64,000 nucleotides of DNA from Geobacteraceae bacterium (lineage in GTDB: Bacteria > Desulfobacterota > Desulfuromonadia > Geobacterales > Pseudopelobacteraceae): positions 1 through 64,000 of the forward strand of contig JANXZX010000200.1 in NCBI GenBank assembly GCA_025355325.1, written 5' to 3'. The notes beneath the pieces are model-generated. The model was not told the origin of the DNA. It did no database searches and saw only the letters and a program-made list of their open reading frames with translations. Numbering within the stretch: position 1 is the first letter of the stretch; every line of letters starts with the position of its first letter. Shown piece by piece: positions 1 to 64,000 of this stretch. A program made the translations under genes and the position numbers.

Positions 1-1
1 C

Positions 2-544
2 AAACGACTCTCGGAACGGCTTGGCGAAACATCGTATGCGATGCATGTCAAAGGTCTGGAACTGCCGGCCTACCTCCCGGAAACCAATCCGGGTTACGCT
101 TTCGCGATAGCCGGCGGGCACATGTCCATGGGTACGCACATGTATCTCGCCAAAGAGGGAAAAACCTCCGTCGATGAATGGGTGGCGGTTATTACCGGCC
201 AGGGGCTTCTGCAAGTCGGATACGACATGATCGGCCTGTGCAAATTCGTCGGTGTCGGCATGGGACATGAGCTGATTTCCCGGGCAATCTTCGAGGCGAC
301 CGGTCTTCAGGTTTCGTCCGAAGACATCGTTGCCGCCGTTCGCCGCGCCTATCTGCGGGGTTTGGCCCTGGAGCTTCGCCAGGGGTACGAAGATGAGGAA
401 TACACGCTGCCAAGCCAGGTGTTCGATAATCCGAACCCGCAGGTGGCGCTCCCGGCTTTCATCACGCCGGAGTTCTTTGCCCGGATGAAGAAGAGGATTT
501 GGGAAATTTTCAAGGCTGAGATGGACGGGCTGATTCCTGACTGA
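2..544 (+). CDS. Aldehyde:ferredoxin oxidoreductase, C-terminal part (5' truncated by window)
   Basis: Only the last 180 codons are present; the reading frame is open to the first base, so the gene begins outside the window. The segment YAMHVKGLELPAY near its start is typical of the tungsten-pterin aldehyde:ferredoxin oxidoreductase (AOR) family, and the rest matches the helical C-terminal AOR domain (GLCKFVG, then a helical tail with ITPEFF). Family members oxidise aldehydes to carboxylic acids with reduction of ferredoxin in the cytoplasm of anaerobes. The cofactor-binding domain lies outside the window, so substrate and subtype cannot be judged. A glutamate dehydrogenase follows on the same strand after about 80 bp. 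Confidence 0.88.
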   Translation, partial: KRLSERLGETSYAMHVKGLELPAYLPETNPGYAFAIAGGHMSMGTHMYLAKEGKTSVDEWVAVITGQGLLQVGYDMIGLCKFVGVGMGHELISRAIFEATGLQVSSEDIVAAVRRAYLRGLALELRQGYEDEEYTLPSQVFDNPNPQVALPAFITPEFFARMKKRIWEIFKAEMDGLIPD

Positions 545-625
545 TAATCCCCCCTCCCCCCCTTGCAGGGGGAAGGAAATACAAGACAACGAACATCACC
601 GGCGCACAGCCGAAAAGGTGGTCAC

Positions 626-3622
626 ATGAATGCCTCAGATGATTCCCCCCTGTATGAGAATGTCAAAGCTCGAATAACCGAACGGAGCGGCCGCGCCGAG
701 GAGCATCTGCGCTGGCTGCAGGAGCAGATGGACCCTTTCTTTGCGATTACGATGCAGGAAGAGGCCGAAGCCATCAGCGTCCTGACGATGGGACTGCATA
801 CCCTGAGCGGTAACCAGCGGCTGCTGTTGGCAGACCGGGAAAAAACCTTGATCCTGGCCCGTCTGAGTCATCCAGGCTCATTGTATGATTCCTTAAAAAC
901 GCTGCAGGAACGGGAAATTTCCTATGCGGAATTTACCCATTCCCGTTGTGTCGTACCCGGCTTGTCACATGAGCTGGAAGTGCAGCGCTTCGACTTCGAC
1001 CGCCGCGACCATGGTGAAATCTCCCGGGCGATGGACGTCGCCATCCCGGCCGATATCAAGGAGGCGGTGCTGGCAGAAACCGCGCGCCTGTTTCCGGCCA
1101 CTGAACCGGCGGATATGGAAAGACTGCTCCGGATCATCTGGCTCAATAATGAAACCTATGTGAAAATCTCTCCGCCCAAACGGGTTGCCCAACTGCTCTG
1201 GCTCTATCAGCAGGGGAACCGGCAGGGGGGCATTTTCCTCAATGTGGATGAGGTCGCCGGCGAGGAAGAGCGCCAGGAAACCAGGGTTATGTTTGCCGTC
1301 GGCAACCCGCCGCAGAAGGATTTCCTGGTGCAGATCATGGAGGTGTTCAATCGTCTCGGCCTTGGGGTAAAACGCGCCTACTGCCTGACGATCAGCAACG
1401 GCGTCCACCCTTATTTTCTCGGTTCGTTCTACGTAGTAAACCGCGGGGGTGAACGGCTTACGAAGGGGACTCCACTTTGCGGCCGCCTCCAGCAGGAGCT
1501 GTACAATACCCAGATCCTCTCGACCAATTCCGCCACCTACCGGGAGTTCGTCACCAAGCGGATCATGACCGGAGAAGAAGGGTCGCTGGTCAACGCCTTC
1601 ATCTCGTTCTGCCACACGACCCTGGCTCATCACCATCCCGACCCGTTCGGTTACGAAGATGTCATACGGGCATTCCATTCCCATCCGGACATCGCCCTGC
1701 GTCTGGCCGGACTGTTCCGCACCCGCTTCGATCCGGGGTTAACAAACCGGGACAAGCTCTATCCGCAGGTTCTGGCGGAAACGGCCAAGTTCATCGAAGA
1801 GTACAATACCGGCCATCGTTACATCGACGACATCCGCCGCACTATTTTCAAGTGCTGCATCACCTTTATCCGCAACACTCTGAAGACCAATTTTTTTGTC
1901 CCGGAAAAGCATGCCCTTGCCTTCCGGCTCGATCCGGCCTACCTGGCCGAACTGGTGCCGGAATACATCGCCGATCTGCCGCCCGAGACACCGTTCCGGG
2001 TGACTTTTTTCTTCGGCCGCTACGGCGCCGGCTACCACATCGGTTTCTCGGACATCGCACGAGGTGGTTGGCGGACTATAATCACCCGCAACCGGGACGA
2101 TTATGTGACCTGCGCCAGTACCCTGTTCCGCGAGGTGTTTGTCCTGGCCCACACCCAGCACATGAAGAACAAGGACATCTACGAAGGGGGCTCCAAGCTC
2201 GTGGTGGTGCTGGATGCCGCCGGCATCGAGGACAAGGAGCTGGTAACCCAGCGGCTCTACAAGCTGCAGTTCGGCTTCAGCAACGCCTTTCTCGATATTT
2301 TCGTGACCGAAAACGGGGTCGCCAAGGACAAGCGTGTGGTTGATTACTACCGTGAAGACGAACCGATCGAACTTGGGCCGGACGAGAACATGCACGATGC
2401 GATGATCGAGATGATCGCCCAGCAGTCGCGCAACCGCGGCTACCTGCTCGGAATCGGCATCATGTCCAGCAAGCGGGTCGGCATCAATCATAAGGAATAT
2501 GGTGTCACCTCCACCGGGGTGGTGAAATTTGCCGAAATCGCCATGCAGGAGCTCGGCATCGATATCCGCAAAGATCCGTTTTCCGTCAAATTCACCGGCG
2601 GCCCAAATGGCGATGTGGCCGGCAATGCGATGCGCATCATGCTGGAGCGCTGTCCGCAGATTCGCATCAAGCTTATTCTCGACGGTACCGGAGCGATATT
2701 CGATCCGGAAGGGATGGCGCGGGACGAGCTGCAGCGGATTGTCCTGAACGACGACCTCGACGCCTTCGCCCCGGACAAACTCCATCCGGGCGGTTTCATC
2801 CTGTACTGCCGTCAGCAGCGGGTTGAGGGGCTGCGCGAGCTGTTCAAACGGGTGGTCTGCACTGCCTCGGGCCTTGAGGAACAGTGGGTGACCCTTGACG
2901 AATTCCACCGGGAGTTCGGCAATCTGCTCTTTTCAGTCCCGACTGATCTTTTCATCCCGGCGGGCGGGCGACCGGAAACCATTGACAAGAATAACTGGTC
3001 CCGCTTCATCCGCGAGAACGGTACTCCGACCACGCGGGTCATCATCGAGGGGGCCAATTCGTTTATTACCCCCGAAGCGCGGCTTCAAATGCAGCGTCGG
3101 GGGATCGTTATCATGCGCGACGCCTCGGCCAACAAATGCGGCGTCATCTCGTCTTCCTACGAGATCATCGCTAATTTGCTGCTGAGCGAGGCAGAGTTCC
3201 TCAGTCACAAAGAGCGTTACGTGGCCGGTGTCCTGGAAATACTCGAAAAGCGTGCCGAAGACGAAGCGCGGCTGATCTTCCGTCGCCACCGGGAGCCGGG
3301 AGCGAGCCTGCTCTACACTGAAATATCTGACGCGATCAGCCAGGAGATCAACACTCACTACGCCCGGCTGTTCCACTTTTTCCAGAAGCGCCCTGAACTG
3401 TGCGCCGAACCGCTGTTCCAGCAGGCGATCAAAAATCATTTGCCACGGATTCTTGCCGCCGAATACAGTGACCGGATCAAGAATCTGCCGGCCAAGTACC
3501 AGTATGCGATCCTTGCTGCCGAAATCGCTTCGTCGCTCGTATATTGCGGCGACCGGGAAGCTGACTTCGAAGAAATGTTGCGGGGGCATCTGGTGAGGAT
3601 TCTCGGCGCGCACGCACAGTAG
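626..3622 (+). CDS. Large NAD-specific glutamate dehydrogenase (about 115 kDa class)
   Basis: A 998-residue protein that should interconvert glutamate and 2-oxoglutarate plus ammonium with NAD, in the cytoplasm. The core carries the glutamate dehydrogenase signatures: IARGGWR, then KNKDIYEGGSK near residue 513 in the dicarboxylate-binding region, and the dinucleotide-binding turn FTGGPNGDVAGN near residue 655. The roughly 500-residue N-terminal extension has no motif I can name. The length fits the approximately 115 kDa class better known from fungi, between the usual 450-residue hexameric enzymes and the 1,600-residue bacterial type. I chose the ATG at 626 because AAGGTGG precedes it and the protein from there starts MNASDD; an upstream start at 563 would add 21 unlikely residues. 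The gene is probably involved in amino-acid catabolism. Confidence 0.88.
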   Translation: MNASDDSPLYENVKARITERSGRAEEHLRWLQEQMDPFFAITMQEEAEAISVLTMGLHTLSGNQRLLLADREKTLILARLSHPGSLYDSLKTLQEREISYAEFTHSRCVVPGLSHELEVQRFDFDRRDHGEISRAMDVAIPADIKEAVLAETARLFPATEPADMERLLRIIWLNNETYVKISPPKRVAQLLWLYQQGNRQGGIFLNVDEVAGEEERQETRVMFAVGNPPQKDFLVQIMEVFNRLGLGVKRAYCLTISNGVHPYFLGSFYVVNRGGERLTKGTPLCGRLQQELYNTQILSTNSATYREFVTKRIMTGEEGSLVNAFISFCHTTLAHHHPDPFGYEDVIRAFHSHPDIALRLAGLFRTRFDPGLTNRDKLYPQVLAETAKFIEEYNTGHRYIDDIRRTIFKCCITFIRNTLKTNFFVPEKHALAFRLDPAYLAELVPEYIADLPPETPFRVTFFFGRYGAGYHIGFSDIARGGWRTIITRNRDDYVTCASTLFREVFVLAHTQHMKNKDIYEGGSKLVVVLDAAGIEDKELVTQRLYKLQFGFSNAFLDIFVTENGVAKDKRVVDYYREDEPIELGPDENMHDAMIEMIAQQSRNRGYLLGIGIMSSKRVGINHKEYGVTSTGVVKFAEIAMQELGIDIRKDPFSVKFTGGPNGDVAGNAMRIMLERCPQIRIKLILDGTGAIFDPEGMARDELQRIVLNDDLDAFAPDKLHPGGFILYCRQQRVEGLRELFKRVVCTASGLEEQWVTLDEFHREFGNLLFSVPTDLFIPAGGRPETIDKNNWSRFIRENGTPTTRVIIEGANSFITPEARLQMQRRGIVIMRDASANKCGVISSSYEIIANLLLSEAEFLSHKERYVAGVLEILEKRAEDEARLIFRRHREPGASLLYTEISDAISQEINTHYARLFHFFQKRPELCAEPLFQQAIKNHLPRILAAEYSDRIKNLPAKYQYAILAAEIASSLVYCGDREADFEEMLRGHLVRILGAHAQ

Positions 3623-3666
3623 TAACCGAACACCGACATCGCGATATTCAAGGGGGAACATATAAC

Positions 3667-4467
3667 ATGGAATTCAAAAATATACTGGTAGTGCTCGATT
3701 ATTCGACATCCTGCGCGGCACGCCTGGAGCTGGCGATTAATCTGGCCAAGCAGCATGGTGCCCGTCTGACCGGTCTGTACACGGTTGCGCACGGTTTTTT
3801 CGAATCGAAACAAAATGAAGCGGCAAACCATGTCGAACAGGTGCAGGCAGATTTTATCACAGCCACCGGCAGGGCCGGGGTTTCCGCCGACTGTTTCAGC
3901 GTTGACAAAGGCATCATCGGGGCCGACATTGCGGAAATCGTCAATCAGCACGCCTACTATAGCGATCTGGTCGTGGTTGGCCAGGATGAACCGGGCAACG
4001 TTGAGGGAAGTCTGCCGGGCGACCTTCCGGAGCGAGTTGTCCTTGGCAGTGGCCGTCCGGTTCTCATTGTGCCCTATGTTGGGAACTTCGAGCACTTCGG
4101 CGAACGAATCATGCTGGCATGGAAGTCAGGTCGAGAATCGACCAGGGCAACCAACGACGCGATGCCGCTGCTGAAAAAAGCCGCCGAGGTCCGCGTAGTG
4201 GAGGTTAACACTCCTTCCGCTGACGCGACTCAAGCCGAGTTGCTCTGTGCGCATCTGGGGCTGCATGGCGTTACAGCGAAGGCGGAACATGTCATTGTTG
4301 AACAAATCACCGTTGGCGATGCGTTATTGAACCGTATCTCCGATGAGGGGGATGGTTTGCTGGTCATGGGCGCATTTGCCCATACGCGCCTCGGTTCGCT
4401 GACGCTCGGAGATGTGGCGCGCCACATTCTTAAACATATGACGGTACCGGTGCTGATGTCGCATTAA
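3667..4467 (+). CDS. Tandem-domain universal stress protein
   Basis: 266 residues with two UspA folds in one chain. The first opens with FKNILVVLDYS and the second with ERIMLAWKSG near residue 145; the C-terminal part ends in the typical LLVMGAFAHTRLGSLTLGDVARHILKH stretch, whose G-x-G-like pattern can bind ATP in some members. Universal stress proteins are cytoplasmic and help survival under starvation or redox stress, without an enzymatic reaction common to the family. A GGGGGA ribosome site lies before the ATG. It follows the glutamate dehydrogenase by 44 bp and could share its transcript. Confidence 0.9.
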   Translation: MEFKNILVVLDYSTSCAARLELAINLAKQHGARLTGLYTVAHGFFESKQNEAANHVEQVQADFITATGRAGVSADCFSVDKGIIGADIAEIVNQHAYYSDLVVVGQDEPGNVEGSLPGDLPERVVLGSGRPVLIVPYVGNFEHFGERIMLAWKSGRESTRATNDAMPLLKKAAEVRVVEVNTPSADATQAELLCAHLGLHGVTAKAEHVIVEQITVGDALLNRISDEGDGLLVMGAFAHTRLGSLTLGDVARHILKHMTVPVLMSH

Positions 4468-4556
4468 TTGGTCGCAGTGTAATTTCCCCTCTTTTTCATA
4501 GGGCGGAATTATCGGTGTAACCTCTGATTCGTATTCACTCAACAGGAGATAAGGCT

Positions 4557-5012
4557 ATGCGACGTAGCGAAAGACAAATCACCGACAGAAATGCCATCGA
4601 CGCCATCATCAAGAAAAGTATGGTGTGCCGGCTCGGTCTGAGCGATAACGGTCTGCCGTACATTGTACCGCTGAGCTTCGGCTATGATGGCACTAACCTC
4701 TACGTTCATGCCGCCCTGTCCGGTCGGAAGTCTGATATTTTAAAGCAGAACAGCCGTGTCTGTTTCGAGTTTGACCGGATGTTGGGAGTTGTCACTGGTG
4801 AGCAGGCGTGCAACTGGAGCATGAACTACGAAAGCGTTATCGGCTTTGGTGTGGCAGAGTTGATGGAAGAGGGTGAGGCAAAAGCAGCCGCGCTCAACTG
4901 CATTATGCGGCAGTACAGTGACAAGGATTGGATCTTTACTGAACAATCGGTGATTGCTACGGCGGTATATCGCATCAGGATTGATGAGATTAGCGGTAAG
5001 ACGCGGAGTTGA
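4557..5012 (+). CDS. Pyridoxamine 5'-phosphate oxidase-like flavin-binding protein
   Basis: 151 residues of the PNPOx-like split-barrel fold (NimA/putative flavin-nucleotide-binding group). The N-terminal half has the family pattern in which a helix is followed by strands reading CRLGLSDNGLPYIVPLSFGYDGTNLYVHAA in overlapping short segments, then GRKSDILKQN, which usually contacts the flavin phosphate. Members bind FMN or F420 and act as oxidoreductases or, in NimA, nitroimidazole reductases; the substrate here is unknown. An AGGAG site precedes the ATG. Confidence 0.82.
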   Translation: MRRSERQITDRNAIDAIIKKSMVCRLGLSDNGLPYIVPLSFGYDGTNLYVHAALSGRKSDILKQNSRVCFEFDRMLGVVTGEQACNWSMNYESVIGFGVAELMEEGEAKAAALNCIMRQYSDKDWIFTEQSVIATAVYRIRIDEISGKTRS

Positions 5013-5280
5013 CCCCGTTCTTCTCCTTTGTTTGGAAAAGGGGACCGGTACTTTAAAAATGCCTGTTCGGAAAACAGTATCCGTTGACAATAATAGTCAC
5101 CAAAATCATTAAATCGACCACTCGTAAACGGTAACCACAACGGTTGCTAACATACTGACATTTCGATTCTTTAATTGACATTGACGATGGGAGGTGCTAC
5201 TTAGGAGACGTTTTACCTGTAACTCTATCCGTTCTCCGTGCAACGTTAGTTGCAGAGCCGGTCAAAAGAGGTCATTTAAC

Positions 5281-8079
5281 GTGATATTATTGAAATTATG
5301 CCGCAACATTCTCCTCCGACCGCTGGTCGTCATGGCCATAATTTCATCTTTGATCGCACTCCCCGCTTTCTGTCAGGAAACGGAGGATTCTCAGGTATTT
5401 ATTGCCGGATTTAATGCGTACCAGCAGAAGGATTATGCCTCATCAATTGAAAAGATGGATGAGGTGTTGAAAAAATACCCCGACACCCCTCTCAGGGACA
5501 TGGCGCTGTTCTGGCTATCTCAATCTTACTACAAAGCGGGCAACCAGCAGGAGGCTGCCCGCTATTTTTCTCAGTTCTCCAAAGAATACCCCGAGAATCC
5601 GCTTAAAAGCACGGTCGAAGAAGATCTTTTGACTCTTACCGCCCGCTATGAAAAAGGGGAAAAGCTGCCGGTCGGTCCTCCATTGGTCAAACAGTCTGAT
5701 CTCCTGGCAGCCCAAAAAATAAAGGCTGAGCAAGAGCGTTCCGCTGCTGCCGAATCTGCGCGTGTTACGGAACTCAAGCAGGCCGAAGAAAAAGCCGCTG
5801 CTGATAAAAAAGAACGGGAACGTATTGCACAGGCTGAAACCGAGCTCGTTCGCATGAACGCTCTCAAGGCAGAGAGAGAACGTAACGCGGCCGCAGAAAA
5901 GGCAGAGCGCGAGCGGATTGCTCTTGTCAAGGCCGAAGAAGCCAAACAGTTAGCGACTGCTGCTGAGAAAAAGGAGCAGGAGCGCATCGCTCAGACGGAA
6001 GCCGAACTTGTTCGAATGAACGCTCTCAAGACTGAAAGCGAACGCCGGGCGGCTGCGGAAAAGGCTGAGCGTGAGCGGGTTGCCCTTATCCAGGCCGAAG
6101 AAGCCAGACAGACAGCGGTTGCTGCCGAAGCGGCGCACGTTGCAGCACTCAAACAGGCTGAAGAAAAAAAGGCTGTTGCTGAGAAAAAAGAGCAGGAACG
6201 TATCGCTCAGACGGAAGCGGAGCTTGCTCGTATGAACGCCCTCAAGGCTGAAAGCGAGCGAGTGGCCCTTGGTAAAGCAGAGGAAGCCAAACGGGCTGCC
6301 GCTGCCGCCGAGGCGGAGCGTATGGCCTCCCGCAAAGCCGAACAGGAACGTCAGACGGAGGAGCGGGTTGCAAAGAATGCGGAAGCTGCCCGACAGGCAG
6401 CACTTAAAGACGAAGAAACACGCCTGGCGCAGCAAAAACGTGCCGAAGAAAAAATAAATGCTGCCAGGTTGTCGTATCGCGCAAAGGCAATTAGCCAGTA
6501 TAAATCCACCATTGAAAAATACCCTGCTACGTCCGCTGCAGCTTCGGCTGCCGCAAAGCTTCGCGAACTTGACGTTGCCGTTGCGTTGCCGACCCAGCCT
6601 GTTGAGGCGCCTCTGCCAGAGAATGCGCAGGAGTTCCGCCTCGAAGTTGCACAATTTGCCGGTTTTGAGTTTAGTGTACTGGCTCACCCAAATGCGTATG
6701 CCGTCGGACACCATGGTGCAGTGCCCTTTGAAATTACTAATCGCGGCAACGGCAAGGACTCTTTCTTGCTTGCATCCGCCTTCCCGGCCGAATTTAAAGT
6801 CCGTTTTGCATCTGCAGCTACTCCCGACGTCACCATTACCCAGACTCCGGAACTTGCTCCTGACCAATCATTCAAAGGTGTTATCAACCTTGTTGTTCCA
6901 CCCTCCAGCATCGACGGTTTGCGCATCACGTATCCGGTCAAAGCCACATCTCGTTTGATGGCTGAAGCCAGCCAGTCACGTGAAGTTCCAATGGTCGCAT
7001 CAGCTCCGCTCCTTCGTGCAGTACTGCGCGCTGAAAAGACAACTCCACTGCCGGGTGACAGAGTGGTTTATCGTGTCACTGTCCTGAACGTCGGATCGAC
7101 TGTCGCACAGGATGTCACGTTCCGCCTGAGCTTCCCGCCACAGCTGGAGCCGGTTGATCTTGCCAGTGACGGGTTCAGGCCTGATACGAAATCTGCCATG
7201 ATATTGGACAAATTGCAGATCAAATCCGGGGAAGCCCGTGACTTCAACGTTGCATTCCGTCTCAAGGACGATTCTTTGGCTGAACAGGAACTGCTGGCCC
7301 GTGGCGAGTTGATTAATACCCCGCTTAATACGGCTGCCTCTTTCGTTTCAAACATGGTTCGCGTCGGGTCCCATCACAGCGTCTCAGTCCGTACCGCTTC
7401 AGACACTCTGGTCGCGATCCCCGGTCAATCCATCACTGTTCCTTTTGTCGTTACCAACACCGGTAATGTCAGGGAAAAGTTCAAGATTACTTCAATAGTC
7501 ACCGGTATCACAGATGCTGTTATCTTCCATGATGTGAACCGTGACGGCATTCGTCAGGCCTCTGAACCGCTAATAGGCGAAATCGGCCCATTGGCGCCTC
7601 GTGAAGAAGCCAGTGTTGCGGTGGAGCTTAAAACACCGGCAAGCGCTGCCGACAACAGCCAGGCAACAGTCCGGCTTTTATTTGCTTCGGAAGGCGACAC
7701 AACCAGTTCGGCGTCGGGCGTAACCCAGCTGACGTACTCACGGCCGGTTTTGAAAATGGTAATGTCCGGCGGCGATGGACGTCTCAAACCGGGCGAAATA
7801 GCTTCATTTGACCTGACAATCACCAATACCGGTTCAAATATTTCGCGTATCGTAGAACTCCGGAGTGCCTGGGCGGAACAGCTGGAACTGGTGGCTTCCG
7901 AACCTGTTGCCAGCACAGTCGGCAATGGAACTCATGTTTGGCGCTTCAAGGAGCTGGGGGCTGGTGAAAAGCGGAATATCAAGGTCTCATTCAGGGTAAA
8001 ACCAGGCACCAGTGTCGGTACAGCCATCCGGGTCAAAAACATTCTGACCTACGAAGACCAACTGGGGAACAGGTACTGA
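5281..8079 (+). CDS. Secreted TPR / long charged helix / beta-sandwich envelope protein
   Basis: A 932-residue exported protein that I do not recognise by name. From the GTG at 5281 (AGAGG eight bases upstream) it begins with a signal peptide ending near FCQ. Residues about 30-125 hold TPR-like helices (YQQKDYASSIEKMDEVLKKY, then QSYYKAGNQQEAARYF). Residues about 150-410 are a very long Ala/Glu/Lys/Arg helix with recurring ERIAQTEAEL and RMNALK blocks. A short TPR-like piece (YKSTIEKYPAT) follows, then about 500 residues of repeated beta-sandwich domains of CARDB/DUF11 style, with phrases such as PGDRVVYRVTVLNVGS and PGEIASFDLTITNTGS. A longer GTG start at 5194 exists but would bury the signal peptide. 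The next gene starts one base after the stop, so the two are likely translated together. The design suggests a rod-like periplasmic or surface protein; the function is unknown. Confidence 0.78.
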   Translation: MILLKLCRNILLRPLVVMAIISSLIALPAFCQETEDSQVFIAGFNAYQQKDYASSIEKMDEVLKKYPDTPLRDMALFWLSQSYYKAGNQQEAARYFSQFSKEYPENPLKSTVEEDLLTLTARYEKGEKLPVGPPLVKQSDLLAAQKIKAEQERSAAAESARVTELKQAEEKAAADKKERERIAQAETELVRMNALKAERERNAAAEKAERERIALVKAEEAKQLATAAEKKEQERIAQTEAELVRMNALKTESERRAAAEKAERERVALIQAEEARQTAVAAEAAHVAALKQAEEKKAVAEKKEQERIAQTEAELARMNALKAESERVALGKAEEAKRAAAAAEAERMASRKAEQERQTEERVAKNAEAARQAALKDEETRLAQQKRAEEKINAARLSYRAKAISQYKSTIEKYPATSAAASAAAKLRELDVAVALPTQPVEAPLPENAQEFRLEVAQFAGFEFSVLAHPNAYAVGHHGAVPFEITNRGNGKDSFLLASAFPAEFKVRFASAATPDVTITQTPELAPDQSFKGVINLVVPPSSIDGLRITYPVKATSRLMAEASQSREVPMVASAPLLRAVLRAEKTTPLPGDRVVYRVTVLNVGSTVAQDVTFRLSFPPQLEPVDLASDGFRPDTKSAMILDKLQIKSGEARDFNVAFRLKDDSLAEQELLARGELINTPLNTAASFVSNMVRVGSHHSVSVRTASDTLVAIPGQSITVPFVVTNTGNVREKFKITSIVTGITDAVIFHDVNRDGIRQASEPLIGEIGPLAPREEASVAVELKTPASAADNSQATVRLLFASEGDTTSSASGVTQLTYSRPVLKMVMSGGDGRLKPGEIASFDLTITNTGSNISRIVELRSAWAEQLELVASEPVASTVGNGTHVWRFKELGAGEKRNIKVSFRVKPGTSVGTAIRVKNILTYEDQLGNRY

Positions 8080-8080
8080 T

Positions 8081-8683
8081 ATGACACCATGCACCCGCTG
8101 CACAGCCGTTATAATGCTTGTCTTGTGTATGGCACTACCGGCCTGGAGTCAGCAGTATCTGCTCTATACTCCTCAGCCGGTTGATTCCGATCAGAAACCA
8201 TCTCCACAGGATGGAATACTTGTTCAAGAAATCAAGATTCAGAAAGGGGACACCCTGTCTGGTCTTTCTCGCAAATTCAGCGGGAAAGGCAGGTACTACC
8301 CCCAGATTCTTCTCTTTAACCAAATAAAGAATCCTAACCTGATTTATACGGGAAATACTCTCAGGATACCGCTGTCGCAATCCAATAAGAAGGGCGCAGT
8401 TCAAGTAGCTCAGAGCCCGTCACTTGAATATCCCGCAGTAAAGGTTCCTACAGCACATCGGCCTGCAGCACGAAAAAAAACTTCTTCAGCCGCACCTGCG
8501 GCTAACTCCTCAACCGCCGGGCAGAAACAATATGAGTCCGCTGTACGGTCATACCGGGAGGGTGATTTCCGGGCTGCCCTTGAACAGTTCGATCGATTTC
8601 TTGCAGACAACTCATCCTCCCCTCTGGCTGCTGACGCAAATCTGTATAAAGCAGAATGTTATTTGAAGTTATCCACCCAATAA
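8081..8683 (+). CDS. Exported LysM and TPR-like protein
   Basis: 200 residues. It has a signal peptide (hydrophobic core VIMLVLCMALPAWSQ) followed by a LysM domain at about residues 50-95 (IQKGDTLSGLSRKFSGKG, ILLFNQIKNPNLIYTGNTL), the peptidoglycan-binding module. A proline/alanine linker leads to a C-terminal TPR-like helix pair (YRSYREGDFRAALEQFDRFL-type pattern). It is coupled by a 1-bp gap to the large TPR/helix/beta-sandwich protein upstream, which suggests that it anchors or assists that protein at the cell wall. The partnership is an inference. Confidence 0.8.
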   Translation: MTPCTRCTAVIMLVLCMALPAWSQQYLLYTPQPVDSDQKPSPQDGILVQEIKIQKGDTLSGLSRKFSGKGRYYPQILLFNQIKNPNLIYTGNTLRIPLSQSNKKGAVQVAQSPSLEYPAVKVPTAHRPAARKKTSSAAPAANSSTAGQKQYESAVRSYREGDFRAALEQFDRFLADNSSSPLAADANLYKAECYLKLSTQ

Positions 8684-8801
8684 CCCGCAGGCGAATACAG
8701 ATATCAGCTTTTTTTAAGCCGGGCCGCCTGCGACATATATGTCCATACTGCACACGTGATGATTTTCTCAATTTTTATTGCTTACCAAGAGGTTACACAC
8801 A

Positions 8802-9254
8802 ATGAAGATCTCTCCACTGGACATTCAGCAGCAGCAATTCAAGGTAAAAACATTTCGAGGTCTTGATCCTGATGACGTTGATGTATTCTTGCAGACAGTC
8901 GCAGGAGAAATGGAAGAATTAATCCGTGAAAACAGCCAGTTAAAAGAGGCCCAGTCCCGGCATAATCGTGAAATGGTCGATATGGCGGAAAAAGAGCGGG
9001 AGTTGCGCGAAACATTGCTTTCTGCTCAGCGGGTAATTGAAGAGATGAAAGCCAATGCCCGTAAAGAGGCGGAATTGATCGTGTCGGAAGCCGAACTTAA
9101 AGGTGAGCGCATCGTTGCAGATGCCGAGCGACAACTGGGTGAACTGAAAAGCAGGATAGAAGAAGTTCGTCGTCAGAAAATACAGTTTGAAATGAGCTTC
9201 AAAGGATTACTCGAAAGTTTCAGCCGTCAACTTGTTTTCGATGAAGCGGTCTGA
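8802..9254 (+). CDS. DivIVA-domain protein
   Basis: 150 residues. The N-terminus MKISPLDIQQQQFKVKTFRGLDPDDVDVFL is the DivIVA membrane/curvature-binding module (it reads ISPLDI, F, FRG-YD-like, DVDVFL), followed by a continuous coiled coil to the C-terminus. DivIVA proteins sit at poles and septa and recruit division or wall enzymes; in deltaproteobacteria their role is less defined. The ATG at 8802 has AGAGG upstream; a TTG at 8778 is less likely. The 3' end overlaps the start of the DUF167 gene by 14 bp, an arrangement in which the two are cotranslated. Confidence 0.88.
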   Translation: MKISPLDIQQQQFKVKTFRGLDPDDVDVFLQTVAGEMEELIRENSQLKEAQSRHNREMVDMAEKERELRETLLSAQRVIEEMKANARKEAELIVSEAELKGERIVADAERQLGELKSRIEEVRRQKIQFEMSFKGLLESFSRQLVFDEAV

Positions 9255-9576
9255 ACTCCCTTTTCTTACCACCCTTGAAGATGGTTTGATTCTCAACATC
9301 TATGTTCAGCCGCGCGCCTCAAAGAACCAACTGTGCGGACTTCAGGGGGAAGAACTGAAAATACGGCTCACCTCGCCACCGGTTGATGGGGCAGCTAACA
9401 AGCTCTGCAGGGAATTTATCGCAGATCTCTTTGATGTGGCTAAATCATCGGTTACCATTATTTCGGGAGAGACCTCCCGTCACAAACGTGTGCGGATCAG
9501 CGGTAACGGTCCCGGACAGTTCAGTAAACATATTATTGCAATAGCAGAAGCCCTGAACATCGGGCACATACACTGA
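9241..9576 (+). CDS. DUF167 (YggU) family protein
   Basis: 111 residues matching the DUF167/YggU family: VQPRASKNQLCGL, LKIRLTSPPVDGAANKLCREFIAD, and VTIISGETSRHKRVRI are the hallmark blocks. The family is small, basic and widespread in bacteria and eukaryotes, and its biochemical role is not established. The ATG at 9241 lies inside the end of the DivIVA gene, so translation is probably coupled. Confidence 0.88.
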   Translation: MKRSELPFLTTLEDGLILNIYVQPRASKNQLCGLQGEELKIRLTSPPVDGAANKLCREFIADLFDVAKSSVTIISGETSRHKRVRISGNGPGQFSKHIIAIAEALNIGHIH

Positions 9577-9588
9577 AAGGAAGTATTC

Positions 9589-10104
9589 ATGGCACAGGCA
9601 AAAACAGGAGACAAAGTAAAAGTACACTACACCGGCACACTTGAAGACGGCTCAATATTTGACACATCGGAAGGATATGTTGAGCATGCTGCAAATGATT
9701 CATGCGGGTGCAGTAGCACAAAGGGTAATGAGGACGGGTGCGGTTGCGGCGACAGTCGCGCTACCGGTCCGCTGGAGTTTGTTATTGGTTCCGGGCAATT
9801 GATTCCGAAATTTGAAGCTGCTGTGATTGGTCTTGAACCGGGCCAGAGCATAAAAGTTTCCATTCCTGCGGATGACGCCTACGGGCAGCGCGCCGAGCAA
9901 ATGGTTGCCGTAATTGAGCGAAGTGAAATTCCGGCCGAAATCAACCCCGAGCCGGGCCATCAGATGGAAGTCATTTTAGAGGATGGTTCGCCTCTGCCTG
10001 TTCTGGTAACAGAAGTAACCGATACTACTATAACGTTAGACGGCAACCACCCGTTGGCAGGCTATGACCTGACCTTCGATATTCGGCTGGTTGAGATTCT
10101 TTAG
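9589..10104 (+). CDS. SlyD-like FKBP peptidyl-prolyl isomerase with cysteine-rich insert
   Basis: 171 residues. The FKBP core is visible on both sides of an insert: residues 4-27 (GDKVKVHYTGTLEDGSIFD) and from about 60 (PLEFVIGSGQLIPKFE), followed by the IF/flap chaperone domain (PADDAYGQRAEQMVAVIERSEIP) and a C-terminal strand (GYDLTFDIRLVEIL). Such proteins speed proline isomerisation and act as folding helpers in the cytoplasm. Between the two FKBP halves is a loop with cysteines at 39, 41, 51 and 53 in two C-G-C pairs, suited to bind a metal; SlyD of enterobacteria instead carries its metal-binding residues in a C-terminal tail, which is absent here. The ATG follows AAAGGAAG. A strong terminator lies 28 bp after the stop. 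Confidence 0.9.
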   Translation: MAQAKTGDKVKVHYTGTLEDGSIFDTSEGYVEHAANDSCGCSSTKGNEDGCGCGDSRATGPLEFVIGSGQLIPKFEAAVIGLEPGQSIKVSIPADDAYGQRAEQMVAVIERSEIPAEINPEPGHQMEVILEDGSPLPVLVTEVTDTTITLDGNHPLAGYDLTFDIRLVEIL

Positions 10105-10131
10105 ACCTGCTACAGAGACAGACAGGCGTAA

Positions 10132-10165
10132 GAAAGGCCGTTGACAGAGATGCCAACGGCCTTTC
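10132..10165. terminator. Bidirectional intrinsic terminator between FKBP and zinc-ribbon genes
   Basis: A perfect 12-bp stem (GAAAGGCCGTTG at 10132-10143 with its complement at 10154-10165) encloses a 10-base loop and is followed on the plus strand by TTTT and further T-rich sequence. On the minus strand the stem is closed by AAAG/CTTT pairs and a weaker T tract. It sits between converging genes and can serve both. Confidence 0.9.
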
Positions 10166-10192
10166 TTTTACTATCTTTTTTATTGAGAGAAA

Positions 10193-11671
10193 TTACTGCT
10201 GCTTTGCAGTTGCGACTGTTGAGCCTGCTGACAGCACCGAGAAATTATTGGCCCCTTTGGGGATATTTGCAAGCACCACAACAAAAGGAATTGCTTTGCC
10301 AGGAGCAACCTCCATGTTTACCAGCGAATCACCGAACTGGTTGGCCATAGTGGCCTCGATCTTGTCAAGTGGCAGACTCTCAAGTTGCTCCTTTGACAAA
10401 GGGTTTCCTCCATAGGCACTTTTCATAGCGACGCTTTGCCCGGAACCGTCAAATACATTTACCTTTACCAGAAGTGCTGCCCGTGCTTTTGGATATTCAT
10501 TAAGAGCCTCGCCTGAAACTACCAGCAGTTCCCCTGCCGTTACATTGTTGACGAATGCTGCCTTCACAGCCCTGACGCTGATGACTCCGGTTTCCGGAGG
10601 AGCTGCCTCCTTGGGAGCAGAGAATGAAGTAAACCCGAGATATCCCAAAACTGAAACAACCACAACGGCAATAACTGAGATCAGTATGGTAAAAACCGAA
10701 CTCTGCTTGCGCCGGGACGCAATCAAGAGCGGCGGCAACTCTTGTTGGGCATCTGCTGAACCTACAGCGGGGGCAAACCGTGGTTTCTCTTCGGTTGCCG
10801 GATAGGACTGCTTTTCAGTCAATGGAGCAAATACTATATCGAGAGGTTTTGTACTTGAGTCAATCGCAACAGTCTGAACCGTCCTCTCTAATTTGTCGTT
10901 GCTGATGCCGCCTGCTTCACTCGAAATAGCAGGGGTTTCATCGGGTGTTTCCAGTGAAAATAACGAGCTGCTGTTACCTGTTGAATCCTGATCAGCCTGA
11001 AGCGTAGCTGGCGTAAATCCGGCTACTTCCGAGCCAGTGGAAAATACTTCACCTGACGTTTCCGTAGTGGGTTGCACCACCGGGGCAAACATGTCATTTG
11101 AGAAATCAATTTCGTGAGTGGTTTCATTTTGCGGCGCTACAGGTGGCGGTTCAGCCGGAGCTGGGAAGGTTTCGGCCGGTACGTTCTTTACGGCGGGCTC
11201 AGATTCATTTTCACTGAAATCGAAGTTTGAAAAATCGAATTCTTTTCCCGTAGCTGCAGGTTCAACAGACTCCTCCGGTTTATCCCACGAATCAGAAAAA
11301 GAAAGCTCATCAGATTCAAACGATGTGGCTGGAGCGCTAACAGATGATGTATCGAACGAATCGAAATCGACTGATGCGCTGCCGGGAGGACTCTTTTCAA
11401 AAACATCCGAATCAAACATCGATGACGGAACAGCTTCTACGGTAACACCCTTGTTCTCAGGAGTCGTTTCAGGTGCCACATTATTTGGAGCGCTCGAAGC
11501 AGAAATATCCGTCAATGTCCCTTTAGTCTCGTGTGACTCCTCTTCCGTTCCTTCCTTCTGCACTGTGAACACGTGCTTACACTTTGCGCAACGGACTTTT
11601 ACACCCTTCTCGGTAACTCTGGAATCGTCAAGCCTGAATTTGGTGGTGCATTTTGGGCATAGAATTATCAT
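10193..11671 (-). CDS. MJ0042-type zinc-ribbon, single-pass membrane, DUF3426 protein
   Basis: 492 residues. The N-terminus (IILCPKCTTKFRLDDSRV, then KVRCAKCKHVFTV) is the MJ0042 zinc ribbon with two CxxC pairs. About 300 residues of low-complexity, Ser/Glu/Pro-rich linker follow with repeated FDSFD and FDFSNFDFSE-like motifs. One membrane segment lies near residue 350 (TILISVIAVVVVSVLGYLGF), then a C-terminal DUF3426 domain. The same overall design is common in delta- and other proteobacteria; the function is unknown, and gliding/motility or envelope-control roles have been suggested for relatives. I start at the ATG at 11671, preceded by AGGAG, so that the zinc ribbon is N-terminal. Confidence 0.84.
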   Translation of the reverse strand: MIILCPKCTTKFRLDDSRVTEKGVKVRCAKCKHVFTVQKEGTEEESHETKGTLTDISASSAPNNVAPETTPENKGVTVEAVPSSMFDSDVFEKSPPGSASVDFDSFDTSSVSAPATSFESDELSFSDSWDKPEESVEPAATGKEFDFSNFDFSENESEPAVKNVPAETFPAPAEPPPVAPQNETTHEIDFSNDMFAPVVQPTTETSGEVFSTGSEVAGFTPATLQADQDSTGNSSSLFSLETPDETPAISSEAGGISNDKLERTVQTVAIDSSTKPLDIVFAPLTEKQSYPATEEKPRFAPAVGSADAQQELPPLLIASRRKQSSVFTILISVIAVVVVSVLGYLGFTSFSAPKEAAPPETGVISVRAVKAAFVNNVTAGELLVVSGEALNEYPKARAALLVKVNVFDGSGQSVAMKSAYGGNPLSKEQLESLPLDKIEATMANQFGDSLVNMEVAPGKAIPFVVVLANIPKGANNFSVLSAGSTVATAKQQ

Positions 11672-11799
11672 CTGCGACTCCTCTTCTCTCCTCGATGACG
11701 TTGCTAATTTCAGGCGATCCACAGATATATCTGAAGTTACCTTAATTTCTATATCAGAAAGGTGTGGGGGTGTCAAATCATTACGCTGAGATATATCGA

Positions 11800-12669
11800 C
11801 TATTTAGTGATGATTGCGTGCTGTGCACAGATTCCGGCAATCGAACATGAGGCACAAAGACGTGGGCTTTTACCATCACAGCCGTCACTAATACCGAGGT
11901 GGGCTAGAGAAAAATCATATTTTACCGGATCATCAGGGCTGAAGACGCGAAGGGCCGCCGTAATCTCCCGGGCCATACGCCAGTCGGCACTCTTTCTGGT
12001 GGTCAATCCCAGATAACGACCAATGCGGCTGATGTGCGTATCAACAGGAATGATCAGCTGTGCCGGAGATATTGTGTGCCACAGGCCAAGGTCAATGCCG
12101 TCGGCCGGGCGAACAACCCAGCGGAGAAACATGCAGAGCCGTTTGCAGGCGCTGCCGGAGGCTGGGGCAGGGAACAGGAACGGGAAGTAGGAGTCGGCCG
12201 GAATGACGTGAGTTCCGAAAATCCTGGTGTAGTCAAGGGCCAAAACTGCAGCCGAGTAGCGGTTCAGGGAGTCACTGACATCAGTGTCCGTGGCGCAGTA
12301 GCCCCGCAGAAAAAAAGCGTTGATGCTTCCGGCCTGCTCCCTCATCTGTCGCATCCCCCAAAAGAGTGCGCAGAGGTCACGGCCATCGTTAAAGCGGTGT
12401 TTGAATCCGCTGAAAGTACGCAATCCAGCCTGCGGATCAAAGTGCTCTACATACTTTCGTGGTGACTGCCTCATCCCGGCGAAGATCGTTTCCAGTGTGC
12501 GCAGGATAATTCCTACAGAACCGTAGGCGAACGAAGATGCGATAACGGCTGCTATCTCGCGATCAGCCGGATCGGTAAAGCGGTGGCAGAACGAGAGTGG
12601 ATCATTAGCCAGATGATTTGGTGATCTGGAGGCATAAAGAGCGTCGAGCGTCGCGTGGATATCAGACAT
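11800..12669 (-). CDS. TIGR02757/DUF2400 family protein with EndoIII-like cluster motif
   Basis: 289 residues of the DUF2400 (TIGR02757) family, whose function is unassigned. The C-terminal half resembles HhH-GPD DNA glycosylases: IIPVDTHISRIGRYLGL parallels the strand-helix of endonuclease III that carries the catalytic aspartate (VDTH). The protein ends with cysteines 264, 272, 275 and 281 in a C-x7-C-x2-C-x5-C pattern, close to the C-x6-C-x2-C-x5-C iron-sulfur loop of that enzyme. The helix-hairpin-helix lysine used by bifunctional glycosylases is not evident. The start overlaps the end of the galT-like gene by 8 bp. A DNA or nucleic-acid repair role is my inference. Confidence 0.82.
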   Translation of the reverse strand: MSDIHATLDALYASRSPNHLANDPLSFCHRFTDPADREIAAVIASSFAYGSVGIILRTLETIFAGMRQSPRKYVEHFDPQAGLRTFSGFKHRFNDGRDLCALFWGMRQMREQAGSINAFFLRGYCATDTDVSDSLNRYSAAVLALDYTRIFGTHVIPADSYFPFLFPAPASGSACKRLCMFLRWVVRPADGIDLGLWHTISPAQLIIPVDTHISRIGRYLGLTTRKSADWRMAREITAALRVFSPDDPVKYDFSLAHLGISDGCDGKSPRLCASCSIAGICAQHAIITK

Positions 12670-13687
12670 CAGCCTCTCGCAGAAACCGGGCGGCGTCTTC
12701 GGGTGAGGTCGGGTTGATGTAAAAACCGGTTCCCCATTCGAAGCCGGCCACCTGTGTTAAACGTGGAACCAGTTCGATATGCCAGTGGTAATCATACTCC
12801 AGCGAGTTCCAGTGCTCGGGCTTGCCGGGACGGCGGTGCATGGGGGGTGCCGTGTGCAGAATAAAGTTATAGGGAGCATCGCGCAGCACCGTTTTGACCC
12901 GCAACAGCATATCCTTCATAGCCACGGCCAGTTCGGCCAGTTGAGCATCGTTCATCAGGGCAAAATCGTGGCTGTGCCGTTTCGGGTAGAGCCGTAACTC
13001 AAATGGAGAGCTTGATGCGTAGGGGGTCAGAGTTACAAAGTTGGAAAATTCCTTTACCACGCGCACCCCTTCACGCAACTCGAACTCTATCAGGTCGCAA
13101 AAAATACAGCGTTCCTTGTCGCTGAAGTAATTACGGGCAACTTTCAGCTGGGTGCTTGCCACAGGCGGCAGCAACGGTACGGCGATAAGCTGGCTGTGGG
13201 AGTGGGCAAGTGACGCGCCTGCACGGGTTCCATGGTTCTTGAACAGGACCATATAGCGAAAGCGGAAGTCCTTGCGCAGATCGATATAGCGATGCCGATA
13301 GGCGATCAGAACATCATTCACTTCATTGACGGTCAGATCTGCCAGTGTCCGGTTATGGTCAGGAGTTTCAATAATCACCTCGTGAGCGCCGATGCCGTTC
13401 ATGACATCATACATGCCATAACCGCGATTATTGAGATCTCCCTCCACCCTCAGGGCGGGATACTTGTTGGGAATCACCCGCACCCGCCAGTTTGCGGCAT
13501 TGGACTGTCCTCCGGGCCTAATTGCAAAGATTTCCGGTGGCGTCTTATCCTCGTTGCCGTAACAGAAAGGACAGGCGGTCATTCCGCTCACTTCAGGCTC
13601 CACCTGAAAATCCCGCGGACGGCGCCCACGCTCTGTGGCAATTATTACCCAATACAATTTTATCGGATCCCAGCGCAGCTCGGACAT
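12662..13687 (-). CDS. galT: Galactose-1-phosphate uridylyltransferase-like enzyme
   Basis: 341 residues of the GalT branch of the HIT superfamily. CPFC at residues 39-42 provides zinc ligands, and the nucleotidyl-transfer site is at HSH 162-164 within GASLAHSHSQ. The C-terminal half has the second family repeat (RRPGKPEHWNSLEYDYHWHIELVPR). GalT moves UMP between UDP-glucose and galactose-1-phosphate through a uridylyl-histidine; relatives in glycan-storage operons can act as ADP-glucose phosphorylases. No galK or galE is nearby, and the gene lies among alpha-glucan and sugar-nucleotide genes, so the natural substrate is uncertain. Confidence 0.87.
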   Translation of the reverse strand: MSELRWDPIKLYWVIIATERGRRPRDFQVEPEVSGMTACPFCYGNEDKTPPEIFAIRPGGQSNAANWRVRVIPNKYPALRVEGDLNNRGYGMYDVMNGIGAHEVIIETPDHNRTLADLTVNEVNDVLIAYRHRYIDLRKDFRFRYMVLFKNHGTRAGASLAHSHSQLIAVPLLPPVASTQLKVARNYFSDKERCIFCDLIEFELREGVRVVKEFSNFVTLTPYASSSPFELRLYPKRHSHDFALMNDAQLAELAVAMKDMLLRVKTVLRDAPYNFILHTAPPMHRRPGKPEHWNSLEYDYHWHIELVPRLTQVAGFEWGTGFYINPTSPEDAARFLREADV

Positions 13688-13726
13688 GCTAACTCCCTTT
13701 TTCTACAATCAGTTCTCGCGTTGCGC

Positions 13727-15916
13727 CTAAATCAACCAGTTATCCAGTTCTATTTCTGCCCCTGCATAATACAACATCAATGGTGCATCGCTCGGCCAGC
13801 GGCCGATCTCCTCGTTGTCACGCACCAACGCCACCGACGCGAAAATTTTGCTCTTTGAACCAAGATGTAACATTTCCAGCGGCAGGCGGACCTCGCAGGT
13901 ACGCACAATCTTCCAATGGCAGTAGCAGTTGGTCGGCGTCCAGGCACCGTTCTCCTTAACCTGCAAGAGCCCTTCGTCAGAGCGAATCTGTAGCGGCAGA
14001 CGGTATTCCCGGTCGTGGATCAGATGCAGATAGAGCACATCTGTCTCGCGCAGCTGTCGATTCAAATCCAGTACGCCGTCGATCCTGAAGAACAGCGATT
14101 TTTCGTTAAAGCCATAATAGAAGCTCTGCAGCATCCGGTCGGACGAATGCATGGCGGAACCCTGGCGCGTCAGGTCATACAGTCCGGCCGCCAGCCATTC
14201 GAAATAATCGCTGACCCTGCCGTTAATTTCGGGATCGATAAACGCAGCCGGCTCCCGAATAAGTCCGGCAGGGTTTTTCTTCTTGATCGGCTCAAGCAGC
14301 TCGCGGGGCGGATCCTGTCCCAGCAGGCGGTAGACATTCATCAGATGCTGGCGGAAGAGCCGGTCGAAACGGTCGCTGTGTGGCGAAAAATGATCATCAC
14401 CGTACCACCAGAACCAGTCGCTCCCTTCGGCGGCATACAGAGACCGGCAAATCATCTCTGCGATAGCGTCCGCAGAAGGTTCACCGGTCTCAAGTGCCGC
14501 TGCGACCAGCTGATTACCGGTTACGGCAGCTTCACGGGCGTGCGCAACAAGATCCCACGCCAGATTTTCTTCCGGATGGCCGATCCAGATCCCGTAATTG
14601 CCGTTAATCCATGATCCCGGAAAGATCGTCTGGAGACGTCCTTCGAAGTGGGTATCTTTCAATACCTGACTGCAGGTGGTCAAACGAAGCGTCGTTGATT
14701 CGGCAATCCCCTTATACATCCCCTGTAGAAAATTATAGGCGTTGTCCGGATAGTACTCCCAGGCATTTTCACCATCCAGAATGATCGGGACGACGCGCCC
14801 TTCTCCTCCCAGCCGGTGTTTGATGGCATTCAGGCGACCGCACAGGTCAGTCACAGCCCGCCCCGGTTCCCACTGTGAATAGGTAAAACCTATCAGGTCG
14901 GACAGCTCATGATCACGGAAGAACGCACCAATTTCGCCCTGGCTGCTGGTATAGCGCCACGGCCGATACAGGCGTTCCTTTCCGGCGCCAAGACCGCCGT
15001 CCAGACTTTTACCCAGGATTTCCTCATCGGTAGCAATCCAACGGATGCCGCTCCCGGCAATAATAGTCAGTGTTTCGTTGCTGACGGAACCCTCGGAAGG
15101 CCACATCCCGGCCGGGGTAAAACCGAATATTTCCTGGAAATATGCGATTCCGCGATGTATCTGGGCACGGGCATCCTCGGGATGCCTGAAACTGGTGGTG
15201 GGCATCGTGACGCGCGGCATGGCGGTCTGGGCAGTGCGGATGTCACACAGCAGCGGCAAAATCGGATGATAGTACGGAGTAACCGACAGTTCGATCCGCC
15301 CCTCAATGTGAAGCCGCCGATACAGAGGAATTATTGCCTGCAATATTTCTAACTGGGTGGCGAAGAGCAGCTCCTTGTCGGCGGCGGTAAAGTCTTCACC
15401 CTTTGCAACCAGATCGGCAAAAACCGGATAACGGCGGCGAGCCGCCTCGCCGGTCCAGGCAAGGAAAAACCAGACCTGAAGATCCAGCAGATCCTGATCG
15501 CTGAAATGTCGAACCCGCTCGGCAGCGCTCCCCGCCTTTCCTTCGCCGGCCATATAGAGCAGCTCCAGATACCGCCGGGAAGGCTCGATCATGTTTTGAC
15601 GGTTGGCCGAAAAAAAGTTCTCCAGCAGAAATATGCGGTCGTCCTGACTCAGATCCGCCGGAGCGGCTTTCCCCTTCTCAAGAAACGGGTCAACCGCGCT
15701 GCCTGAAGCGTATTCCAGCAACTGCTCGATCAGCGACGGCACCAGATTAAAAACTGCCGTGGCACCAGGCGTATCCTCAACAATTGCCGGCATGTCGAAA
15801 TAATCCTTGATGCCGTGCAGATACGTCCAGGGGAGGGCATACTCGTTTTTAAGCGGATCTTTGTAATATGGCTGGTGCATGTGCCATACGATGACTACAT
15901 CAAGTGGTCGCGGCAT
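13727..15916 (-). CDS. Glycoside hydrolase family 57 protein
   Basis: 729 residues. The N-terminus VVIVWHMHQPYYKDP is the first conserved GH57 block, and GMWPSEGSVSNETL around residue 268 is the third block with the nucleophile glutamate. VPIILDGENAWEYYPDNA contains the aspartate that serves as acid/base. After the (beta/alpha)7 barrel and helical segment (residues 1 to about 500) comes a C-terminal beta-rich domain of about 200 residues that I cannot assign. GH57 enzymes hydrolyse or rearrange alpha-glucans (alpha-amylase, 4-alpha-glucanotransferase, branching enzyme). There is no signal peptide, so it acts in the cytoplasm, probably on glycogen. It starts 3 bases after the nucleotidyltransferase stop. 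Confidence 0.88.
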   Translation of the reverse strand: MPRPLDVVIVWHMHQPYYKDPLKNEYALPWTYLHGIKDYFDMPAIVEDTPGATAVFNLVPSLIEQLLEYASGSAVDPFLEKGKAAPADLSQDDRIFLLENFFSANRQNMIEPSRRYLELLYMAGEGKAGSAAERVRHFSDQDLLDLQVWFFLAWTGEAARRRYPVFADLVAKGEDFTAADKELLFATQLEILQAIIPLYRRLHIEGRIELSVTPYYHPILPLLCDIRTAQTAMPRVTMPTTSFRHPEDARAQIHRGIAYFQEIFGFTPAGMWPSEGSVSNETLTIIAGSGIRWIATDEEILGKSLDGGLGAGKERLYRPWRYTSSQGEIGAFFRDHELSDLIGFTYSQWEPGRAVTDLCGRLNAIKHRLGGEGRVVPIILDGENAWEYYPDNAYNFLQGMYKGIAESTTLRLTTCSQVLKDTHFEGRLQTIFPGSWINGNYGIWIGHPEENLAWDLVAHAREAAVTGNQLVAAALETGEPSADAIAEMICRSLYAAEGSDWFWWYGDDHFSPHSDRFDRLFRQHLMNVYRLLGQDPPRELLEPIKKKNPAGLIREPAAFIDPEINGRVSDYFEWLAAGLYDLTRQGSAMHSSDRMLQSFYYGFNEKSLFFRIDGVLDLNRQLRETDVLYLHLIHDREYRLPLQIRSDEGLLQVKENGAWTPTNCYCHWKIVRTCEVRLPLEMLHLGSKSKIFASVALVRDNEEIGRWPSDAPLMLYYAGAEIELDNWLI

Positions 15917-15919
15917 CGG

Positions 15920-18424
15920 TTATTCCATCTCCTTTTTCCATGCGGCAACCTTTTTTTCGTAATCGTTGAGGAGCTTCTGCGCTGATTTCTGATCCTTGGA
16001 ATCTGCTACGATATGGACCACCGGCAGGTACTGGTCCGGCAGCACCAGCACCCACTCCTCTCCGAAATGTACCTTGATGCCATCAATGAAGGTGGCTTCC
16101 TGCTCAAGGCTGTCCTCGCTCATTTTGCGCATGATGCCACCCTTCATTTCCCATGGGCAGGGGCGGCTGGCTTGAAGATAGGCGCTGCGCGGAACATCCG
16201 AAAGTGCCTGTGAAAGCGTCATTCCGCTGGCAATACTCAATTCCATCAGCTTCGCGATGGCAAACATGCCATCAAAGGCAGACTGGAAGCGTGGAAAAGC
16301 GAAGCGGCCATCTGTAGTTCCGGTAAGAACTATTTCCGAAGAGGACGCTACCTCCTGCATAGCTCGATCCGAGCTTTTGGTGCGGAGTACCTGGCACCCT
16401 TTCTGTCCCGCCATCTGCTCGATTGTAGAGGGGGCCTGCACCGGCACGGCAATCGTTCCCTTCTGTCCGGTTTTCATCAGCAGCTCTACCGTCAGAGCGA
16501 GCAGCTCGATGCCGGTGCAAATTCGTCCGGTTTCATCGACCATGGTGATCGCTTCTGCGGAAGAATCGAGCCAGAATCCGGCCTGCGCTCCCAGTGATGA
16601 GACGATTGCCGAAAGCTGGTTTAAAGCCTGCTCCTTTACCTTGGCCTGGACCCCGCGCCCTTCGTCTACGTAAGCGTTTAGTGCTATGACCGAAAACCCG
16701 AGTTCATTCAAAAGCTGCGGAAGTGTCTGGCTGGCTGAAGAAAAGCTGAAGTCAATAACAACCGTGGCGGCAGATTTTTTGAGCAGCTCACGATCAAGCG
16801 CCCGCAAGAATCCCTCGCGATAAAAGTCTCCGACATTGTTGATGTCGGTAATAACTCCCGGTTCGGTATGATGAGCGCGCCGGAAATTTTCCTTGAAAAA
16901 GGTCCGCTCGACATTTTTGCCCATGTTGCTGGAGAAATCCAGGCCGTCTCCATCAAGAAAGACGATCTCCAGCAACGCCGGATCATCCTGAGCCTGGCGT
17001 AAATGAACTCCGCCAACCTCGCCAAATGTTCTCAATTTGTAGCGCATGAGCGGCAATGACGTCATCTTCATATCGCGTACATTGATGCCTGCCGAGAGCA
17101 GTCCGCCTACAAAGCAGCGCTTGAGCATGCGGGAGGAGGGGTTGGAGTCGCGGCCGCCAAGTACGAAGCTCCCCTTGGGTAGCGAAGTGCCATAGGCACA
17201 GCCGAGTTTGGCACAGAATTCCGGTGTAAGCTCCACATTGGAGAGCCCTCTGATGATTGCTCCCTCAAACAGCGACTTTTTCCACTTCTCCCCCCAGATC
17301 ATATTGGAAGTGACGGTGGCTCCGGCTTCGATGGTCTTTTTTGGCCAGATTTTGACATCGGCTTTGATGACCGCTTCATCTCCGACCGAGGTCTCGTCGG
17401 CAACAATGACTCCCTCTTCAAGGGTCGCTCCCTGACCGATTCGCACGTTGGAGCAGATTACACTATCAGTGATTTTCGCGCCTTTTTTGACATACGAATT
17501 ATCCCAGATGATACAGCGGTTGAGTCGTACCCCCGCTTCAATGGTACAGTTCCGGCCGATTACCGAGTCCTTGATGCGCACTTCACCCAGGATCTGGCTG
17601 TTATCGCCAATAACAACCGTACCTTCAAGCCCGGAGGCCTGTTCCAGCTTGACATCCGCGCCGATCCTCAAATCCTTGCCGACAAAGTCCAGTTTCGGCT
17701 CGTCAATTTTCAGGTTGACCCTGCCTTTAAAAATATCATGGTATGCTTCACGGTAGGAATCGGTGTTGCCGATGTCGCGCCAGTAACCGCGGGCGGTAAC
17801 GCCGTACAAGGCATCCTTCTTTGTCAGCATAAGCGGAAACAGATCCTGCGAAAAATCGAAGTTTTCTCCCTCCGGAATGTACTTCAGTACCTCCGGTTCC
17901 AGGACATAGATACCGGTATTTATCGTGTCTGAGATCACTTCGCCCCACCCCGGTTTTTCCAGAAACTGGGTGATGCGCTTTTCCTTGTCAGTTATTACGA
18001 CGCCGAACTGGAGAGGATCTTTGACAGATGTCAGCGTAATCGTAGCATTCGCTTTGCGGTCAACATGAAAATCAATGATTTTTTTAAGATTGAAATCTGT
18101 CAGGAGATCGCCGCTTATAACGAGGAACCGCTCATCAAGATATTTTTCGGCAGCCTTGACCGCGCCGGCCGTCCCCATATCAGCAATCGGGGTGACATAG
18201 GTGATCTTAACGCCGAAATCGGAACCGTCGCGAAAGAAGTTTTTGATGTAGAACGGCTGATGATAGAGCAGCATGATCAGTTCGGTGATTTCGTACTTTT
18301 TGAGGAGTTCTACAATATGGAGCATGATCGGGCGATTAAAGAGTGGTATCATCGGCTTGGGCATGCTGCCGGTAAGCGGCTGGATACGGGTGCCGAACCC
18401 GCCAGCCATGATAACAGCTTTCAT
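15920..18424 (-). CDS. Sugar-1-phosphate nucleotidyltransferase fused to a degenerate phosphomannomutase
   Basis: 834 residues in three parts. Residues 1-235 are an NTP-transferase domain (MKAVIMAGGFGTRIQPLT signature, PKPMIPLFNRP). Residues about 250-370 form a left-handed beta-helix of hexapeptide repeats (VVIGDNSQILGEVRIKDSVI and similar). From about 380 to the end is an alpha-phosphohexomutase chain. The first part should make a nucleoside-diphosphate sugar such as GDP-mannose or an NDP-glucose. The mutase part keeps the fold (VLGGRDSNPSSRMLKR) but its three active-site loops are altered: no TASHNP-type phosphoserine loop, LDSSAEA in place of DGDADR, and no GE-SGH loop. The second half is therefore probably structural or regulatory. 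Similar fusions are often annotated ManC/Pmm. Confidence 0.85.
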   Translation of the reverse strand: MKAVIMAGGFGTRIQPLTGSMPKPMIPLFNRPIMLHIVELLKKYEITELIMLLYHQPFYIKNFFRDGSDFGVKITYVTPIADMGTAGAVKAAEKYLDERFLVISGDLLTDFNLKKIIDFHVDRKANATITLTSVKDPLQFGVVITDKEKRITQFLEKPGWGEVISDTINTGIYVLEPEVLKYIPEGENFDFSQDLFPLMLTKKDALYGVTARGYWRDIGNTDSYREAYHDIFKGRVNLKIDEPKLDFVGKDLRIGADVKLEQASGLEGTVVIGDNSQILGEVRIKDSVIGRNCTIEAGVRLNRCIIWDNSYVKKGAKITDSVICSNVRIGQGATLEEGVIVADETSVGDEAVIKADVKIWPKKTIEAGATVTSNMIWGEKWKKSLFEGAIIRGLSNVELTPEFCAKLGCAYGTSLPKGSFVLGGRDSNPSSRMLKRCFVGGLLSAGINVRDMKMTSLPLMRYKLRTFGEVGGVHLRQAQDDPALLEIVFLDGDGLDFSSNMGKNVERTFFKENFRRAHHTEPGVITDINNVGDFYREGFLRALDRELLKKSAATVVIDFSFSSASQTLPQLLNELGFSVIALNAYVDEGRGVQAKVKEQALNQLSAIVSSLGAQAGFWLDSSAEAITMVDETGRICTGIELLALTVELLMKTGQKGTIAVPVQAPSTIEQMAGQKGCQVLRTKSSDRAMQEVASSSEIVLTGTTDGRFAFPRFQSAFDGMFAIAKLMELSIASGMTLSQALSDVPRSAYLQASRPCPWEMKGGIMRKMSEDSLEQEATFIDGIKVHFGEEWVLVLPDQYLPVVHIVADSKDQKSAQKLLNDYEKKVAAWKKEME

Positions 18425-18482
18425 AAAAACACTCCTTTGATTATAAAATTAAATGCCGGATTTCCCTTTATCAAAAGGGAGG

Positions 18483-18863
18483 CTATGCCCCTGCTTTTAT
18501 TTTTTGCGCCTTTTTTGCCAATACTCGGGCAATTTCCTGCTTCAGTTCGGTCAGGTCACCTGACTTGACCACATAACCGTCCGCCAACCAGGCGGAAAAA
18601 TCATCTTTGTAACAGGAAAATGCCGAGCAGAGGATCACCGGCATATCATGACGTTCCTTGACCAGCTTCTGCAGCAGTTCGATGCCGCTTTCGTTTTTCA
18701 GTTTTATATCGAGAACCGCCAGGTCAAAGACGCCGGACTGAAGCTTTTCCGTTGCCTCGGCACTGCTGGCCGCCGTCACCACTTCATACCCTTCATCCTT
18801 CAACTCCTCTGCATACAGCAACCTGATGTTGGCTTCATCGTCTACTACCAATAATTTACTCAT
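18483..18863 (-). CDS. Single-domain response regulator
   Basis: 126 residues, a receiver domain only. The acidic pocket is LVVDDE, the phospho-acceptor aspartate lies in VLDIKLKNESG, and the conserved lysine in YVVKSG. With no output domain it must act by protein contact, as in phosphorelays. Its ATG overlaps the TGA of the GAF histidine kinase (ATGA), so this is almost certainly the kinase's partner. It lies 58 bp upstream of the nucleotidyltransferase gene and may be cotranscribed with it. Confidence 0.9.
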   Translation of the reverse strand: MSKLLVVDDEANIRLLYAEELKDEGYEVVTAASSAEATEKLQSGVFDLAVLDIKLKNESGIELLQKLVKERHDMPVILCSAFSCYKDDFSAWLADGYVVKSGDLTELKQEIARVLAKKAQKIKAGA

Positions 18864-20485
18864 AGCTGTTCCTCCTTGCGGGTGGGAAGTGTGATGGTGT
18901 ACCGGATCCCATTGTGTTCGTCTGCTGTTACCTCAAACGGAATCCCTTGTTTCTCAAGCATGGTTTTGCACAGCGCCAGCCCCAGTCCGGCCCCAAGGTC
19001 ACGGGTTTCCGAAAAAGGCACCAGCAACCGATCAAGCTCCTCCTGGGAGATGCGCCTGCCGCTGTCATCAATCCGGAGGATAACGCAATCGTTACCACGA
19101 ACAGAGCTGATAGCAATTGACCGGTCGTCGCCGATGTTGTTGATATCATTTTGCAGTACCGTACGAAGACAGTAGGAAAGCTGTTTGAAATCGATAAATA
19201 CCGGCGGCAGCTCATAGCCAGAGACATAACTGCTGGCATAGCCAAGTGACAACAGGCTGTCAGTTGTGTCACGCAGCGCGGTCTCAACCAGTTGGTTTAC
19301 ATCCCAGAAGTCGCGGGTTGGGTACAAAGAGTCGGAATAATTAAGAATTTCGTCAAGAACCCCTTCCAGTTGACGGGTCTCGGCAACAATTGATTCAATG
19401 AAAGTCCGTTTGGGGTCTGATTCAGGGCTGCTTTTAAGTATCGAACGGGCAAACCCGCCGATAATCATCAGCGGGTTACGGACCGAATGGGCAATGCTGG
19501 AGGTGATCCGCCCAACCAGGGCCATGTTCTCCATCCTAACAATCAATTCCTGCTGTTCTTTAAGTTTCTTACCAGCTTCAGTAACGCGGTTGAGCTCGAC
19601 CTGAAGCTTGTCATACAGCGAGGCACGCTCAATCGCAAAAGCAACGGGAAATCCGAATGTTTCCAGCGAGTGCATATCTTCTTTGGTAATGGCACGATGG
19701 GTAATAAAGTTGTCGGCGATTATCATGCCAACCCGGCGATTTCGGGAAATCAGCGGCATCAGCAAAAAAGTGTCTACCCCCAGCAGATGGGCTAATTCAT
19801 GGGGGACATCCGGATGCTGAAACGCTCCCTCGACCATTAACGGTCGTTTGCCGTCCAGAGCCTTGATGATGATATGATCTTTGTTGGAGAGTGGAATGGT
19901 TAACTGCTCAAGGACATCATGGAATTTTGCGCGTTCGGAGGAAAGTTTGTTCAGCCGGAAGTTTTGTGCCAGTGTTTGCAGATCCATGTCATTCTGAAGG
20001 ATCTCATCCCATACCTGGCTGGCTTCTTCAAGATTGCGGGGCCCGAGTCCCAGATACCCCTTCAGCATCCCCTCTTCGCGGTCGCATAGCAACAGGAAGG
20101 CGCGATTCATGCCGAAACCCTTGCCGGCCGTGATTGCCGTCAGCGCAACAGACAAAACCTCATCAAGGTCAACCGAGCTTTGCAGGACATGACCAAGTTC
20201 GTTCAAAAATCGAATTTCAAGGGTTTTGTTGTCGAGGAAACTTACCAGTGATTGGATCTGGGTCTTTTGGTCGCAATATTCCGCAAGAAAGCTTGCGAGT
20301 ACCGGAGCCAGCGGATTTGCATCATTACGCAAGGCATTCAGGTCATTCAAAAAGGTGGGACAATCACAGCATTTTTCAAGGTTCCGCTGCTGTTTCAGGG
20401 TAAGCAGCTCCTCTTCACCCGTACCGACCCTCGGGCAATCTGCCTGCTCAATAACTTCCCTGTTCCAGCAACACTCGCGATCCAC
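18860..20485 (-). CDS. GAF-domain sensor histidine kinase with Cys-rich N-terminus
   Basis: 541 residues, no membrane segment. The first 50 residues carry ECCWN, ADCP and EKCCDCP, a cysteine cluster fit for metal or Fe-S binding. A GAF domain spans about 100-290 (GFGMNRAFLLLCDREEG, VDTFLLMPLISRNRRVGMIIADNF). A coiled coil leads to the HisKA dimerisation helix with the phosphorylated His in SSIAHSVRNPLMIIGGFA (about residue 330), then the ATP-binding domain (VLQNDINNI as N box, IDDSGRRIS, and GAGLGLALCKTMLEKQG). It should phosphorylate itself and pass phosphate to the receiver protein whose gene overlaps its end. The GTG start is preceded by GAGG. Confidence 0.9.
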   Translation of the reverse strand: MDRECCWNREVIEQADCPRVGTGEEELLTLKQQRNLEKCCDCPTFLNDLNALRNDANPLAPVLASFLAEYCDQKTQIQSLVSFLDNKTLEIRFLNELGHVLQSSVDLDEVLSVALTAITAGKGFGMNRAFLLLCDREEGMLKGYLGLGPRNLEEASQVWDEILQNDMDLQTLAQNFRLNKLSSERAKFHDVLEQLTIPLSNKDHIIIKALDGKRPLMVEGAFQHPDVPHELAHLLGVDTFLLMPLISRNRRVGMIIADNFITHRAITKEDMHSLETFGFPVAFAIERASLYDKLQVELNRVTEAGKKLKEQQELIVRMENMALVGRITSSIAHSVRNPLMIIGGFARSILKSSPESDPKRTFIESIVAETRQLEGVLDEILNYSDSLYPTRDFWDVNQLVETALRDTTDSLLSLGYASSYVSGYELPPVFIDFKQLSYCLRTVLQNDINNIGDDRSIAISSVRGNDCVILRIDDSGRRISQEELDRLLVPFSETRDLGAGLGLALCKTMLEKQGIPFEVTADEHNGIRYTITLPTRKEEQL

Positions 20486-20567
20486 ACCGAACCTCGTCAG
20501 CTCTGTTTTTAATGATTATATCAGTCAAAAACGTGTATGCAAACTCACGGCAGTCAATCCGGAATAT

Positions 20568-22049
20568 TTATTTGATGTTCCAGGTCGTTCCGTGCGCCGA
20601 GTCAAGCAGCTGAATCCCGTGTTCCAGCAACAGATCGCGAATTTCGTCGCTACGCTTGAAATCCCTCGCTGCACGGGCTTCGGCACGTTCGACAATCAGT
20701 CGCTCAATTTCTTCCGATGTCATATCAATCAGACATGCCTTGGCGGCCTTGACCTTTTCCAGCCAATCGGCGGGTGATGTGGCAAACAGACCCAGCACGT
20801 CTCCCGCTTCCGCGAACAGATGCCGGGCACGAGCTATCAGCGACAGCGGGAGTGTTGTAATTTCCTTCACATCCGCCAGAAACCGGTTGGCTGCCCGCAC
20901 AGTTTCAAACAGGACGCCGAGCGCCTGCGCCGAATTAAAGTCATCATCCATTGCTTCGATGAAACGAGGTAAAAACTGGTCAACCTTTTCCTGGAACTCC
21001 ATACCCGTTTGCGAAAGAGTCTTTACTATAGTGACATCGGCTGAGTGGGACTGGTCGTCCAGAACCTCGTCCAGAGCCGCCAGGCAGGAGTAGATTCGTT
21101 CCAATCCCGACTGGGCCTCCTCCAGGTTTTGGTCTGAAAAATCAATCGGTGAACGGTAGTGAGCCGAAAGAATGAAAAACCGCAATGTTTCCGGATCATA
21201 CTTTTTCAGCACCTCACGAATCGTAAAAAAGTTTCCAAGGGACTTGCTCATCTTTTCTGCGTTGATATTGACGAAGCCGTTGTGCAGCCAATAACGTACG
21301 AATTGGCAGCCGTTAGCACCTTCCGACTGGGCAATTTCATTTTCGTGATGAGGGAATACCAGATCTTTGCCCCCTCCATGAATATCAAAAGTTTTACCCA
21401 GAAACTCCATGCTCATGGCCGAACACTCGATATGCCAACCGGGGCGTCCATTGCCCCACGGCGATTGCCACCACGGTTCTCCCGGTTTGGAGCCCTTCCA
21501 GAGGGCAAAGTCCATGGGATGGCGTTTTTTGTCACCGACCTCGACCCGGGCTCCTGCCTGCATCTCCTCCAGATTGCGTCCGGAAAGTTTGAGGTAGTCG
21601 GGGAACGTCTCAACGGCGTAATACACGTCACCCTCGGAAACGTACGCGTGTCCCTTGGCGATCAGCGCTTCGATGATGCCGATAATCCCGCTGATATGAT
21701 CGGTGGCTTTTGGTTCCACCGTCGGCTTGGCCAGGCCGAGTTGCGCCATATCTTCATCAAAAGCCAGAATAAAGCGATCAGCTATCGTGCGGTAGTCGGT
21801 GCCTTCCTGGTTAGCGCGGTTGATGATTTTGTCGTCAATGTCGGTATAGTTACGGACGTATGTGACATCATATCCGGCATATTTAAGGTAGCGGAAAATT
21901 ATGTCAAAGACCACGCCTGCTCGGGCATGTCCGATGTGGCAGTAATCATAGACCGTCACCCCGCAGACATACATCCCGGCTTTACCGGGAATCAGGGGGA
22001 TAAAAAGTTCTTTTTCACCGCTGAAGGTGTTGTAGACGCGCAATGCCAT
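20568..22049 (-). CDS. cysS: Cysteinyl-tRNA synthetase
   Basis: 493 residues, usual length for a class I CysRS. It attaches cysteine to tRNA-Cys using ATP. The zinc/cysteine pocket starts at [10 protein letters not shown] (Cys 28 region), the HIGH box reads CHIGHARAG, zinc ligands recur in WHIECSAMS and FPHHENE, and the KMSKS loop reads [11 protein letters not shown]. The C-terminal helices include the DALR-like anticodon region. It heads a long run of minus-strand genes with short gaps. Confidence 0.97.
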
Positions 22050-22202
22050 ACGAGTAACTCCACATATAAAATGTGGGGCATTATGCCTGTTTGTGGCGGG
22101 GATGGCAAGGAGGTAAGTGAGGTGACTGCTCCCTTTGGGGGAGGGACTGGTGTATAGATTCGGGTTAACGGGATATGTTCTGTTTATCGTACGGTAATAT
22201 TG

Positions 22203-23360
22203 TCAGGCAAAGGAACCGCAAATAGCGGCAAAATCATCTTTGATTTCCTTAAACGCAGCCAGCACCGACGGATCGAAATGCTCAGGCTTTGTACGACCGT
22301 CACCGTTAATAATGATGTCACACGTCTGCTCATGAGAAAACGCCGGCTTGTAGGCTCGGCTGTTGCGTAACGCGTCATATTGATCTGCCAACATGACTAT
22401 TCGCCCTGCCAAGGGAATATCGGTACCCGTAAGTCCGTACGGGTATCCGCTGCCATCCCAACGCTCGTGATGTGAAACGGCTATCTCAGCTGCCAACTGG
22501 AGCAGGGCATGGGGTGAGCCCTTCAGAATCTTTTCACCGATCAAGGTGTGTTGTTTTATTACTTCAAATTCCTTTTCCGTGAGTTTTCCCGGTTTGAGAA
22601 GTATGGAATCCGGTATTCCGAGTTTTCCGACGTCATGCATCGAGGCTGCGGGTGATATCCTGCTCAGCAGGTCCTCCGGTAAACCCAGTTGCTCGGAAAG
22701 CCTGTGAGCGAACAGTCCGATACGGATAATATGTTCACCGGTATCTTCATCCCTGAATTCAGCTGCTGAGGTTAGCTTTTCGACAATCTCCATACTCATG
22801 TTCTTCAGTTTGCTCATGGCTATATTCAATTCTGCCGTACGCTCTTTGACAACATCTTCCAGATGTTCCTTGTGCATTTTTAATTCCGCCTCAAAACGGG
22901 TGCGATCAAGGATCTCCTGATGAAGTTGGTGGTTCTGCAATTCTATTTTTTTCTGAAGAGATCTCAGGGTAAGGTGAGTATTAACTCTGGCCAAAACCTC
23001 CTCGGCCTGAAAAGGCTTGGTGATGTAATCCACGCCACCTGCGTCAAACCCTCTGATTTTGTCAGAGGTGTCGTTAAGGGCGCTGATAAAGATCACCGGT
23101 ATATCACGACTATCAAAGTTGGATTTCAATTCGGCACACACTTCGTAGCCGTCTATATCCGGCATTGTAACATCAAGCAGGATCATATCCGGTAATTCTG
23201 CCGCTACCGATTTTAGCGCCAGGCGCCCGCTGGATGCAGGTCTCACTCTATATCCCTGGGTCGAAAGTATTTCGGCTAACAATCGGAGGTTTGCCGGTGT
23301 GTCATCAACAATCAGAATCTGAGCAGTATGTGGCGTGTCTGTCGAGCCATCGTTTGTCAT
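22203..23360 (-). CDS. Response regulator with HD-GYP phosphodiesterase domain
   Basis: 385 residues. The receiver domain (1 to about 125) has ILIVDDTPAN, the acceptor aspartate in MILLDVTMPD, and YITKPF. A coiled coil of about 60 residues follows, then an HD-GYP domain from about 190 with HD in MHDVGKLG and GYP in HHERWDGSGYPYG. HD-GYP enzymes hydrolyse cyclic di-GMP, and some Geobacter members act on cyclic AMP-GMP. It lies 51 bp downstream of two transporter-hybrid kinases on the same strand and is a plausible output for them; the pairing is inferred. Confidence 0.92.
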   Translation of the reverse strand: MTNDGSTDTPHTAQILIVDDTPANLRLLAEILSTQGYRVRPASSGRLALKSVAAELPDMILLDVTMPDIDGYEVCAELKSNFDSRDIPVIFISALNDTSDKIRGFDAGGVDYITKPFQAEEVLARVNTHLTLRSLQKKIELQNHQLHQEILDRTRFEAELKMHKEHLEDVVKERTAELNIAMSKLKNMSMEIVEKLTSAAEFRDEDTGEHIIRIGLFAHRLSEQLGLPEDLLSRISPAASMHDVGKLGIPDSILLKPGKLTEKEFEVIKQHTLIGEKILKGSPHALLQLAAEIAVSHHERWDGSGYPYGLTGTDIPLAGRIVMLADQYDALRNSRAYKPAFSHEQTCDIIINGDGRTKPEHFDPSVLAAFKEIKDDFAAICGSFA

Positions 23361-23411
23361 TACGTACCCCCAATAGTTCTGTTTCCCATAGGCTTGTATT
23401 ATTCATGATGT

Positions 23412-26400
23412 TTATTCCACAAGGCTCAGCAGGTGATCATATTCAAAATCAAGAGCCAGCTGTCTGAGCACACTTCCTACAATATCATTTTCAACGGCAA
23501 TTTTATCAATTATAATAATAGTTTGAACGGTATCCAATGTAAGTACGGCTTTGCGCAATTCGTCCAGAAGCCCCGCTGTTATCATATTTCGAATGTATTG
23601 CGAGGAGATGATACCGTTTGTTACAGACAGGTTCTCTTCAGTGTTTTCCAGGTCGTAGAGGAATTCAAGGCCTAGATGTTTCGCCATAATATCGAAAATT
23701 TCATGTTCGCTGAAGGGCTTGCGAAGAAACTCGTCAAACCCTGCCGTCATAATTAAATCACGGTCTTCCTGCATGCCGCTCGCGGTAAGCGCGGCTATGA
23801 CAACAGAATTGCCGAGTTCACTTTCCTTGATCAATTTTGTCGCTTCAATGCCGCTCATTGTCGGCATACGGACATCCATCCAGATAAATTCGGGGCGCCA
23901 CTCGGATGAAATTTTCACCGCTTCATGGCCATTAACGGCCTCTCGTACATCAAAACCGGTCATTTGTAAAAGCCTGGTCAGTAATGTGCGGCTATCTGCA
24001 AAATCCTCAACAACAAGAATGCGGGGGACAGGCTGCCCCGGAGCGAGTCCTGTTACCCTGGCACGCTGGCGATGCTGTGTTCCTTTCAGGTCGCCCGTTC
24101 TCTCCATCTCTTCTGTGATTGAAATGTCGAGACGAAATATGCTTCCCGAACCTAACGTACTCGACACGGTGATGTCACCACCGAGCATTTGGGCGTACTT
24201 TCTGCTGATAGGCATCCCAAGCCCGGTGCCGCCAGTGACATGCCTGCCGCTCGCCGTCTGTTCAAAAGCCTGAAATACTACTTCAAGCTCCTCGTTGGCT
24301 ATGCCGTGCCCGGTGTCCTCCACTTCAACCAGCAAACGCTTATCGCCGATTGCGTCATTTTTAACTGACACCCGCACAGTGACCCCACCCACTTCCGTAA
24401 ACTTGATTGCATTATCCATCAGGTTAATCAGTATCTGGCGCAACTTCCCCTCGTCTGTCAGAACATGGCGTGGAAGAGTATCCAGGCCCACCAGAGTAAA
24501 TTGCAGCTTTTTGGTTTCGGCCTTTAACCGCAACATCGCACAAATCTCGGTAAACATAGTCTTGAGATCGAATGAAACTGTCTCTATGTGAATGCGCTGA
24601 GCCTCAATTTTCGATATTTCCAACACATCATTTATCAAGGAAAGCAGATGTTCTCCGCTGCGATTGATGGTATCCAGTTGTTCCCGCTGGCTGGGGTTGT
24701 TGGATGCATTTCGCTGCATCAGTCGGGAATATCCGAGAATGGCGTTCAACGGTGTTCGCAATTCATGGCTCATATTCGATAAAAACACGCTTTTAGCCTT
24801 GTTGGCGGCTTCGGCATGTTCTGTGGCGACTCTGAGTTCCTGTGTCCGCTCCTCCACCGTACGTTCCAGGGTGTCGTGCGCTTCTTTCAGAGCGATCTCA
24901 GCCCGTTTCCGTTCCGTTATATCCCGAACCGTTTCAATAGCCCCCACTATGACGCCATGCTGATCGTACAATGGCGCTGCGGTCGCAAGGAAATATATTT
25001 CTGCGCCATTTATGTTTGTCATGTAACCTTCTCCAACAAGCAGGCCATTACCCCTTCTTTCCAGGTGCTCATAACTTTGCTCATATTTTTCGTCCGGTTT
25101 TGCTACCAGATCGATAAGCATGGGGCGTTTATTGCCGTAAAACGCTTCGGCGCAGGCATATCCCCCCTTGCCCAGCATATCTTTTGCGGCAATTCCGGTC
25201 AGTGTCTCCATGGCATGATTCCACGCAATGACCTTGCTGTCTTGATCAATAACAATGGTCGCATCCGGCAGAAAGTTTATTATCGACTCCAAAAACCGTT
25301 TGGTGTCCCTGAGAGCGTCCTCAACTTTGATTCGCTCGCAGATCTGAACATCACGTTCACTGATCTTCTCTTCCAGTTCAGTAAAATGTGAGTTCAACAT
25401 CGCCGCTCTTTCCTGATAATAATCTATTTTTTTGCGGAGATCCGCGTGGGTTAAATTAAGGTCGGCAAGAATCTCGGCATACACCTCGGTTATTTCTTCG
25501 GATTCTCTGCTGCTAAGGCTCATACCCTGTTTGACAGCTTCCCGGGCGGAGGCTGCCCCAACGAAGCCTGCAAGCCTCCTTTCAACCATGTTATGGAAAT
25601 CAAACAGTTCGGTCGCATAAATCCATTCTTTTCCGTCAATCCCCACCGCTCTGAGGCATTCCCGGCAAAGCTCCGTCGCCTTTTCCTTGTCAATATATTG
25701 GCTCAGAACCCGTTTCGCCTCTGTGCTCTTTTCCTGCAGATTAATGTCTGCCTCCCCTTGAATCGGGCGATTCATGACGGGATCACCGGACAGGATGTCC
25801 ACGAACTCTCCTGCAATACTTCGTTCCGTTTTGCTCTGTTTAAAGTAAAGTGATCCGAGGAAAAAGAAACTGATATTGAAAACCATTGACCAGAAAAGTG
25901 TGTGGCTGACCGGAGAAAAACCGCTCAGACCAAACAGCTGTTGCGGGCGGAGCAGGGCTATCCCGAACGGGCCGGATTCCAAAAGGGTGGTCGGCAGCCA
26001 GCCGCTCCTGATGAGTGAAGGGAGGAACAGGGTATAGAACCAGATCAGGGAGCCTGCGCCTAATCCAGAGAGAGCACCTGCCTTGTTGCCGCCACGCCAG
26101 AATATTCCGCCAAGAATGGCTGGAGCGAATTGCAGCATGGCGGCAAAAGAGACAATACCTATTGAGGTCAGCGCATATGAATTACCCGCCTGCCTCTCAA
26201 ACCAGTAACCAAGCAAAATAACGGTACCGACCGCAACCCAGCGGCATTTCAGGAGATGCCGTTTCAGGAAGGACAGTCGCTCGTTATTGCCGATGAGTGG
26301 AAGCAGGAGATGGTTGGTCATCATGGTGGACAGCGTCATGGAGCAGACCATGATCATCCCGGTGGCGGCCGAAAAACCGCCGATAAACGTCAGGACAGTC

Positions 26401-27392
26401 AGCCATGAGGGCCCGAATCGGAGCGGCAGGGTCAGGGCAAACCCATCGGCACCGCTGATCGGGAGCCCCTTCAGGAGACCTCCAATGCCGACGGGAAAAG
26501 TGAACAGGGTAATGAGAAGCATATAGAGCGGGAACATCCACATGGCGGTTCTGATATGGTTTTCGTCCGGATTTTCAACCACTGCGACGTGAAACTGGTG
26601 CGGCAGAAAGAGCACAGCGCTCATGGAAAAAATCAGGTTTGAGACCCAGGGTATGTAGGGGTATTTTTCTTTTCCGCCAAAACTCATCAGGTAATTGAAG
26701 GGGCTTTCGGACAGGCGGGCGAAGAGGTCGCCGAATCCGTCGAAGAGACTGTAGGTCACAAATATGCCCACAGCCAGAAACGCCAAAAGCTTTATCACAC
26801 TCTCCAAGGCCAATATCATAACCATACCTTGATGCCGTTCCGTCGAATCAAGCTTCCTGACTCCGAAACTGATCGTCAGGAATATCAACGAAATAACTAT
26901 GAGAAAGCTGGTGTAGCGGTCTGCGTTGCCGGTCGCCAGGATTTCGGGCGTTTTGATGATGAGAACAGCGGAAAAGATGGATTTCAATTGCAGGGCTATA
27001 TACGGGGTAGTTCCGATGAGAGCGATTATGGTCGCCAATGCCGCGAGAACAGACGATTTGTCGTAGCGCGCCGAGATGAGATCGGCGACGCTGGTAATAT
27101 GATACAGCTTCTTGATTCTGACTATTTTACGGAGCACTATCCACCACAAGAGGACGGACAGTGTGGTTCCGAGATACAGCGAAAGAAACATCAGGCCTGA
27201 TTTGGTGGCATTACCTACACTGCCGTAATATGTCCACGCGGTGCAATAGATTGCCAGGGAAAGGGAGTAGACAACAGGAGAATTGGCCCATTTTCTGCCT
27301 CGGCTCCCTTTCTTCTCAACCCATAAGGCCACTGCGAACAGTAGCCCGATATATATTATTATAACGGCAATGACAGTGAGCGGATTAATCAT
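23412..27392 (-). CDS. CbrA-like transporter-hybrid sensor kinase, downstream copy
   Basis: 1,326 residues. Residues 1 to about 530 form a sodium:solute symporter (SLC5/PutP-like) domain of about 13 membrane helices. A helical linker around 560-680 (ELFDFHNMVERRLAGFVGAAS) is the position of the STAC domain in CbrA-type proteins. A PAS domain spans about 695-815 (FLPDATIVIDQDSKVIAWN), HisKA about 865-935 with the His in SNMSHELRTPLNAILGYS, the HATPase domain to about 1095 (LMDNAIKFTE, GTGLGMPISRKYAQ), and a receiver about 1125-1245 with the acceptor in WMDVRMPTMSG. About 80 helical residues end it. The start codon follows GGGAGG. It is a close paralogue of the gene 33 bp upstream. Ligand unknown; CbrA senses or transports histidine. 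Confidence 0.92.
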   Translation of the reverse strand: MINPLTVIAVIIIYIGLLFAVALWVEKKGSRGRKWANSPVVYSLSLAIYCTAWTYYGSVGNATKSGLMFLSLYLGTTLSVLLWWIVLRKIVRIKKLYHITSVADLISARYDKSSVLAALATIIALIGTTPYIALQLKSIFSAVLIIKTPEILATGNADRYTSFLIVISLIFLTISFGVRKLDSTERHQGMVMILALESVIKLLAFLAVGIFVTYSLFDGFGDLFARLSESPFNYLMSFGGKEKYPYIPWVSNLIFSMSAVLFLPHQFHVAVVENPDENHIRTAMWMFPLYMLLITLFTFPVGIGGLLKGLPISGADGFALTLPLRFGPSWLTVLTFIGGFSAATGMIMVCSMTLSTMMTNHLLLPLIGNNERLSFLKRHLLKCRWVAVGTVILLGYWFERQAGNSYALTSIGIVSFAAMLQFAPAILGGIFWRGGNKAGALSGLGAGSLIWFYTLFLPSLIRSGWLPTTLLESGPFGIALLRPQQLFGLSGFSPVSHTLFWSMVFNISFFFLGSLYFKQSKTERSIAGEFVDILSGDPVMNRPIQGEADINLQEKSTEAKRVLSQYIDKEKATELCRECLRAVGIDGKEWIYATELFDFHNMVERRLAGFVGAASAREAVKQGMSLSSRESEEITEVYAEILADLNLTHADLRKKIDYYQERAAMLNSHFTELEEKISERDVQICERIKVEDALRDTKRFLESIINFLPDATIVIDQDSKVIAWNHAMETLTGIAAKDMLGKGGYACAEAFYGNKRPMLIDLVAKPDEKYEQSYEHLERRGNGLLVGEGYMTNINGAEIYFLATAAPLYDQHGVIVGAIETVRDITERKRAEIALKEAHDTLERTVEERTQELRVATEHAEAANKAKSVFLSNMSHELRTPLNAILGYSRLMQRNASNNPSQREQLDTINRSGEHLLSLINDVLEISKIEAQRIHIETVSFDLKTMFTEICAMLRLKAETKKLQFTLVGLDTLPRHVLTDEGKLRQILINLMDNAIKFTEVGGVTVRVSVKNDAIGDKRLLVEVEDTGHGIANEELEVVFQAFEQTASGRHVTGGTGLGMPISRKYAQMLGGDITVSSTLGSGSIFRLDISITEEMERTGDLKGTQHRQRARVTGLAPGQPVPRILVVEDFADSRTLLTRLLQMTGFDVREAVNGHEAVKISSEWRPEFIWMDVRMPTMSGIEATKLIKESELGNSVVIAALTASGMQEDRDLIMTAGFDEFLRKPFSEHEIFDIMAKHLGLEFLYDLENTEENLSVTNGIISSQYIRNMITAGLLDELRKAVLTLDTVQTIIIIDKIAVENDIVGSVLRQLALDFEYDHLLSLVE

Positions 27393-27425
27393 GTCATTCC
27401 TCCCTGTTAATCCATACGACTAATT

Positions 27426-30400
27426 TCAATCGGCCTCCTCCACAAGTCTCAGCAGGTGGTCATAATCCAGATCAAGGGCCAGTTGCATGAGAACTTTGCC
27501 GACGAATGGATCTGTAATGGCAATTTTTTCAACTGCCTTTATGGCTTGATTGGTATCCAGTGCAATAACTGCCGAGAGTAATTCGTTACGCAGCTCCGGC
27601 GTCATTGCCTTTCGCATCTGCTGTGCAGAAAACCCGCTGTTTGCTTCCTGCGATACTGTTTCTTCACTCTCGTTGTCATAAAGGTACACCAGGCCCAGGT
27701 GTTTCCTCATTATGTCGAATATTTCCTGCTCCAGAAACGGCTTGCGAACAAATTCGTCAAAACCGGCCGTCATGATCGAATCACGATCTTCCAGCAGTCC
27801 GCTGGCGGTAAGGGCGGCTATTCCAATCTTTTCGCCCCATGAACTCCCTTTGATTCGACGGGCCGCTTCCATTCCATCCATCACCGGCATACGAATATCC
27901 ATCCAGATAAAGTGGGGGTGCCACTCAGACGCAATTTCCACGGCTTCAAGCCCGTTAACTGCTTCCCGTACATCAAAACCGGTCATTTGCAGAAGCTTGA
28001 CAAGTAATGCGCGACTTTCCATCACATCCTCGGCAACAAGAATACGGGGGACAGCTTGTCCTGGGGCCAACCCCATAACCCGTTTCTGTGTAACTGTTTT
28101 CTCCCCGGGTATGTCGGTTTTCGTCCCCTCCATGATCGGGAGATCAACGCGAAATACGCTCCCTTTTCCCACAGTGCTCGACAGCGTGATATCGCCGCCC
28201 AGCATGCGGGCGAATTTTCTACTGATAGGCATTCCCAGTCCGGTGCCACCCACAACCTGTCTGCCGCTGGCCGTCTGCTCAAACGCCTGAAACACCTTTT
28301 CAAGTTCTTCGTTTGCTATGCCAGGGCCGGTATCTTCAACTTCCAGCAGCAGCCATTTATCACTGGTTGAGTTACCCCTCAAGGAAGCCCGGACGGCGAT
28401 CCCGCCCTCTTCGGTAAACTTGATTGCGTTACCGATCAGATTTATCAGTATCTGACGCAATTTCCCCTCGTCGGTCAGCACGTACCGGGGCAGATCTTGC
28501 ATCCCGTCCAGTATGAACTGCAAGTTCTTGGCGGCTGCCTTTAATCGAAACATTGCATAAACATCCGAAATTACAGCGCCGAGATCAAACTCGGTAGTCT
28601 CGATATGGATTCGCTGAGCTTCTATTCTTGATATCTCCAGAACATCGTTAATCAAGGAAAGCAGGTGTTCGCCACTACGATTGATGGTCCCCAAATGCTC
28701 GCGCTGTTCGGGGCTGATGGTGTTATCTCTCTGCATAAGCCTGGAATACCCCAGGATGGCGTTTAACGGAGTTCGCAATTCATGACTCATATGCGACAAA
28801 AAAACGCTTTTGGCCTTGTTGGCGGTTTCGGCATGTTCCTTGGCGTCTCTCAGCGCTTTGGTTCGCTCCTCCACCGTAAGCTCCAGAGAGTCGTGCGCCA
28901 CTTTCAAGGCTTTTTCAGCCTTTTTACGTTCTGTTATCACCCGGATCGACTCGATTGCCCCGGCCTGGTTCCCATGCTGATCGTACAGCCGGGCCGCAGT
29001 AGCCATAAAATAGGCATCTTGACCCTTGAAATTCGGCACATGGATTTCTTCATACAACAGACCTTCCGGGGTCATTCCCAGGCCCTCATATCCTCCTTCT
29101 ATATAGGCCTTGATCGGATCTGCAACCAGATCGATGAGCATCGGGCGGTTTGTTCCGTAGAATGCCTTAGAGTAAGCATAGTCACCCTTGCCCAGCATAT
29201 CCCCGGCGACAATTCCGGTCAGTGTTTCCATAGCCCTGTTCCAGGAAATAACCGTGCCGGCGTGGTCGATTACATACGTTGCATCCGGCAGAAAATCTAT
29301 AATTGACCCCAAAAACTGCTCTGACCCTCTGAGTGCTTCTTCTACCTGTACCCGCTCGTTGATCTGGGTATCGCGTTCACGGACCTTTTCTTCCAGTTCA
29401 GTAAAATGTGAGTTCAGCAACACCTCTCTCTCCTGATAGAAATCGACTGTTCTCCTGAGATCGGCGGGAGTAACATTCAGATCGGCAAGAATCTCGGCAT
29501 ATACCTCGGATATTTCTTTAGATTCCTTGCTGCTCAGGCTCATTCCCCGCTTAATTGCCTCCCTGGCGGAAGCGGCCCCGACAAAGCCTGCAAGTTCCCT
29601 TTCAATCATGTTGTGGAAGTCAAACAGCTCTGACGCGTAGATCCATTGTTTTTCATAAATGCCTACCGCCCTGAGGCATTTCAGGCAAGATTCCTTCGCC
29701 TTTTTCTTGTCAATGTATTGGCACAAAACCAGTTCAGCTTCTTCGCACTTTTCCTCCAGATTTATGTCTGCCTCTCCTTGAATCGGGCGGTTCATGACGG
29801 AATCACCGGACAGGACGTCCACGAACTCTCCTGCAATACTTCGTTCCGTTTTGCTCTGTTCAAAGTAAAGCGAGCCGAGGACAAAGAAGCTGATATTGAA
29901 AGCCATGGACCAGAAAAATGTGTGGCTGACCGGAGCAAAGCCACTCAGACCAAACAGCTGCTCCGGTCGGAGCAGGGCTATCCCGAATGGGCCGGATTCC
30001 AGAAGTGTGGTCGGCAGCCAGCCGCTCTTGATGAGTGAAGGGAGGAACATAGTGTAGAACCAGACCAGGAAACCGGCGCCTAATCCCGAGAGAGCACCTG
30101 CCTTGTTGCCGCCCCGCCAGAATATCCCGCCAAGAATGGGTGGAGCAAATTGCAGCATGGCGGCAAATGAGACAAGGCCAATTGAGGTCAGCGCATACGA
30201 ATTGCCCGCCTGTCTCTCAAACCAGTAACCGAGCGAAATAACAGCTCCGACCGCTACCCAGCGGCATTTCAGGAGATGCCGTTTCAGGAATGACAGCCGC
30301 TCATTATTACCGATAAGCGGAAGGAGGAGATGGTTGGTCATCATGGTGGACAGCGTCATTGAGCAGACCATGATCATTCCGGTGGCGGCCGAGAAACCGC

Positions 30401-31412
30401 CGATAAATGTCAGGACGGTCAGCCATGAGGGCCCGAAACGGAGTGGCAGGACCAGGGCAAACCCATCGGCGCCACTGATCGGGAGCCCCTTCAGGAGACC
30501 TCCAATACCGACGGGAAAAGTGAACAGGGTAATAAGAAGCATATAGAGCGGGAACATCCACATGGCGGTTCTGATATGGTTTTCGTCCGGATTTTCCACC
30601 ACAGCGACGTGAAACTGGTGCGGCAGAAAGACCACTACGCACATGGAAAAAATAAGTGTTGAGGTCCAGGGTATATAGGGAGCTTCCTCTTTTCCGCCAA
30701 AACTCATCAAATAGCTGTGGGAGCTTTTAGACAAGCGGACGAAGATATCACTAAATCCATCGAATAGGCCGTACGTCACAAAAATACCAACGGCCAGAAA
30801 CGCCACAAGTTTTACCACACTCTCCAGGGCCAATATCGTTACCATGCCTTGATGCCGCTCCGATGAATCAAGCCGCCTGACTCCGAAGCTGATTGTCAGA
30901 AATATCAGCAAAATGACTATAAGATCGCTGGTGAATCGATCTACGGAACCGGTTGCCAGGAGTTCAGGCGCTTTGATAATGCCAACAGCGGAAAAGATTG
31001 ATTTCAATTGCAGGGCGATATACGGGGTAGTTCCGATGAGAGCGATCATGGTCGCCAATGCTGCAATAGCTGACGACTTATCGTAGCGCGCCGATATGAA
31101 ATCAGCGATGCTGGTAATATGATACAGCTTCTTGATACGAACAAGTTTGCGGAGCACTGTCCACCACAGTAGGACGGAAAGTGTGGGCCCGAGATACAGC
31201 GCAAGAAACATCAGGCCTGATTTGGTGGCATTTCCGACGCTCCCGTAATAAGTCCATGCGGTGCAATAAATTGCCAGAGAAAGGGTGTAAACAACCGGGG
31301 AATTGGCCCATTTCCTGCCGCGACTACCTTTCCTCTCAACCCACAATGCCACCGCGAACAGGCACCCGATATACAGTATAATGACAGCAATGAGAGTAAG
31401 CGGGTTAATCAT
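27426..31412 (-). CDS. CbrA-like transporter-hybrid sensor kinase, upstream copy
   Basis: 1,328 residues with the same order of parts as its downstream paralogue: SLC5-like transporter, STAC-type linker (ELFDFHNMIERELAGFVGAAS), PAS (FLPDATYVIDHAGTVISWN), HisKA (LSHMSHELRTPLNAILGYS), HATPase (LIGNAIKFTE, GTGLGMPISRKFAR), receiver (WMDIRMPVMDG) and a helical tail. Of the first 60 residues of the two proteins, 55 are identical. The PAS domain and tail differ more, which suggests separate inputs or partners. I start at the ATG at 31412, which matches the paralogue and lies one base after the stop of a small membrane protein gene; an upstream in-frame start would add 11 residues. Confidence 0.92.
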   Translation of the reverse strand: MINPLTLIAVIILYIGCLFAVALWVERKGSRGRKWANSPVVYTLSLAIYCTAWTYYGSVGNATKSGLMFLALYLGPTLSVLLWWTVLRKLVRIKKLYHITSIADFISARYDKSSAIAALATMIALIGTTPYIALQLKSIFSAVGIIKAPELLATGSVDRFTSDLIVILLIFLTISFGVRRLDSSERHQGMVTILALESVVKLVAFLAVGIFVTYGLFDGFSDIFVRLSKSSHSYLMSFGGKEEAPYIPWTSTLIFSMCVVVFLPHQFHVAVVENPDENHIRTAMWMFPLYMLLITLFTFPVGIGGLLKGLPISGADGFALVLPLRFGPSWLTVLTFIGGFSAATGMIMVCSMTLSTMMTNHLLLPLIGNNERLSFLKRHLLKCRWVAVGAVISLGYWFERQAGNSYALTSIGLVSFAAMLQFAPPILGGIFWRGGNKAGALSGLGAGFLVWFYTMFLPSLIKSGWLPTTLLESGPFGIALLRPEQLFGLSGFAPVSHTFFWSMAFNISFFVLGSLYFEQSKTERSIAGEFVDVLSGDSVMNRPIQGEADINLEEKCEEAELVLCQYIDKKKAKESCLKCLRAVGIYEKQWIYASELFDFHNMIERELAGFVGAASAREAIKRGMSLSSKESKEISEVYAEILADLNVTPADLRRTVDFYQEREVLLNSHFTELEEKVRERDTQINERVQVEEALRGSEQFLGSIIDFLPDATYVIDHAGTVISWNRAMETLTGIVAGDMLGKGDYAYSKAFYGTNRPMLIDLVADPIKAYIEGGYEGLGMTPEGLLYEEIHVPNFKGQDAYFMATAARLYDQHGNQAGAIESIRVITERKKAEKALKVAHDSLELTVEERTKALRDAKEHAETANKAKSVFLSHMSHELRTPLNAILGYSRLMQRDNTISPEQREHLGTINRSGEHLLSLINDVLEISRIEAQRIHIETTEFDLGAVISDVYAMFRLKAAAKNLQFILDGMQDLPRYVLTDEGKLRQILINLIGNAIKFTEEGGIAVRASLRGNSTSDKWLLLEVEDTGPGIANEELEKVFQAFEQTASGRQVVGGTGLGMPISRKFARMLGGDITLSSTVGKGSVFRVDLPIMEGTKTDIPGEKTVTQKRVMGLAPGQAVPRILVAEDVMESRALLVKLLQMTGFDVREAVNGLEAVEIASEWHPHFIWMDIRMPVMDGMEAARRIKGSSWGEKIGIAALTASGLLEDRDSIMTAGFDEFVRKPFLEQEIFDIMRKHLGLVYLYDNESEETVSQEANSGFSAQQMRKAMTPELRNELLSAVIALDTNQAIKAVEKIAITDPFVGKVLMQLALDLDYDHLLRLVEEAD

Positions 31413-31413
31413 G

Positions 31414-31650
31414 TCATCCCTCGCCTGACTCTTCATTCGTACCATGGCTCGAATGGGATGGTTTCAAGCTTAGGGATATCAGCGCTATCAGCAATATGAC
31501 AATTCCCCATACAAGAAACAGATAGATAAATATGGAGGAATCATGCGTCCTGTCCACAATGGTTATTATCGGCCATCCGAACAGGGCGAAAAAAAACAGG
31601 AATAAGAACATCTCCAGGCTGGCCAAATTGTCATTTGAAAGGTGCTTCAT
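31414..31650 (-). CDS. Small two-helix membrane protein coupled to the transporter-kinase
   Basis: 78 residues from the ATG at 31650, preceded by GTGAGGC. Two hydrophobic segments are evident (MFLFLFFFALFGWPIITIV and YLFLVWGIVILLIALISLSL), joined by a short charged loop, with a polar tail. The stop codon is one base before the start of the downstream transporter-hybrid kinase, so translation is coupled. Small hydrophobic proteins are found before cbrA in pseudomonads (CbrX) and beside some SLC5 symporters; this gene fits that pattern in size, topology and position. A role as accessory subunit is an inference. Confidence 0.78.
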   Translation of the reverse strand: MKHLSNDNLASLEMFLFLFFFALFGWPIITIVDRTHDSSIFIYLFLVWGIVILLIALISLSLKPSHSSHGTNEESGEG

Positions 31651-31957
31651 ATGTGCCTCACAATAAATAAAACCGTGCTTTATTAAAACATAGATAAACT
31701 TAGACCATTCCATATACATTGGTTCATAAATATATACTATAATTTCACCATAGCTGCTGCATGTCAATTAAATATTTTACTTGAAATACAGTAGTTTAAT
31801 TAGAATTCAGAGTGTTAGACATTGGTAAGTGTCCGTGTCTCATCGAATTGAACCGCTAAAGTATCGTATATAATATACTAATTATACGATTCTATTGTTT
31901 TTTGGTGTATACCTGTGTTTTATGTTGTTAGCTTGAACAGTCGCCGGACGTACAAAA

Positions 31958-31997
31958 AGGTCAGAATTTATCAACATTGTTTGGTAAATTCTGACCT
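31958..31997. repeat. Long imperfect inverted repeat in intergenic DNA
   Basis: AGGTCAGAATTTATCAA (31958-31974) pairs with TTGGTAAATTCTGACCT (31981-31997) over 17 positions with one G-T wobble and a six-base loop. No T tract follows on either strand, so it is not a standard terminator, although it stands only 23 bp from one. It could be an end of a small mobile repeat or an RNA processing/stability hairpin. Confidence 0.6.
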
Positions 31998-32013
31998 GAT
32001 TCCAATTTAAAAT

Positions 32014-32054
32014 CAAAAAAAGCAGACAAGATTCGTGACGACATCTTGTCTGCT
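32014..32054 (-). terminator. Intrinsic terminator after the phosphate transport genes
   Basis: Read on the minus strand, a perfect 12-bp stem (AGCAGACAAGAT and its complement, plus-strand arms 32021-32032 and 32043-32054) with a 10-base loop is followed by seven T residues. It lies about 65 bp past the PiT stop codon. Confidence 0.9.
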
Positions 32055-32120
32055 TTCGGGGCTCTGTATTTTTTGACTGATCAGAGGTTACGTTATGTGT
32101 GTTGGCGCCTCAATGTTGGT

Positions 32121-33122
32121 TTACTTCCCCAATAGCGGGCTCATGACTTGATAGCATAGATAGCTGACCAGAGCGGCAGCCGGAATAGTCAGAACCCAGG
32201 CGGTCAAAATCCGTTTTGCCACATTCCAGTTGACCGCATTCAGGCTTTTAGAAAGCCCGACACCTAAAATCGATGAGGTGACCACATGAGTGGTACTGGT
32301 CGGGAGGCCGAGCATGGAAGCTCCCAGAATTACACAGGTGGATGCCGAATCTACTGAGAAGCCGGTCATCGGCTGCAACTTTACGAAATCACGACCGACT
32401 GTTTTGATGATGCGCCAGCCACCTGCGGCGGTGCCAAGTGCCATCGCCAGCGCACAGGTGAGCTTTACCCACGTCGGGACCTCAAAGGTCGGTATTGCTC
32501 CGTAGCTGAGCAGGGCCATGGTGATAACCCCCATTGACTTCTGCGCATCGGCAGTGCCGTGGGAAAAAGCCATAAAGGCAGCTGATAGAATCTGCATTTT
32601 GCGGAAACCACGGTTAACCCCGGCGGGAGAGCGAAATTGCAGGACCCGTGAAAAAATAACAACGAAAATAAATCCGGCGATGACCCCCAGGATCGGGGAG
32701 AGAATCAATGCAAGGATGATTTTTTTAAGCCCGCCCCATAACAGTGCCGATGGCCCGACATGGGCAATAACCGCCCCGATCAGCCCGCCCACTATGGCGT
32801 GGGATGAAGACGAGGGGAGCCCGAAGTACCAGGTCATGATGTTCCATATGATGGCGCCGATGACGCCAGCCAAAACGACCATCTGGGTAAGCTGATCGGC
32901 ACTGATGATGCCGGTGCCGATGGTTTTAGCAACTTTAGTAAACGCCATGGCACCCAAAAAATTGAGGCTTGCGGCCAATACAATGGCAGACTTGACGGAG
33001 AGCGCGCGGGTGGAAACGCTGGTGGCAATGGCATTGGCCGTGTCGTGGAATCCGTTGATGTAATCGAAGAGAAGCGCCGCGAGAATTACCAGGCAGAGCA
33101 TCACAAAAGCGGGATCAAGCAT
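32121..33122 (-). CDS. pit: PiT-family inorganic phosphate transporter
   Basis: 333 residues, about ten membrane helices. The family signatures appear twice as an inverted repeat: DYINGFHDTANAIATSVSTRALS near the start and FSHGTADAQKSMGVI near residue 190. SSSSHAIVGGLIGA and TSTTHVVTSSILGVG are the matching loops. It should import phosphate (often as a neutral metal phosphate) with protons or sodium. It is short compared with E. coli PitA, as is usual for this bacterial subgroup. It overlaps the upstream DUF47 gene by 8 bp. Confidence 0.95.
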   Translation of the reverse strand: MLDPAFVMLCLVILAALLFDYINGFHDTANAIATSVSTRALSVKSAIVLAASLNFLGAMAFTKVAKTIGTGIISADQLTQMVVLAGVIGAIIWNIMTWYFGLPSSSSHAIVGGLIGAVIAHVGPSALLWGGLKKIILALILSPILGVIAGFIFVVIFSRVLQFRSPAGVNRGFRKMQILSAAFMAFSHGTADAQKSMGVITMALLSYGAIPTFEVPTWVKLTCALAMALGTAAGGWRIIKTVGRDFVKLQPMTGFSVDSASTCVILGASMLGLPTSTTHVVTSSILGVGLSKSLNAVNWNVAKRILTAWVLTIPAAALVSYLCYQVMSPLLGK

Positions 33123-33735
33123 TCTTTACCACCACGCTTTCAAGGATATTGGAAGCATCTTCGCATCGGTCGGTTGCCTTTTCGAGTGTCTCGTAAATTT
33201 CCTTCCATTTTATCAACTGTATGGGATCCTTCTCTTCGTCAAACAATCGGCTGATAGCTTCACGAGATACCCGATCTGCTTCATTCTCAAGCGAGTTGAT
33301 CTCAACGCAGGCTTCAAAAATCTGCTCGTTGGTTTTTTTACCGAGCATGGCAACCGCTTTGTCTACCGCATGGCACGATTGTAGAATTATGAATCCAAGA
33401 GACTTAGCTTCAGGCGGAATGGCTTCGACATTGTACATGATGATCCGTTGGGCGGAGGCATCAATCAAGTCAAGAATATCATCAAGCTTGGAGGCAAGCG
33501 CATAAATATCCTCCCGATCCAGTGGCGTTATAAAGGTTTTGTTGAGGGTCTGGATGATTTCGTGGGTCAGGGAGTCCCCTTTGTGTTCGATGTCCTTGAT
33601 TTTGCGCTGGCTTTCCGGCGGGTTTTCAAAGTTATCAAGCATATCCTTGAGAAGCTTGGCACCGACTATAATATTTTCAGTCATCTCCTTGAAAAGTTTA
33701 AAGAATTTTTCTTCTTTTGGAATAAATCCGAACAT
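33115..33735 (-). CDS. DUF47/TIGR00153 phosphate transport accessory protein (PhoU-like)
   Basis: 206 residues, all helical. FFKLFKEMTENIIVGAKLL, the E(x)xxD(x)xxH-like IKDIEHKGDSLTHEI, and LDREDIYALASKLDDILDLID are the conserved DUF47 blocks; these acidic motifs resemble the metal-binding bundles of PhoU. The family nearly always sits beside a PiT transporter and is thought to control it. Here it is the first gene of the pair, overlapping pit by 8 bp. Confidence 0.93.
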   Translation of the reverse strand: MFGFIPKEEKFFKLFKEMTENIIVGAKLLKDMLDNFENPPESQRKIKDIEHKGDSLTHEIIQTLNKTFITPLDREDIYALASKLDDILDLIDASAQRIIMYNVEAIPPEAKSLGFIILQSCHAVDKAVAMLGKKTNEQIFEACVEINSLENEADRVSREAISRLFDEEKDPIQLIKWKEIYETLEKATDRCEDASNILESVVVKNA

Positions 33736-33964
33736 TGGTACGCCTCCGTAATTTGATCATGCCGACTTCGTTTAAAACTTATGATAAATAGCATATTTTT
33801 GACTTTCATTACAGCCAAATTTTTCTCACAAACGTCAAGGCCTATGACATGGAAAAAAGTTTAATTAGCAACAATTTTTCTAGCCTGATATCTGACTTAT
33901 GGCGGGCAAGCAAATACAGGAAAACTGTGGGTAAAGCAGATATGGACAAGTAACACATCCGAAG

Positions 33965-34960
33965 TTATCGCACCATTCCGGCAGCCATTCTAATTGCTGC
34001 CAGCAGGCTCTTTTCCGAGGCTCTTCCCGTACCGGCCAGGTTATAGGCGGTGCCGTGATCGACAGAGGTGCGGATAATCGGCAGCCCCAGAGTAATGTTC
34101 ACGGCATCATCGAAATGCAGCATTTTGAGCGGGATCAGCCCCTGGTCGTGATACATGGCGACAACGCCGTCATAGCTTCCCTGTTGGGCAAAATGGAACA
34201 GGGTGTCGGCCGATAGCGGGCCTTCCGCGTTGATCCCCTCCCGCCGGGCCGCTAATATGGCCGGTTCGATAATCTCTATTTCCTCGCTGCCGAATTTCCC
34301 CGCTTCGCCACAATGCGGATTGAGGGCCAATACCGCAAGTCTTGGCGAAGTGCTGCCGGTTAAAAGCGAAATCCCTTCAGAGGTGATGCGAATGGTCTTC
34401 AGTACCTGTTCAAAGGTAATCAGGCGCGGGACTTGGACGAGCGCTTCATGGATTGTCACCAGGCTGACCCGGAGCACATCACCCGCCAGCATCATAACGA
34501 AGTCGTTACTACCGCACAATTCAGCCAGCAGTTCGGTGTGACCGGGGTAGTCGTGACCGGCTCGATGCATAGCCTCTTTGCTGATCGGTGCGGTCGCCAT
34601 TGCTGCTGTTTGTGCGGTGCGGCAGAGCGCTGCCGCATGGCAGATGTAGCGAAAGACAGCATCCCCGGCTGCTATCGAAGGGGCGCCATACACCATGTCT
34701 GCTTCGGTCAGCTGTGAAAGTGCCATTAGTGGAACAGCTTCATCAGTAACAGCCCGTGCGTCTTCGGCTGAGGCTACTTCGCAGATTTTCAGGGTAGAAC
34801 CGCAGACAACCAGCGCCCGTTCGAGCGCCAACCGGTCTCCTATAACCAACGGAACACAGACTTGGGCAACTTCCAGTGTTTGCAGCGCCTTTACGATAAT
34901 TTCCGGGCCGACTCCAGAGGGGTCTCCCATAGTAATAGCGATAATCGGACGATGTGGCAT
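33965..34960 (-). CDS. pdxA: 4-hydroxythreonine-4-phosphate dehydrogenase
   Basis: 331 residues, typical PdxA length. The N-terminus IAITMGDPSGVGPEI, metal ligands in GHTELLAELC, NPHCGEAGKFG and YHDQGLIPLK, and the closing TSVDHGTAYNLAGTGRASE are characteristic. PdxA oxidises and decarboxylates 4-phosphohydroxy-threonine in the pyridoxal phosphate pathway, delivering the product to PdxJ. It starts one base after the stop of cbiG, at the end of a cobalamin operon, so its expression follows corrinoid synthesis. A PdxA-like side role cannot be excluded. Confidence 0.92.
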   Translation of the reverse strand: MPHRPIIAITMGDPSGVGPEIIVKALQTLEVAQVCVPLVIGDRLALERALVVCGSTLKICEVASAEDARAVTDEAVPLMALSQLTEADMVYGAPSIAAGDAVFRYICHAAALCRTAQTAAMATAPISKEAMHRAGHDYPGHTELLAELCGSNDFVMMLAGDVLRVSLVTIHEALVQVPRLITFEQVLKTIRITSEGISLLTGSTSPRLAVLALNPHCGEAGKFGSEEIEIIEPAILAARREGINAEGPLSADTLFHFAQQGSYDGVVAMYHDQGLIPLKMLHFDDAVNITLGLPIIRTSVDHGTAYNLAGTGRASEKSLLAAIRMAAGMVR

Positions 34961-34961
34961 T

Positions 34962-36026
34962 TTATCCTTCCTTCAGTTCCGCAATCGCTAAGGTGACATT
35001 CGCGGATTTGACCTTCTCCAGTAGCAACCGTCCACCACCGGAGGCAAGAATTGCGGCAGGTTCTGCGACACCCGCGACCCCGACCGCGTCGAGGGCATGT
35101 GTGGAGGGAGGCGAAGGAAAGGCAACCTGATTCAGATCTTTGTTTTCAAAACAGCGCAGTGGGACGCCAATTCGCTCCGCATATTGTATCAGGCCGACTT
35201 CGTCACGTTTTGCTGCCACCGAGGCGATGCAGCAGATGCTTTTCTGAGAGAGAGCCAGTCGCGAGAGGTGAAGAGTCACGAATTCATCAATTTCATCAAC
35301 TGATGTGCTGCGATTGCAGCCGATGCCGAGTATCAGGTTGCGAGGGAGTAAAATCAGTACGTTCTCCCGGTTGATTTGCTCTGGCAGAATCGTATTGGTG
35401 ACAATCAGCAGGCCGCTCGCCGCGCTTTCAATAGCCTCGGCGGAGGTTGCGTGAAATGTCACCTTGCCACGGCCATTCAGCCAGGAACGGGCTCTCCCGG
35501 TCGGATCGCACACAGCTATTTCTTTATTATCGAGCATAAGTGTGTTGAGGATCTTGACCCGGCTGATGTCATCGATAACCCACCCCTGTTCTTTGGCGAG
35601 CATATCGAAGGAGGGGAGATCATGTGTGTCGGTGGCGGTGGTGATGACCGGGCGGCCATTGGAGATGACGGCACAGCTTTCAGCCAGTTCGTTGGCGCCA
35701 CCCAGATGTCCGGAGAGGAGAGAAATAGCGTGTCTGCCGGCATCATCCATGACAACTACCGCTGGATCCGAGGTCTTCGACTCCAGCAGTGGCGCGATCA
35801 TACGAACCACAATACCAGTTGACATAATAAGCACGAGACCGTCGTACTGTTTCCAGAGACGTGCAAGCAAATGTCGTAATTCGGTCGGCTCAAAACAGTG
35901 GCACGGGCGGGTGAGTTGATCGGCATAGCGGGATGATACATAACATTCACCAACGGTCATGGATTCACACAATCTCTGACCCAGTTGGGCTCCTCTTCCG
36001 GTTATTGCAACGACTGCGATGCGCAT
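34962..36026 (-). CDS. cbiG: Cobalt-precorrin-5A hydrolase CbiG
   Basis: 354 residues. CbiG opens the delta-lactone of cobalt-precorrin-5A and releases acetaldehyde, a step specific to the anaerobic (early cobalt insertion) cobalamin route. The N-terminal domain (MRIAVVAITGRGAQLGQRL, IMSTGIVVRMIAPLLESKTSDPAVVV in overlapping pieces, LLSGHLGGANELA) and the C-terminal CobE-like domain (LILGIGCNRSTS, FPSPPSTHALDAVGVAGVAEPAAIL region) are both present. The ATG chosen lies one base after the stop of the CobM gene; the 35 residues upstream of it overlap that gene and do not resemble the family. Confidence 0.93.
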   Translation of the reverse strand: MRIAVVAITGRGAQLGQRLCESMTVGECYVSSRYADQLTRPCHCFEPTELRHLLARLWKQYDGLVLIMSTGIVVRMIAPLLESKTSDPAVVVMDDAGRHAISLLSGHLGGANELAESCAVISNGRPVITTATDTHDLPSFDMLAKEQGWVIDDISRVKILNTLMLDNKEIAVCDPTGRARSWLNGRGKVTFHATSAEAIESAASGLLIVTNTILPEQINRENVLILLPRNLILGIGCNRSTSVDEIDEFVTLHLSRLALSQKSICCIASVAAKRDEVGLIQYAERIGVPLRCFENKDLNQVAFPSPPSTHALDAVGVAGVAEPAAILASGGGRLLLEKVKSANVTLAIAELKEG

Positions 36027-36027
36027 A

Positions 36028-36807
36028 TCAGGCAACGTGTCCTTCCCGGAAACCGTGGGTAAAACTGCCGTCGTACAGCAGTGATTTTGCCTTAAGACCT
36101 TCACGGCGGGCTGCCAGGACATCTCCGACAATGATCAGTGCCTGACGGTCGATGCCTGCTTCATGGACTTTGTCGGCCAGATCAGCCAGAGTACATCGAA
36201 TAATCTGCTCGTCATCCCATGAAGCGCGGCAGACAACGGCAGCAGGCGTAGCGGCCGTATAGCCCCCCTGCAACAACTGGTCAACGACCTTTTCAACCAT
36301 GCCGACCGAAAGGTAGATCAGCATTGTGGCTCCAATACGTGCAATGGTGCTTAACTGTTCGCGCTCCGGTACCGGGGTGCGTCCCTCAATACGGGTGATG
36401 ATGACAGTCTGGGAAAGTTCCGGCAGGGTCAGTTCCTGTTTGAGCGCGGCCGCAGCAGCAAAGGCGCTGGTGACGCCCGGCACAACCTGATAGTCGACAT
36501 CCAATCGGTCGAGTGCCTCCATCTGCTCCTGAATGGCACCGTAGATGGATGGGTCGCCAGTGTGCAGTCTGACAACGCTCTTATTGGATGCGATGGCATC
36601 CATCATGACGGTAACGACTTCTGAGAGAGTCATCCCTGCGGAATCATAAACGTCTGCTTTTGTCGCGTAAAGCTGAACCAGTTTCCGGTCCACGAGGCTG
36701 CCTGCATAAATGACGACATCGGCATGCCGCAGAAGGCGTGCGCCACGAATCGTGATCAGATCAGCTGCTCCCGGCCCGGCACCTACAAAAAATATTCTGG
36801 CGGACAT
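36028..36807 (-). CDS. cobM: Precorrin-4/cobalt-precorrin-4 C11-methyltransferase
   Basis: 259 residues of the tetrapyrrole methylase family, subgroup CobM/CbiF. FFVGAGPGAADLITIRGARLL is the first SAM-site loop, VVRLHTGDPSIYGAIQEQ the second, and VVPGVTSAFAAAAALKQELTLPE the third. Given CbiG beside it and CbiET elsewhere, the substrate is probably cobalt-precorrin-4 (CbiF activity). It is the first gene of the minus-strand cobM-cbiG-pdxA group with 1-bp gaps. I see no cobalamin riboswitch upstream. Confidence 0.94.
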   Translation of the reverse strand: MSARIFFVGAGPGAADLITIRGARLLRHADVVIYAGSLVDRKLVQLYATKADVYDSAGMTLSEVVTVMMDAIASNKSVVRLHTGDPSIYGAIQEQMEALDRLDVDYQVVPGVTSAFAAAAALKQELTLPELSQTVIITRIEGRTPVPEREQLSTIARIGATMLIYLSVGMVEKVVDQLLQGGYTAATPAAVVCRASWDDEQIIRCTLADLADKVHEAGIDRQALIIVGDVLAARREGLKAKSLLYDGSFTHGFREGHVA

Positions 36808-37001
36808 CTGCTCTCCATCATTTGATATATAGTGACTGATATGTTCTGTTCCTTGTAGTCGTAATGCCGTGTCATGTCAAGCTGCCGCCGGTTTTATAAA
36901 TGAGAATGGAAATTCAGATATTATGTATATTGGACAGGACAAAAACCTGAATATATGATATGTACGGAAAAATCAAACTCAATAACAGGAGGATAAATAC
37001 C

Positions 37002-37841
37002 ATGATTAAACGTTTATTGGCGTGTGCGGTAAGTGCCATATTTATGTTGTCAGCCAGTGGATGCGTTTCAAGTGGTACCCATCAACTGGAGGTTAATAGA
37101 GCCGATGGTTTATCCAAACAGTTAGCTGAGCTTCAACAGACGCACAAAAAACTTGTCCAGGAAAATGCGGAGTTGAAGGCCAAATTCAATAGGCTTACCG
37201 ACGATGCCGCTGTCCTCACTTCCGATAAGAAGCAGTTGGAAGGAATTCTTAAAGCTAAATCGGACACACTGTCGAAAAATATCAGTGAATTGCGCCAGCA
37301 GGTTTCTGATCTGAAAGCTGAGAATAGTAAACTAAACGATGAAATAGCTGCTCTCCAGAAAGCAAAGGAAGAGAAGGTTAAAGAGGTAAGCGGGACTTAC
37401 GAACAGCTTCTTGCCAATATGAAAAACGAGATTGCTCAAGGACAGGTCACCATTTCCGAACTGAAAGGAAAGCTGACGGTTAATATGGAGGCGGCAATCC
37501 TGTTTGACTCCGGAAAGGCTGATGTCAAGACTGAGGGACTTGGAATATTAGCGAAGATAGTTGATACGCTGAAAGCAGTCAAAGACAAAGCGATACGGAT
37601 CGAGGGACATACGGATGCTGTCCAGATCAGCGGTGCACTTACCCGAACTTTTCCGACCAACTGGGAACTCTCAGCGGCTCGGGCTATCAATGTCACCAAA
37701 TATTTGCAGCAGCAGGGGGTAGATCCTCTCAATCTGTCGGCTGCGGCTTTTGCCGAACATAAACCTGTTGCCGATAACGGTACAAAAGAGGGGCGGGCGA
37801 AAAACCGCCGCATTGAAATAACTCTGGTGGCTAAGGATTAA
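37002..37841 (+). CDS. OmpA-family peptidoglycan-associated lipoprotein
   Basis: 279 residues. The signal sequence ends in a lipobox LSASGC (Cys 21), so the mature protein is lipid-anchored. Residues about 30-150 are a coiled coil rich in Lys/Glu/Gln. The C-terminal OmpA domain (from ILFDSGKADVKTEG) contains the peptidoglycan-binding motif TNWELSAARA and RRIEITL. It should tether the outer membrane to the wall. AGGAGG precedes the ATG chosen; an upstream in-frame ATG at 36960 has no such site. The Smr gene follows after four bases. Confidence 0.9.
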   Translation: MIKRLLACAVSAIFMLSASGCVSSGTHQLEVNRADGLSKQLAELQQTHKKLVQENAELKAKFNRLTDDAAVLTSDKKQLEGILKAKSDTLSKNISELRQQVSDLKAENSKLNDEIAALQKAKEEKVKEVSGTYEQLLANMKNEIAQGQVTISELKGKLTVNMEAAILFDSGKADVKTEGLGILAKIVDTLKAVKDKAIRIEGHTDAVQISGALTRTFPTNWELSAARAINVTKYLQQQGVDPLNLSAAAFAEHKPVADNGTKEGRAKNRRIEITLVAKD

Positions 37842-37845
37842 TAAC

Positions 37846-38550
37846 GTGGCGAAGAAAAATCAACGACGGCAGAACCCATCAAAGCCGAAAGAGTTTCATG
37901 TCTCGCCTTTCGGGTCTTTGAAGGGGATCGCCGTCGCGGATCCGGAACCGGAAAAACCAACAACGCCTGCGGTAAAAAAAACGGCGCAGCCTCCTGATGA
38001 TGGCCTGGATCTTTTTCTCCAGGCGGTGGCGGATGTGCGCCCGTTACAATCTTCCGGTAAAAAAGCCGTTCAGTCGGAATCTCATCCTCAGTTGAAGACG
38101 GCAAAAAAAGTGGTAGAAGAGCTCATCGTTGCGGAAGAGAGCGCCTTTCTTGAGGAGATAAGTCGGCTGAAGATGGATACGAAATTTGCCGATTCCATAC
38201 CGGATGAAGGCGAACTGCAGCCGCTGGCCGGCAATCGCCTACGACAGGTGAAGAAAGGCATTGTTTCAGTCGGTTACCAACTGGACCTGCATGGCTTGAA
38301 TCGTGAGGAGGCCCTCGCGGCGTTGCCCCGTTTTTTACAAACTGCCCAGAAAAAGGCCCAAAAAGCGGTTCTTGTGATTACCGGCAAAGGACACCACTCT
38401 CCCGAAGAACCGGTACTCCATCAGGCTGTTGCTTCATGGTTACGTGATGCGGGACGGACTTTCGTTTTGGAATTTGCACCGGCCCCGAGAGAAATGGGAG
38501 GAAGCGGGGCATATGTGGTTTTTCTTCGCCCGATTCCGCCCGCTGTATAA
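37846..38550 (+). CDS. Smr-domain protein
   Basis: 234 residues with a GTG start. The first 130 are charged and probably disordered. The C-terminal Smr domain has the LDLHGLNREEAL motif and the GKGHHSPE loop (the usual H-G-x-G/TGKG site), ending in GGSGAYVVFLR. Smr domains nick or cleave nucleic acids or, on MutS2 and ribosome-rescue factors, act on collided-ribosome mRNA. This stand-alone form resembles YdaL/SmrA-type proteins. Confidence 0.9.
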   Translation: MAKKNQRRQNPSKPKEFHVSPFGSLKGIAVADPEPEKPTTPAVKKTAQPPDDGLDLFLQAVADVRPLQSSGKKAVQSESHPQLKTAKKVVEELIVAEESAFLEEISRLKMDTKFADSIPDEGELQPLAGNRLRQVKKGIVSVGYQLDLHGLNREEALAALPRFLQTAQKKAQKAVLVITGKGHHSPEEPVLHQAVASWLRDAGRTFVLEFAPAPREMGGSGAYVVFLRPIPPAV

Positions 38551-38594
38551 ATATATACTCTTCAAACTCTGCATCAATGAAAGGAACAGATTAC

Positions 38595-38885
38595 ATGATT
38601 ACCCATATTGTTTTATTCAAACTGGCGGACCCTTCAGCTGAAAACGTGGCAGCTACCCGAGACAAGTTGCTCAGCATGGACGGTAAGATCGACCTGCTGC
38701 GCCACCTTGAGGTCGGTGTAGATGTTATCAGGTCGGAGCGCTCTTACGACATCGCGCTGACAACTCGTTTTGATTCACTCGAAGATCTGCAGGCATACCA
38801 GATACATCCATATCATGCCGGAGAGGTTGTTCCACATATGAAGTCTGTTTGCTCATCAATTGTGGCGGTCGATTACGAAAGCTAA
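38595..38885 (+). CDS. Dabb (stress-responsive A/B barrel) protein
   Basis: 96 residues from MITHIVLFKL, the classic Dabb opening; YDIALTTRFDSLEDLQAYQIHPYH is the second block. Dabb proteins form dimeric alpha/beta barrels; some are enzymes, others stress-induced with unknown role. I prefer the ATG at 38595 because AAAGGA lies at proper distance; the ATG at 38577 would add six residues. Confidence 0.87.
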   Translation: MITHIVLFKLADPSAENVAATRDKLLSMDGKIDLLRHLEVGVDVIRSERSYDIALTTRFDSLEDLQAYQIHPYHAGEVVPHMKSVCSSIVAVDYES

Positions 38886-39039
38886 TGACCGGTGTCGTAT
38901 ACACTTTTTCGCTTGACGAATCAGGGGTGTATGCGTAGAATCCGGTTTTACTCAAAGGTCCTGGCAGCATTTTTGTGGCCATTGGCGATGCTGCTGATGG
39001 TGCTTTGAAATGAATTTAATGCATTCCTTGCTTATCAAC

Positions 39040-39055
39040 ACAGGTTTTAACCTGT
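39040..39055. promoter_or_regulatory. Palindrome upstream of the CoA-transferase (candidate operator)
   Basis: ACAGGTTTTAACCTGT has two 7-bp arms with a 2-base centre, 29 bases before the start codon of the CoA-transferase gene and just before its AGGAGG site. Symmetry and position fit a repressor site in the leader or promoter. I cannot name the regulator. Confidence 0.5.
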
Positions 39056-39084
39056 AGACACCAAAAACAAACAGGAGGTAGTAA

Positions 39085-40683
39085 ATGTCGGATTACGGAA
39101 CTCTTCAAGACCGCGTACAATGTAAGTCACTTATGAGCAAGGTCATGACCGCCGAGCAGACTGTCCAGTTTTTCAAGAACGGTATGAATCTTGGCTGGTC
39201 AGGTTTTACCCCGGCCGGTTACCCGAAAGTGGTACCTATTGCCGTCGCTGAGCATGTCGAGAAAAACAATCTACAGGGCAAGCTGAAATTCAACCTGTTC
39301 ATTGGTGCTTCCGTCGGTGCTGAAACCGAAGACCGCTGGGCTGTCAACGACATGATCGACCGTCGCTGGCCATACCAGACCGGCAAAAATATCGCTGCCG
39401 GCATCAATGCAGGCCGTATCCGCATGGGCGACAAGCATCTGTCTCTGTTCGCACAGGATCTGGGCTACGGTTTTTACACCAAGGATTCCGAGAGCGGCAG
39501 GCTTGACCTTGCCATCATCGAAGTATCTGCGATCAAGGAAGACGGCAGCCTCGTTCCTACCTCCTCCTGCGGTGTTATCCCTGAAATCCTGATGATCTGC
39601 GACAAGATCATCGTAGAGGTCAATACCGGACAGCCTTCATTCGAAGGGATCCACGACCTGCTTACTCCGCTTACTCCTCCGAACCGTCAGGTTTTCAACA
39701 TCACCAAAGCTGATTCCCGCATCGGTTCAACCTCGATTCCATGCGATCCAAGCAAGATTATTGCTGTGGTTGAGTCGAAACTCCGTGACCAGGGTCGTGC
39801 TTTTGCCGAGCAAGATGACACTTCCGAGGCGATCGCCAACCACGTCATCGAGTTCTTTACTCAGGAAGTCAAGGCTGGTCGTCTGCCGAAGAACCTGCTG
39901 CCGCTTCAGTCCGGTGTTGGTTCTATAGCAAACGCTGTTATCGGTGGCTTGGCTAAAGGCCCATTCAGCAACCTGACCGTTTATACCGAAGTACTTCAGG
40001 ATACGATGCTTGACCTGTTTGACTCCGGCAAGCTGGATGCCGCTTCTTCCTGCTCGCTGTCACTTTCCGCTGAGCCGGGTTTCCCACGCTTCTTCGAGAA
40101 CATGGACAAGTATTTCGACAAGATCGTGCTTCGTCCGCTTTCGATCTCCAATGCGCCTGAGCCGATCCGCCGTTTAGGGTGTATCGCCATGAACACCCCG
40201 GTCGAAATCGATATCTACGCTCACGCCAACTCCACTCTGGTCGGCGGTACCCGTATGATCAACGGCCTTGGCGGTTCCGGGGACTTCCTGCGTAACGGCT
40301 ACCTGAAAATGATGCATACCCCTTCGTCACGTCCGTCCAAGACTGATCCGAATGGTATCTCCTGCGTTGTGCCGCATTGCTCGCACATCGACCACACCGA
40401 GCACGACCTCGACTGCGTCATCACCGAGCAGGGTCTGGCCGACTTGCGCGGTTTGGCACCAAAGGATCGCGCCCGCCGCATCATCGAGAAGTGCGCACAT
40501 CCGGATTACAAAGCTCAGCTGACCGAGTATCTGAACATTGCTGAAGCTGACTGCCTCAAACGCAATGTTGGTCATGAACCACAATTGTGGGATCGTGCCT
40601 TCAAAATGCATCTCAACCTTGAGAAAAACGGCACAATGAAACTCAAAAACTGGGATGTAAAAGTCGATCTCTGCGAAGGGTAA
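39085..40683 (+). CDS. Acetyl-CoA hydrolase/transferase (succinyl-CoA:acetate CoA-transferase type)
   Basis: 532 residues. In Geobacter this family moves CoA from succinyl-CoA to acetate, activating acetate while completing the citric acid cycle, so it is central to growth on acetate. [15 protein letters not shown] and [14 protein letters not shown] mark the N-terminal half. [13 protein letters not shown] and [13 protein letters not shown] follow; the glutamate in YTEV (residue 302) is where the family forms its glutamyl-CoA thioester. The C-terminal block [14 protein letters not shown] is also typical. The ribosome site is a full AGGAGG and codon use is strongly biased, as expected for a highly expressed gene. 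A terminator follows. Confidence 0.95.
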
Positions 40684-40706
40684 TACCCGCAGTTATTCCA
40701 GGTATT

Positions 40707-40745
40707 GAGAAACCCCGTCGGGAAACCGGCGGGGTTTCTCTGTTT
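40707..40745 (+). terminator. Intrinsic terminator of the CoA-transferase gene
   Basis: GAGAAACCCCG (40707-40717) pairs with CGGGGTTTCTC (40730-40740); the 12-base loop can pair further. TGTTTT follows. Confidence 0.9.
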
Positions 40746-40897
40746 TGTGCACCCGAATGAAATATCGATGAAGTTCTGGTCAGCCAGAGACCGGTAGAGA
40801 AAAAGCAACTGAACGATAAAGTAATCGGATGATTTTTGACGATACGGATGCTATAGTCCGCTCGAATCATTCAGACTTCAGAGACGAGGCACAAACA

Positions 40898-42115
40898 ATG
40901 GCACAGCAAACAATCTATCTGATAGGGGCAGGTTTCACCGGTTGGGACGGTTTTCCGGCCAAGGCGCTTGATATTATCGGTAAGGCCGACATCATGATCG
41001 GTCATCAACGTCATCTGGAGATTTTCCCGGATTTTACCGGCGAAAAGCGAGAGTTGGGTGAGCTTCCCGAACTGATCGAGTTTCTGAAAAAAACTGATCA
41101 ATGTGTTGTTCTGCTTGCCTCAGGCGACCCGACATTTTTTGGCATTTCTCGTTTTCTACTCCGCAATTTACCGAAAGAACGAATTGAAATTTTCCCCAAT
41201 GTAACCAGCATGCAGTACGCTTTTGCGCGGATCAAAGAGCCATGGGATGACGGTATTTTTGTTTCGGTGCACGGGCGCGGCATGCGACAAGCCGTAGACA
41301 AGATTATTTCGGCGGAGAAAGCCTGCATTCTGACGGACAAGACAAATACCCCGGCCGCCATCGCCAGGGAGCTGATCGAGCGGGGCGCCGAAGGGTATGA
41401 AGCCTGGCTCTGTGAAGATCTGGGCATGGCTTCCGAAAAATTCACCAAAACAACTGTGCGAGGTCTTTTGGAGATGGCGGCTTCCGAGCTGAACATCCTG
41501 ATTCTGATCCGCACCTACGAACCGAATCTTGTCCACTACCCGCTGATAGGTATTGATGATGACGAGTTTCATACCACAAAAAAGCTGATCACCAAGCAGG
41601 AAGTACGTGCGGTAACCCTCGCAAAACTGCAGCTGCAGGATGATCTGGTGCTGTGGGATATCGGCGCCGGAAGCTGCTCCGTTTCGATTGAAGCCTCCAA
41701 TCTCATGCCGGGCGGTCGGATCTTTGCTGTAGAAAAGAATCAGCAATGCATATTATTTATCAACGAAAATCTGAAGAAATTCTGTGCGCGCAATATCAAA
41801 TTAATAGAGGCTTTCGCTCCTGACGGTCTGGATGATCTGCCGGATCCGGATCGTGTTTTCATCGGTGGCGCCGGCGGGAAGCTGGATGAGATCATAGACA
41901 TAATTTCCCAGCGCCTGAGACCGGACGGAGTTGTAGTAATCAACGCCGTGACGCTGGACACCTTAACCAGAGCGGTGGAATTTCTTGAAGATCATGGATT
42001 TACGATTGAAGCGACGTGTATCAATGTTGCCAAGACCCGTAACCTGACGGAATACAAAATGTTTGAAGCCCAGAATCCGGTATATGTCATCTCCGCCCGG
42101 AAGGGTGGCGAATAG
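40898..42115 (+). CDS. cbiET: Precorrin-6Y C5,15-methyltransferase / decarboxylase (CbiE-CbiT fusion)
   Basis: 405 residues. The first half is a tetrapyrrole methylase of CbiE type (IYLIGAGFTGWDGF, VVLLASGDPTFFGI), methylating C5. From about residue 225 the CbiT half is a Rossmann methyltransferase (LWDIGAGSCSVSIEASNLMPGG, FIGGAGGKLDEI) that methylates C15 and removes the C12 carboxyl. The fusion equals CobL of aerobic organisms, but with CbiG in the same genome the anaerobic route is likely. The start with MAQQTIYLIG was chosen by homology; an in-frame ATG 69 bases upstream exists. Its TAG overlaps the GTG of the next gene (TAGTG). Confidence 0.93.
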   Translation: MAQQTIYLIGAGFTGWDGFPAKALDIIGKADIMIGHQRHLEIFPDFTGEKRELGELPELIEFLKKTDQCVVLLASGDPTFFGISRFLLRNLPKERIEIFPNVTSMQYAFARIKEPWDDGIFVSVHGRGMRQAVDKIISAEKACILTDKTNTPAAIARELIERGAEGYEAWLCEDLGMASEKFTKTTVRGLLEMAASELNILILIRTYEPNLVHYPLIGIDDDEFHTTKKLITKQEVRAVTLAKLQLQDDLVLWDIGAGSCSVSIEASNLMPGGRIFAVEKNQQCILFINENLKKFCARNIKLIEAFAPDGLDDLPDPDRVFIGGAGGKLDEIIDIISQRLRPDGVVVINAVTLDTLTRAVEFLEDHGFTIEATCINVAKTRNLTEYKMFEAQNPVYVISARKGGE

Positions 42116-42813
42116 TGGCTATAGTTTATGCTGTCGGAGTCGGTCCGGGCGATCCGGAGCTGCTCACTCGCAAAGCTGAACGCATTCTGCGGAATGTTGA
42201 TGTGATACTGGCTCCGGTATCCAATCCCTCCGAGGCCAGTGTGGCGCTGGGTACAATCAGGGAATTCATTGACGAAAACCGTCAAAAGATAATTGTTCAC
42301 CAGTTTCCCATGACCTCTGACCAGTCACGCTTGATTCCTGCCTGGCAGGAAGCGGCTGCAATGATTGCTGAACACGCAGAGGCTGGCCGTTCGGTTGCTT
42401 TCATCACGATCGGCGACCCGTTGTTCTACTCAACGTTTATCTACCTGCTGCGCATTTTGCGCGAACAGTGGCCGCATCTATCGATTGAAATTATCCCGGG
42501 CATCTCCAGCATTAATGCTGCAGCTTCCCAAGCGGCTCTGCCGCTCGTGGAGGCCGATGAGAAGATGGTTGTGATACCTGCTACGGCAGGGATAGAGCAG
42601 ATCAAACGTGCTCTGGAAACGTACGAAACCGTCGTATTGTTGAAGGTAAAGCCGCTTTTTTCTGAGATTATAGAGCTTCTTCGTGCGGCAGGTAGAGAAC
42701 AGAGGACTGTCTTCGTCGAACGGGTTGGCAGTCCGCGCCAGAAAGTACTGACCGATTTCGGGGAGATCGCCGCTCATTCGCCTGATTACCTGTCGTTGCT
42801 GATTATCAAATAA
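42115..42813 (+). CDS. cbiL: Precorrin-2 C20-methyltransferase
   Basis: 232 residues. VYAVGVGPGDPELLTRKAERIL, AFITIGDPLFYSTF and IIPGISSINAAASQAALPL are the methylase loops, and the spacing is that of CobI/CbiL. It adds the C20 methyl group from SAM to (cobalt-)precorrin-2. The GTG start shares one base with the stop of cbiET, so the two are cotranslated. A bidirectional terminator follows. Confidence 0.94.
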   Translation: MAIVYAVGVGPGDPELLTRKAERILRNVDVILAPVSNPSEASVALGTIREFIDENRQKIIVHQFPMTSDQSRLIPAWQEAAAMIAEHAEAGRSVAFITIGDPLFYSTFIYLLRILREQWPHLSIEIIPGISSINAAASQAALPLVEADEKMVVIPATAGIEQIKRALETYETVVLLKVKPLFSEIIELLRAAGREQRTVFVERVGSPRQKVLTDFGEIAAHSPDYLSLLIIK

Positions 42814-42845
42814 TAGTTTCTCTGACAATTCCTTGGAAGCCGAAC

Positions 42846-42885
42846 AAAAAAAGTCCGCTCATCTTCTGATGAACGGACTTTTTTT
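42846..42885. terminator. Bidirectional terminator between cbiL and ppdK
   Basis: A 12-bp stem (AAAAAAAGTCCG, 42846-42857, with complement at 42874-42885) extends across one mismatch by five more pairs to a TTCT loop. A-tract and T-tract on opposite sides make it effective for both converging genes. Confidence 0.92.
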
Positions 42886-42918
42886 ATGGGGCTGAAACTA
42901 AGTCAGTGTTGGCGGTGC

Positions 42919-45570
42919 TTATCCCAATACCGCGTGAGCTGCGGCCAATCTAGCAATCGGTACCCGGAACGGTGAGCAGGAAACATAATCAAGCCCGACG
43001 TTGTGGCAGAAAATTACCGATGACGGATCGCCGCCGTGCTCCCCGCAGATACCGAGCTTGATATTCGGGCGGGTAGTGCGCCCGAGTTCACAGGCCATTT
43101 TTACGAGTTTGCCGACGCCGTTCTGATCGAGCGAGACGAAGGGGTCTTCGGGCAGAATATTGTTGTCGACGTAAAACGGCAAGAACTTGCCGGCATCGTC
43201 ACGCGACAAACCGAAGGTCGTCTGGGTCAAATCGTTGGTGCCAAAGGAGAAAAATTCAGCTTCGACCGCAATTTCATCTGCTGTGAGGGCGGCGCGCGGC
43301 AGTTCGATCATCGTGCCGATCAGATACTCAACCGTGACACCATAACGAGCGATAACTTCGTCGCAGATGGCAACGGCATTCAGTTTTAGAACGGAGAGTT
43401 CTTTGACAGTCGCGATCAGCGGAATCATGATTTCCGGAACAATGCTGAACCCTTCATTCTTGACCAACTCACAGGCTGCTTCCATAATTGCCGTGACCTG
43501 CATATTGTAAATTTCCGGGTAGGTGATGCCCAGACGGCAGCCCCGATGACCAAGCATCGGGTTAAACTCATGCAGTGACTCGATCTTGTGCTTGAGGGCG
43601 CTGACCGGCACTTTCATGGTCTTGCACAGTTCCTCGATATCCTTGTCTTCCTGTGGCAGGAACTCGTGTAGCGGCGGATCAAGAAGCCTGATGGTTACCG
43701 GCAACCCTTTCATTTCACGGAACAGACCGATGAAGTCGCCTTTCTGCATCGGGAGAATCTTTGCCAGGGCATGTTCACGCCCTTCGACGTCTTCGGACAG
43801 AATCATTTCACGCACCGCAGCAATTCTTTCGGCATCGAAGAACATATGCTCGGTACGACAGAGGCCGATCCCTTCGGCGCCGAATTCGCGGGCGACCTTT
43901 GCGTCATGCGGCGTATCTGCATTGGTGCGGACCTTCAGACGCCGAATACCGTCAACCCACTTCATCAGGATGCCAAAATCGCCAGTCAGTTCGGGTGTTA
44001 CGGTAGGAACGGCGCCGAGCATGACTTCTCCCAGTGAGCCATCCAGCGTAATCATATCTCCTTTTTTGACGATGACTCCATTTTTTGCGGTGAAACATTG
44101 ATTGGCGTAATCCACCTTGATGTCACCGCAGCCGGCTACACAGCATTTGCCCATACCGCGAGCAACAACCGCAGCGTGAGAAGTCATGCCGCCGCGAGCA
44201 GTCAGGATTCCCTGCGCCGCATGCATGCCGTGGATATCCTCCGGTGATGTCTCAACACGAACCAGAATTACTTTCCGACCGGTTTTTGCCTCAGACTCGG
44301 CTTCGTCAGCGGTAAAGACAACAAATCCGGAGACAGCGCCCGGGGAGGCCGGCAGGCCTTTGGCGATAATATTTTTGACCGCTTTCGGATCAAGCGACGG
44401 GTGCAACAGCTGATCGAGCTGTTCCGGAGCCACGCGTTTAACGGCGGTTCTTTCGTCGATAAGTCCCTCGGCAACCATATCAACCGCAATCTTGATGGCG
44501 GCCGGTGCGGTCCGTTTGCCATTGCGGGTCTGAAGCATGAAAAGCTTGCCTTTTTCGATGGTAAATTCGATATCCTGCATATCTTTGTAATGTTTTTCAA
44601 GTATTGCCCGGATCGAGACAAGTTGCTGGTAGCATTCCGGCATCACCTCTTCCATCGGCGGCAGCGTTGTTGCCTTAACACGGTTGATCGGCTGCGGCGT
44701 ACGGATTCCGGCTACGACATCTTCTCCCTGGGCGTTGACCAGGTATTCGCCGTAAAAATAGTTCTCACCGGTTGAAGGGTCACGGGTAAAGGCCACACCG
44801 GTTGCACAGTCATCGCCCATGTTGCCGTAGACCATTGACTGAACATTGACAGCGGTGCCCCATTCTGCGGGAATGTTATTCAAGCGACGGTAGGTAATAG
44901 CCCGCTGATTCATCCAAGAACCAAATACGGCACCGATCGCTCCCCATAGCTGATCCATCGGATCTTCGGGAAACGCGGTTCCAAGCTCTTCCTTGATCTT
45001 CGCTTTAAAGGCGGCGACCAGATCTTTCCAGTCGGAAGCGCTCAGATCGGTGTCGAGATGAACACCACGCTCATCTTTTTTCTGCTCCAGCAGGTGCTCA
45101 AGGGAATGTTTATCCATGCCCATGACAACATCGGAATACATCTGGACAAAACGGCGGTAGGCATCGTAGGCAAAACGTTCGTCGCCACTCTGGGCAATGA
45201 TCCCCTGCACGGTGATGTCATTGAGACCCAGGTTGAGAACCGTGTCCATCATACCCGGCATCGAGGCCCGGGCACCGGAACGTACAGAAACCAGCAGAGG
45301 ATTATTCGGGTCGCCGAATTTTCGATCCATCAGAGCTTCGACGCGGGAGAGATGCTCGGCAACTTCAGCGGACAGCGAGGCGGGATAGTTGCTGTTGTTG
45401 TTGTAATATTCGGTACATACTTCAGTAGAAAGGGTGAAACCAGGCGGAACTGGAAGTCCAATGCTGGTCATTTCAGCCAGATTGGCTCCCTTACCACCCA
45501 ATAGGTTTTTCATGTCGGCCCGACCTTCGGCCTGACCATCCCCAAAGAAATAAACGTACTTCTGCGCCAT
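42919..45570 (-). CDS. ppdK: Pyruvate, phosphate dikinase
   Basis: 883 residues, usual length. It interconverts pyruvate, ATP and phosphate with phosphoenolpyruvate, AMP and diphosphate. The ATP-grasp part opens with VYFFGDG and [12 protein letters not shown]; the swivelling phosphohistidine domain has [15 protein letters not shown] with His 465; the C-terminal PEP barrel ends in [13 protein letters not shown] and [23 protein letters not shown] stands before the ATG chosen; 19 codons further upstream are unlikely. In an acetate-grown anaerobe the enzyme feeds gluconeogenesis from pyruvate. Confidence 0.97.
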
Positions 45571-45712
45571 TGTACTGCCTCCTCTTTCGTTGAAAAATCT
45601 CGTGTGCTTTAAAGCCACTAAAAACATTTATTCACAATGAAAATAATAGCTTAGAAGGATAGACTATAGCGCAGATTCAAAAAAGATCAACAAGATAGTG
45701 AAAATAATATTT

Positions 45713-46153
45713 TTACTTGGTGTCCCAACTGGTGATATCGACGTTTTTACCGTCTCCCCCCTTGGCGCCGTCGGCACCGTAGGAAAAGAGATCGTAGTCA
45801 CCGTGTTCACCGGGCGAGACGTACAGGTAATCATTGCCCCACGGATCTTTTGGCACCTTCTTGCTCTCCAGGTAGCCGCCTTCCTTATAGCTTTTGGGTA
45901 TGATCCCGACGGTCGGTTTTGTAATAAGAGAATCCAAACCCTGCTCTGTAGATGGATAGTTGCCTGTGTCAAGCTTGTACAGTTTGAGGGCCGTTTCGAT
46001 ATTTTTGATCTGTACCCGTGCATCAGTAATCTTGGCATCGTCCGTTCGTCCCATCAGCTTTGGGCCGACCAGTGCCGCCAGCAGAGCCAGTATGACGATG
46101 ACAACCATGATTTCGATCAACGTAAAGCCTTTGTTATTGTGTGTGAACTGCAT
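45713..46153 (-). CDS. gspG: Type II secretion major pseudopilin
   Basis: 146 residues. The class III leader and methylation site read [20 protein letters not shown], cleaved between Gly and Phe, with the conserved Glu at mature position 5. The globular part ([53 protein letters not shown] in pieces) is the GspG pattern including the calcium-site loop near the C-terminus. It would form the pseudopilus of a type II secretion system. No other gsp genes are near, so the rest of the system must be elsewhere. The start is preceded by GGGAGG. Confidence 0.93.
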
Positions 46154-46456
46154 GACTGTGTAACCCTCCCGCGTTAATTGATAAAGACGAACTCTACTCA
46201 ATTGCAGGACGGTATGGCAAGTACTTTAAAGCCGGAGATTGCTTCAAATACGACATGTCGTTACCTTAATTGCGGTATGATCTCCGGAGAAATTTGTGTT
46301 TGTAAAATAATACATAACAATATAAAGTAGTTGTATTAGTGCTTGTGGATTGGCACTCAATATGCTAGTTCGTTGGTAGTATTTCGGCAGGGAATGAATC
46401 AGGCAAGAAACTTCTGCGTAAAAACGCAGTAACAAACTAACAAAGGAGAATTACTA
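46154..46456. other. Intergenic region between gspG and the cytochrome gene
   Basis: About 300 bp between divergent genes, without coding sequence. It holds an 8-bp inverted repeat (CCGGAGAT, 46232-46239, with complement at 46280-46287), a sigma-54-like promoter near 46351 and a small leader hairpin (CTGCGT/ACGCAG, 46414-46429). Confidence 0.6.
46351..46366 (+). promoter_or_regulatory. Probable sigma-54 promoter of the PpcA-type cytochrome
   Basis: TGGCACTCAATATGCT matches the -24/-12 consensus TGGCAC-N5-TTGCW with one change in the -12 box; the invariant GG and GC are exactly ten bases apart. Transcription would begin near 46377, giving a leader of about 80 bases before the cytochrome start codon. 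Confidence 0.6.
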
Positions 46457-46735
46457 ATGAAAAAAATCAGCGCCGTAGTCGCCATGTTTGCCGTTACCGC
46501 TTTTGCAGGAGTTGCCTTGGCAGCCGACGTAATCGATCTGCCGGCTTCGATGGGAAAAGTCTCTTTCCCGCACAAGAAACATCAGGAAATGCTGAAAGAC
46601 TGCAAAAAATGCCATGAAAAAGGACCCGGAAAAATTGCTGAACTTAACAAGGACTGGGCTCACAAAACCTGTAAAGGCTGTCATACCGAAATGAAAAAAG
46701 GCCCGACTTCCTGTAAAGACTGCCACAAAAAGTAA
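46457..46735 (+). CDS. Periplasmic triheme cytochrome c7 (PpcA family)
   Basis: 92 residues. A signal peptide ends at ALAA; the mature part of about 70 residues has three haem motifs CKKCH, CKGCH and CKDCH plus the distal histidines (FPHKKH, WAHKTC). The pattern VSFPHKKHQEM...CHEKGPGKI is that of PpcA and its Geobacter paralogues, which carry electrons from inner-membrane quinol oxidases to outer-membrane conduits during metal or electrode reduction. The high lysine content is typical. AAAGGAG precedes the ATG, and an unusually strong terminator follows, consistent with an abundant monocistronic message. Confidence 0.96.
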   Translation: MKKISAVVAMFAVTAFAGVALAADVIDLPASMGKVSFPHKKHQEMLKDCKKCHEKGPGKIAELNKDWAHKTCKGCHTEMKKGPTSCKDCHKK

Positions 46736-46759
46736 TCCCCCCGGAATCAGATAGAGAAC

Positions 46760-46807
46760 AAACAAAAATGATGGCAACGCGCAGTAGCGTTGCCATCATT
46801 TTTGTTT
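46760..46807 (+). terminator. Very stable terminator after the cytochrome gene
   Basis: A perfect 20-bp stem with arms 46760-46779 and 46788-46807 and an 8-base loop. The T-rich 3' arm doubles as the U tract; it also reads as a terminator on the minus strand for yggT. Confidence 0.92.
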
Positions 46808-46873
46808 GCGTAGCATAAATTACTATAGAAGAACTTGACAGTTAAAACCGGGCTCTGAAACTTGGAACAGATT

Positions 46874-47200
46874 TCAACCCCCCATCTTGAGTGTCATGCT
46901 GGTACTCATCAAATAATGGTAGGCGGTATCAAAAACGATAATCTGCAGGACATAGATGGCGGCAAAGGCTACCAACGGTGACAGATCAAGCATGCCGGTA
47001 TCGGGCATGTGACGACGGATACGGCGCAGTATCGGATCTGTAACGCGATAGATGAAGTTGACGAGAGGGTTGTACGGGTCGGCGTTTACCCATGAAACAA
47101 TAACGCTGGCGAGCAGGATATATTTGTAAAGGGTTAAGAGCCCGCTGGTCAGTTCAACCAGTTTGGCAAGTGCAAGCAGGATATTTGCGAATAGAACCAT
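46874..47200 (-). CDS. yggT: YggT family membrane protein
   Basis: 108 residues with about three membrane segments. The family block VIVSWVNADPYNPLVNFIYRVTDPILRRIRRHMP is clear in overlapping short runs. YggT proteins belong to the CCB3/YlmG group linked to cell division and cofactor assembly in membranes. In relatives the gene often sits beside divIVA and DUF167; here those two are about 38 kb away. Confidence 0.9.
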   Translation of the reverse strand: MVLFANILLALAKLVELTSGLLTLYKYILLASVIVSWVNADPYNPLVNFIYRVTDPILRRIRRHMPDTGMLDLSPLVAFAAIYVLQIIVFDTAYHYLMSTSMTLKMGG

Positions 47201-47359
47201 CGGTTAACTCCCGAAATGTAGGATAAATTGGCTTTACTATGCCTTAACGATTTGGCAAAGTCAAAACAGAAACAGTTGTTACCAGTTCGGTTTGGAATCG
47301 ACGATAATTTGTAAATGTTTGCGGGAGAATTGATCTACAGCAGATAAAGGAAACTGATT

Positions 47360-47683
47360 ATGAATAAAAAAGTGACGGCTCTACTACTTTCAGCCTTGGT
47401 TCTGCCGGGACTCGGGCAGATCTATCTCGGCCGGAAAATGCTTGGGGGAATAATTCTTGTCCTCGTTAATTTTGTGTTGCTACTGGCGCTGTTTGTGCTG
47501 CTGCGAGGGCTTTCGCCGGTGATTGCTTCTCAGATTGCCGGCGGGGCGATAACCATAACGCCATCCGAGGTGATGAAAGCGCTTGATGCGGCAAGCGGTT
47601 TCGGCAAAACGGTACTGGCGGCATTTTTTCTCATATGGGCATTTTCGGTTGTGGATATTATCAGATTCAAAGGGGAACAATGA
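47360..47683 (+). CDS. Small membrane protein of unknown function
   Basis: 107 residues, mostly hydrophobic. The start (LLLSALVLPGLGQIYLGRKMLGG) resembles the N-terminal motif of TM2/DUF5683-like small membrane proteins, in which P-G-x-G-Q-x-Y-x-G forms a turn between helices. Three membrane segments are likely (near 8-22, 30-48 and 83-100). AAAGGAA lies before the ATG. I do not recognise a function. Confidence 0.72.
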   Translation: MNKKVTALLLSALVLPGLGQIYLGRKMLGGIILVLVNFVLLLALFVLLRGLSPVIASQIAGGAITITPSEVMKALDAASGFGKTVLAAFFLIWAFSVVDIIRFKGEQ

Positions 47684-47796
47684 GTATAACCATCCAAGTA
47701 CCGCACTTGACAAACGGTGTTATTTTGTGAGATGAATAAAGAAGTTTATTTAAAATGAAAATTTGTCCGCTACGGCGGGTAGAAATCGGGGATGCA

Positions 47797-48780
47797 ATGA
47801 TTATTTCAAAAATCATCGGGAGCGGTTCATGTCTGCCGGATCGGGTGATACCCAACAGTCATTTTGATTATCTGGTCGAAAATGCAGATGAGTGGATCTA
47901 TTCACGTACCGGTATCCGCGAGCGGCGTTTTGCCCATGCCGATCAGGCAACCTCTGACCTGGCCTCCGTTGCCGCAAAAAAGGCGCTTGAATCTGCCGGA
48001 ATTGATGCTTCCGAGATCGACTGCATCGTTGTCGGTACCTCAACTCCCGACATGAGCCTTCCTTCAACAGGTTGCATTGTCCAGGAAAATATCGGCGCAA
48101 AAAATGCCTTTGCTTTTGATGTCAATGCTGTTTGCTCAAGCTTTGTCTACGCGCTTGAAATTGCCGACAATTTTATCAAGTGCGGCAAATATAAAACCGT
48201 CATGGCCATTGGCGCCGACACCTACTCCAAGATTCTAGACTTCAACGACAAGAACAGTTGCCCGCTTTTTGGCGACGGCGCCGGGGCAGCAATTCTCAGT
48301 AGCGGCGGAGACATAAATACCGGCGTTCAGCACACCTACATGAGGAGCGACGGCAAAGGGTGGCCACTGATCAAGGTGCCTTCATCCGGCTCACGCAGCC
48401 CGGTAACTCTTGCAACGATAGAGGCCCGGGATATCTATTTCCAGATGGCCGGCAAACAGGTCTACATATTTGCCACCGATGTTATCCCTGATATTATTGA
48501 CACGCTTTGCGCGAAAGCCCGCATCACCCCGGCTGACCTGGATTACATCATTCCCCATCAGGCCAATGTTCGTATGATTGACTTCATCTCCAAAAAAAGC
48601 GGGTTCCCCAAAGAACGCTTCCTGCTCAACCTTGACAGGTGCGGCAACACCTCCGCTGCCTCGGTGGCGCTGGTGCTGGATGAAAACCTGCGTAACGGCA
48701 CGATCAAACCGGGTCATCTCGTGCTGGCCATGGGTTTTGGCGGCGGCCTTACGTGGGGCGGATTGCTAATCAGGTTTTAG
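47797..48780 (+). CDS. 3-oxoacyl-ACP synthase III (FabH-like)
   Basis: 327 residues of the thiolase fold. The triad is intact: Cys 113 in FDVNAVCSSFVYALE, His 254 in IIPHQANVRMID and Asn 284 in CGNTSAASVALVLDE. RTGIRERRFA is the usual FabH signature. Such enzymes start fatty-acid synthesis by joining an acyl-CoA to malonyl-ACP, or make other beta-ketoacyl compounds. No other fab genes are near, so a specialised role is possible. The ATG at 47797 fits homology. The 3' end overlaps the converging methyltransferase gene by 15 bp. Confidence 0.88.
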   Translation: MIISKIIGSGSCLPDRVIPNSHFDYLVENADEWIYSRTGIRERRFAHADQATSDLASVAAKKALESAGIDASEIDCIVVGTSTPDMSLPSTGCIVQENIGAKNAFAFDVNAVCSSFVYALEIADNFIKCGKYKTVMAIGADTYSKILDFNDKNSCPLFGDGAGAAILSSGGDINTGVQHTYMRSDGKGWPLIKVPSSGSRSPVTLATIEARDIYFQMAGKQVYIFATDVIPDIIDTLCAKARITPADLDYIIPHQANVRMIDFISKKSGFPKERFLLNLDRCGNTSAASVALVLDENLRNGTIKPGHLVLAMGFGGGLTWGGLLIRF

Positions 48781-49845
48781 GCCCCCAATTCCCTCACCGG
48801 CTTCAAAAGTTATCAGGCCATATTTCTCATATAATGCCCGCAGCTCATCCTGCGGGCATTTCTGTTTCCATCCCCCGTGAAAATTATCGGCTGCCAGCAG
48901 GATTCCGCCCGTTGCCAGCAACTGCACCAAATTACTCACTGTCCGGTCTAATTGTGTATTTTGATGGATGATCGGACCACCCAGGAGACCGTTGCAGACG
49001 ATCAAATCATAAAGGTCGTCACGGTTGCTTGTCTCCTGAGTTGACAAAGCGTGGCAGAGGGAAATTTCGGTAAGATCAGCGCAGTGAAAACTGATACGGC
49101 TGCCGTATCCCCGCTGAAGCAGTTCAGAAGTGGTCGTCCTAAGCATGGCTTCACGGCGTGGGTCATGAGGGAACCGCCGATGTGTGGCAGCCCACACCTC
49201 AAGCGGTTCAACAGTCCAGCCTTCGATCAACACCTCCTCGGGTGGAAACAACATCTCGGATAGCAGAAGAGCAATCCCATAGGTGCCCTCGCCGGTTCCG
49301 CTGGCGGCATCGAGGCAGCGCAGAGAACTCCCCTTTCGGGTTGTCAGCCACTTTCGGATAATGTCATGCTGGCCGGGATAGCGTCCTCCGGTAGCACCAT
49401 AGAAGCGTTGCGGCAGGAACGATGCGAACAGGAAGTCGGTCAGTAGTCTATCGTCAGCCAACAAAGACTCAAGAAGCCGGGCCGGATTTGCGCTGAATTG
49501 GAATTGCGGAGGCAACACCGCAAATGTATCGGCCCAGCTCATGGTGTTGTGGAATGGTGTGCTGGAAAAAATTGGTGGATAAGTTAGCGCGACTGTGTAA
49601 AGACGTTTGAAAATAACGGCAATTTCGTTTATCGGCACATATATCTCGCACTGGGTACGGATCTCCGGGGTGACGATCAGCATCGGGGCCGGGAGCGGTG
49701 CATGAGAGGTGCGAGTGTAGATATCGAACAGAATATCGAACCGCCGGATAGCGCTCTGGAAGTAGTTTTTGTCTACAGTAGTGCAAAGCTTTCTCAGCGA
49801 ATCGGCTTCATCAGTTGCACAGGGAAAGGATGGTGCCGGGAGCAT
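48766..49845 (-). CDS. Predicted SAM-dependent methyltransferase coupled to mqnE
   Basis: 359 residues. The second half has a class I methyltransferase core: CLDAASGTGEGTYGIALLL is motif I, DLIVCNGLLGG is near motif IV and LVQLLATGGILLA is the following strand. The layout resembles CheR-like enzymes. The first 150 residues show no known domain. The ATG overlaps the TGA of mqnE by one base (TGATG), so it is translated from the same message. The link to MqnE suggests a part in quinone metabolism, but this is only context; substrate unknown. Confidence 0.72.
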   Translation of the reverse strand: MLPAPSFPCATDEADSLRKLCTTVDKNYFQSAIRRFDILFDIYTRTSHAPLPAPMLIVTPEIRTQCEIYVPINEIAVIFKRLYTVALTYPPIFSSTPFHNTMSWADTFAVLPPQFQFSANPARLLESLLADDRLLTDFLFASFLPQRFYGATGGRYPGQHDIIRKWLTTRKGSSLRCLDAASGTGEGTYGIALLLSEMLFPPEEVLIEGWTVEPLEVWAATHRRFPHDPRREAMLRTTTSELLQRGYGSRISFHCADLTEISLCHALSTQETSNRDDLYDLIVCNGLLGGPIIHQNTQLDRTVSNLVQLLATGGILLAADNFHGGWKQKCPQDELRALYEKYGLITFEAGEGIGGLKPD

Positions 49846-50924
49846 CAGTACGTGCGGATCGGATGATACAACGTGTTCCGCTCAACGGGGATTTTTCCGG
49901 CATTTCTTATCAGGCGGATGATGCCTTCGGTGGTGAGGGACTGAGGGCTCTTGGCCCCGGCGTCATGACCGATTTTTTCTTCCACAACGGTGCCGTCCAG
50001 ATCGTTGACTCCGAAGGCAAGTGATACCTGGGCGATTTTCTCTCCCAGCATTATCCAGTACGCCTTGATATGGTCAAAATTATCGAGGAAAATCCGCGCA
50101 ATTGCCAGGGTCTTAAGGTCGTCGAGGCCGGATGTCCCTTTGATGTCGAGCTTTAGATCGGAGTTTTCGGATTGGAACGCCAGCGGTATAAAAGCCTGAA
50201 AACCGACGGTTTCGTCCTGAAGAGTCCTCAGCATTTCCATGTGCTCTACCCGGTCGGCAGCTGTTTCGACGTGGCCGTACAGCATTGTGGCGTTGGTTTT
50301 CAAGCCGGCCAGATGTGCCAGACGAATGATCTCCAGCCAGTGCGCCCCTGAAATTTTCTCGGGGCAGATCTTTTGCCTGACCGTTTCACCCAGAATTTCG
50401 GCGCCGCCGCCCGGCATCGAGCCGAGCCCGGCGCTTATGAGGCGATCAAACACCTGCTCGATGCTCAGGCTGGAAATTCGGGAAAAATATTCTATCTCTA
50501 CAGCGGTGAATGCTTTGATGTGGAGCCCCGGTGCTGTGCTGCGAATGCTCCTCAGTGCCTCTTCGTAAAACTCGAAGGAAAGATCGGGGTGCAGGCCTCC
50601 GACGATATGAACCTCCGTGGCCCCTTCTCCTTCGGCCTCCCGTGCCCGTCGGCAGATTTCATCCAGAGCAAGCGTGTATGCACCATCTTCACCGGCCGTT
50701 CTCGAAAAGGCACAGAAAGCGCAGCGATTTACGCAGATGTTGGTCGGGTTGATGTGGCGGTTGACGTTAAAATATACATTACGGCCATTTTTTCGTTCAT
50801 TGATCAGCGCAGCCAGTTCTCCGATGGCGAGCAGGTCATTTGATTCGAACAGGAAAAGCGCCTCATCAGGGGTAACGCGACGGCCGGCGTGGATTTTTGC
50901 AGTGATTGCTTCGAAGGTTGTCAT
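49845..50924 (-). CDS. mqnE: Aminofutalosine synthase
   Basis: 359 residues. A radical SAM enzyme: FNVNRHINPTNICVNRCAFC holds the C-x3-C-x2-C cluster motif at Cys 64, 68 and 71, and the His-Ile-Asn-Pro-Thr-Asn context is typical of MqnE rather than MqnC. EVHIVGGLHPDLSFEFYEE and GAEILGETVRQKICPEK follow. It joins 3-(1-carboxyvinyloxy)benzoate to SAM to give aminofutalosine, a step of the futalosine pathway to menaquinone. This implies that the organism makes menaquinone by that route. Confidence 0.93.
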   Translation of the reverse strand: MTTFEAITAKIHAGRRVTPDEALFLFESNDLLAIGELAALINERKNGRNVYFNVNRHINPTNICVNRCAFCAFSRTAGEDGAYTLALDEICRRAREAEGEGATEVHIVGGLHPDLSFEFYEEALRSIRSTAPGLHIKAFTAVEIEYFSRISSLSIEQVFDRLISAGLGSMPGGGAEILGETVRQKICPEKISGAHWLEIIRLAHLAGLKTNATMLYGHVETAADRVEHMEMLRTLQDETVGFQAFIPLAFQSENSDLKLDIKGTSGLDDLKTLAIARIFLDNFDHIKAYWIMLGEKIAQVSLAFGVNDLDGTVVEEKIGHDAGAKSPQSLTTEGIIRLIRNAGKIPVERNTLYHPIRTY

Positions 50925-51141
50925 GGTGAGAGTCTACGAAAATCGTGCGGTGAGTGCAAGCAGGAATAACTTAAATTAAATAAACAAACAATGTTTATTG
51001 ACGCGGTAAAGGCGAAAAGGTACCATTCCACGACAAAATGTATACGGAACAGAATTTTTACGGAATTAACTTGTTGTCTTACTGACGTTACATGAATATG
51101 ATCTTTGCAGGAAAAGCAACCCGAGTGACGGGTGGAGAAAT

Positions 51142-52233
51142 ATGACCAAATCAAATGAAAGTCTACAGCAGGCTAACACACGAATTCTGGTTGTGGATGA
51201 TGATCCTGGTATCCTTGCCTCGCTGAGTTGCATGTTGTCTGACAGCGGATACACCGTGCTGCCCTATACAAACGGTGCTGATGCACTGAAAGCGATCCCG
51301 CTTGAAGCTCCGGATTTAATTTTGCTGGACATCTTTATGCCGGAAATGGACGGTTATGAGGTTTGTAAGTGCGTCAAACAAAACAATGAAATAAAGGACA
51401 TACCGGTCATCTTTATGAGCGGAATGAACGCAGTGGAAGATAAAATAAGAGGTTTTAAAGTGGGAGGAGTTGATTACATTACAAAACCTTTCCACCCTGA
51501 AGAAGTGCAAGCCAGAATTACTACTCATGTAAATCTGAGTACTTTCCGCAACAAACTCGAATATCAGAAGTTGGTTGAAAAGAAGATTCGAGAGGTTGCG
51601 GAAGCCCAGCAGGCGACAATATTTGCCCTGGCCAAACTTGCCGAACAACGTGACGGCGACACCGGGGGGCATTTGGAGCGGGTTCGCGACTACTGTAAGC
51701 TCCTCGCGCAGCAACTGGCCAACGGTTCTCCCTATGCAGATCATATATCTGATGAATTCATAGAGTGCATTCAGCACGCATCTCCACTGCACGACATCGG
51801 CAAGGTTGCCATATCTGACGCCATCCTCCAGAAAAAGGGCAAGCTGACTCAGGAAGAATTTGAAATTATGCAGACCCATTCCATTATCGGAGCGGAGAAC
51901 ATGCAGTCAGTCTATAACAAATATCCCGAAAATCCGTTTATCGGCATGGGGATTGAGATAGCCTTGTATCACCACGAACGGTGGGATGGTAAGGGATACC
52001 CCGATGGACTGATCGGCAGAAATATCCCGCTATCCGCCAGAATCATGGCGGTGGCGGACTGTTACGATGCTCTTCGTTCAGATCGTTGTTACCGGAAGGG
52101 CCTTGAACACGAAAAAGTGAAGGAAATGCTGCTGGAGGAAGAGGGAACGCACTTTGATCCGGAGATAATCAAGGCGTTTCTTGCTGTTGAGGATTTGTTC
52201 TGGCACATCATGGATACTAACGAATATACATGA
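51142..52233 (+). CDS. Response regulator with HD-GYP phosphodiesterase domain
   Basis: 363 residues. The receiver domain (about 13-135) has ILVVDDDPG, the acceptor Asp in LILLDIFMPEMDGYEV and YITKPF. After a short coiled coil comes the HD-GYP domain with LHDIGKVA and HHERWDGKGYPDG, both full motifs. It should hydrolyse cyclic dinucleotides on phosphorylation. It stands alone, without an adjacent kinase, and shares its architecture with the regulator beside the transporter-kinases; the two differ through most of the chain. Confidence 0.92.
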   Translation: MTKSNESLQQANTRILVVDDDPGILASLSCMLSDSGYTVLPYTNGADALKAIPLEAPDLILLDIFMPEMDGYEVCKCVKQNNEIKDIPVIFMSGMNAVEDKIRGFKVGGVDYITKPFHPEEVQARITTHVNLSTFRNKLEYQKLVEKKIREVAEAQQATIFALAKLAEQRDGDTGGHLERVRDYCKLLAQQLANGSPYADHISDEFIECIQHASPLHDIGKVAISDAILQKKGKLTQEEFEIMQTHSIIGAENMQSVYNKYPENPFIGMGIEIALYHHERWDGKGYPDGLIGRNIPLSARIMAVADCYDALRSDRCYRKGLEHEKVKEMLLEEEGTHFDPEIIKAFLAVEDLFWHIMDTNEYT

Positions 52234-52257
52234 CACGTTACCCGCCATGGCGGGCAA

Positions 52258-52605
52258 TCAATATTCCTGACCCCAATTATCCTTGAAAAAAATCTGTTTT
52301 ACACGATTTTCACTCAGGACTTCATCAAATATCTTTTCAGCTTCTTCTTCGGTAAAACCGACCTTCGGGCGAGCGCACATCCAGTGGCTTGCTTTTTCAC
52401 TCGGGTTTTCCAATGCGCGCGGGACAGGAGGTCCGCCCTTATATCTCTTGTTGAAAAAAAGAGCCGCTTCATACTGTTTTTTAGTTTTCACCAAAGCTAC
52501 TTCAATAAATACCTTGCTTTGAAGAGTTTTGCTCAGAATGATCTTTTCGATCATCATGTCTTTTGGAATATCCAGCAATGTGCTGTCGTCTGAACTATTT
52601 AACAT
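52258..52605 (-). CDS. Uncharacterised small protein
   Basis: 115 residues without recognised domain, signal peptide or membrane segment. The middle has a conserved-looking stretch GPPVPRALENPSEKASHWMC followed by an acidic helix (TEEEAEKIFDEVL). A mixed alpha/beta fold is likely. No operon partner is close. Coding status rests on length and amino-acid make-up. Confidence 0.55.
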   Translation of the reverse strand: MLNSSDDSTLLDIPKDMMIEKIILSKTLQSKVFIEVALVKTKKQYEAALFFNKRYKGGPPVPRALENPSEKASHWMCARPKVGFTEEEAEKIFDEVLSENRVKQIFFKDNWGQEY

Positions 52606-52736
52606 AAAACGTCCTTGATTTTTTTTGCTGACTCAATGGAATTTGTTATAGCAAACACGAATCAGGCAGTCAAGAGTTGGAAAATTTAAATTGCCGGTAA
52701 AGCGTCAGCCTCTGTTCCACTCCTTCTCACCAGTTC

Positions 52737-53141
52737 TCAGTGGTCATGATACCCCATTACAACCAGTACGCAACTGCCATCGGCAATGATGTTAACTCCC
52801 CGTTCCCGACAGAGGGCTACCGCCTCCGGATGCTCGACACCCGGTTGCATCCAGATGTTCCGGATGCCTTTTTCAATCGCCAGAGGCACGAGTTTCGCGG
52901 TGATTGCCGGAGGAGTAATCATGGATATGCTGAGGGCATCAGACGGCAGGTCGTTGATCGTCGCGACGCAGGGGATTCCTTCTATTTCCATCTCATTGGG
53001 ATTAACCGGAATGGCGTTCCGACCGTGCTGCAGGTAGCAGCGCAACACCTTGTTGCCAAATTTCTTCCGGTCAGTGGATGCACCGACTACGCCGATTGTA
53101 GGTGAAGCGAGGAATTGCTGTATCTGTTCCTGGATAGTCAT
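52737..53141 (-). CDS. CoA-binding domain protein
   Basis: 134 residues of the CoA_binding_2 (YccU-like) family. TIGVVGASTDRKKFGNKVLR is the nucleotide-binding turn and IWMQPGVEHPEAVALCRERGV the second block. Its Rossmann fold binds CoA in homologues such as succinyl-CoA synthetase alpha; the stand-alone form has no assigned reaction. Confidence 0.9.
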   Translation of the reverse strand: MTIQEQIQQFLASPTIGVVGASTDRKKFGNKVLRCYLQHGRNAIPVNPNEMEIEGIPCVATINDLPSDALSISMITPPAITAKLVPLAIEKGIRNIWMQPGVEHPEAVALCRERGVNIIADGSCVLVVMGYHDH

Positions 53142-53154
53142 AATGTACTCCTGT

Positions 53155-53559
53155 TTAAGGGGTAATCAGCTTAAGCGAAGGGAAATATGTCCGGTACCGT
53201 GCGGAATCGCGAGTCAAAAGAGTTAATCCCGAAACCGCAGCATGGGCGCCAATAAAGAAATCCGGCAGAGGCGAACTCTTTGTTCCTCCAAGCCTGCGGT
53301 AGCCTATGAAACATTTTCCGGCAAGAAAAGCTGCTTCCCACGGGATCGGTATTCTTTGAAAAAAATGCAGCGGCAGAGCCTCTTCCAGTTCTTCAATTCG
53401 TTTAAAACCTACGGAAACCTCAGCGTAGATAATCGGATTAATGATCAAAGAGCTACAGTCGGCGGCTTTTTGCAACTGCGTTGATGACCAATCATACCAC
53501 GACGCATCTTCCTCCAATACATCGAGCAGTACGTTGCTATCCACCAGCACGTCACCCAC
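53155..53559 (-). CDS. PIN-domain toxin (VapC-like)
   Basis: 134 residues from the GTG at 53559; a TTG two codons earlier overlaps the antitoxin stop, but its ribosome-site spacing is poor. The PIN acidic residues are visible: VLVDSNVLLDVLEED (first Asp), YAEVSVGF (Glu), SPLPDFFIGAHA (Asp) and LLTRDSARYRTYF (last Asp). PIN toxins of VapBC modules cleave RNA, often initiator tRNA or rRNA. Cotranslation with the AbrB-type gene upstream supports a toxin-antitoxin pair. Confidence 0.87.
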   Translation of the reverse strand: MGDVLVDSNVLLDVLEEDASWYDWSSTQLQKAADCSSLIINPIIYAEVSVGFKRIEELEEALPLHFFQRIPIPWEAAFLAGKCFIGYRRLGGTKSSPLPDFFIGAHAAVSGLTLLTRDSARYRTYFPSLKLITP

Positions 53560-53561
53560 AC

Positions 53562-53792
53562 TCAACCCTCGCCTCTCGTTAGCGCCATTATTTCGTCCGT
53601 CGTCATCCGAACCGTAGCGCGGCCACGAAGAGTTTCAATCAGCTTCTTCCCCCTGCTGGCTTCACTGCTGACCGTACGCAACATGACTGTATTTCCCTCC
53701 ACTACAAATTCAACTTCGCTTTGGGGAAATATACCCAGTTGCTGGCGAACGTTGCGCGGTATCGTTACCTGTCCTTTGCTGGTTACTCGCAT
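53562..53792 (-). CDS. AbrB/SpoVT-type antitoxin (VapB-like)
   Basis: 76 residues. MRVTSKGQVTIPRNVRQQLGI is the swapped-hairpin DNA-binding motif of AbrB/MazE-like proteins; the tail carries the toxin-binding region. The ATG at 53792 follows AAAGGAG. As the first gene of the pair it should neutralise the PIN toxin and repress its own promoter, where a perfect palindrome is found. Confidence 0.87.
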   Translation of the reverse strand: MRVTSKGQVTIPRNVRQQLGIFPQSEVEFVVEGNTVMLRTVSSEASRGKKLIETLRGRATVRMTTDEIMALTRGEG

Positions 53793-53812
53793 GATTACGA
53801 CACTCCTTTTAT

Positions 53813-53840
53813 AATGTAATACTTTTGAAAGTATTACATT
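53813..53840. promoter_or_regulatory. Palindromic operator candidate of the toxin-antitoxin module
   Basis: AATGTAATACTTT and its exact complement flank a 2-base centre, giving two 13-bp arms. It lies 21 bp upstream of the antitoxin start, where autoregulatory VapB-type antitoxins bind. The TA-rich arms may overlap the promoter. Confidence 0.72.
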
Positions 53841-53865
53841 GCGAGGAGAATATGTCAAACCGTTC

Positions 53866-55122
53866 TTATTCCCTCACCTGTCCATCACCATACACGATGA
53901 ATTTGGTGGTCGTCAGATCCTCCAACCCCATCGGGCCGAACGAGTGCAGCTTGGTGGTGGAAATGCCTATTTCTGCTCCCAGGCCGAGTTGACCCCCGTC
54001 AGAAAAACGGGTCGAGGCGTTGACCATCACGCAGGAGGAGTTGACCTCGCGGATAAAGCGCTGGGCACGGCTGTAATCGCTGGTAATGATCGATTCTGTA
54101 TGCAGTGAGCAGTAGCGGTTGATATGGTCAATTGCGGCATCGATATCGTCAACGACCCGGCAGGCCAGGATCAGTTCAAGATATTCGGCATGCCAGTCAT
54201 CTTCCGTGGCCGGTGTGGCGTTTGGCGCATACCGGCAAAATGTGTCATCTCCGCGCAGCTCCACGCCTAAAGCGGTCAACGTCGCGGCAATTCTCGGAAT
54301 AAATTCAGCGGCTACGTCCTTGTGGATCAGGAGCGTTTCCAGGGCGTTGCAGACGCCGGGACGCTGGGTTTTGCTGTTGATGATAATCTGTTCGGCTTTG
54401 TCGAAATCGGCGGACAGATCGACAAAAATATGGCAGACTCCTTTGTAGTGTTTGATGACCGGGATGCGTGAATTCTCGACGACAAACCGGATCAGACTTT
54501 CGCCGCCGCGCGGAATGATCAGGTCGATGGACTCCTCCTGTTTAAGCATCTCAAGCACCGCTTCCCGCTCGGTAAACGGGATGAGCGACAGTGCCGCCTG
54601 GGGGAGATCCATCTCTTTCAAAACCCCCTGCAAAATTCCGGCGATGGCAAGATTCGAGTTTATCGCTTCTGAACCGCCCCGCAGGACGACGGCATTCCCG
54701 GCCTTGAGGCACAGGGCGGCTGCATCGGCGGTGACATTGGGGCGCGACTCGTAGATAATGCCGATGGTTCCGAGCGGAATGCGCATTTTGCCAACCATCA
54801 GCTCATTGGGGCGCTTCCACATTTTAGTTACTTCACCAACCGGATCTGGCAGGGCGGCGACCTCACGCAATGCATCGGCAATTCCGTGAATCCGCTTTTC
54901 ATCAAGCATCAGCCTGTCGAGCATGGCGGCCGAGAGACCTTTTTGGCGTCCGGTTTCGAGGTCTTTATTGTTTTCTGCAATCAGGTTCGGCGCTGCATTT
55001 TCAAGGGCGGCGGCCATTTTTACCAGCATGATGTCTTTGGTCGTGCTTGAAAGTCGCGCCATGGCCAGCGACGCCTGACGGGCATTACGGGCAATTTCTA
55101 CAATTTCTTCTCTAATATTCAC
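53866..55122 (-). CDS. proA: Gamma-glutamyl phosphate reductase
   Basis: 418 residues, standard length. It reduces gamma-glutamyl phosphate with NADPH to glutamate semialdehyde in proline synthesis. The catalytic cysteine lies in TQRPGVCNALETLLIH; MRIPLGTIGIIYESRPNVT and VLRGGSEAINSN form the NADP site. I start at the GTG at 55122, which has GGAG eight bases upstream; longer readings upstream have no similarity to the family. proB is not adjacent. Confidence 0.95.
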   Translation of the reverse strand: MNIREEIVEIARNARQASLAMARLSSTTKDIMLVKMAAALENAAPNLIAENNKDLETGRQKGLSAAMLDRLMLDEKRIHGIADALREVAALPDPVGEVTKMWKRPNELMVGKMRIPLGTIGIIYESRPNVTADAAALCLKAGNAVVLRGGSEAINSNLAIAGILQGVLKEMDLPQAALSLIPFTEREAVLEMLKQEESIDLIIPRGGESLIRFVVENSRIPVIKHYKGVCHIFVDLSADFDKAEQIIINSKTQRPGVCNALETLLIHKDVAAEFIPRIAATLTALGVELRGDDTFCRYAPNATPATEDDWHAEYLELILACRVVDDIDAAIDHINRYCSLHTESIITSDYSRAQRFIREVNSSCVMVNASTRFSDGGQLGLGAEIGISTTKLHSFGPMGLEDLTTTKFIVYGDGQVRE

Positions 55123-55294
55123 GGTGACAGCTCCAAAAATAAAATAAGGCGGATTAGTACTACGGGTAAATCTTACGCAAAAACAGACACGCCAGCAAGT
55201 TAAATGAAGTGCTTTGAAGAGCAATTCAGTTGCAACGGTGCAAATTACGCCATGTCGATTGACAGTGCCGATAGTCAATGTTACAAAAACCACC

Positions 55295-56563
55295 ATGCTG
55301 ACATTTTTTTCATTATTAAGACCAATTTGGCGTGTTCGTCTCATCTTCTGCGTGGGCTTGCTGCTGGCGGGCTGCACCAGCTACATTCCGCGTGAAAATG
55401 TAAATCTTGCACCTACCGGCAATCCCTATGAAGACACCATAAAGGTGGTGACAATTCCGCTGCCGGTCATTGCTGCAAGTCCTAATGAGGGCATCACGTC
55501 CGGTGGCTTGACGGCATTTTTGGGGCATAACAGACGGGAAGAGGTCATAGCCATGCTGGCGCCTCAGGTGAATTACAACGAAAACTTCGGAGTTACCGCT
55601 TCGTTGTATGGTGCTTTTTATCCATCTCCCGAGCGGAATCTGGAGTTCAATCTCTCCCAGTCCGACCGGGTAAACCAGGATTACGAACTGCGAGTGCGCG
55701 ATACGTCGCTGCTTGGTAAAAAGTTGGAGCTGAACGGTTTTTTCTTCAAAATGGTTGACGGTTCTTCACGTTTTTTTGGTTTTAATGCCAAGAGCCCGGA
55801 GCAGAAGGAAACGAATTATGCGAATGACGAATTCGGATATACTGTGTCAGCCGGGTATCAGATTGGCACGCATTATCAGGTAACGGTTGGTGATCGTTAC
55901 CGAAACGTCAACATCCGGCACGGGGCCTTCAGTCAGCTGCCGTACATCAAAGATAAATTCTCGTCAACGGACGTGCCGGGCATCGACGGTTTTAATACTC
56001 ATGCTTTGCGTATTTCGTTATCGTACAGCACTCTTGATAATCGGGATACACCCAGCTATGGCGGTTATACCCGTATTTCCTTCGAGCCGACCATAAAAGA
56101 GCTGGGCGGGGCGGGCGATTACCGGCACTACGAGGTGGAGGCAAAAGGCTATATCCCCCTGGACAAGGCTCGATTTATCAGTGTCTTTCGCTTGATGTAC
56201 AATCAGACTCTTGGTGCCGATGTTCCGTTTATGGAACAGAGTATTCTGGGCGGTGAATCCACCCTCCGTGGTTATGGCCGCAATCGTTTCATCGACAACA
56301 GTTTTTTTCTTTGTAATCTCGAAGAACGTATCCGTCTGTTTCGCTGGGAGGTATTCGGGGTAACGGCAGATTGGGAAGTGGCGCCCTTCATGGATTTCGG
56401 TGCCGTAATGGAATCGCTTGATAAGGCCAGCTATGCCAATTTCGAATTCAACCCTGGTATTGGCTTCCGGGCGATTGTACGGCCGAATATTATCGGCAGA
56501 ATTGATCTGGGGGTTGGCAAAGACGGGCCTGCGGTTTTTGTTGGCCTGGGTTATCCGTTTTAA
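55295..56563 (+). CDS. Outer-membrane D15-like beta-barrel protein with lipobox
   Basis: 422 residues. A signal sequence with the lipobox LLAGC (Cys 27) is followed by a chain of alternating amphipathic strands. The C-terminal part resembles the bacterial surface antigen (D15/BamA/TamA/PatA) barrel: [38 protein letters not shown] (like the conserved xRGF/Y loop), and an end in VFVGLGYPF, the aromatic barrel signal. There are no POTRA domains. It could be a small transporter or phospholipase-associated barrel. The start is uncertain: no good ribosome site stands before the chosen ATG. Confidence 0.75.
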
Positions 56564-56583
56564 AATTTAACAGAGGAGTCCAT

Positions 56584-57624
56584 ATGTCCTTTCGAACAAT
56601 TGAATGGCTCGATGATACCGTAATTATGATCGACCAGACCCGCCTGCCGGGCGAAGAGGTCTACAACACCTATACTGATTTTCAGTCCGTTGCGGAAGCG
56701 ATCAAGGGACTGATCATCAGGGGGGCGCCTGCCATTGGCGTTGCCGCTGCAATGGGCGTTGCGCTTGGCGCGCGTGCAATTATTGCCGATACCCACGAAT
56801 CTTTTTTCCGGCAGCTCGAAAACGTCTGTGATGTGTTAGGACGTACCCGACCGACCGCGGTCAACCTCTTCTGGGGATTGGAGCGGATGAAGCGGGTTGC
56901 AGAGGCCAACCGGAGCAAAAGTCTCGATGCCATCCGCGAGGTACTCAAAAAGGAAGCGATCCGGGTTGAGCAGGAGGATCTGACGATCTGCAAAAACATC
57001 GGCAAATGGGGCGCTACTCTGATTCCCGAAGGCGCCACGGTTCTGACCCACTGCAATGCCGGAGGGCTGGCTACCGCCGGGTACGGTACCGCGCTGGGCG
57101 TTATCCGGGCTGCCCATGAAGCGGGCAAAAAAATCCAGGTGTTTGCCGATGAAACTCGTCCCTGGCTGCAGGGAGCGCGTTTGACTGCATGGGAGTTGAT
57201 GAAAGACGGAATTCCTGCAACGCTGATTTCCGACAACATGGCCGGCTTCTTCATGAACCGTGGCGAGATTACCTGCTGCGTGGTCGGAGCCGACCGGATA
57301 GCCGCCAACGGAGATACAGCCAACAAGATCGGCACCTATTCGGTAGCAGTGCTGGCCAAGGAGAACAACATCCCCTTTTATGTCGCCGCACCGGTATCAA
57401 CCCTTGATCTGAGCATATCAGACGGAAGCAAAATCCCGATTGAGGAGCGTCCGTCCAGCGAAGTTACCCACATAAAAGGAATTGCAATTGCTCCGGAAGG
57501 AATCCGGGTTCGCAATCCATCGTTTGATGTTACGCCATTCCGATATATATCTGCCATCATCACCGAAAACGGTATTGTTACCGGTGATTACCGGAGCGGT
57601 CTGCGTAAGGTTGCGGGAATCTGA
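56584..57624 (+). CDS. mtnA: Methylthioribose-1-phosphate isomerase
   Basis: 346 residues. It turns 5-methylthioribose-1-phosphate into methylthioribulose-1-phosphate in methionine salvage. [15 protein letters not shown], the catalytic Cys in [20 protein letters not shown] and the Asp in [20 protein letters not shown] are all present. AGAGGAG precedes the ATG. The glnE gene starts one base after the stop, so both are read from one message. Confidence 0.94.
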
Positions 57625-57625
57625 C

Positions 57626-60600
57626 ATGCACATTGAGCGATTCTCCCAGGATTTCAACCGCATCATGGCGGTCTTCGATCCCGCCCTGCAGGCGCAGGAA
57701 CTGGCAGCATATCTTGAGTCGCACGGATTTCAGTATGGTGACCGTTCCGCCGAAAACACACTGTTGCTTCGGCAGTTTTTCACCATTGAGACGCTCCACC
57801 GTATTGTCGTCAACGCACTTCTTACCCCGTCGCCTGATCTGGCACTGAACGCCTTCGAACGGCTGGCCGGAGTCGTTTCACCTGAAATCCTGACCAGGCT
57901 TCCGGAGCGCAAGAAGCGTTTGTCACAGTGTATTATGCTGTGTGGCTCCTCACCGTTTCTCGTGAATTTGATGTACAAATCCCCTGATATTCTCACCTGG
58001 CTGTTTCTGGATAACGGCATCGATCTGCACCGCTCTGCTGAGGATATGCAAAATGCTGTTCAGGCTGATATTGATGAATCGGTCGATTTCGCGGCTCTTC
58101 AAAAAGTATTGCGCTGCTGCAAACGGCGGGAAATAGTGCGCATTGCCGCTCGTGATCTGAATGGCCTGGCTCCGCTTGAGGAGGTCATGGAAGAACTTGC
58201 CGATCTTGCGTCGTCAACGTTACAAGTCGCCTATCAGGTTTGCCGGCGTTGCCTGATACGTGATCACGGCATTCCGCTGGTGAAGGGAGAGTCGGAGAGT
58301 CCGCGTGAGGCGGAGATGACGGTGATCGGTATGGGCAAACTGGGCGGCCGGGAGCTGAATTTTTCCTCCGATATCGATATCATCTACTTCTATGAATCTG
58401 ACAAGGGGGAAACAACCGGTATAGAAAGCGGTTCAGGGAACAGGAAAGGGATCATTTCTCTGCACGCTTTTTTCAACAAGTTGGGGGAAATGATCAGCAA
58501 AGCGGTGTCACAGGTGACGGAGGACGGCTTCGTATTTCGCGTTGATGTCGGACTGCGACCGGAAGGAAAATCGGGCGACATGGCGGTTTCTCTCCGTTCG
58601 GCTGAAATATACTATGAATCGTGGGGGCAATCGTGGGAACGCACCGCCATGCTGAAAGCCCGGCCGGTGGCCGGTTCTCTGGCCTTGGGTGAACAGTTGC
58701 TGAAAACATTGCAGCCGTTTATCTACCGAAAATATCTCGACTATAACCTGATCGAGGATATGAAACAGATGAAGCAGAAAATTGATGCTTCGCTGGCGCG
58801 GTCACGGGAGGGGGAGATCAATCTGAAGCTCGGTCGGGGCGGCATCCGGGAGATCGAGTTCTTCATCCAAGCTCTGCAATTGGTGTATGCCGGTAAAAAC
58901 CCGAAGCTGCGCGAACGTAATTCGTTACGCGCTCTGGACACTCTTCTGGCGGCAAATCTGCTTGGCGAGGATGACCACCGTAAGTTGCGGGAGGCCTATC
59001 GCTTTCTCCGCTCGGTTGAACACCGGATTCAGATGGTGCAGGAGCGTCAGACCCACAACCTGCCGATCAAAGAAGATGAAATGCTGGCACTGTCGCGTCG
59101 AAGCGGCTATCTGCGCGTCAACGGACTGGAGCGTTTCAGTGAAGTCCTGGAAGAGCATCGCGGTAACGTCTCCTTCATCTACGGCACTCTGTTCCATACC
59201 AACGATAAACAGCTGGAGCAGGAGGTTCATCCCCAGGTTCTCTTTTTTCTCGACCCAAAAGCGGACTCGGATCTGGTCAAGGATATGCTGGCCGAGCGCC
59301 ATTTCGAAGATGTTGATCGAGCATATGACAATCTGATGCTGCTGCGCAGGGGACCGGTGAAAGTCAATCTCACCGAACGGAGCCGCCGTAATCTGGAAAA
59401 AATAACACCGCTGATGATTCAGGAACTCTTCGAATCACACGATGCTGATCTTGCGCTGACTAATCTTGAACGATACATGACGGTCATCGCCAGCCGACCA
59501 TCCTACTACGCACTGCTGTCGGAAAACCGTCACATGATCAAACTGCTGGTGTCACTGTTCGGCATGTCCGAATTTCTCTCCAAAATATTGATCAGCCATC
59601 CTGAGCTGCTTGACAGTCTGGTCGCCCGCAGTGGCTCCTCCGCCGCCAAAACAAGGGAGACGATGGTGGAGGAGCTTGACTCGCTCCTTGATCAAAGCGA
59701 CTATTTTGAAGACCATCTGAATATTCTGCGCCGTTACCGCAATGAGGAATTTCTGCGAATCGGGCTGGACGATATCCATGGGCGAATGTTGCAGGGGGAG
59801 GTGACATCGCAGCTCAGCCTGCTGGGAGAAGTCTGCCTGTCGGCGGCTTTCCGGCTGGCGGTTGCCGAACTACAGCGATTCGGGCGGCCGACCTGGCAAC
59901 GCAATGGGAGCGTCGCCGAAGCGAATATGGCGATCATTGCCCTGGGAAAATTGGGCGGCGGAGAGCTTAATTACCATTCGGATCTGGACATAATCTTTGT
60001 CTACGATCACCAGGGGTATACGAACGGCGAGAAACAGGTCTCAAACCACGAATATTTTGCCAAAGTCGCCCAGAAGATCATTTCAGTTCTGACTATGCAG
60101 ACCCGTGAAGGCTACGTATATAAAATAGACACCCGCCTGCGGCCTTCGGGGAATGCGGGCCCGCTTGTAACCTCACTGGAATCGTTTCTTGACTACCACC
60201 GCAAAGAAGCCCAGATCTGGGAGCGACAGGCCCTTACCAAAGCCCGGGTGGTGTTTGGGGACGAGGGACTGGCCGGCCAGCTGCACGATGTTATCCGTCA
60301 TACGATATATGGCACAACAATCGATGATGAAGGGCGTCAGGAAATTCGCCGGTTACGGATGCGGATGGAAAACGAACTCGCCCGGGAAAAGGACGGCAGC
60401 TACAACATCAAAACCGGTCGCGGGGGCATGGTTGATGTGGAATTTGCCGTTCAATATCTGCAATTACGCGAAGGGTGCCGCTCTCCGGAACTGCGTACCA
60501 CAAGCACGGTTGTTGCCCTCAAAGAAATGAGCACGCTTGGACTGCTGCCCGACGGCAGTGCCCAGACTCTTCTCGCCGGTTACAAATTTTTGCGCAAACT

Positions 60601-60802
60601 TGAAAACCGCCTTCGCATTATCCACGACTATTCGGCCAGTGATCTCACTGGAACTAAAACGTACCTGAACAAACTGGCGCGCCGGATGGGGTATGACCCA
60701 AAACTGAAAAATCCGGGGGCCGCTCTGATTTGCGATTATGAGGAGATAACCGGCAAAATTCGTGAGGTGTTTGACCGGCTGTTTGAGGGCGGGGAACCGT
60801 GA
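57626..60802 (+). CDS. glnE: Glutamine synthetase adenylyltransferase / adenylyl-removing enzyme
   Basis: 1,058 residues. Two nucleotidyltransferase domains control glutamine synthetase: the N-terminal one (GMGKLGGRELNFSSDIDIIY) removes AMP, the C-terminal one (ALGKLGGGELNYHSDLDIIF) adds it. Each is followed by its helical partner domain (GRGGIREIEFFIQ and GRGGMVDVEFAVQ). The ATG at 57626 gives the normal N-terminus. It is somewhat longer than the E. coli protein (946). Coupling to mtnA and the large GDH at the other end of the window show nitrogen control in this region. Confidence 0.94.
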   Translation: MHIERFSQDFNRIMAVFDPALQAQELAAYLESHGFQYGDRSAENTLLLRQFFTIETLHRIVVNALLTPSPDLALNAFERLAGVVSPEILTRLPERKKRLSQCIMLCGSSPFLVNLMYKSPDILTWLFLDNGIDLHRSAEDMQNAVQADIDESVDFAALQKVLRCCKRREIVRIAARDLNGLAPLEEVMEELADLASSTLQVAYQVCRRCLIRDHGIPLVKGESESPREAEMTVIGMGKLGGRELNFSSDIDIIYFYESDKGETTGIESGSGNRKGIISLHAFFNKLGEMISKAVSQVTEDGFVFRVDVGLRPEGKSGDMAVSLRSAEIYYESWGQSWERTAMLKARPVAGSLALGEQLLKTLQPFIYRKYLDYNLIEDMKQMKQKIDASLARSREGEINLKLGRGGIREIEFFIQALQLVYAGKNPKLRERNSLRALDTLLAANLLGEDDHRKLREAYRFLRSVEHRIQMVQERQTHNLPIKEDEMLALSRRSGYLRVNGLERFSEVLEEHRGNVSFIYGTLFHTNDKQLEQEVHPQVLFFLDPKADSDLVKDMLAERHFEDVDRAYDNLMLLRRGPVKVNLTERSRRNLEKITPLMIQELFESHDADLALTNLERYMTVIASRPSYYALLSENRHMIKLLVSLFGMSEFLSKILISHPELLDSLVARSGSSAAKTRETMVEELDSLLDQSDYFEDHLNILRRYRNEEFLRIGLDDIHGRMLQGEVTSQLSLLGEVCLSAAFRLAVAELQRFGRPTWQRNGSVAEANMAIIALGKLGGGELNYHSDLDIIFVYDHQGYTNGEKQVSNHEYFAKVAQKIISVLTMQTREGYVYKIDTRLRPSGNAGPLVTSLESFLDYHRKEAQIWERQALTKARVVFGDEGLAGQLHDVIRHTIYGTTIDDEGRQEIRRLRMRMENELAREKDGSYNIKTGRGGMVDVEFAVQYLQLREGCRSPELRTTSTVVALKEMSTLGLLPDGSAQTLLAGYKFLRKLENRLRIIHDYSASDLTGTKTYLNKLARRMGYDPKLKNPGAALICDYEEITGKIREVFDRLFEGGEP

Positions 60803-60880
60803 CGCTGTTGCGGGGATTTTAATTATTTGACATTACGCTCTACAGTGATAGAGTGGGTCGCATGCACTTAAAATTGCTGT

Positions 60881-60989
60881 AAATTGTTAAAGGAATACAC
60901 CGCCTTCTGCGAAGGCGGACGTAAAGCTTCGGGTCTTGAAAAAGGCGGCCGAACCGCCACGTAATTAACGGGGTAGGCTCGGCTTTTTT
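60881..60989 (+). ncRNA. GEMM-I riboswitch (cyclic AMP-GMP/cyclic di-GMP) with terminator
   Basis: The core GGACGTAAAGC followed by GGGTCT matches the GEMM-I signature (GGACGCAAAGC...GGCCT). P2 is a stem CCGCCTTC/GAAGGCGG (60900-60907 with 60911-60918). P3 contains GGCGG/CCGCC (60944-60948 with 60954-60958). GTTAA near 60885 can pair with TTAAC near 60965 as P1. The position equivalent to G20 of the Vibrio Vc2 aptamer reads A (60894), as in cAG-selective GEMM-Ib switches of Geobacter. A terminator (60948-60955 with 60976-60983, then six T) uses the P3 strand, so ligand binding and termination exclude each other. Confidence 0.8.
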
Positions 60990-61055
60990 GTTTCCGGAAG
61001 TGTGGATGTAGTAACCGCGCTATTTAAATCGAAACTTTGTTGCTGAGGAGATCAT

Positions 61056-64000
61056 ATGAACAGCAATCCAGCTAACGTTAGAAACGCCACTCTGATTTCC
61101 TTCTTTTCCCTCCTTGCTGTGATGGTATTCATCTCAACGTCCTTTGCTGCCACCAGCTTAAGAAGTTACGGCGTATCCGGTGGTGGTTTCCATACCGTGG
61201 CGATGAAAGATGACGGCATGGTATGGTCGTGGGGGGATAATGGATACGGTCAACTTGGAGACGGGGGAACTGCCCTCAGTTATAAACCCGTGTTTTCGAA
61301 TATTAGCGGGGTAATATCCGTCTCTGCCGGACAAGATCACTCGTTGGCATTAAGAGAAGACGGGACGGTGTGGGGGTGGGGAAGAGATTACTACGGCCAG
61401 TTGGGAATCGGCTCAAGTGGAGATTACCGAAACGCACCTGAATGGATAAGCAGCCTGAGCGCAATTACTGCCATTTCAGCAGGCAATTATTTTTCGGTGG
61501 CACGAAAGAACGACGGGACGGTATGGACCTGGGGGTATAATTCCTTCGGTCAACTAGGCGATAACTCTACGACTCAAAGCCTCGTGCCAAAGCAGGTATC
61601 CGGTTTGTCCGGGATAATAGCAATTGCTGCGGGTGGCTCTCATACGGTGGCACTAAAAGATGACGGTACGGTGTGGGCCTGGGGAGCTAACTCCACTGGC
61701 CAGCTTGGCGATGGAACGGTTGCTGATAAATGGCAGCCGGTTCAAGTAGAAGGCTTGACAGGTGTGATTGCCATTTCCGCACTAAACTACCACACAATGG
61801 CGCTGAAGAGCGACGGCACGGTGTGGGGGTGGGGCAGTAATTCATTCGGAGAACTTGGAAATGGAACTACATCTACCGGTCCGAATTCTCTGCCGGTTCA
61901 GGCAACTGGAGTAAATGGGGCTATTGCCATAGCTGCCGGCGATGAACATTCAGTAGTGCTTAAGAATGATGGCACCGTTTGGAGTTGGGGGAATAATGGT
62001 TATGGTGTGCTTGGCGATGGGACAAGCACAAACTCATCAACGCCTGTGCAGGTTGTTGATCCAACGCCAGCCGAATCGGGCAGGAAGCTTTCCGGAGTTA
62101 CAGCCATCAGTGCAGGCAGTTATTTTACCTTTGCGCTCAAAACCGATCATTCAGTGTGGGGGTGGGGAGTTAACATCAGTGGTCAGCTTGGCGTTGGAAC
62201 TGCAATTTCTTCAGCTAAACCGATTATGTCGCTTCTTGGTGCGTATGAGATCAGCACAGCTGTTACCAGTTATCTTGGGCCCGGTGGCGCAACTGTTGAC
62301 TGTCCAAACGCAGTTCTTCCGGCAAACATCGGTAGTTGCACGATTACCCCTAACCAGGGTTTTGATGTTATAAACATTAGCGGGTGCGGTGGAACCTGGA
62401 GCGCCGGTAATCCCTACTCCTACAACACTGGCGCCATCTCCGGTGATTGCACCATTACAGTATCACTTAACGCCTTTTCGGTTAATGGAGTGTGCGGCAG
62501 CGCCAATGGTCAAACGCTTCCGGCAATTCCATCCACATTTCCGGAACTCTGTGCCGCTGGTACCCCAACAGCTGTAACGGGCGAACCTTGGAAGTGGAAT
62601 TGCGTAGGCATCAACAAGGTTTTAGACATAAACACAACCGATGCCGCCTGCACCGCGAACTATAGCGGATCTGCCAATTTGGCGGCCGCCGTTGGCAATC
62701 CCGGGCTGAGCTTCACCTATAATGGTGCTGCACCTTGGTTGGTTGACGGTGCAGTAATTAAAAGCGGTGCCATCGCTGCGGGCCAATCGTCCTCCCTTGC
62801 AACGACAGTTGTTGGCCCGGCACTACTCTCTTTCGACTGGAAAGTGACTTCTGAGCCGGGCTATGACAATTTACTGAGACTGACTATTGATGGAGTGCAG
62901 CAAGAGACTATCAGCGGCAATGTTGATTGGCATCAACGCATTTACCCGCTGGGAAATGGCAGTCACTCCATTAGTTGGGCATATTCAAAAAATTACCCGG
63001 TTGGCAATACCGGCTGGTTAGACAATATTCAAGTGACTAATTGTGCCGGTGTTGATATGACCACAGCAACGGCCTCTGTCTCTCCAACCAGTGTGGTGTT
63101 GCCCTTTACCGGCACCACAAGTGTTGCTGTTACTGTCTCCGGTACACCTGCCTGTAGCACCACCTATAAGATCCCCGCAGGATCTGAACTGAAAAGTGGT
63201 ATTTACGTGTTAAGTAAGACTCTTACTCTTACCGTTGGTGACGTCATCCTGATCCAAGATATGTATCTTGGATTGAATGCCAATACCCTCGTGACACTAG
63301 ACCACGCCGGCTCCGGTGCTCTCGACACAACGTTCAATCCCACCACCGGCTACGCAACGACAACAGGAACAAACAACGAAAAAGCGACCATTCTCCACCC
63401 TGCCAATAACAGCAGTATCTTTTACAAGGTTGGTGTGGAAGATACCGGTAATGGCCTGAAATATTCGATTCAGAGGCTGAAAACCAGTGACGGAACTCCA
63501 GTTGCCGGGACAGGAAACGGAACACCCGATCTGGGAGCGGATCCGGTAGCGGATCCGGCAGGGTTTGACCCCAACGGCAGAGTTACGCTCCCAACTATCG
63601 CTACTAACTCCTCATTCCCGACCAAAGCTGCTCTGCAATCGGACGGCAAGATTGTTGTTTTTGGCTATTCGGACGGATTGGGATATTCCTTTGATCTGTA
63701 TCGATTAAATGTAGATGGTTCCCTTGACAGCACTTTTGCCGGCTCCGGACGTTATACCGAAAGCATTCTTATCGGTTTTGGCCCGGTGAGTGGGGGGTCT
63801 GTGGCTGTAGTGACGCAACCAGGAGCAGATATTGACAAGATTATTGTAGCAGTGAATAACGTTGGCGAGGTAGGAGTCGTTCGCTATATGGCCAATGCTT
63901 CTTCTATTGATTCTACTGGAGGTTTTGGTGATTCAGGAACGGGGATATATAGAACAGGCACTGGTGGTTCGCTTATCCTCAAAGATATGACGCAGGGCCC
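61056..64000 (+). CDS. Secreted RCC1-propeller and delta-60 repeat protein (3' truncated by window)
   Basis: The frame is open for 981 codons to the last base; GAGGAG stands before the ATG. A signal peptide (FFSLLAVMVFISTSFAA) is followed by seven RCC1/ATS1 repeats of about 50 residues, each with a DGTVW-WG-N-GQLG pattern, enough for one seven-bladed propeller (residues about 40-400). Then come cysteine-bearing beta domains (FSVNGVCGSANGQTLPAIP, common in Geobacter surface proteins), a MAM/lectin-like segment near 550-670, and from about 860 the first delta-60 repeats (SDGKIVVFGYSDG, YRLNVDGSLDSTF). It is probably surface-exposed or secreted. A GEMM-I riboswitch in its leader should control it. 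Ligand or adhesion target unknown. Confidence 0.85.
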   Translation, partial: MNSNPANVRNATLISFFSLLAVMVFISTSFAATSLRSYGVSGGGFHTVAMKDDGMVWSWGDNGYGQLGDGGTALSYKPVFSNISGVISVSAGQDHSLALREDGTVWGWGRDYYGQLGIGSSGDYRNAPEWISSLSAITAISAGNYFSVARKNDGTVWTWGYNSFGQLGDNSTTQSLVPKQVSGLSGIIAIAAGGSHTVALKDDGTVWAWGANSTGQLGDGTVADKWQPVQVEGLTGVIAISALNYHTMALKSDGTVWGWGSNSFGELGNGTTSTGPNSLPVQATGVNGAIAIAAGDEHSVVLKNDGTVWSWGNNGYGVLGDGTSTNSSTPVQVVDPTPAESGRKLSGVTAISAGSYFTFALKTDHSVWGWGVNISGQLGVGTAISSAKPIMSLLGAYEISTAVTSYLGPGGATVDCPNAVLPANIGSCTITPNQGFDVINISGCGGTWSAGNPYSYNTGAISGDCTITVSLNAFSVNGVCGSANGQTLPAIPSTFPELCAAGTPTAVTGEPWKWNCVGINKVLDINTTDAACTANYSGSANLAAAVGNPGLSFTYNGAAPWLVDGAVIKSGAIAAGQSSSLATTVVGPALLSFDWKVTSEPGYDNLLRLTIDGVQQETISGNVDWHQRIYPLGNGSHSISWAYSKNYPVGNTGWLDNIQVTNCAGVDMTTATASVSPTSVVLPFTGTTSVAVTVSGTPACSTTYKIPAGSELKSGIYVLSKTLTLTVGDVILIQDMYLGLNANTLVTLDHAGSGALDTTFNPTTGYATTTGTNNEKATILHPANNSSIFYKVGVEDTGNGLKYSIQRLKTSDGTPVAGTGNGTPDLGADPVADPAGFDPNGRVTLPTIATNSSFPTKAALQSDGKIVVFGYSDGLGYSFDLYRLNVDGSLDSTFAGSGRYTESILIGFGPVSGGSVAVVTQPGADIDKIIVAVNNVGEVGVVRYMANASSIDSTGGFGDSGTGIYRTGTGGSLILKDMTQG

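Follow-up and report, generated by a model that had tools for sequence, protein, structure and literature searches.

A diverged GEMM-I leader behind glnE, upstream of a secreted RCC1-repeat protein gene in a Geobacteraceae bacterium

GEMM-I riboswitches connect surface biology with cyclic-dinucleotide signals in Geobacter. The base that selects their ligand is G20 in the numbering of the Vc2 aptamer, which corresponds to A14 in the cGAMP aptamer 4YAZ. The described systems closest to the leader analysed here are the Geobacter GEMM-Ib riboswitches for 3',3'-cGAMP, such as that of G. metallireducens pilM (4YAZ), and two Rfam families of clan CL00126, c-di-GMP-I (RF01051) and c-di-GMP-I-GGC (RF03167). 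The ligand-contacting residues of 4YAZ are G8, A11, A12, U13, A14, C15, A41, A42, G74, C75 and C76 (PMC7288161, PMC6274999). In pilM, the terminator pairs with the ligand-binding C75, and the ligand prevents termination (PMC9262584).

We analysed a stretch of 64,000 nucleotides from a Geobacteraceae bacterium (the window), in which the leader lies between glnE and a gene encoding a secreted RCC1-repeat protein. The conserved core, P2, P3 and a terminator with its 5' arm inside P3, all claimed by a first-pass annotation of this DNA, were present in the sequence at the positions it had given. The features are as follows.

57482-60802: glnE, the gene upstream of the leader
60827-60854, + strand: sigma-70-like promoter, TTGACA-16-TAGAGT, 10 of 12 positions matching, with TG preceding the second hexamer
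60881-60966, + strand: aptamer, diverged GEMM-I (c-di-GMP-I clan), matched by clade model R1 and below the cut-offs of RF03167 and RF01051
60884-60890, + strand: candidate 5' strand of P1, UUGUUAA, predicted to pair with UUAACGG at 60965-60971 in a non-canonical position
60891-60899, + strand: J1/2 and base of P2, AGGAAUACA, containing the ligand-selecting base (G60892, A60894 or A60897, depending on the register)
60900-60918, + strand: P2 hairpin of 8 bp, CCGCCUUC-UGC-GAAGGCGG, from folding
60917-60927, + strand: conserved core, GGACGTAAAGC / GGACGUAAAGC, in which A60923 is the equivalent of Vc2 A47 and 4YAZ A41
about 60926-60957, + strand: P3 (UUCGG-GUCUU / AAGGC-GG-CCGAA) and J1/3, in which C60957 is the equivalent of Vc2 C92 and 4YAZ C75
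60948-60983 (stem) and 60984-60989 (six T), + strand: intrinsic terminator, -17.6 kcal/mol
61045-61050, + strand: ribosome-binding site, GAGGAG
61056 (ATG) through the window end at 64000 to contig position 65816, + strand: gene for the RCC1-repeat secreted protein of 1586 aa

The 5' arm of the terminator, GCCGAACC, occupies exactly 60948-60955 and doubles as the 3' strand of P3. The P1 pairing was read from the minimum-energy fold of 60860-60974.

The leader resembles the pilM riboswitch in its clan, its layout, its equivalents of A47 and C92, and a terminator that captures the ligand-pairing C, and it also carries AAUAC in J1/2 if the window is read colinearly. It differs from pilM in that J1/2 is one base shorter, the basal pairs of P2 are lost or changed, and P1 has moved; moreover, its model score is far lower and its orthologues are of the G type. 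Rfam, searched at the curated gathering cut-offs, gave zero matches anywhere in the window. When the search was relaxed, RF03167 and RF01051 were the best-scoring families for the leader, although with 17.6 bits (cut-off 59) and 17.9 bits (cut-off 35) the element stayed under both cut-offs, and absence from Rfam was not treated as absence of the element. Assignment to the RF03167 'GGC' variant was considered and dropped: GACGC is followed by G in the consensus but by A in the window (GCGAA in the consensus versus GUAAA in the window). Eleven clear GEMM-I aptamers elsewhere in the same genome score 42-59 bits, which makes the window copy an outlier.

We built a clade covariance model, R1, from an alignment (A1) whose 37 aptamers come from Geobacterales as well as other bacteria; many had been picked for the same type of P3, and the window element and its orthologues were excluded from this training set. 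Covariation supports the structure of A1, with 91.5% of cells paired as against 85.3% in shuffles, and 58 cells showing two-sided changes as against 23. R1 matched the window element with 32.4 bits; the E-value was 8e-8 for a search of 92 kb and 3.7e-6 genome-wide. In a test close to one that the first-pass annotation had named as refuting, its GEMM-I assignment found no backing from the Rfam models at their cut-offs, but was significant with the clade-specific model. Thermodynamic folding alone was not significant against shuffles (z -1.4 to -1.5) and was not used as support.

A DNA search through 141 genomes of the order identified a 78% identical stretch in Geobacteraceae bacterium GWC2_53_11 (G076). 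A second orthologue, in genome G110, was missed by BLAST across the order and was reached via an RCC1 search and the clade model. In both genomes the element follows immediately on the end of glnE, and the layout of promoter and terminator matches that of the window: G076 has the same promoter spacing and near-identical hexamers, and in G110 the -35 hexamer is also present. The orthologues score 66.7 bits (G076) and 71.7 bits (G110) with R1, and 49.7 bits and 62.2 bits, respectively, with RF03167, the latter being above the cut-off. Both leaders thus share with the window their place, promoter, spacing and terminator, as well as giant secreted propeller proteins downstream, but unlike the window they hold canonical G-type aptamers and stronger terminators. 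Because R1 matches the element and it recurs directly after glnE in two relatives, we firmly conclude, from sequence comparison, that the window element descends from a GEMM-I riboswitch. It is probably vertically inherited, and its position behind glnE is conserved in two related bacteria. No DNA similarity was found in plasmids.

Among about 48 genomes examined behind glnE, a model match was found in only three, namely the window species, G076 and G110. In a further genome, G105, a stretch behind glnE (L063:2392-2545, G105:C7) aligns along the element; its aptamer is apparently destroyed and a strong terminator remains. It has the appearance of a decayed remnant of this riboswitch, a reading that comes from multiple alignment and inspection, without a model match.

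On balance we lean modestly towards reading the leader (60855-61055) as a diverged GEMM-I riboswitch of vertical descent that serves as a transcriptional ON switch of the 61056 gene and probably of the genes behind it, with 3',3'-cGAMP as the likelier ligand and c-di-GMP next. In the absence of ligand, the terminator at 60948-60983 would draw in both the ligand-pairing C60957 and the 3' strand of P3, and transcription would halt at the T run. A bound cyclic dinucleotide would hold P1 and P3 together and block the terminator, so that the gene would be transcribed. The overlap of terminator and aptamer is observed directly, and C60957 is predicted to pair with G60973 in the terminator. Ligand binding, ligand identity and ON polarity are what we infer from these features; since the window terminator takes C60957 as that of pilM takes C75, ON polarity would follow by family precedent.

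Whether the aptamer still works is the main point on which this reading may fail. The equivalents of A47 and C92, A60923 and C60957, are retained. In the predicted three-way junction P2 and P3 form, whereas P1 forms only in a non-canonical register. GCGA is present at 60909-60912 in the P2 loop, yet the fold favours a UGC triloop, and P2 is probably left without its GNRA loop. The basal pairs of both P2 and P3 are altered, and C60957 is paired with G60926 in the lowest-energy aptamer fold. Against a working switch, then, stand the sub-cut-off Rfam scores, the changed conserved columns, a GNRA loop that is probably lost, the unusual P1, the C60957-G60926 pair, the apparent relic in G105 and, in the two registers with A, the loss of either basal P2 pairs or contact residues.

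The main alternative is that the riboswitch has decayed: ligand binding would be lost, and the leader, with a constitutive intrinsic terminator, would set a fixed low level of downstream expression. Of 39 conserved columns, 10 are broken in the window element, whereas G076 breaks 4 and no family member more than 3, and the R1 score of 32 bits compares with about 67-72 in the orthologues. At the same locus G105 holds an apparently decayed element with its terminator kept, and nothing was found behind glnE in most genomes checked. However, P2 and P3 are still good helices that have changed on both strands, and the invariant A60923 and C60957 persist. In P2, the hairpin that reads CUGCC-UGCGAA-GGCAG in G110 has gone from CUGCC/GGCAG to CCGCC/GGCGG, and P3 is re-zipped as UUCGG/CCGAA. 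A60953 is paired in P3 but mismatched in the terminator. Because A60953 favours P3 over the terminator and the changes in P2 relative to G110 are two-sided, the sequence suggests that selection has acted on the aptamer. The terminator is, furthermore, weaker than those of the orthologues (-17.6 versus -26.5 and -30.7 kcal/mol), a weakening that would not be expected of a pure attenuator. Compared with the best terminator-free fold, the terminated fold is favoured by 9.6 kcal/mol in the window versus 15.0 and 21.3 kcal/mol in the orthologues. We regard decay as possible but less likely than a working switch.

If the leader is a working switch, the base expected to select its ligand depends on how J1/2 is aligned. 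The first-pass annotation had placed A60894 at the ligand-selecting position whether the alignment was made from the left or from the right. Base 60894 is indeed A, but the left alignment (AAAG) gives G60892. In the register of RF03167, J1/2 is UUAAAG and G60892 takes the selecting position, as in loci L136 and L050. R1 places A60894 there with high posterior and keeps the basal P2 pairs A60895-U60922 and U60896-G60921, but loses the G8 and A12 contact residues. Colinear alignment to G076 and G110, which is gap-free between AATTGT and TGCGAAGG, puts A60897 at the selecting position, and the match-start coordinates of RF01051 suggest that this model does so as well. In the colinear register all 11 of the 4YAZ ligand-contacting residues are present, at the cost of two basal P2 pairs, C60898-U60922 and A60899-G60921 being unpaired. 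Taken together, these registers favour A over G at the selecting position of the leader, though at no definite base.

The genome has 29 GGDEF matches, and one of these proteins (L205, G000:C142) resembles GacA. This protein of 461 aa has an N-terminal response-regulator-like region and adjoins a histidyl-tRNA-synthetase-like gene; among solved structures the Hypr cyclase 6d9m matches it best, and in its GGDEF-type motif, here GGDEY, the Asp is preceded at a distance of 26 residues by Ser. The Hypr signature of GacA is S347/D373 (PMC6456294). The 461-aa protein is thus likely, judging by its sequence, to be the GacA orthologue and a Hypr synthase, and a second candidate with the Hypr-signature Ser is present (L204, G000:C18). 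Eight GEMM-I aptamers of the genome have an A-type J1/2, AAUAC. A GacA-like Hypr cyclase together with eight A-type GEMM-I riboswitches makes it likely that the cell produces cGAMP and runs a cGAMP circuit. The earlier proposal of a transcriptional cAG switch, probably ON, is partly supported: it retains its GEMM-I ancestry, its transcriptional platform (a terminator that takes P3 and C60957) and a cell with cGAMP machinery, but its ligand is less clear, the selecting base being A in two registers and G in one. Also in the window, at 51142-52233 and some 9 kb upstream of the switch, is a response regulator with an HD-GYP-type domain (HD_5), possibly a cyclic-dinucleotide phosphodiesterase.

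A working switch could instead have kept an ancestral preference for c-di-GMP, with G60892 as the selecting base and additional bases between J1/2 and P2. The RF03167 register is consistent with this, both intact orthologues have G at the selecting position, and the genome encodes many ordinary GGDEF cyclases. Given the three-way colinear alignment, however, the G60892 register requires the most insertions and deletions of the three, and it leaves A60894 unpaired opposite G60921. We consider a c-di-GMP switch rather unlikely; it overlaps with the reading as a working switch, so the likelihoods given to the readings here do not sum to one. If the base is A, the orthologous glnE-locus riboswitch would have switched its ligand preference within a genus, from the c-di-GMP type (G, as in G076 and G110) to the cGAMP type (A), with the aptamer rebuilt around the change, its P2 shifted, its P3 re-zipped and its P1 new, which we put forward as a tentative and still doubtful idea. 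That a terminator hairpin merely happens to lie beside a GGACG-AAAGC string, unrelated to GEMM-I, agrees with the zero Rfam matches at cut-off and with a folding energy not significantly below shuffles, but is exceedingly improbable and already refuted by synteny and the R1 match, that is, by the E-value of 3.7e-6 of an independent clade model and a syntenic, 78% identical orthologue that is itself a clear GEMM-I element.

In our preferred reading as a working switch, the direct target is the 61056 gene, whose product combines RCC1 repeats with a DUF5122 propeller stretch. Behind it follow, in order, genes for a short lipoprotein-like protein and for TPR, FecR and CHASE2-cyclase proteins, and the genes from 61056 through the CHASE2-cyclase probably form one operon. 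The CHASE2-cyclase gene (L112:8416-10401, contig 68415-70400) lies at the end of this probable operon, so the amount of a class III nucleotide cyclase may be governed by a cyclic-dinucleotide leader.

The next genes differ at the orthologous loci. Downstream of the G110 switch are a CNB remnant and the gene for an RCC1 protein that is 3541 aa long and carries lectin-like and Ig-like domains. Downstream of the G076 switch are a CNB-transglutaminase gene and the gene for a protein that exceeds 2800 aa and contains Kelch, DUF5122 and MBG domains. A giant secreted propeller protein is encoded behind each of the three glnE-locus switches. The link to an RCC1 surface protein, a large secreted propeller protein as target, proved stronger than the first-pass annotation had claimed: a GEMM-I-like element lies directly upstream of 14 of the bacterial family's 31 distinct RCC1 genes, a count that includes the window and one weak match. 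About ten of the 14 belong to one orthologous group of proteins of about 400 aa, often behind two tandem A-type aptamers, which leaves few independent cases, namely this group, the glnE locus and possibly G108. Members of the group occur across the genus (L007/L168 at G000:C10:6291-6375, L147, L151, L155, L156, L159, L160, L169, L173 and L185), the one on G000:C10 being in the window's own genome.

A weak GEMM-I-like pair (AAAAGGUACAGCAUGGGCAA...), scoring about 22 bits, was seen at L012:915-990 (G000:C190) and L182:4417-4500 (G108:C40). One of the two precedes a protein that resembles PilZ by eye, and the other lies 365 nt before an RCC1 protein. L012 is a weak RF01051 match in the same genome as the window, a separate and also diverged element, and the pair is possibly another diverged sub-type. 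A literature search for RCC1, Geobacter and riboswitch together found nothing; it covered mainly open papers and is no proof of novelty.

The window locus represents a GEMM-I element that general models miss. The glnE locus offers a short natural series, in which G110 and G076 have intact aptamers, the window has a strongly diverged one and that of G105 is apparently decayed; it allows ligand change to be tested directly against decay. GEMM-I elements that recur before RCC1 and other giant secreted propeller proteins add a class of surface proteins that are likely controlled by cyclic dinucleotides.
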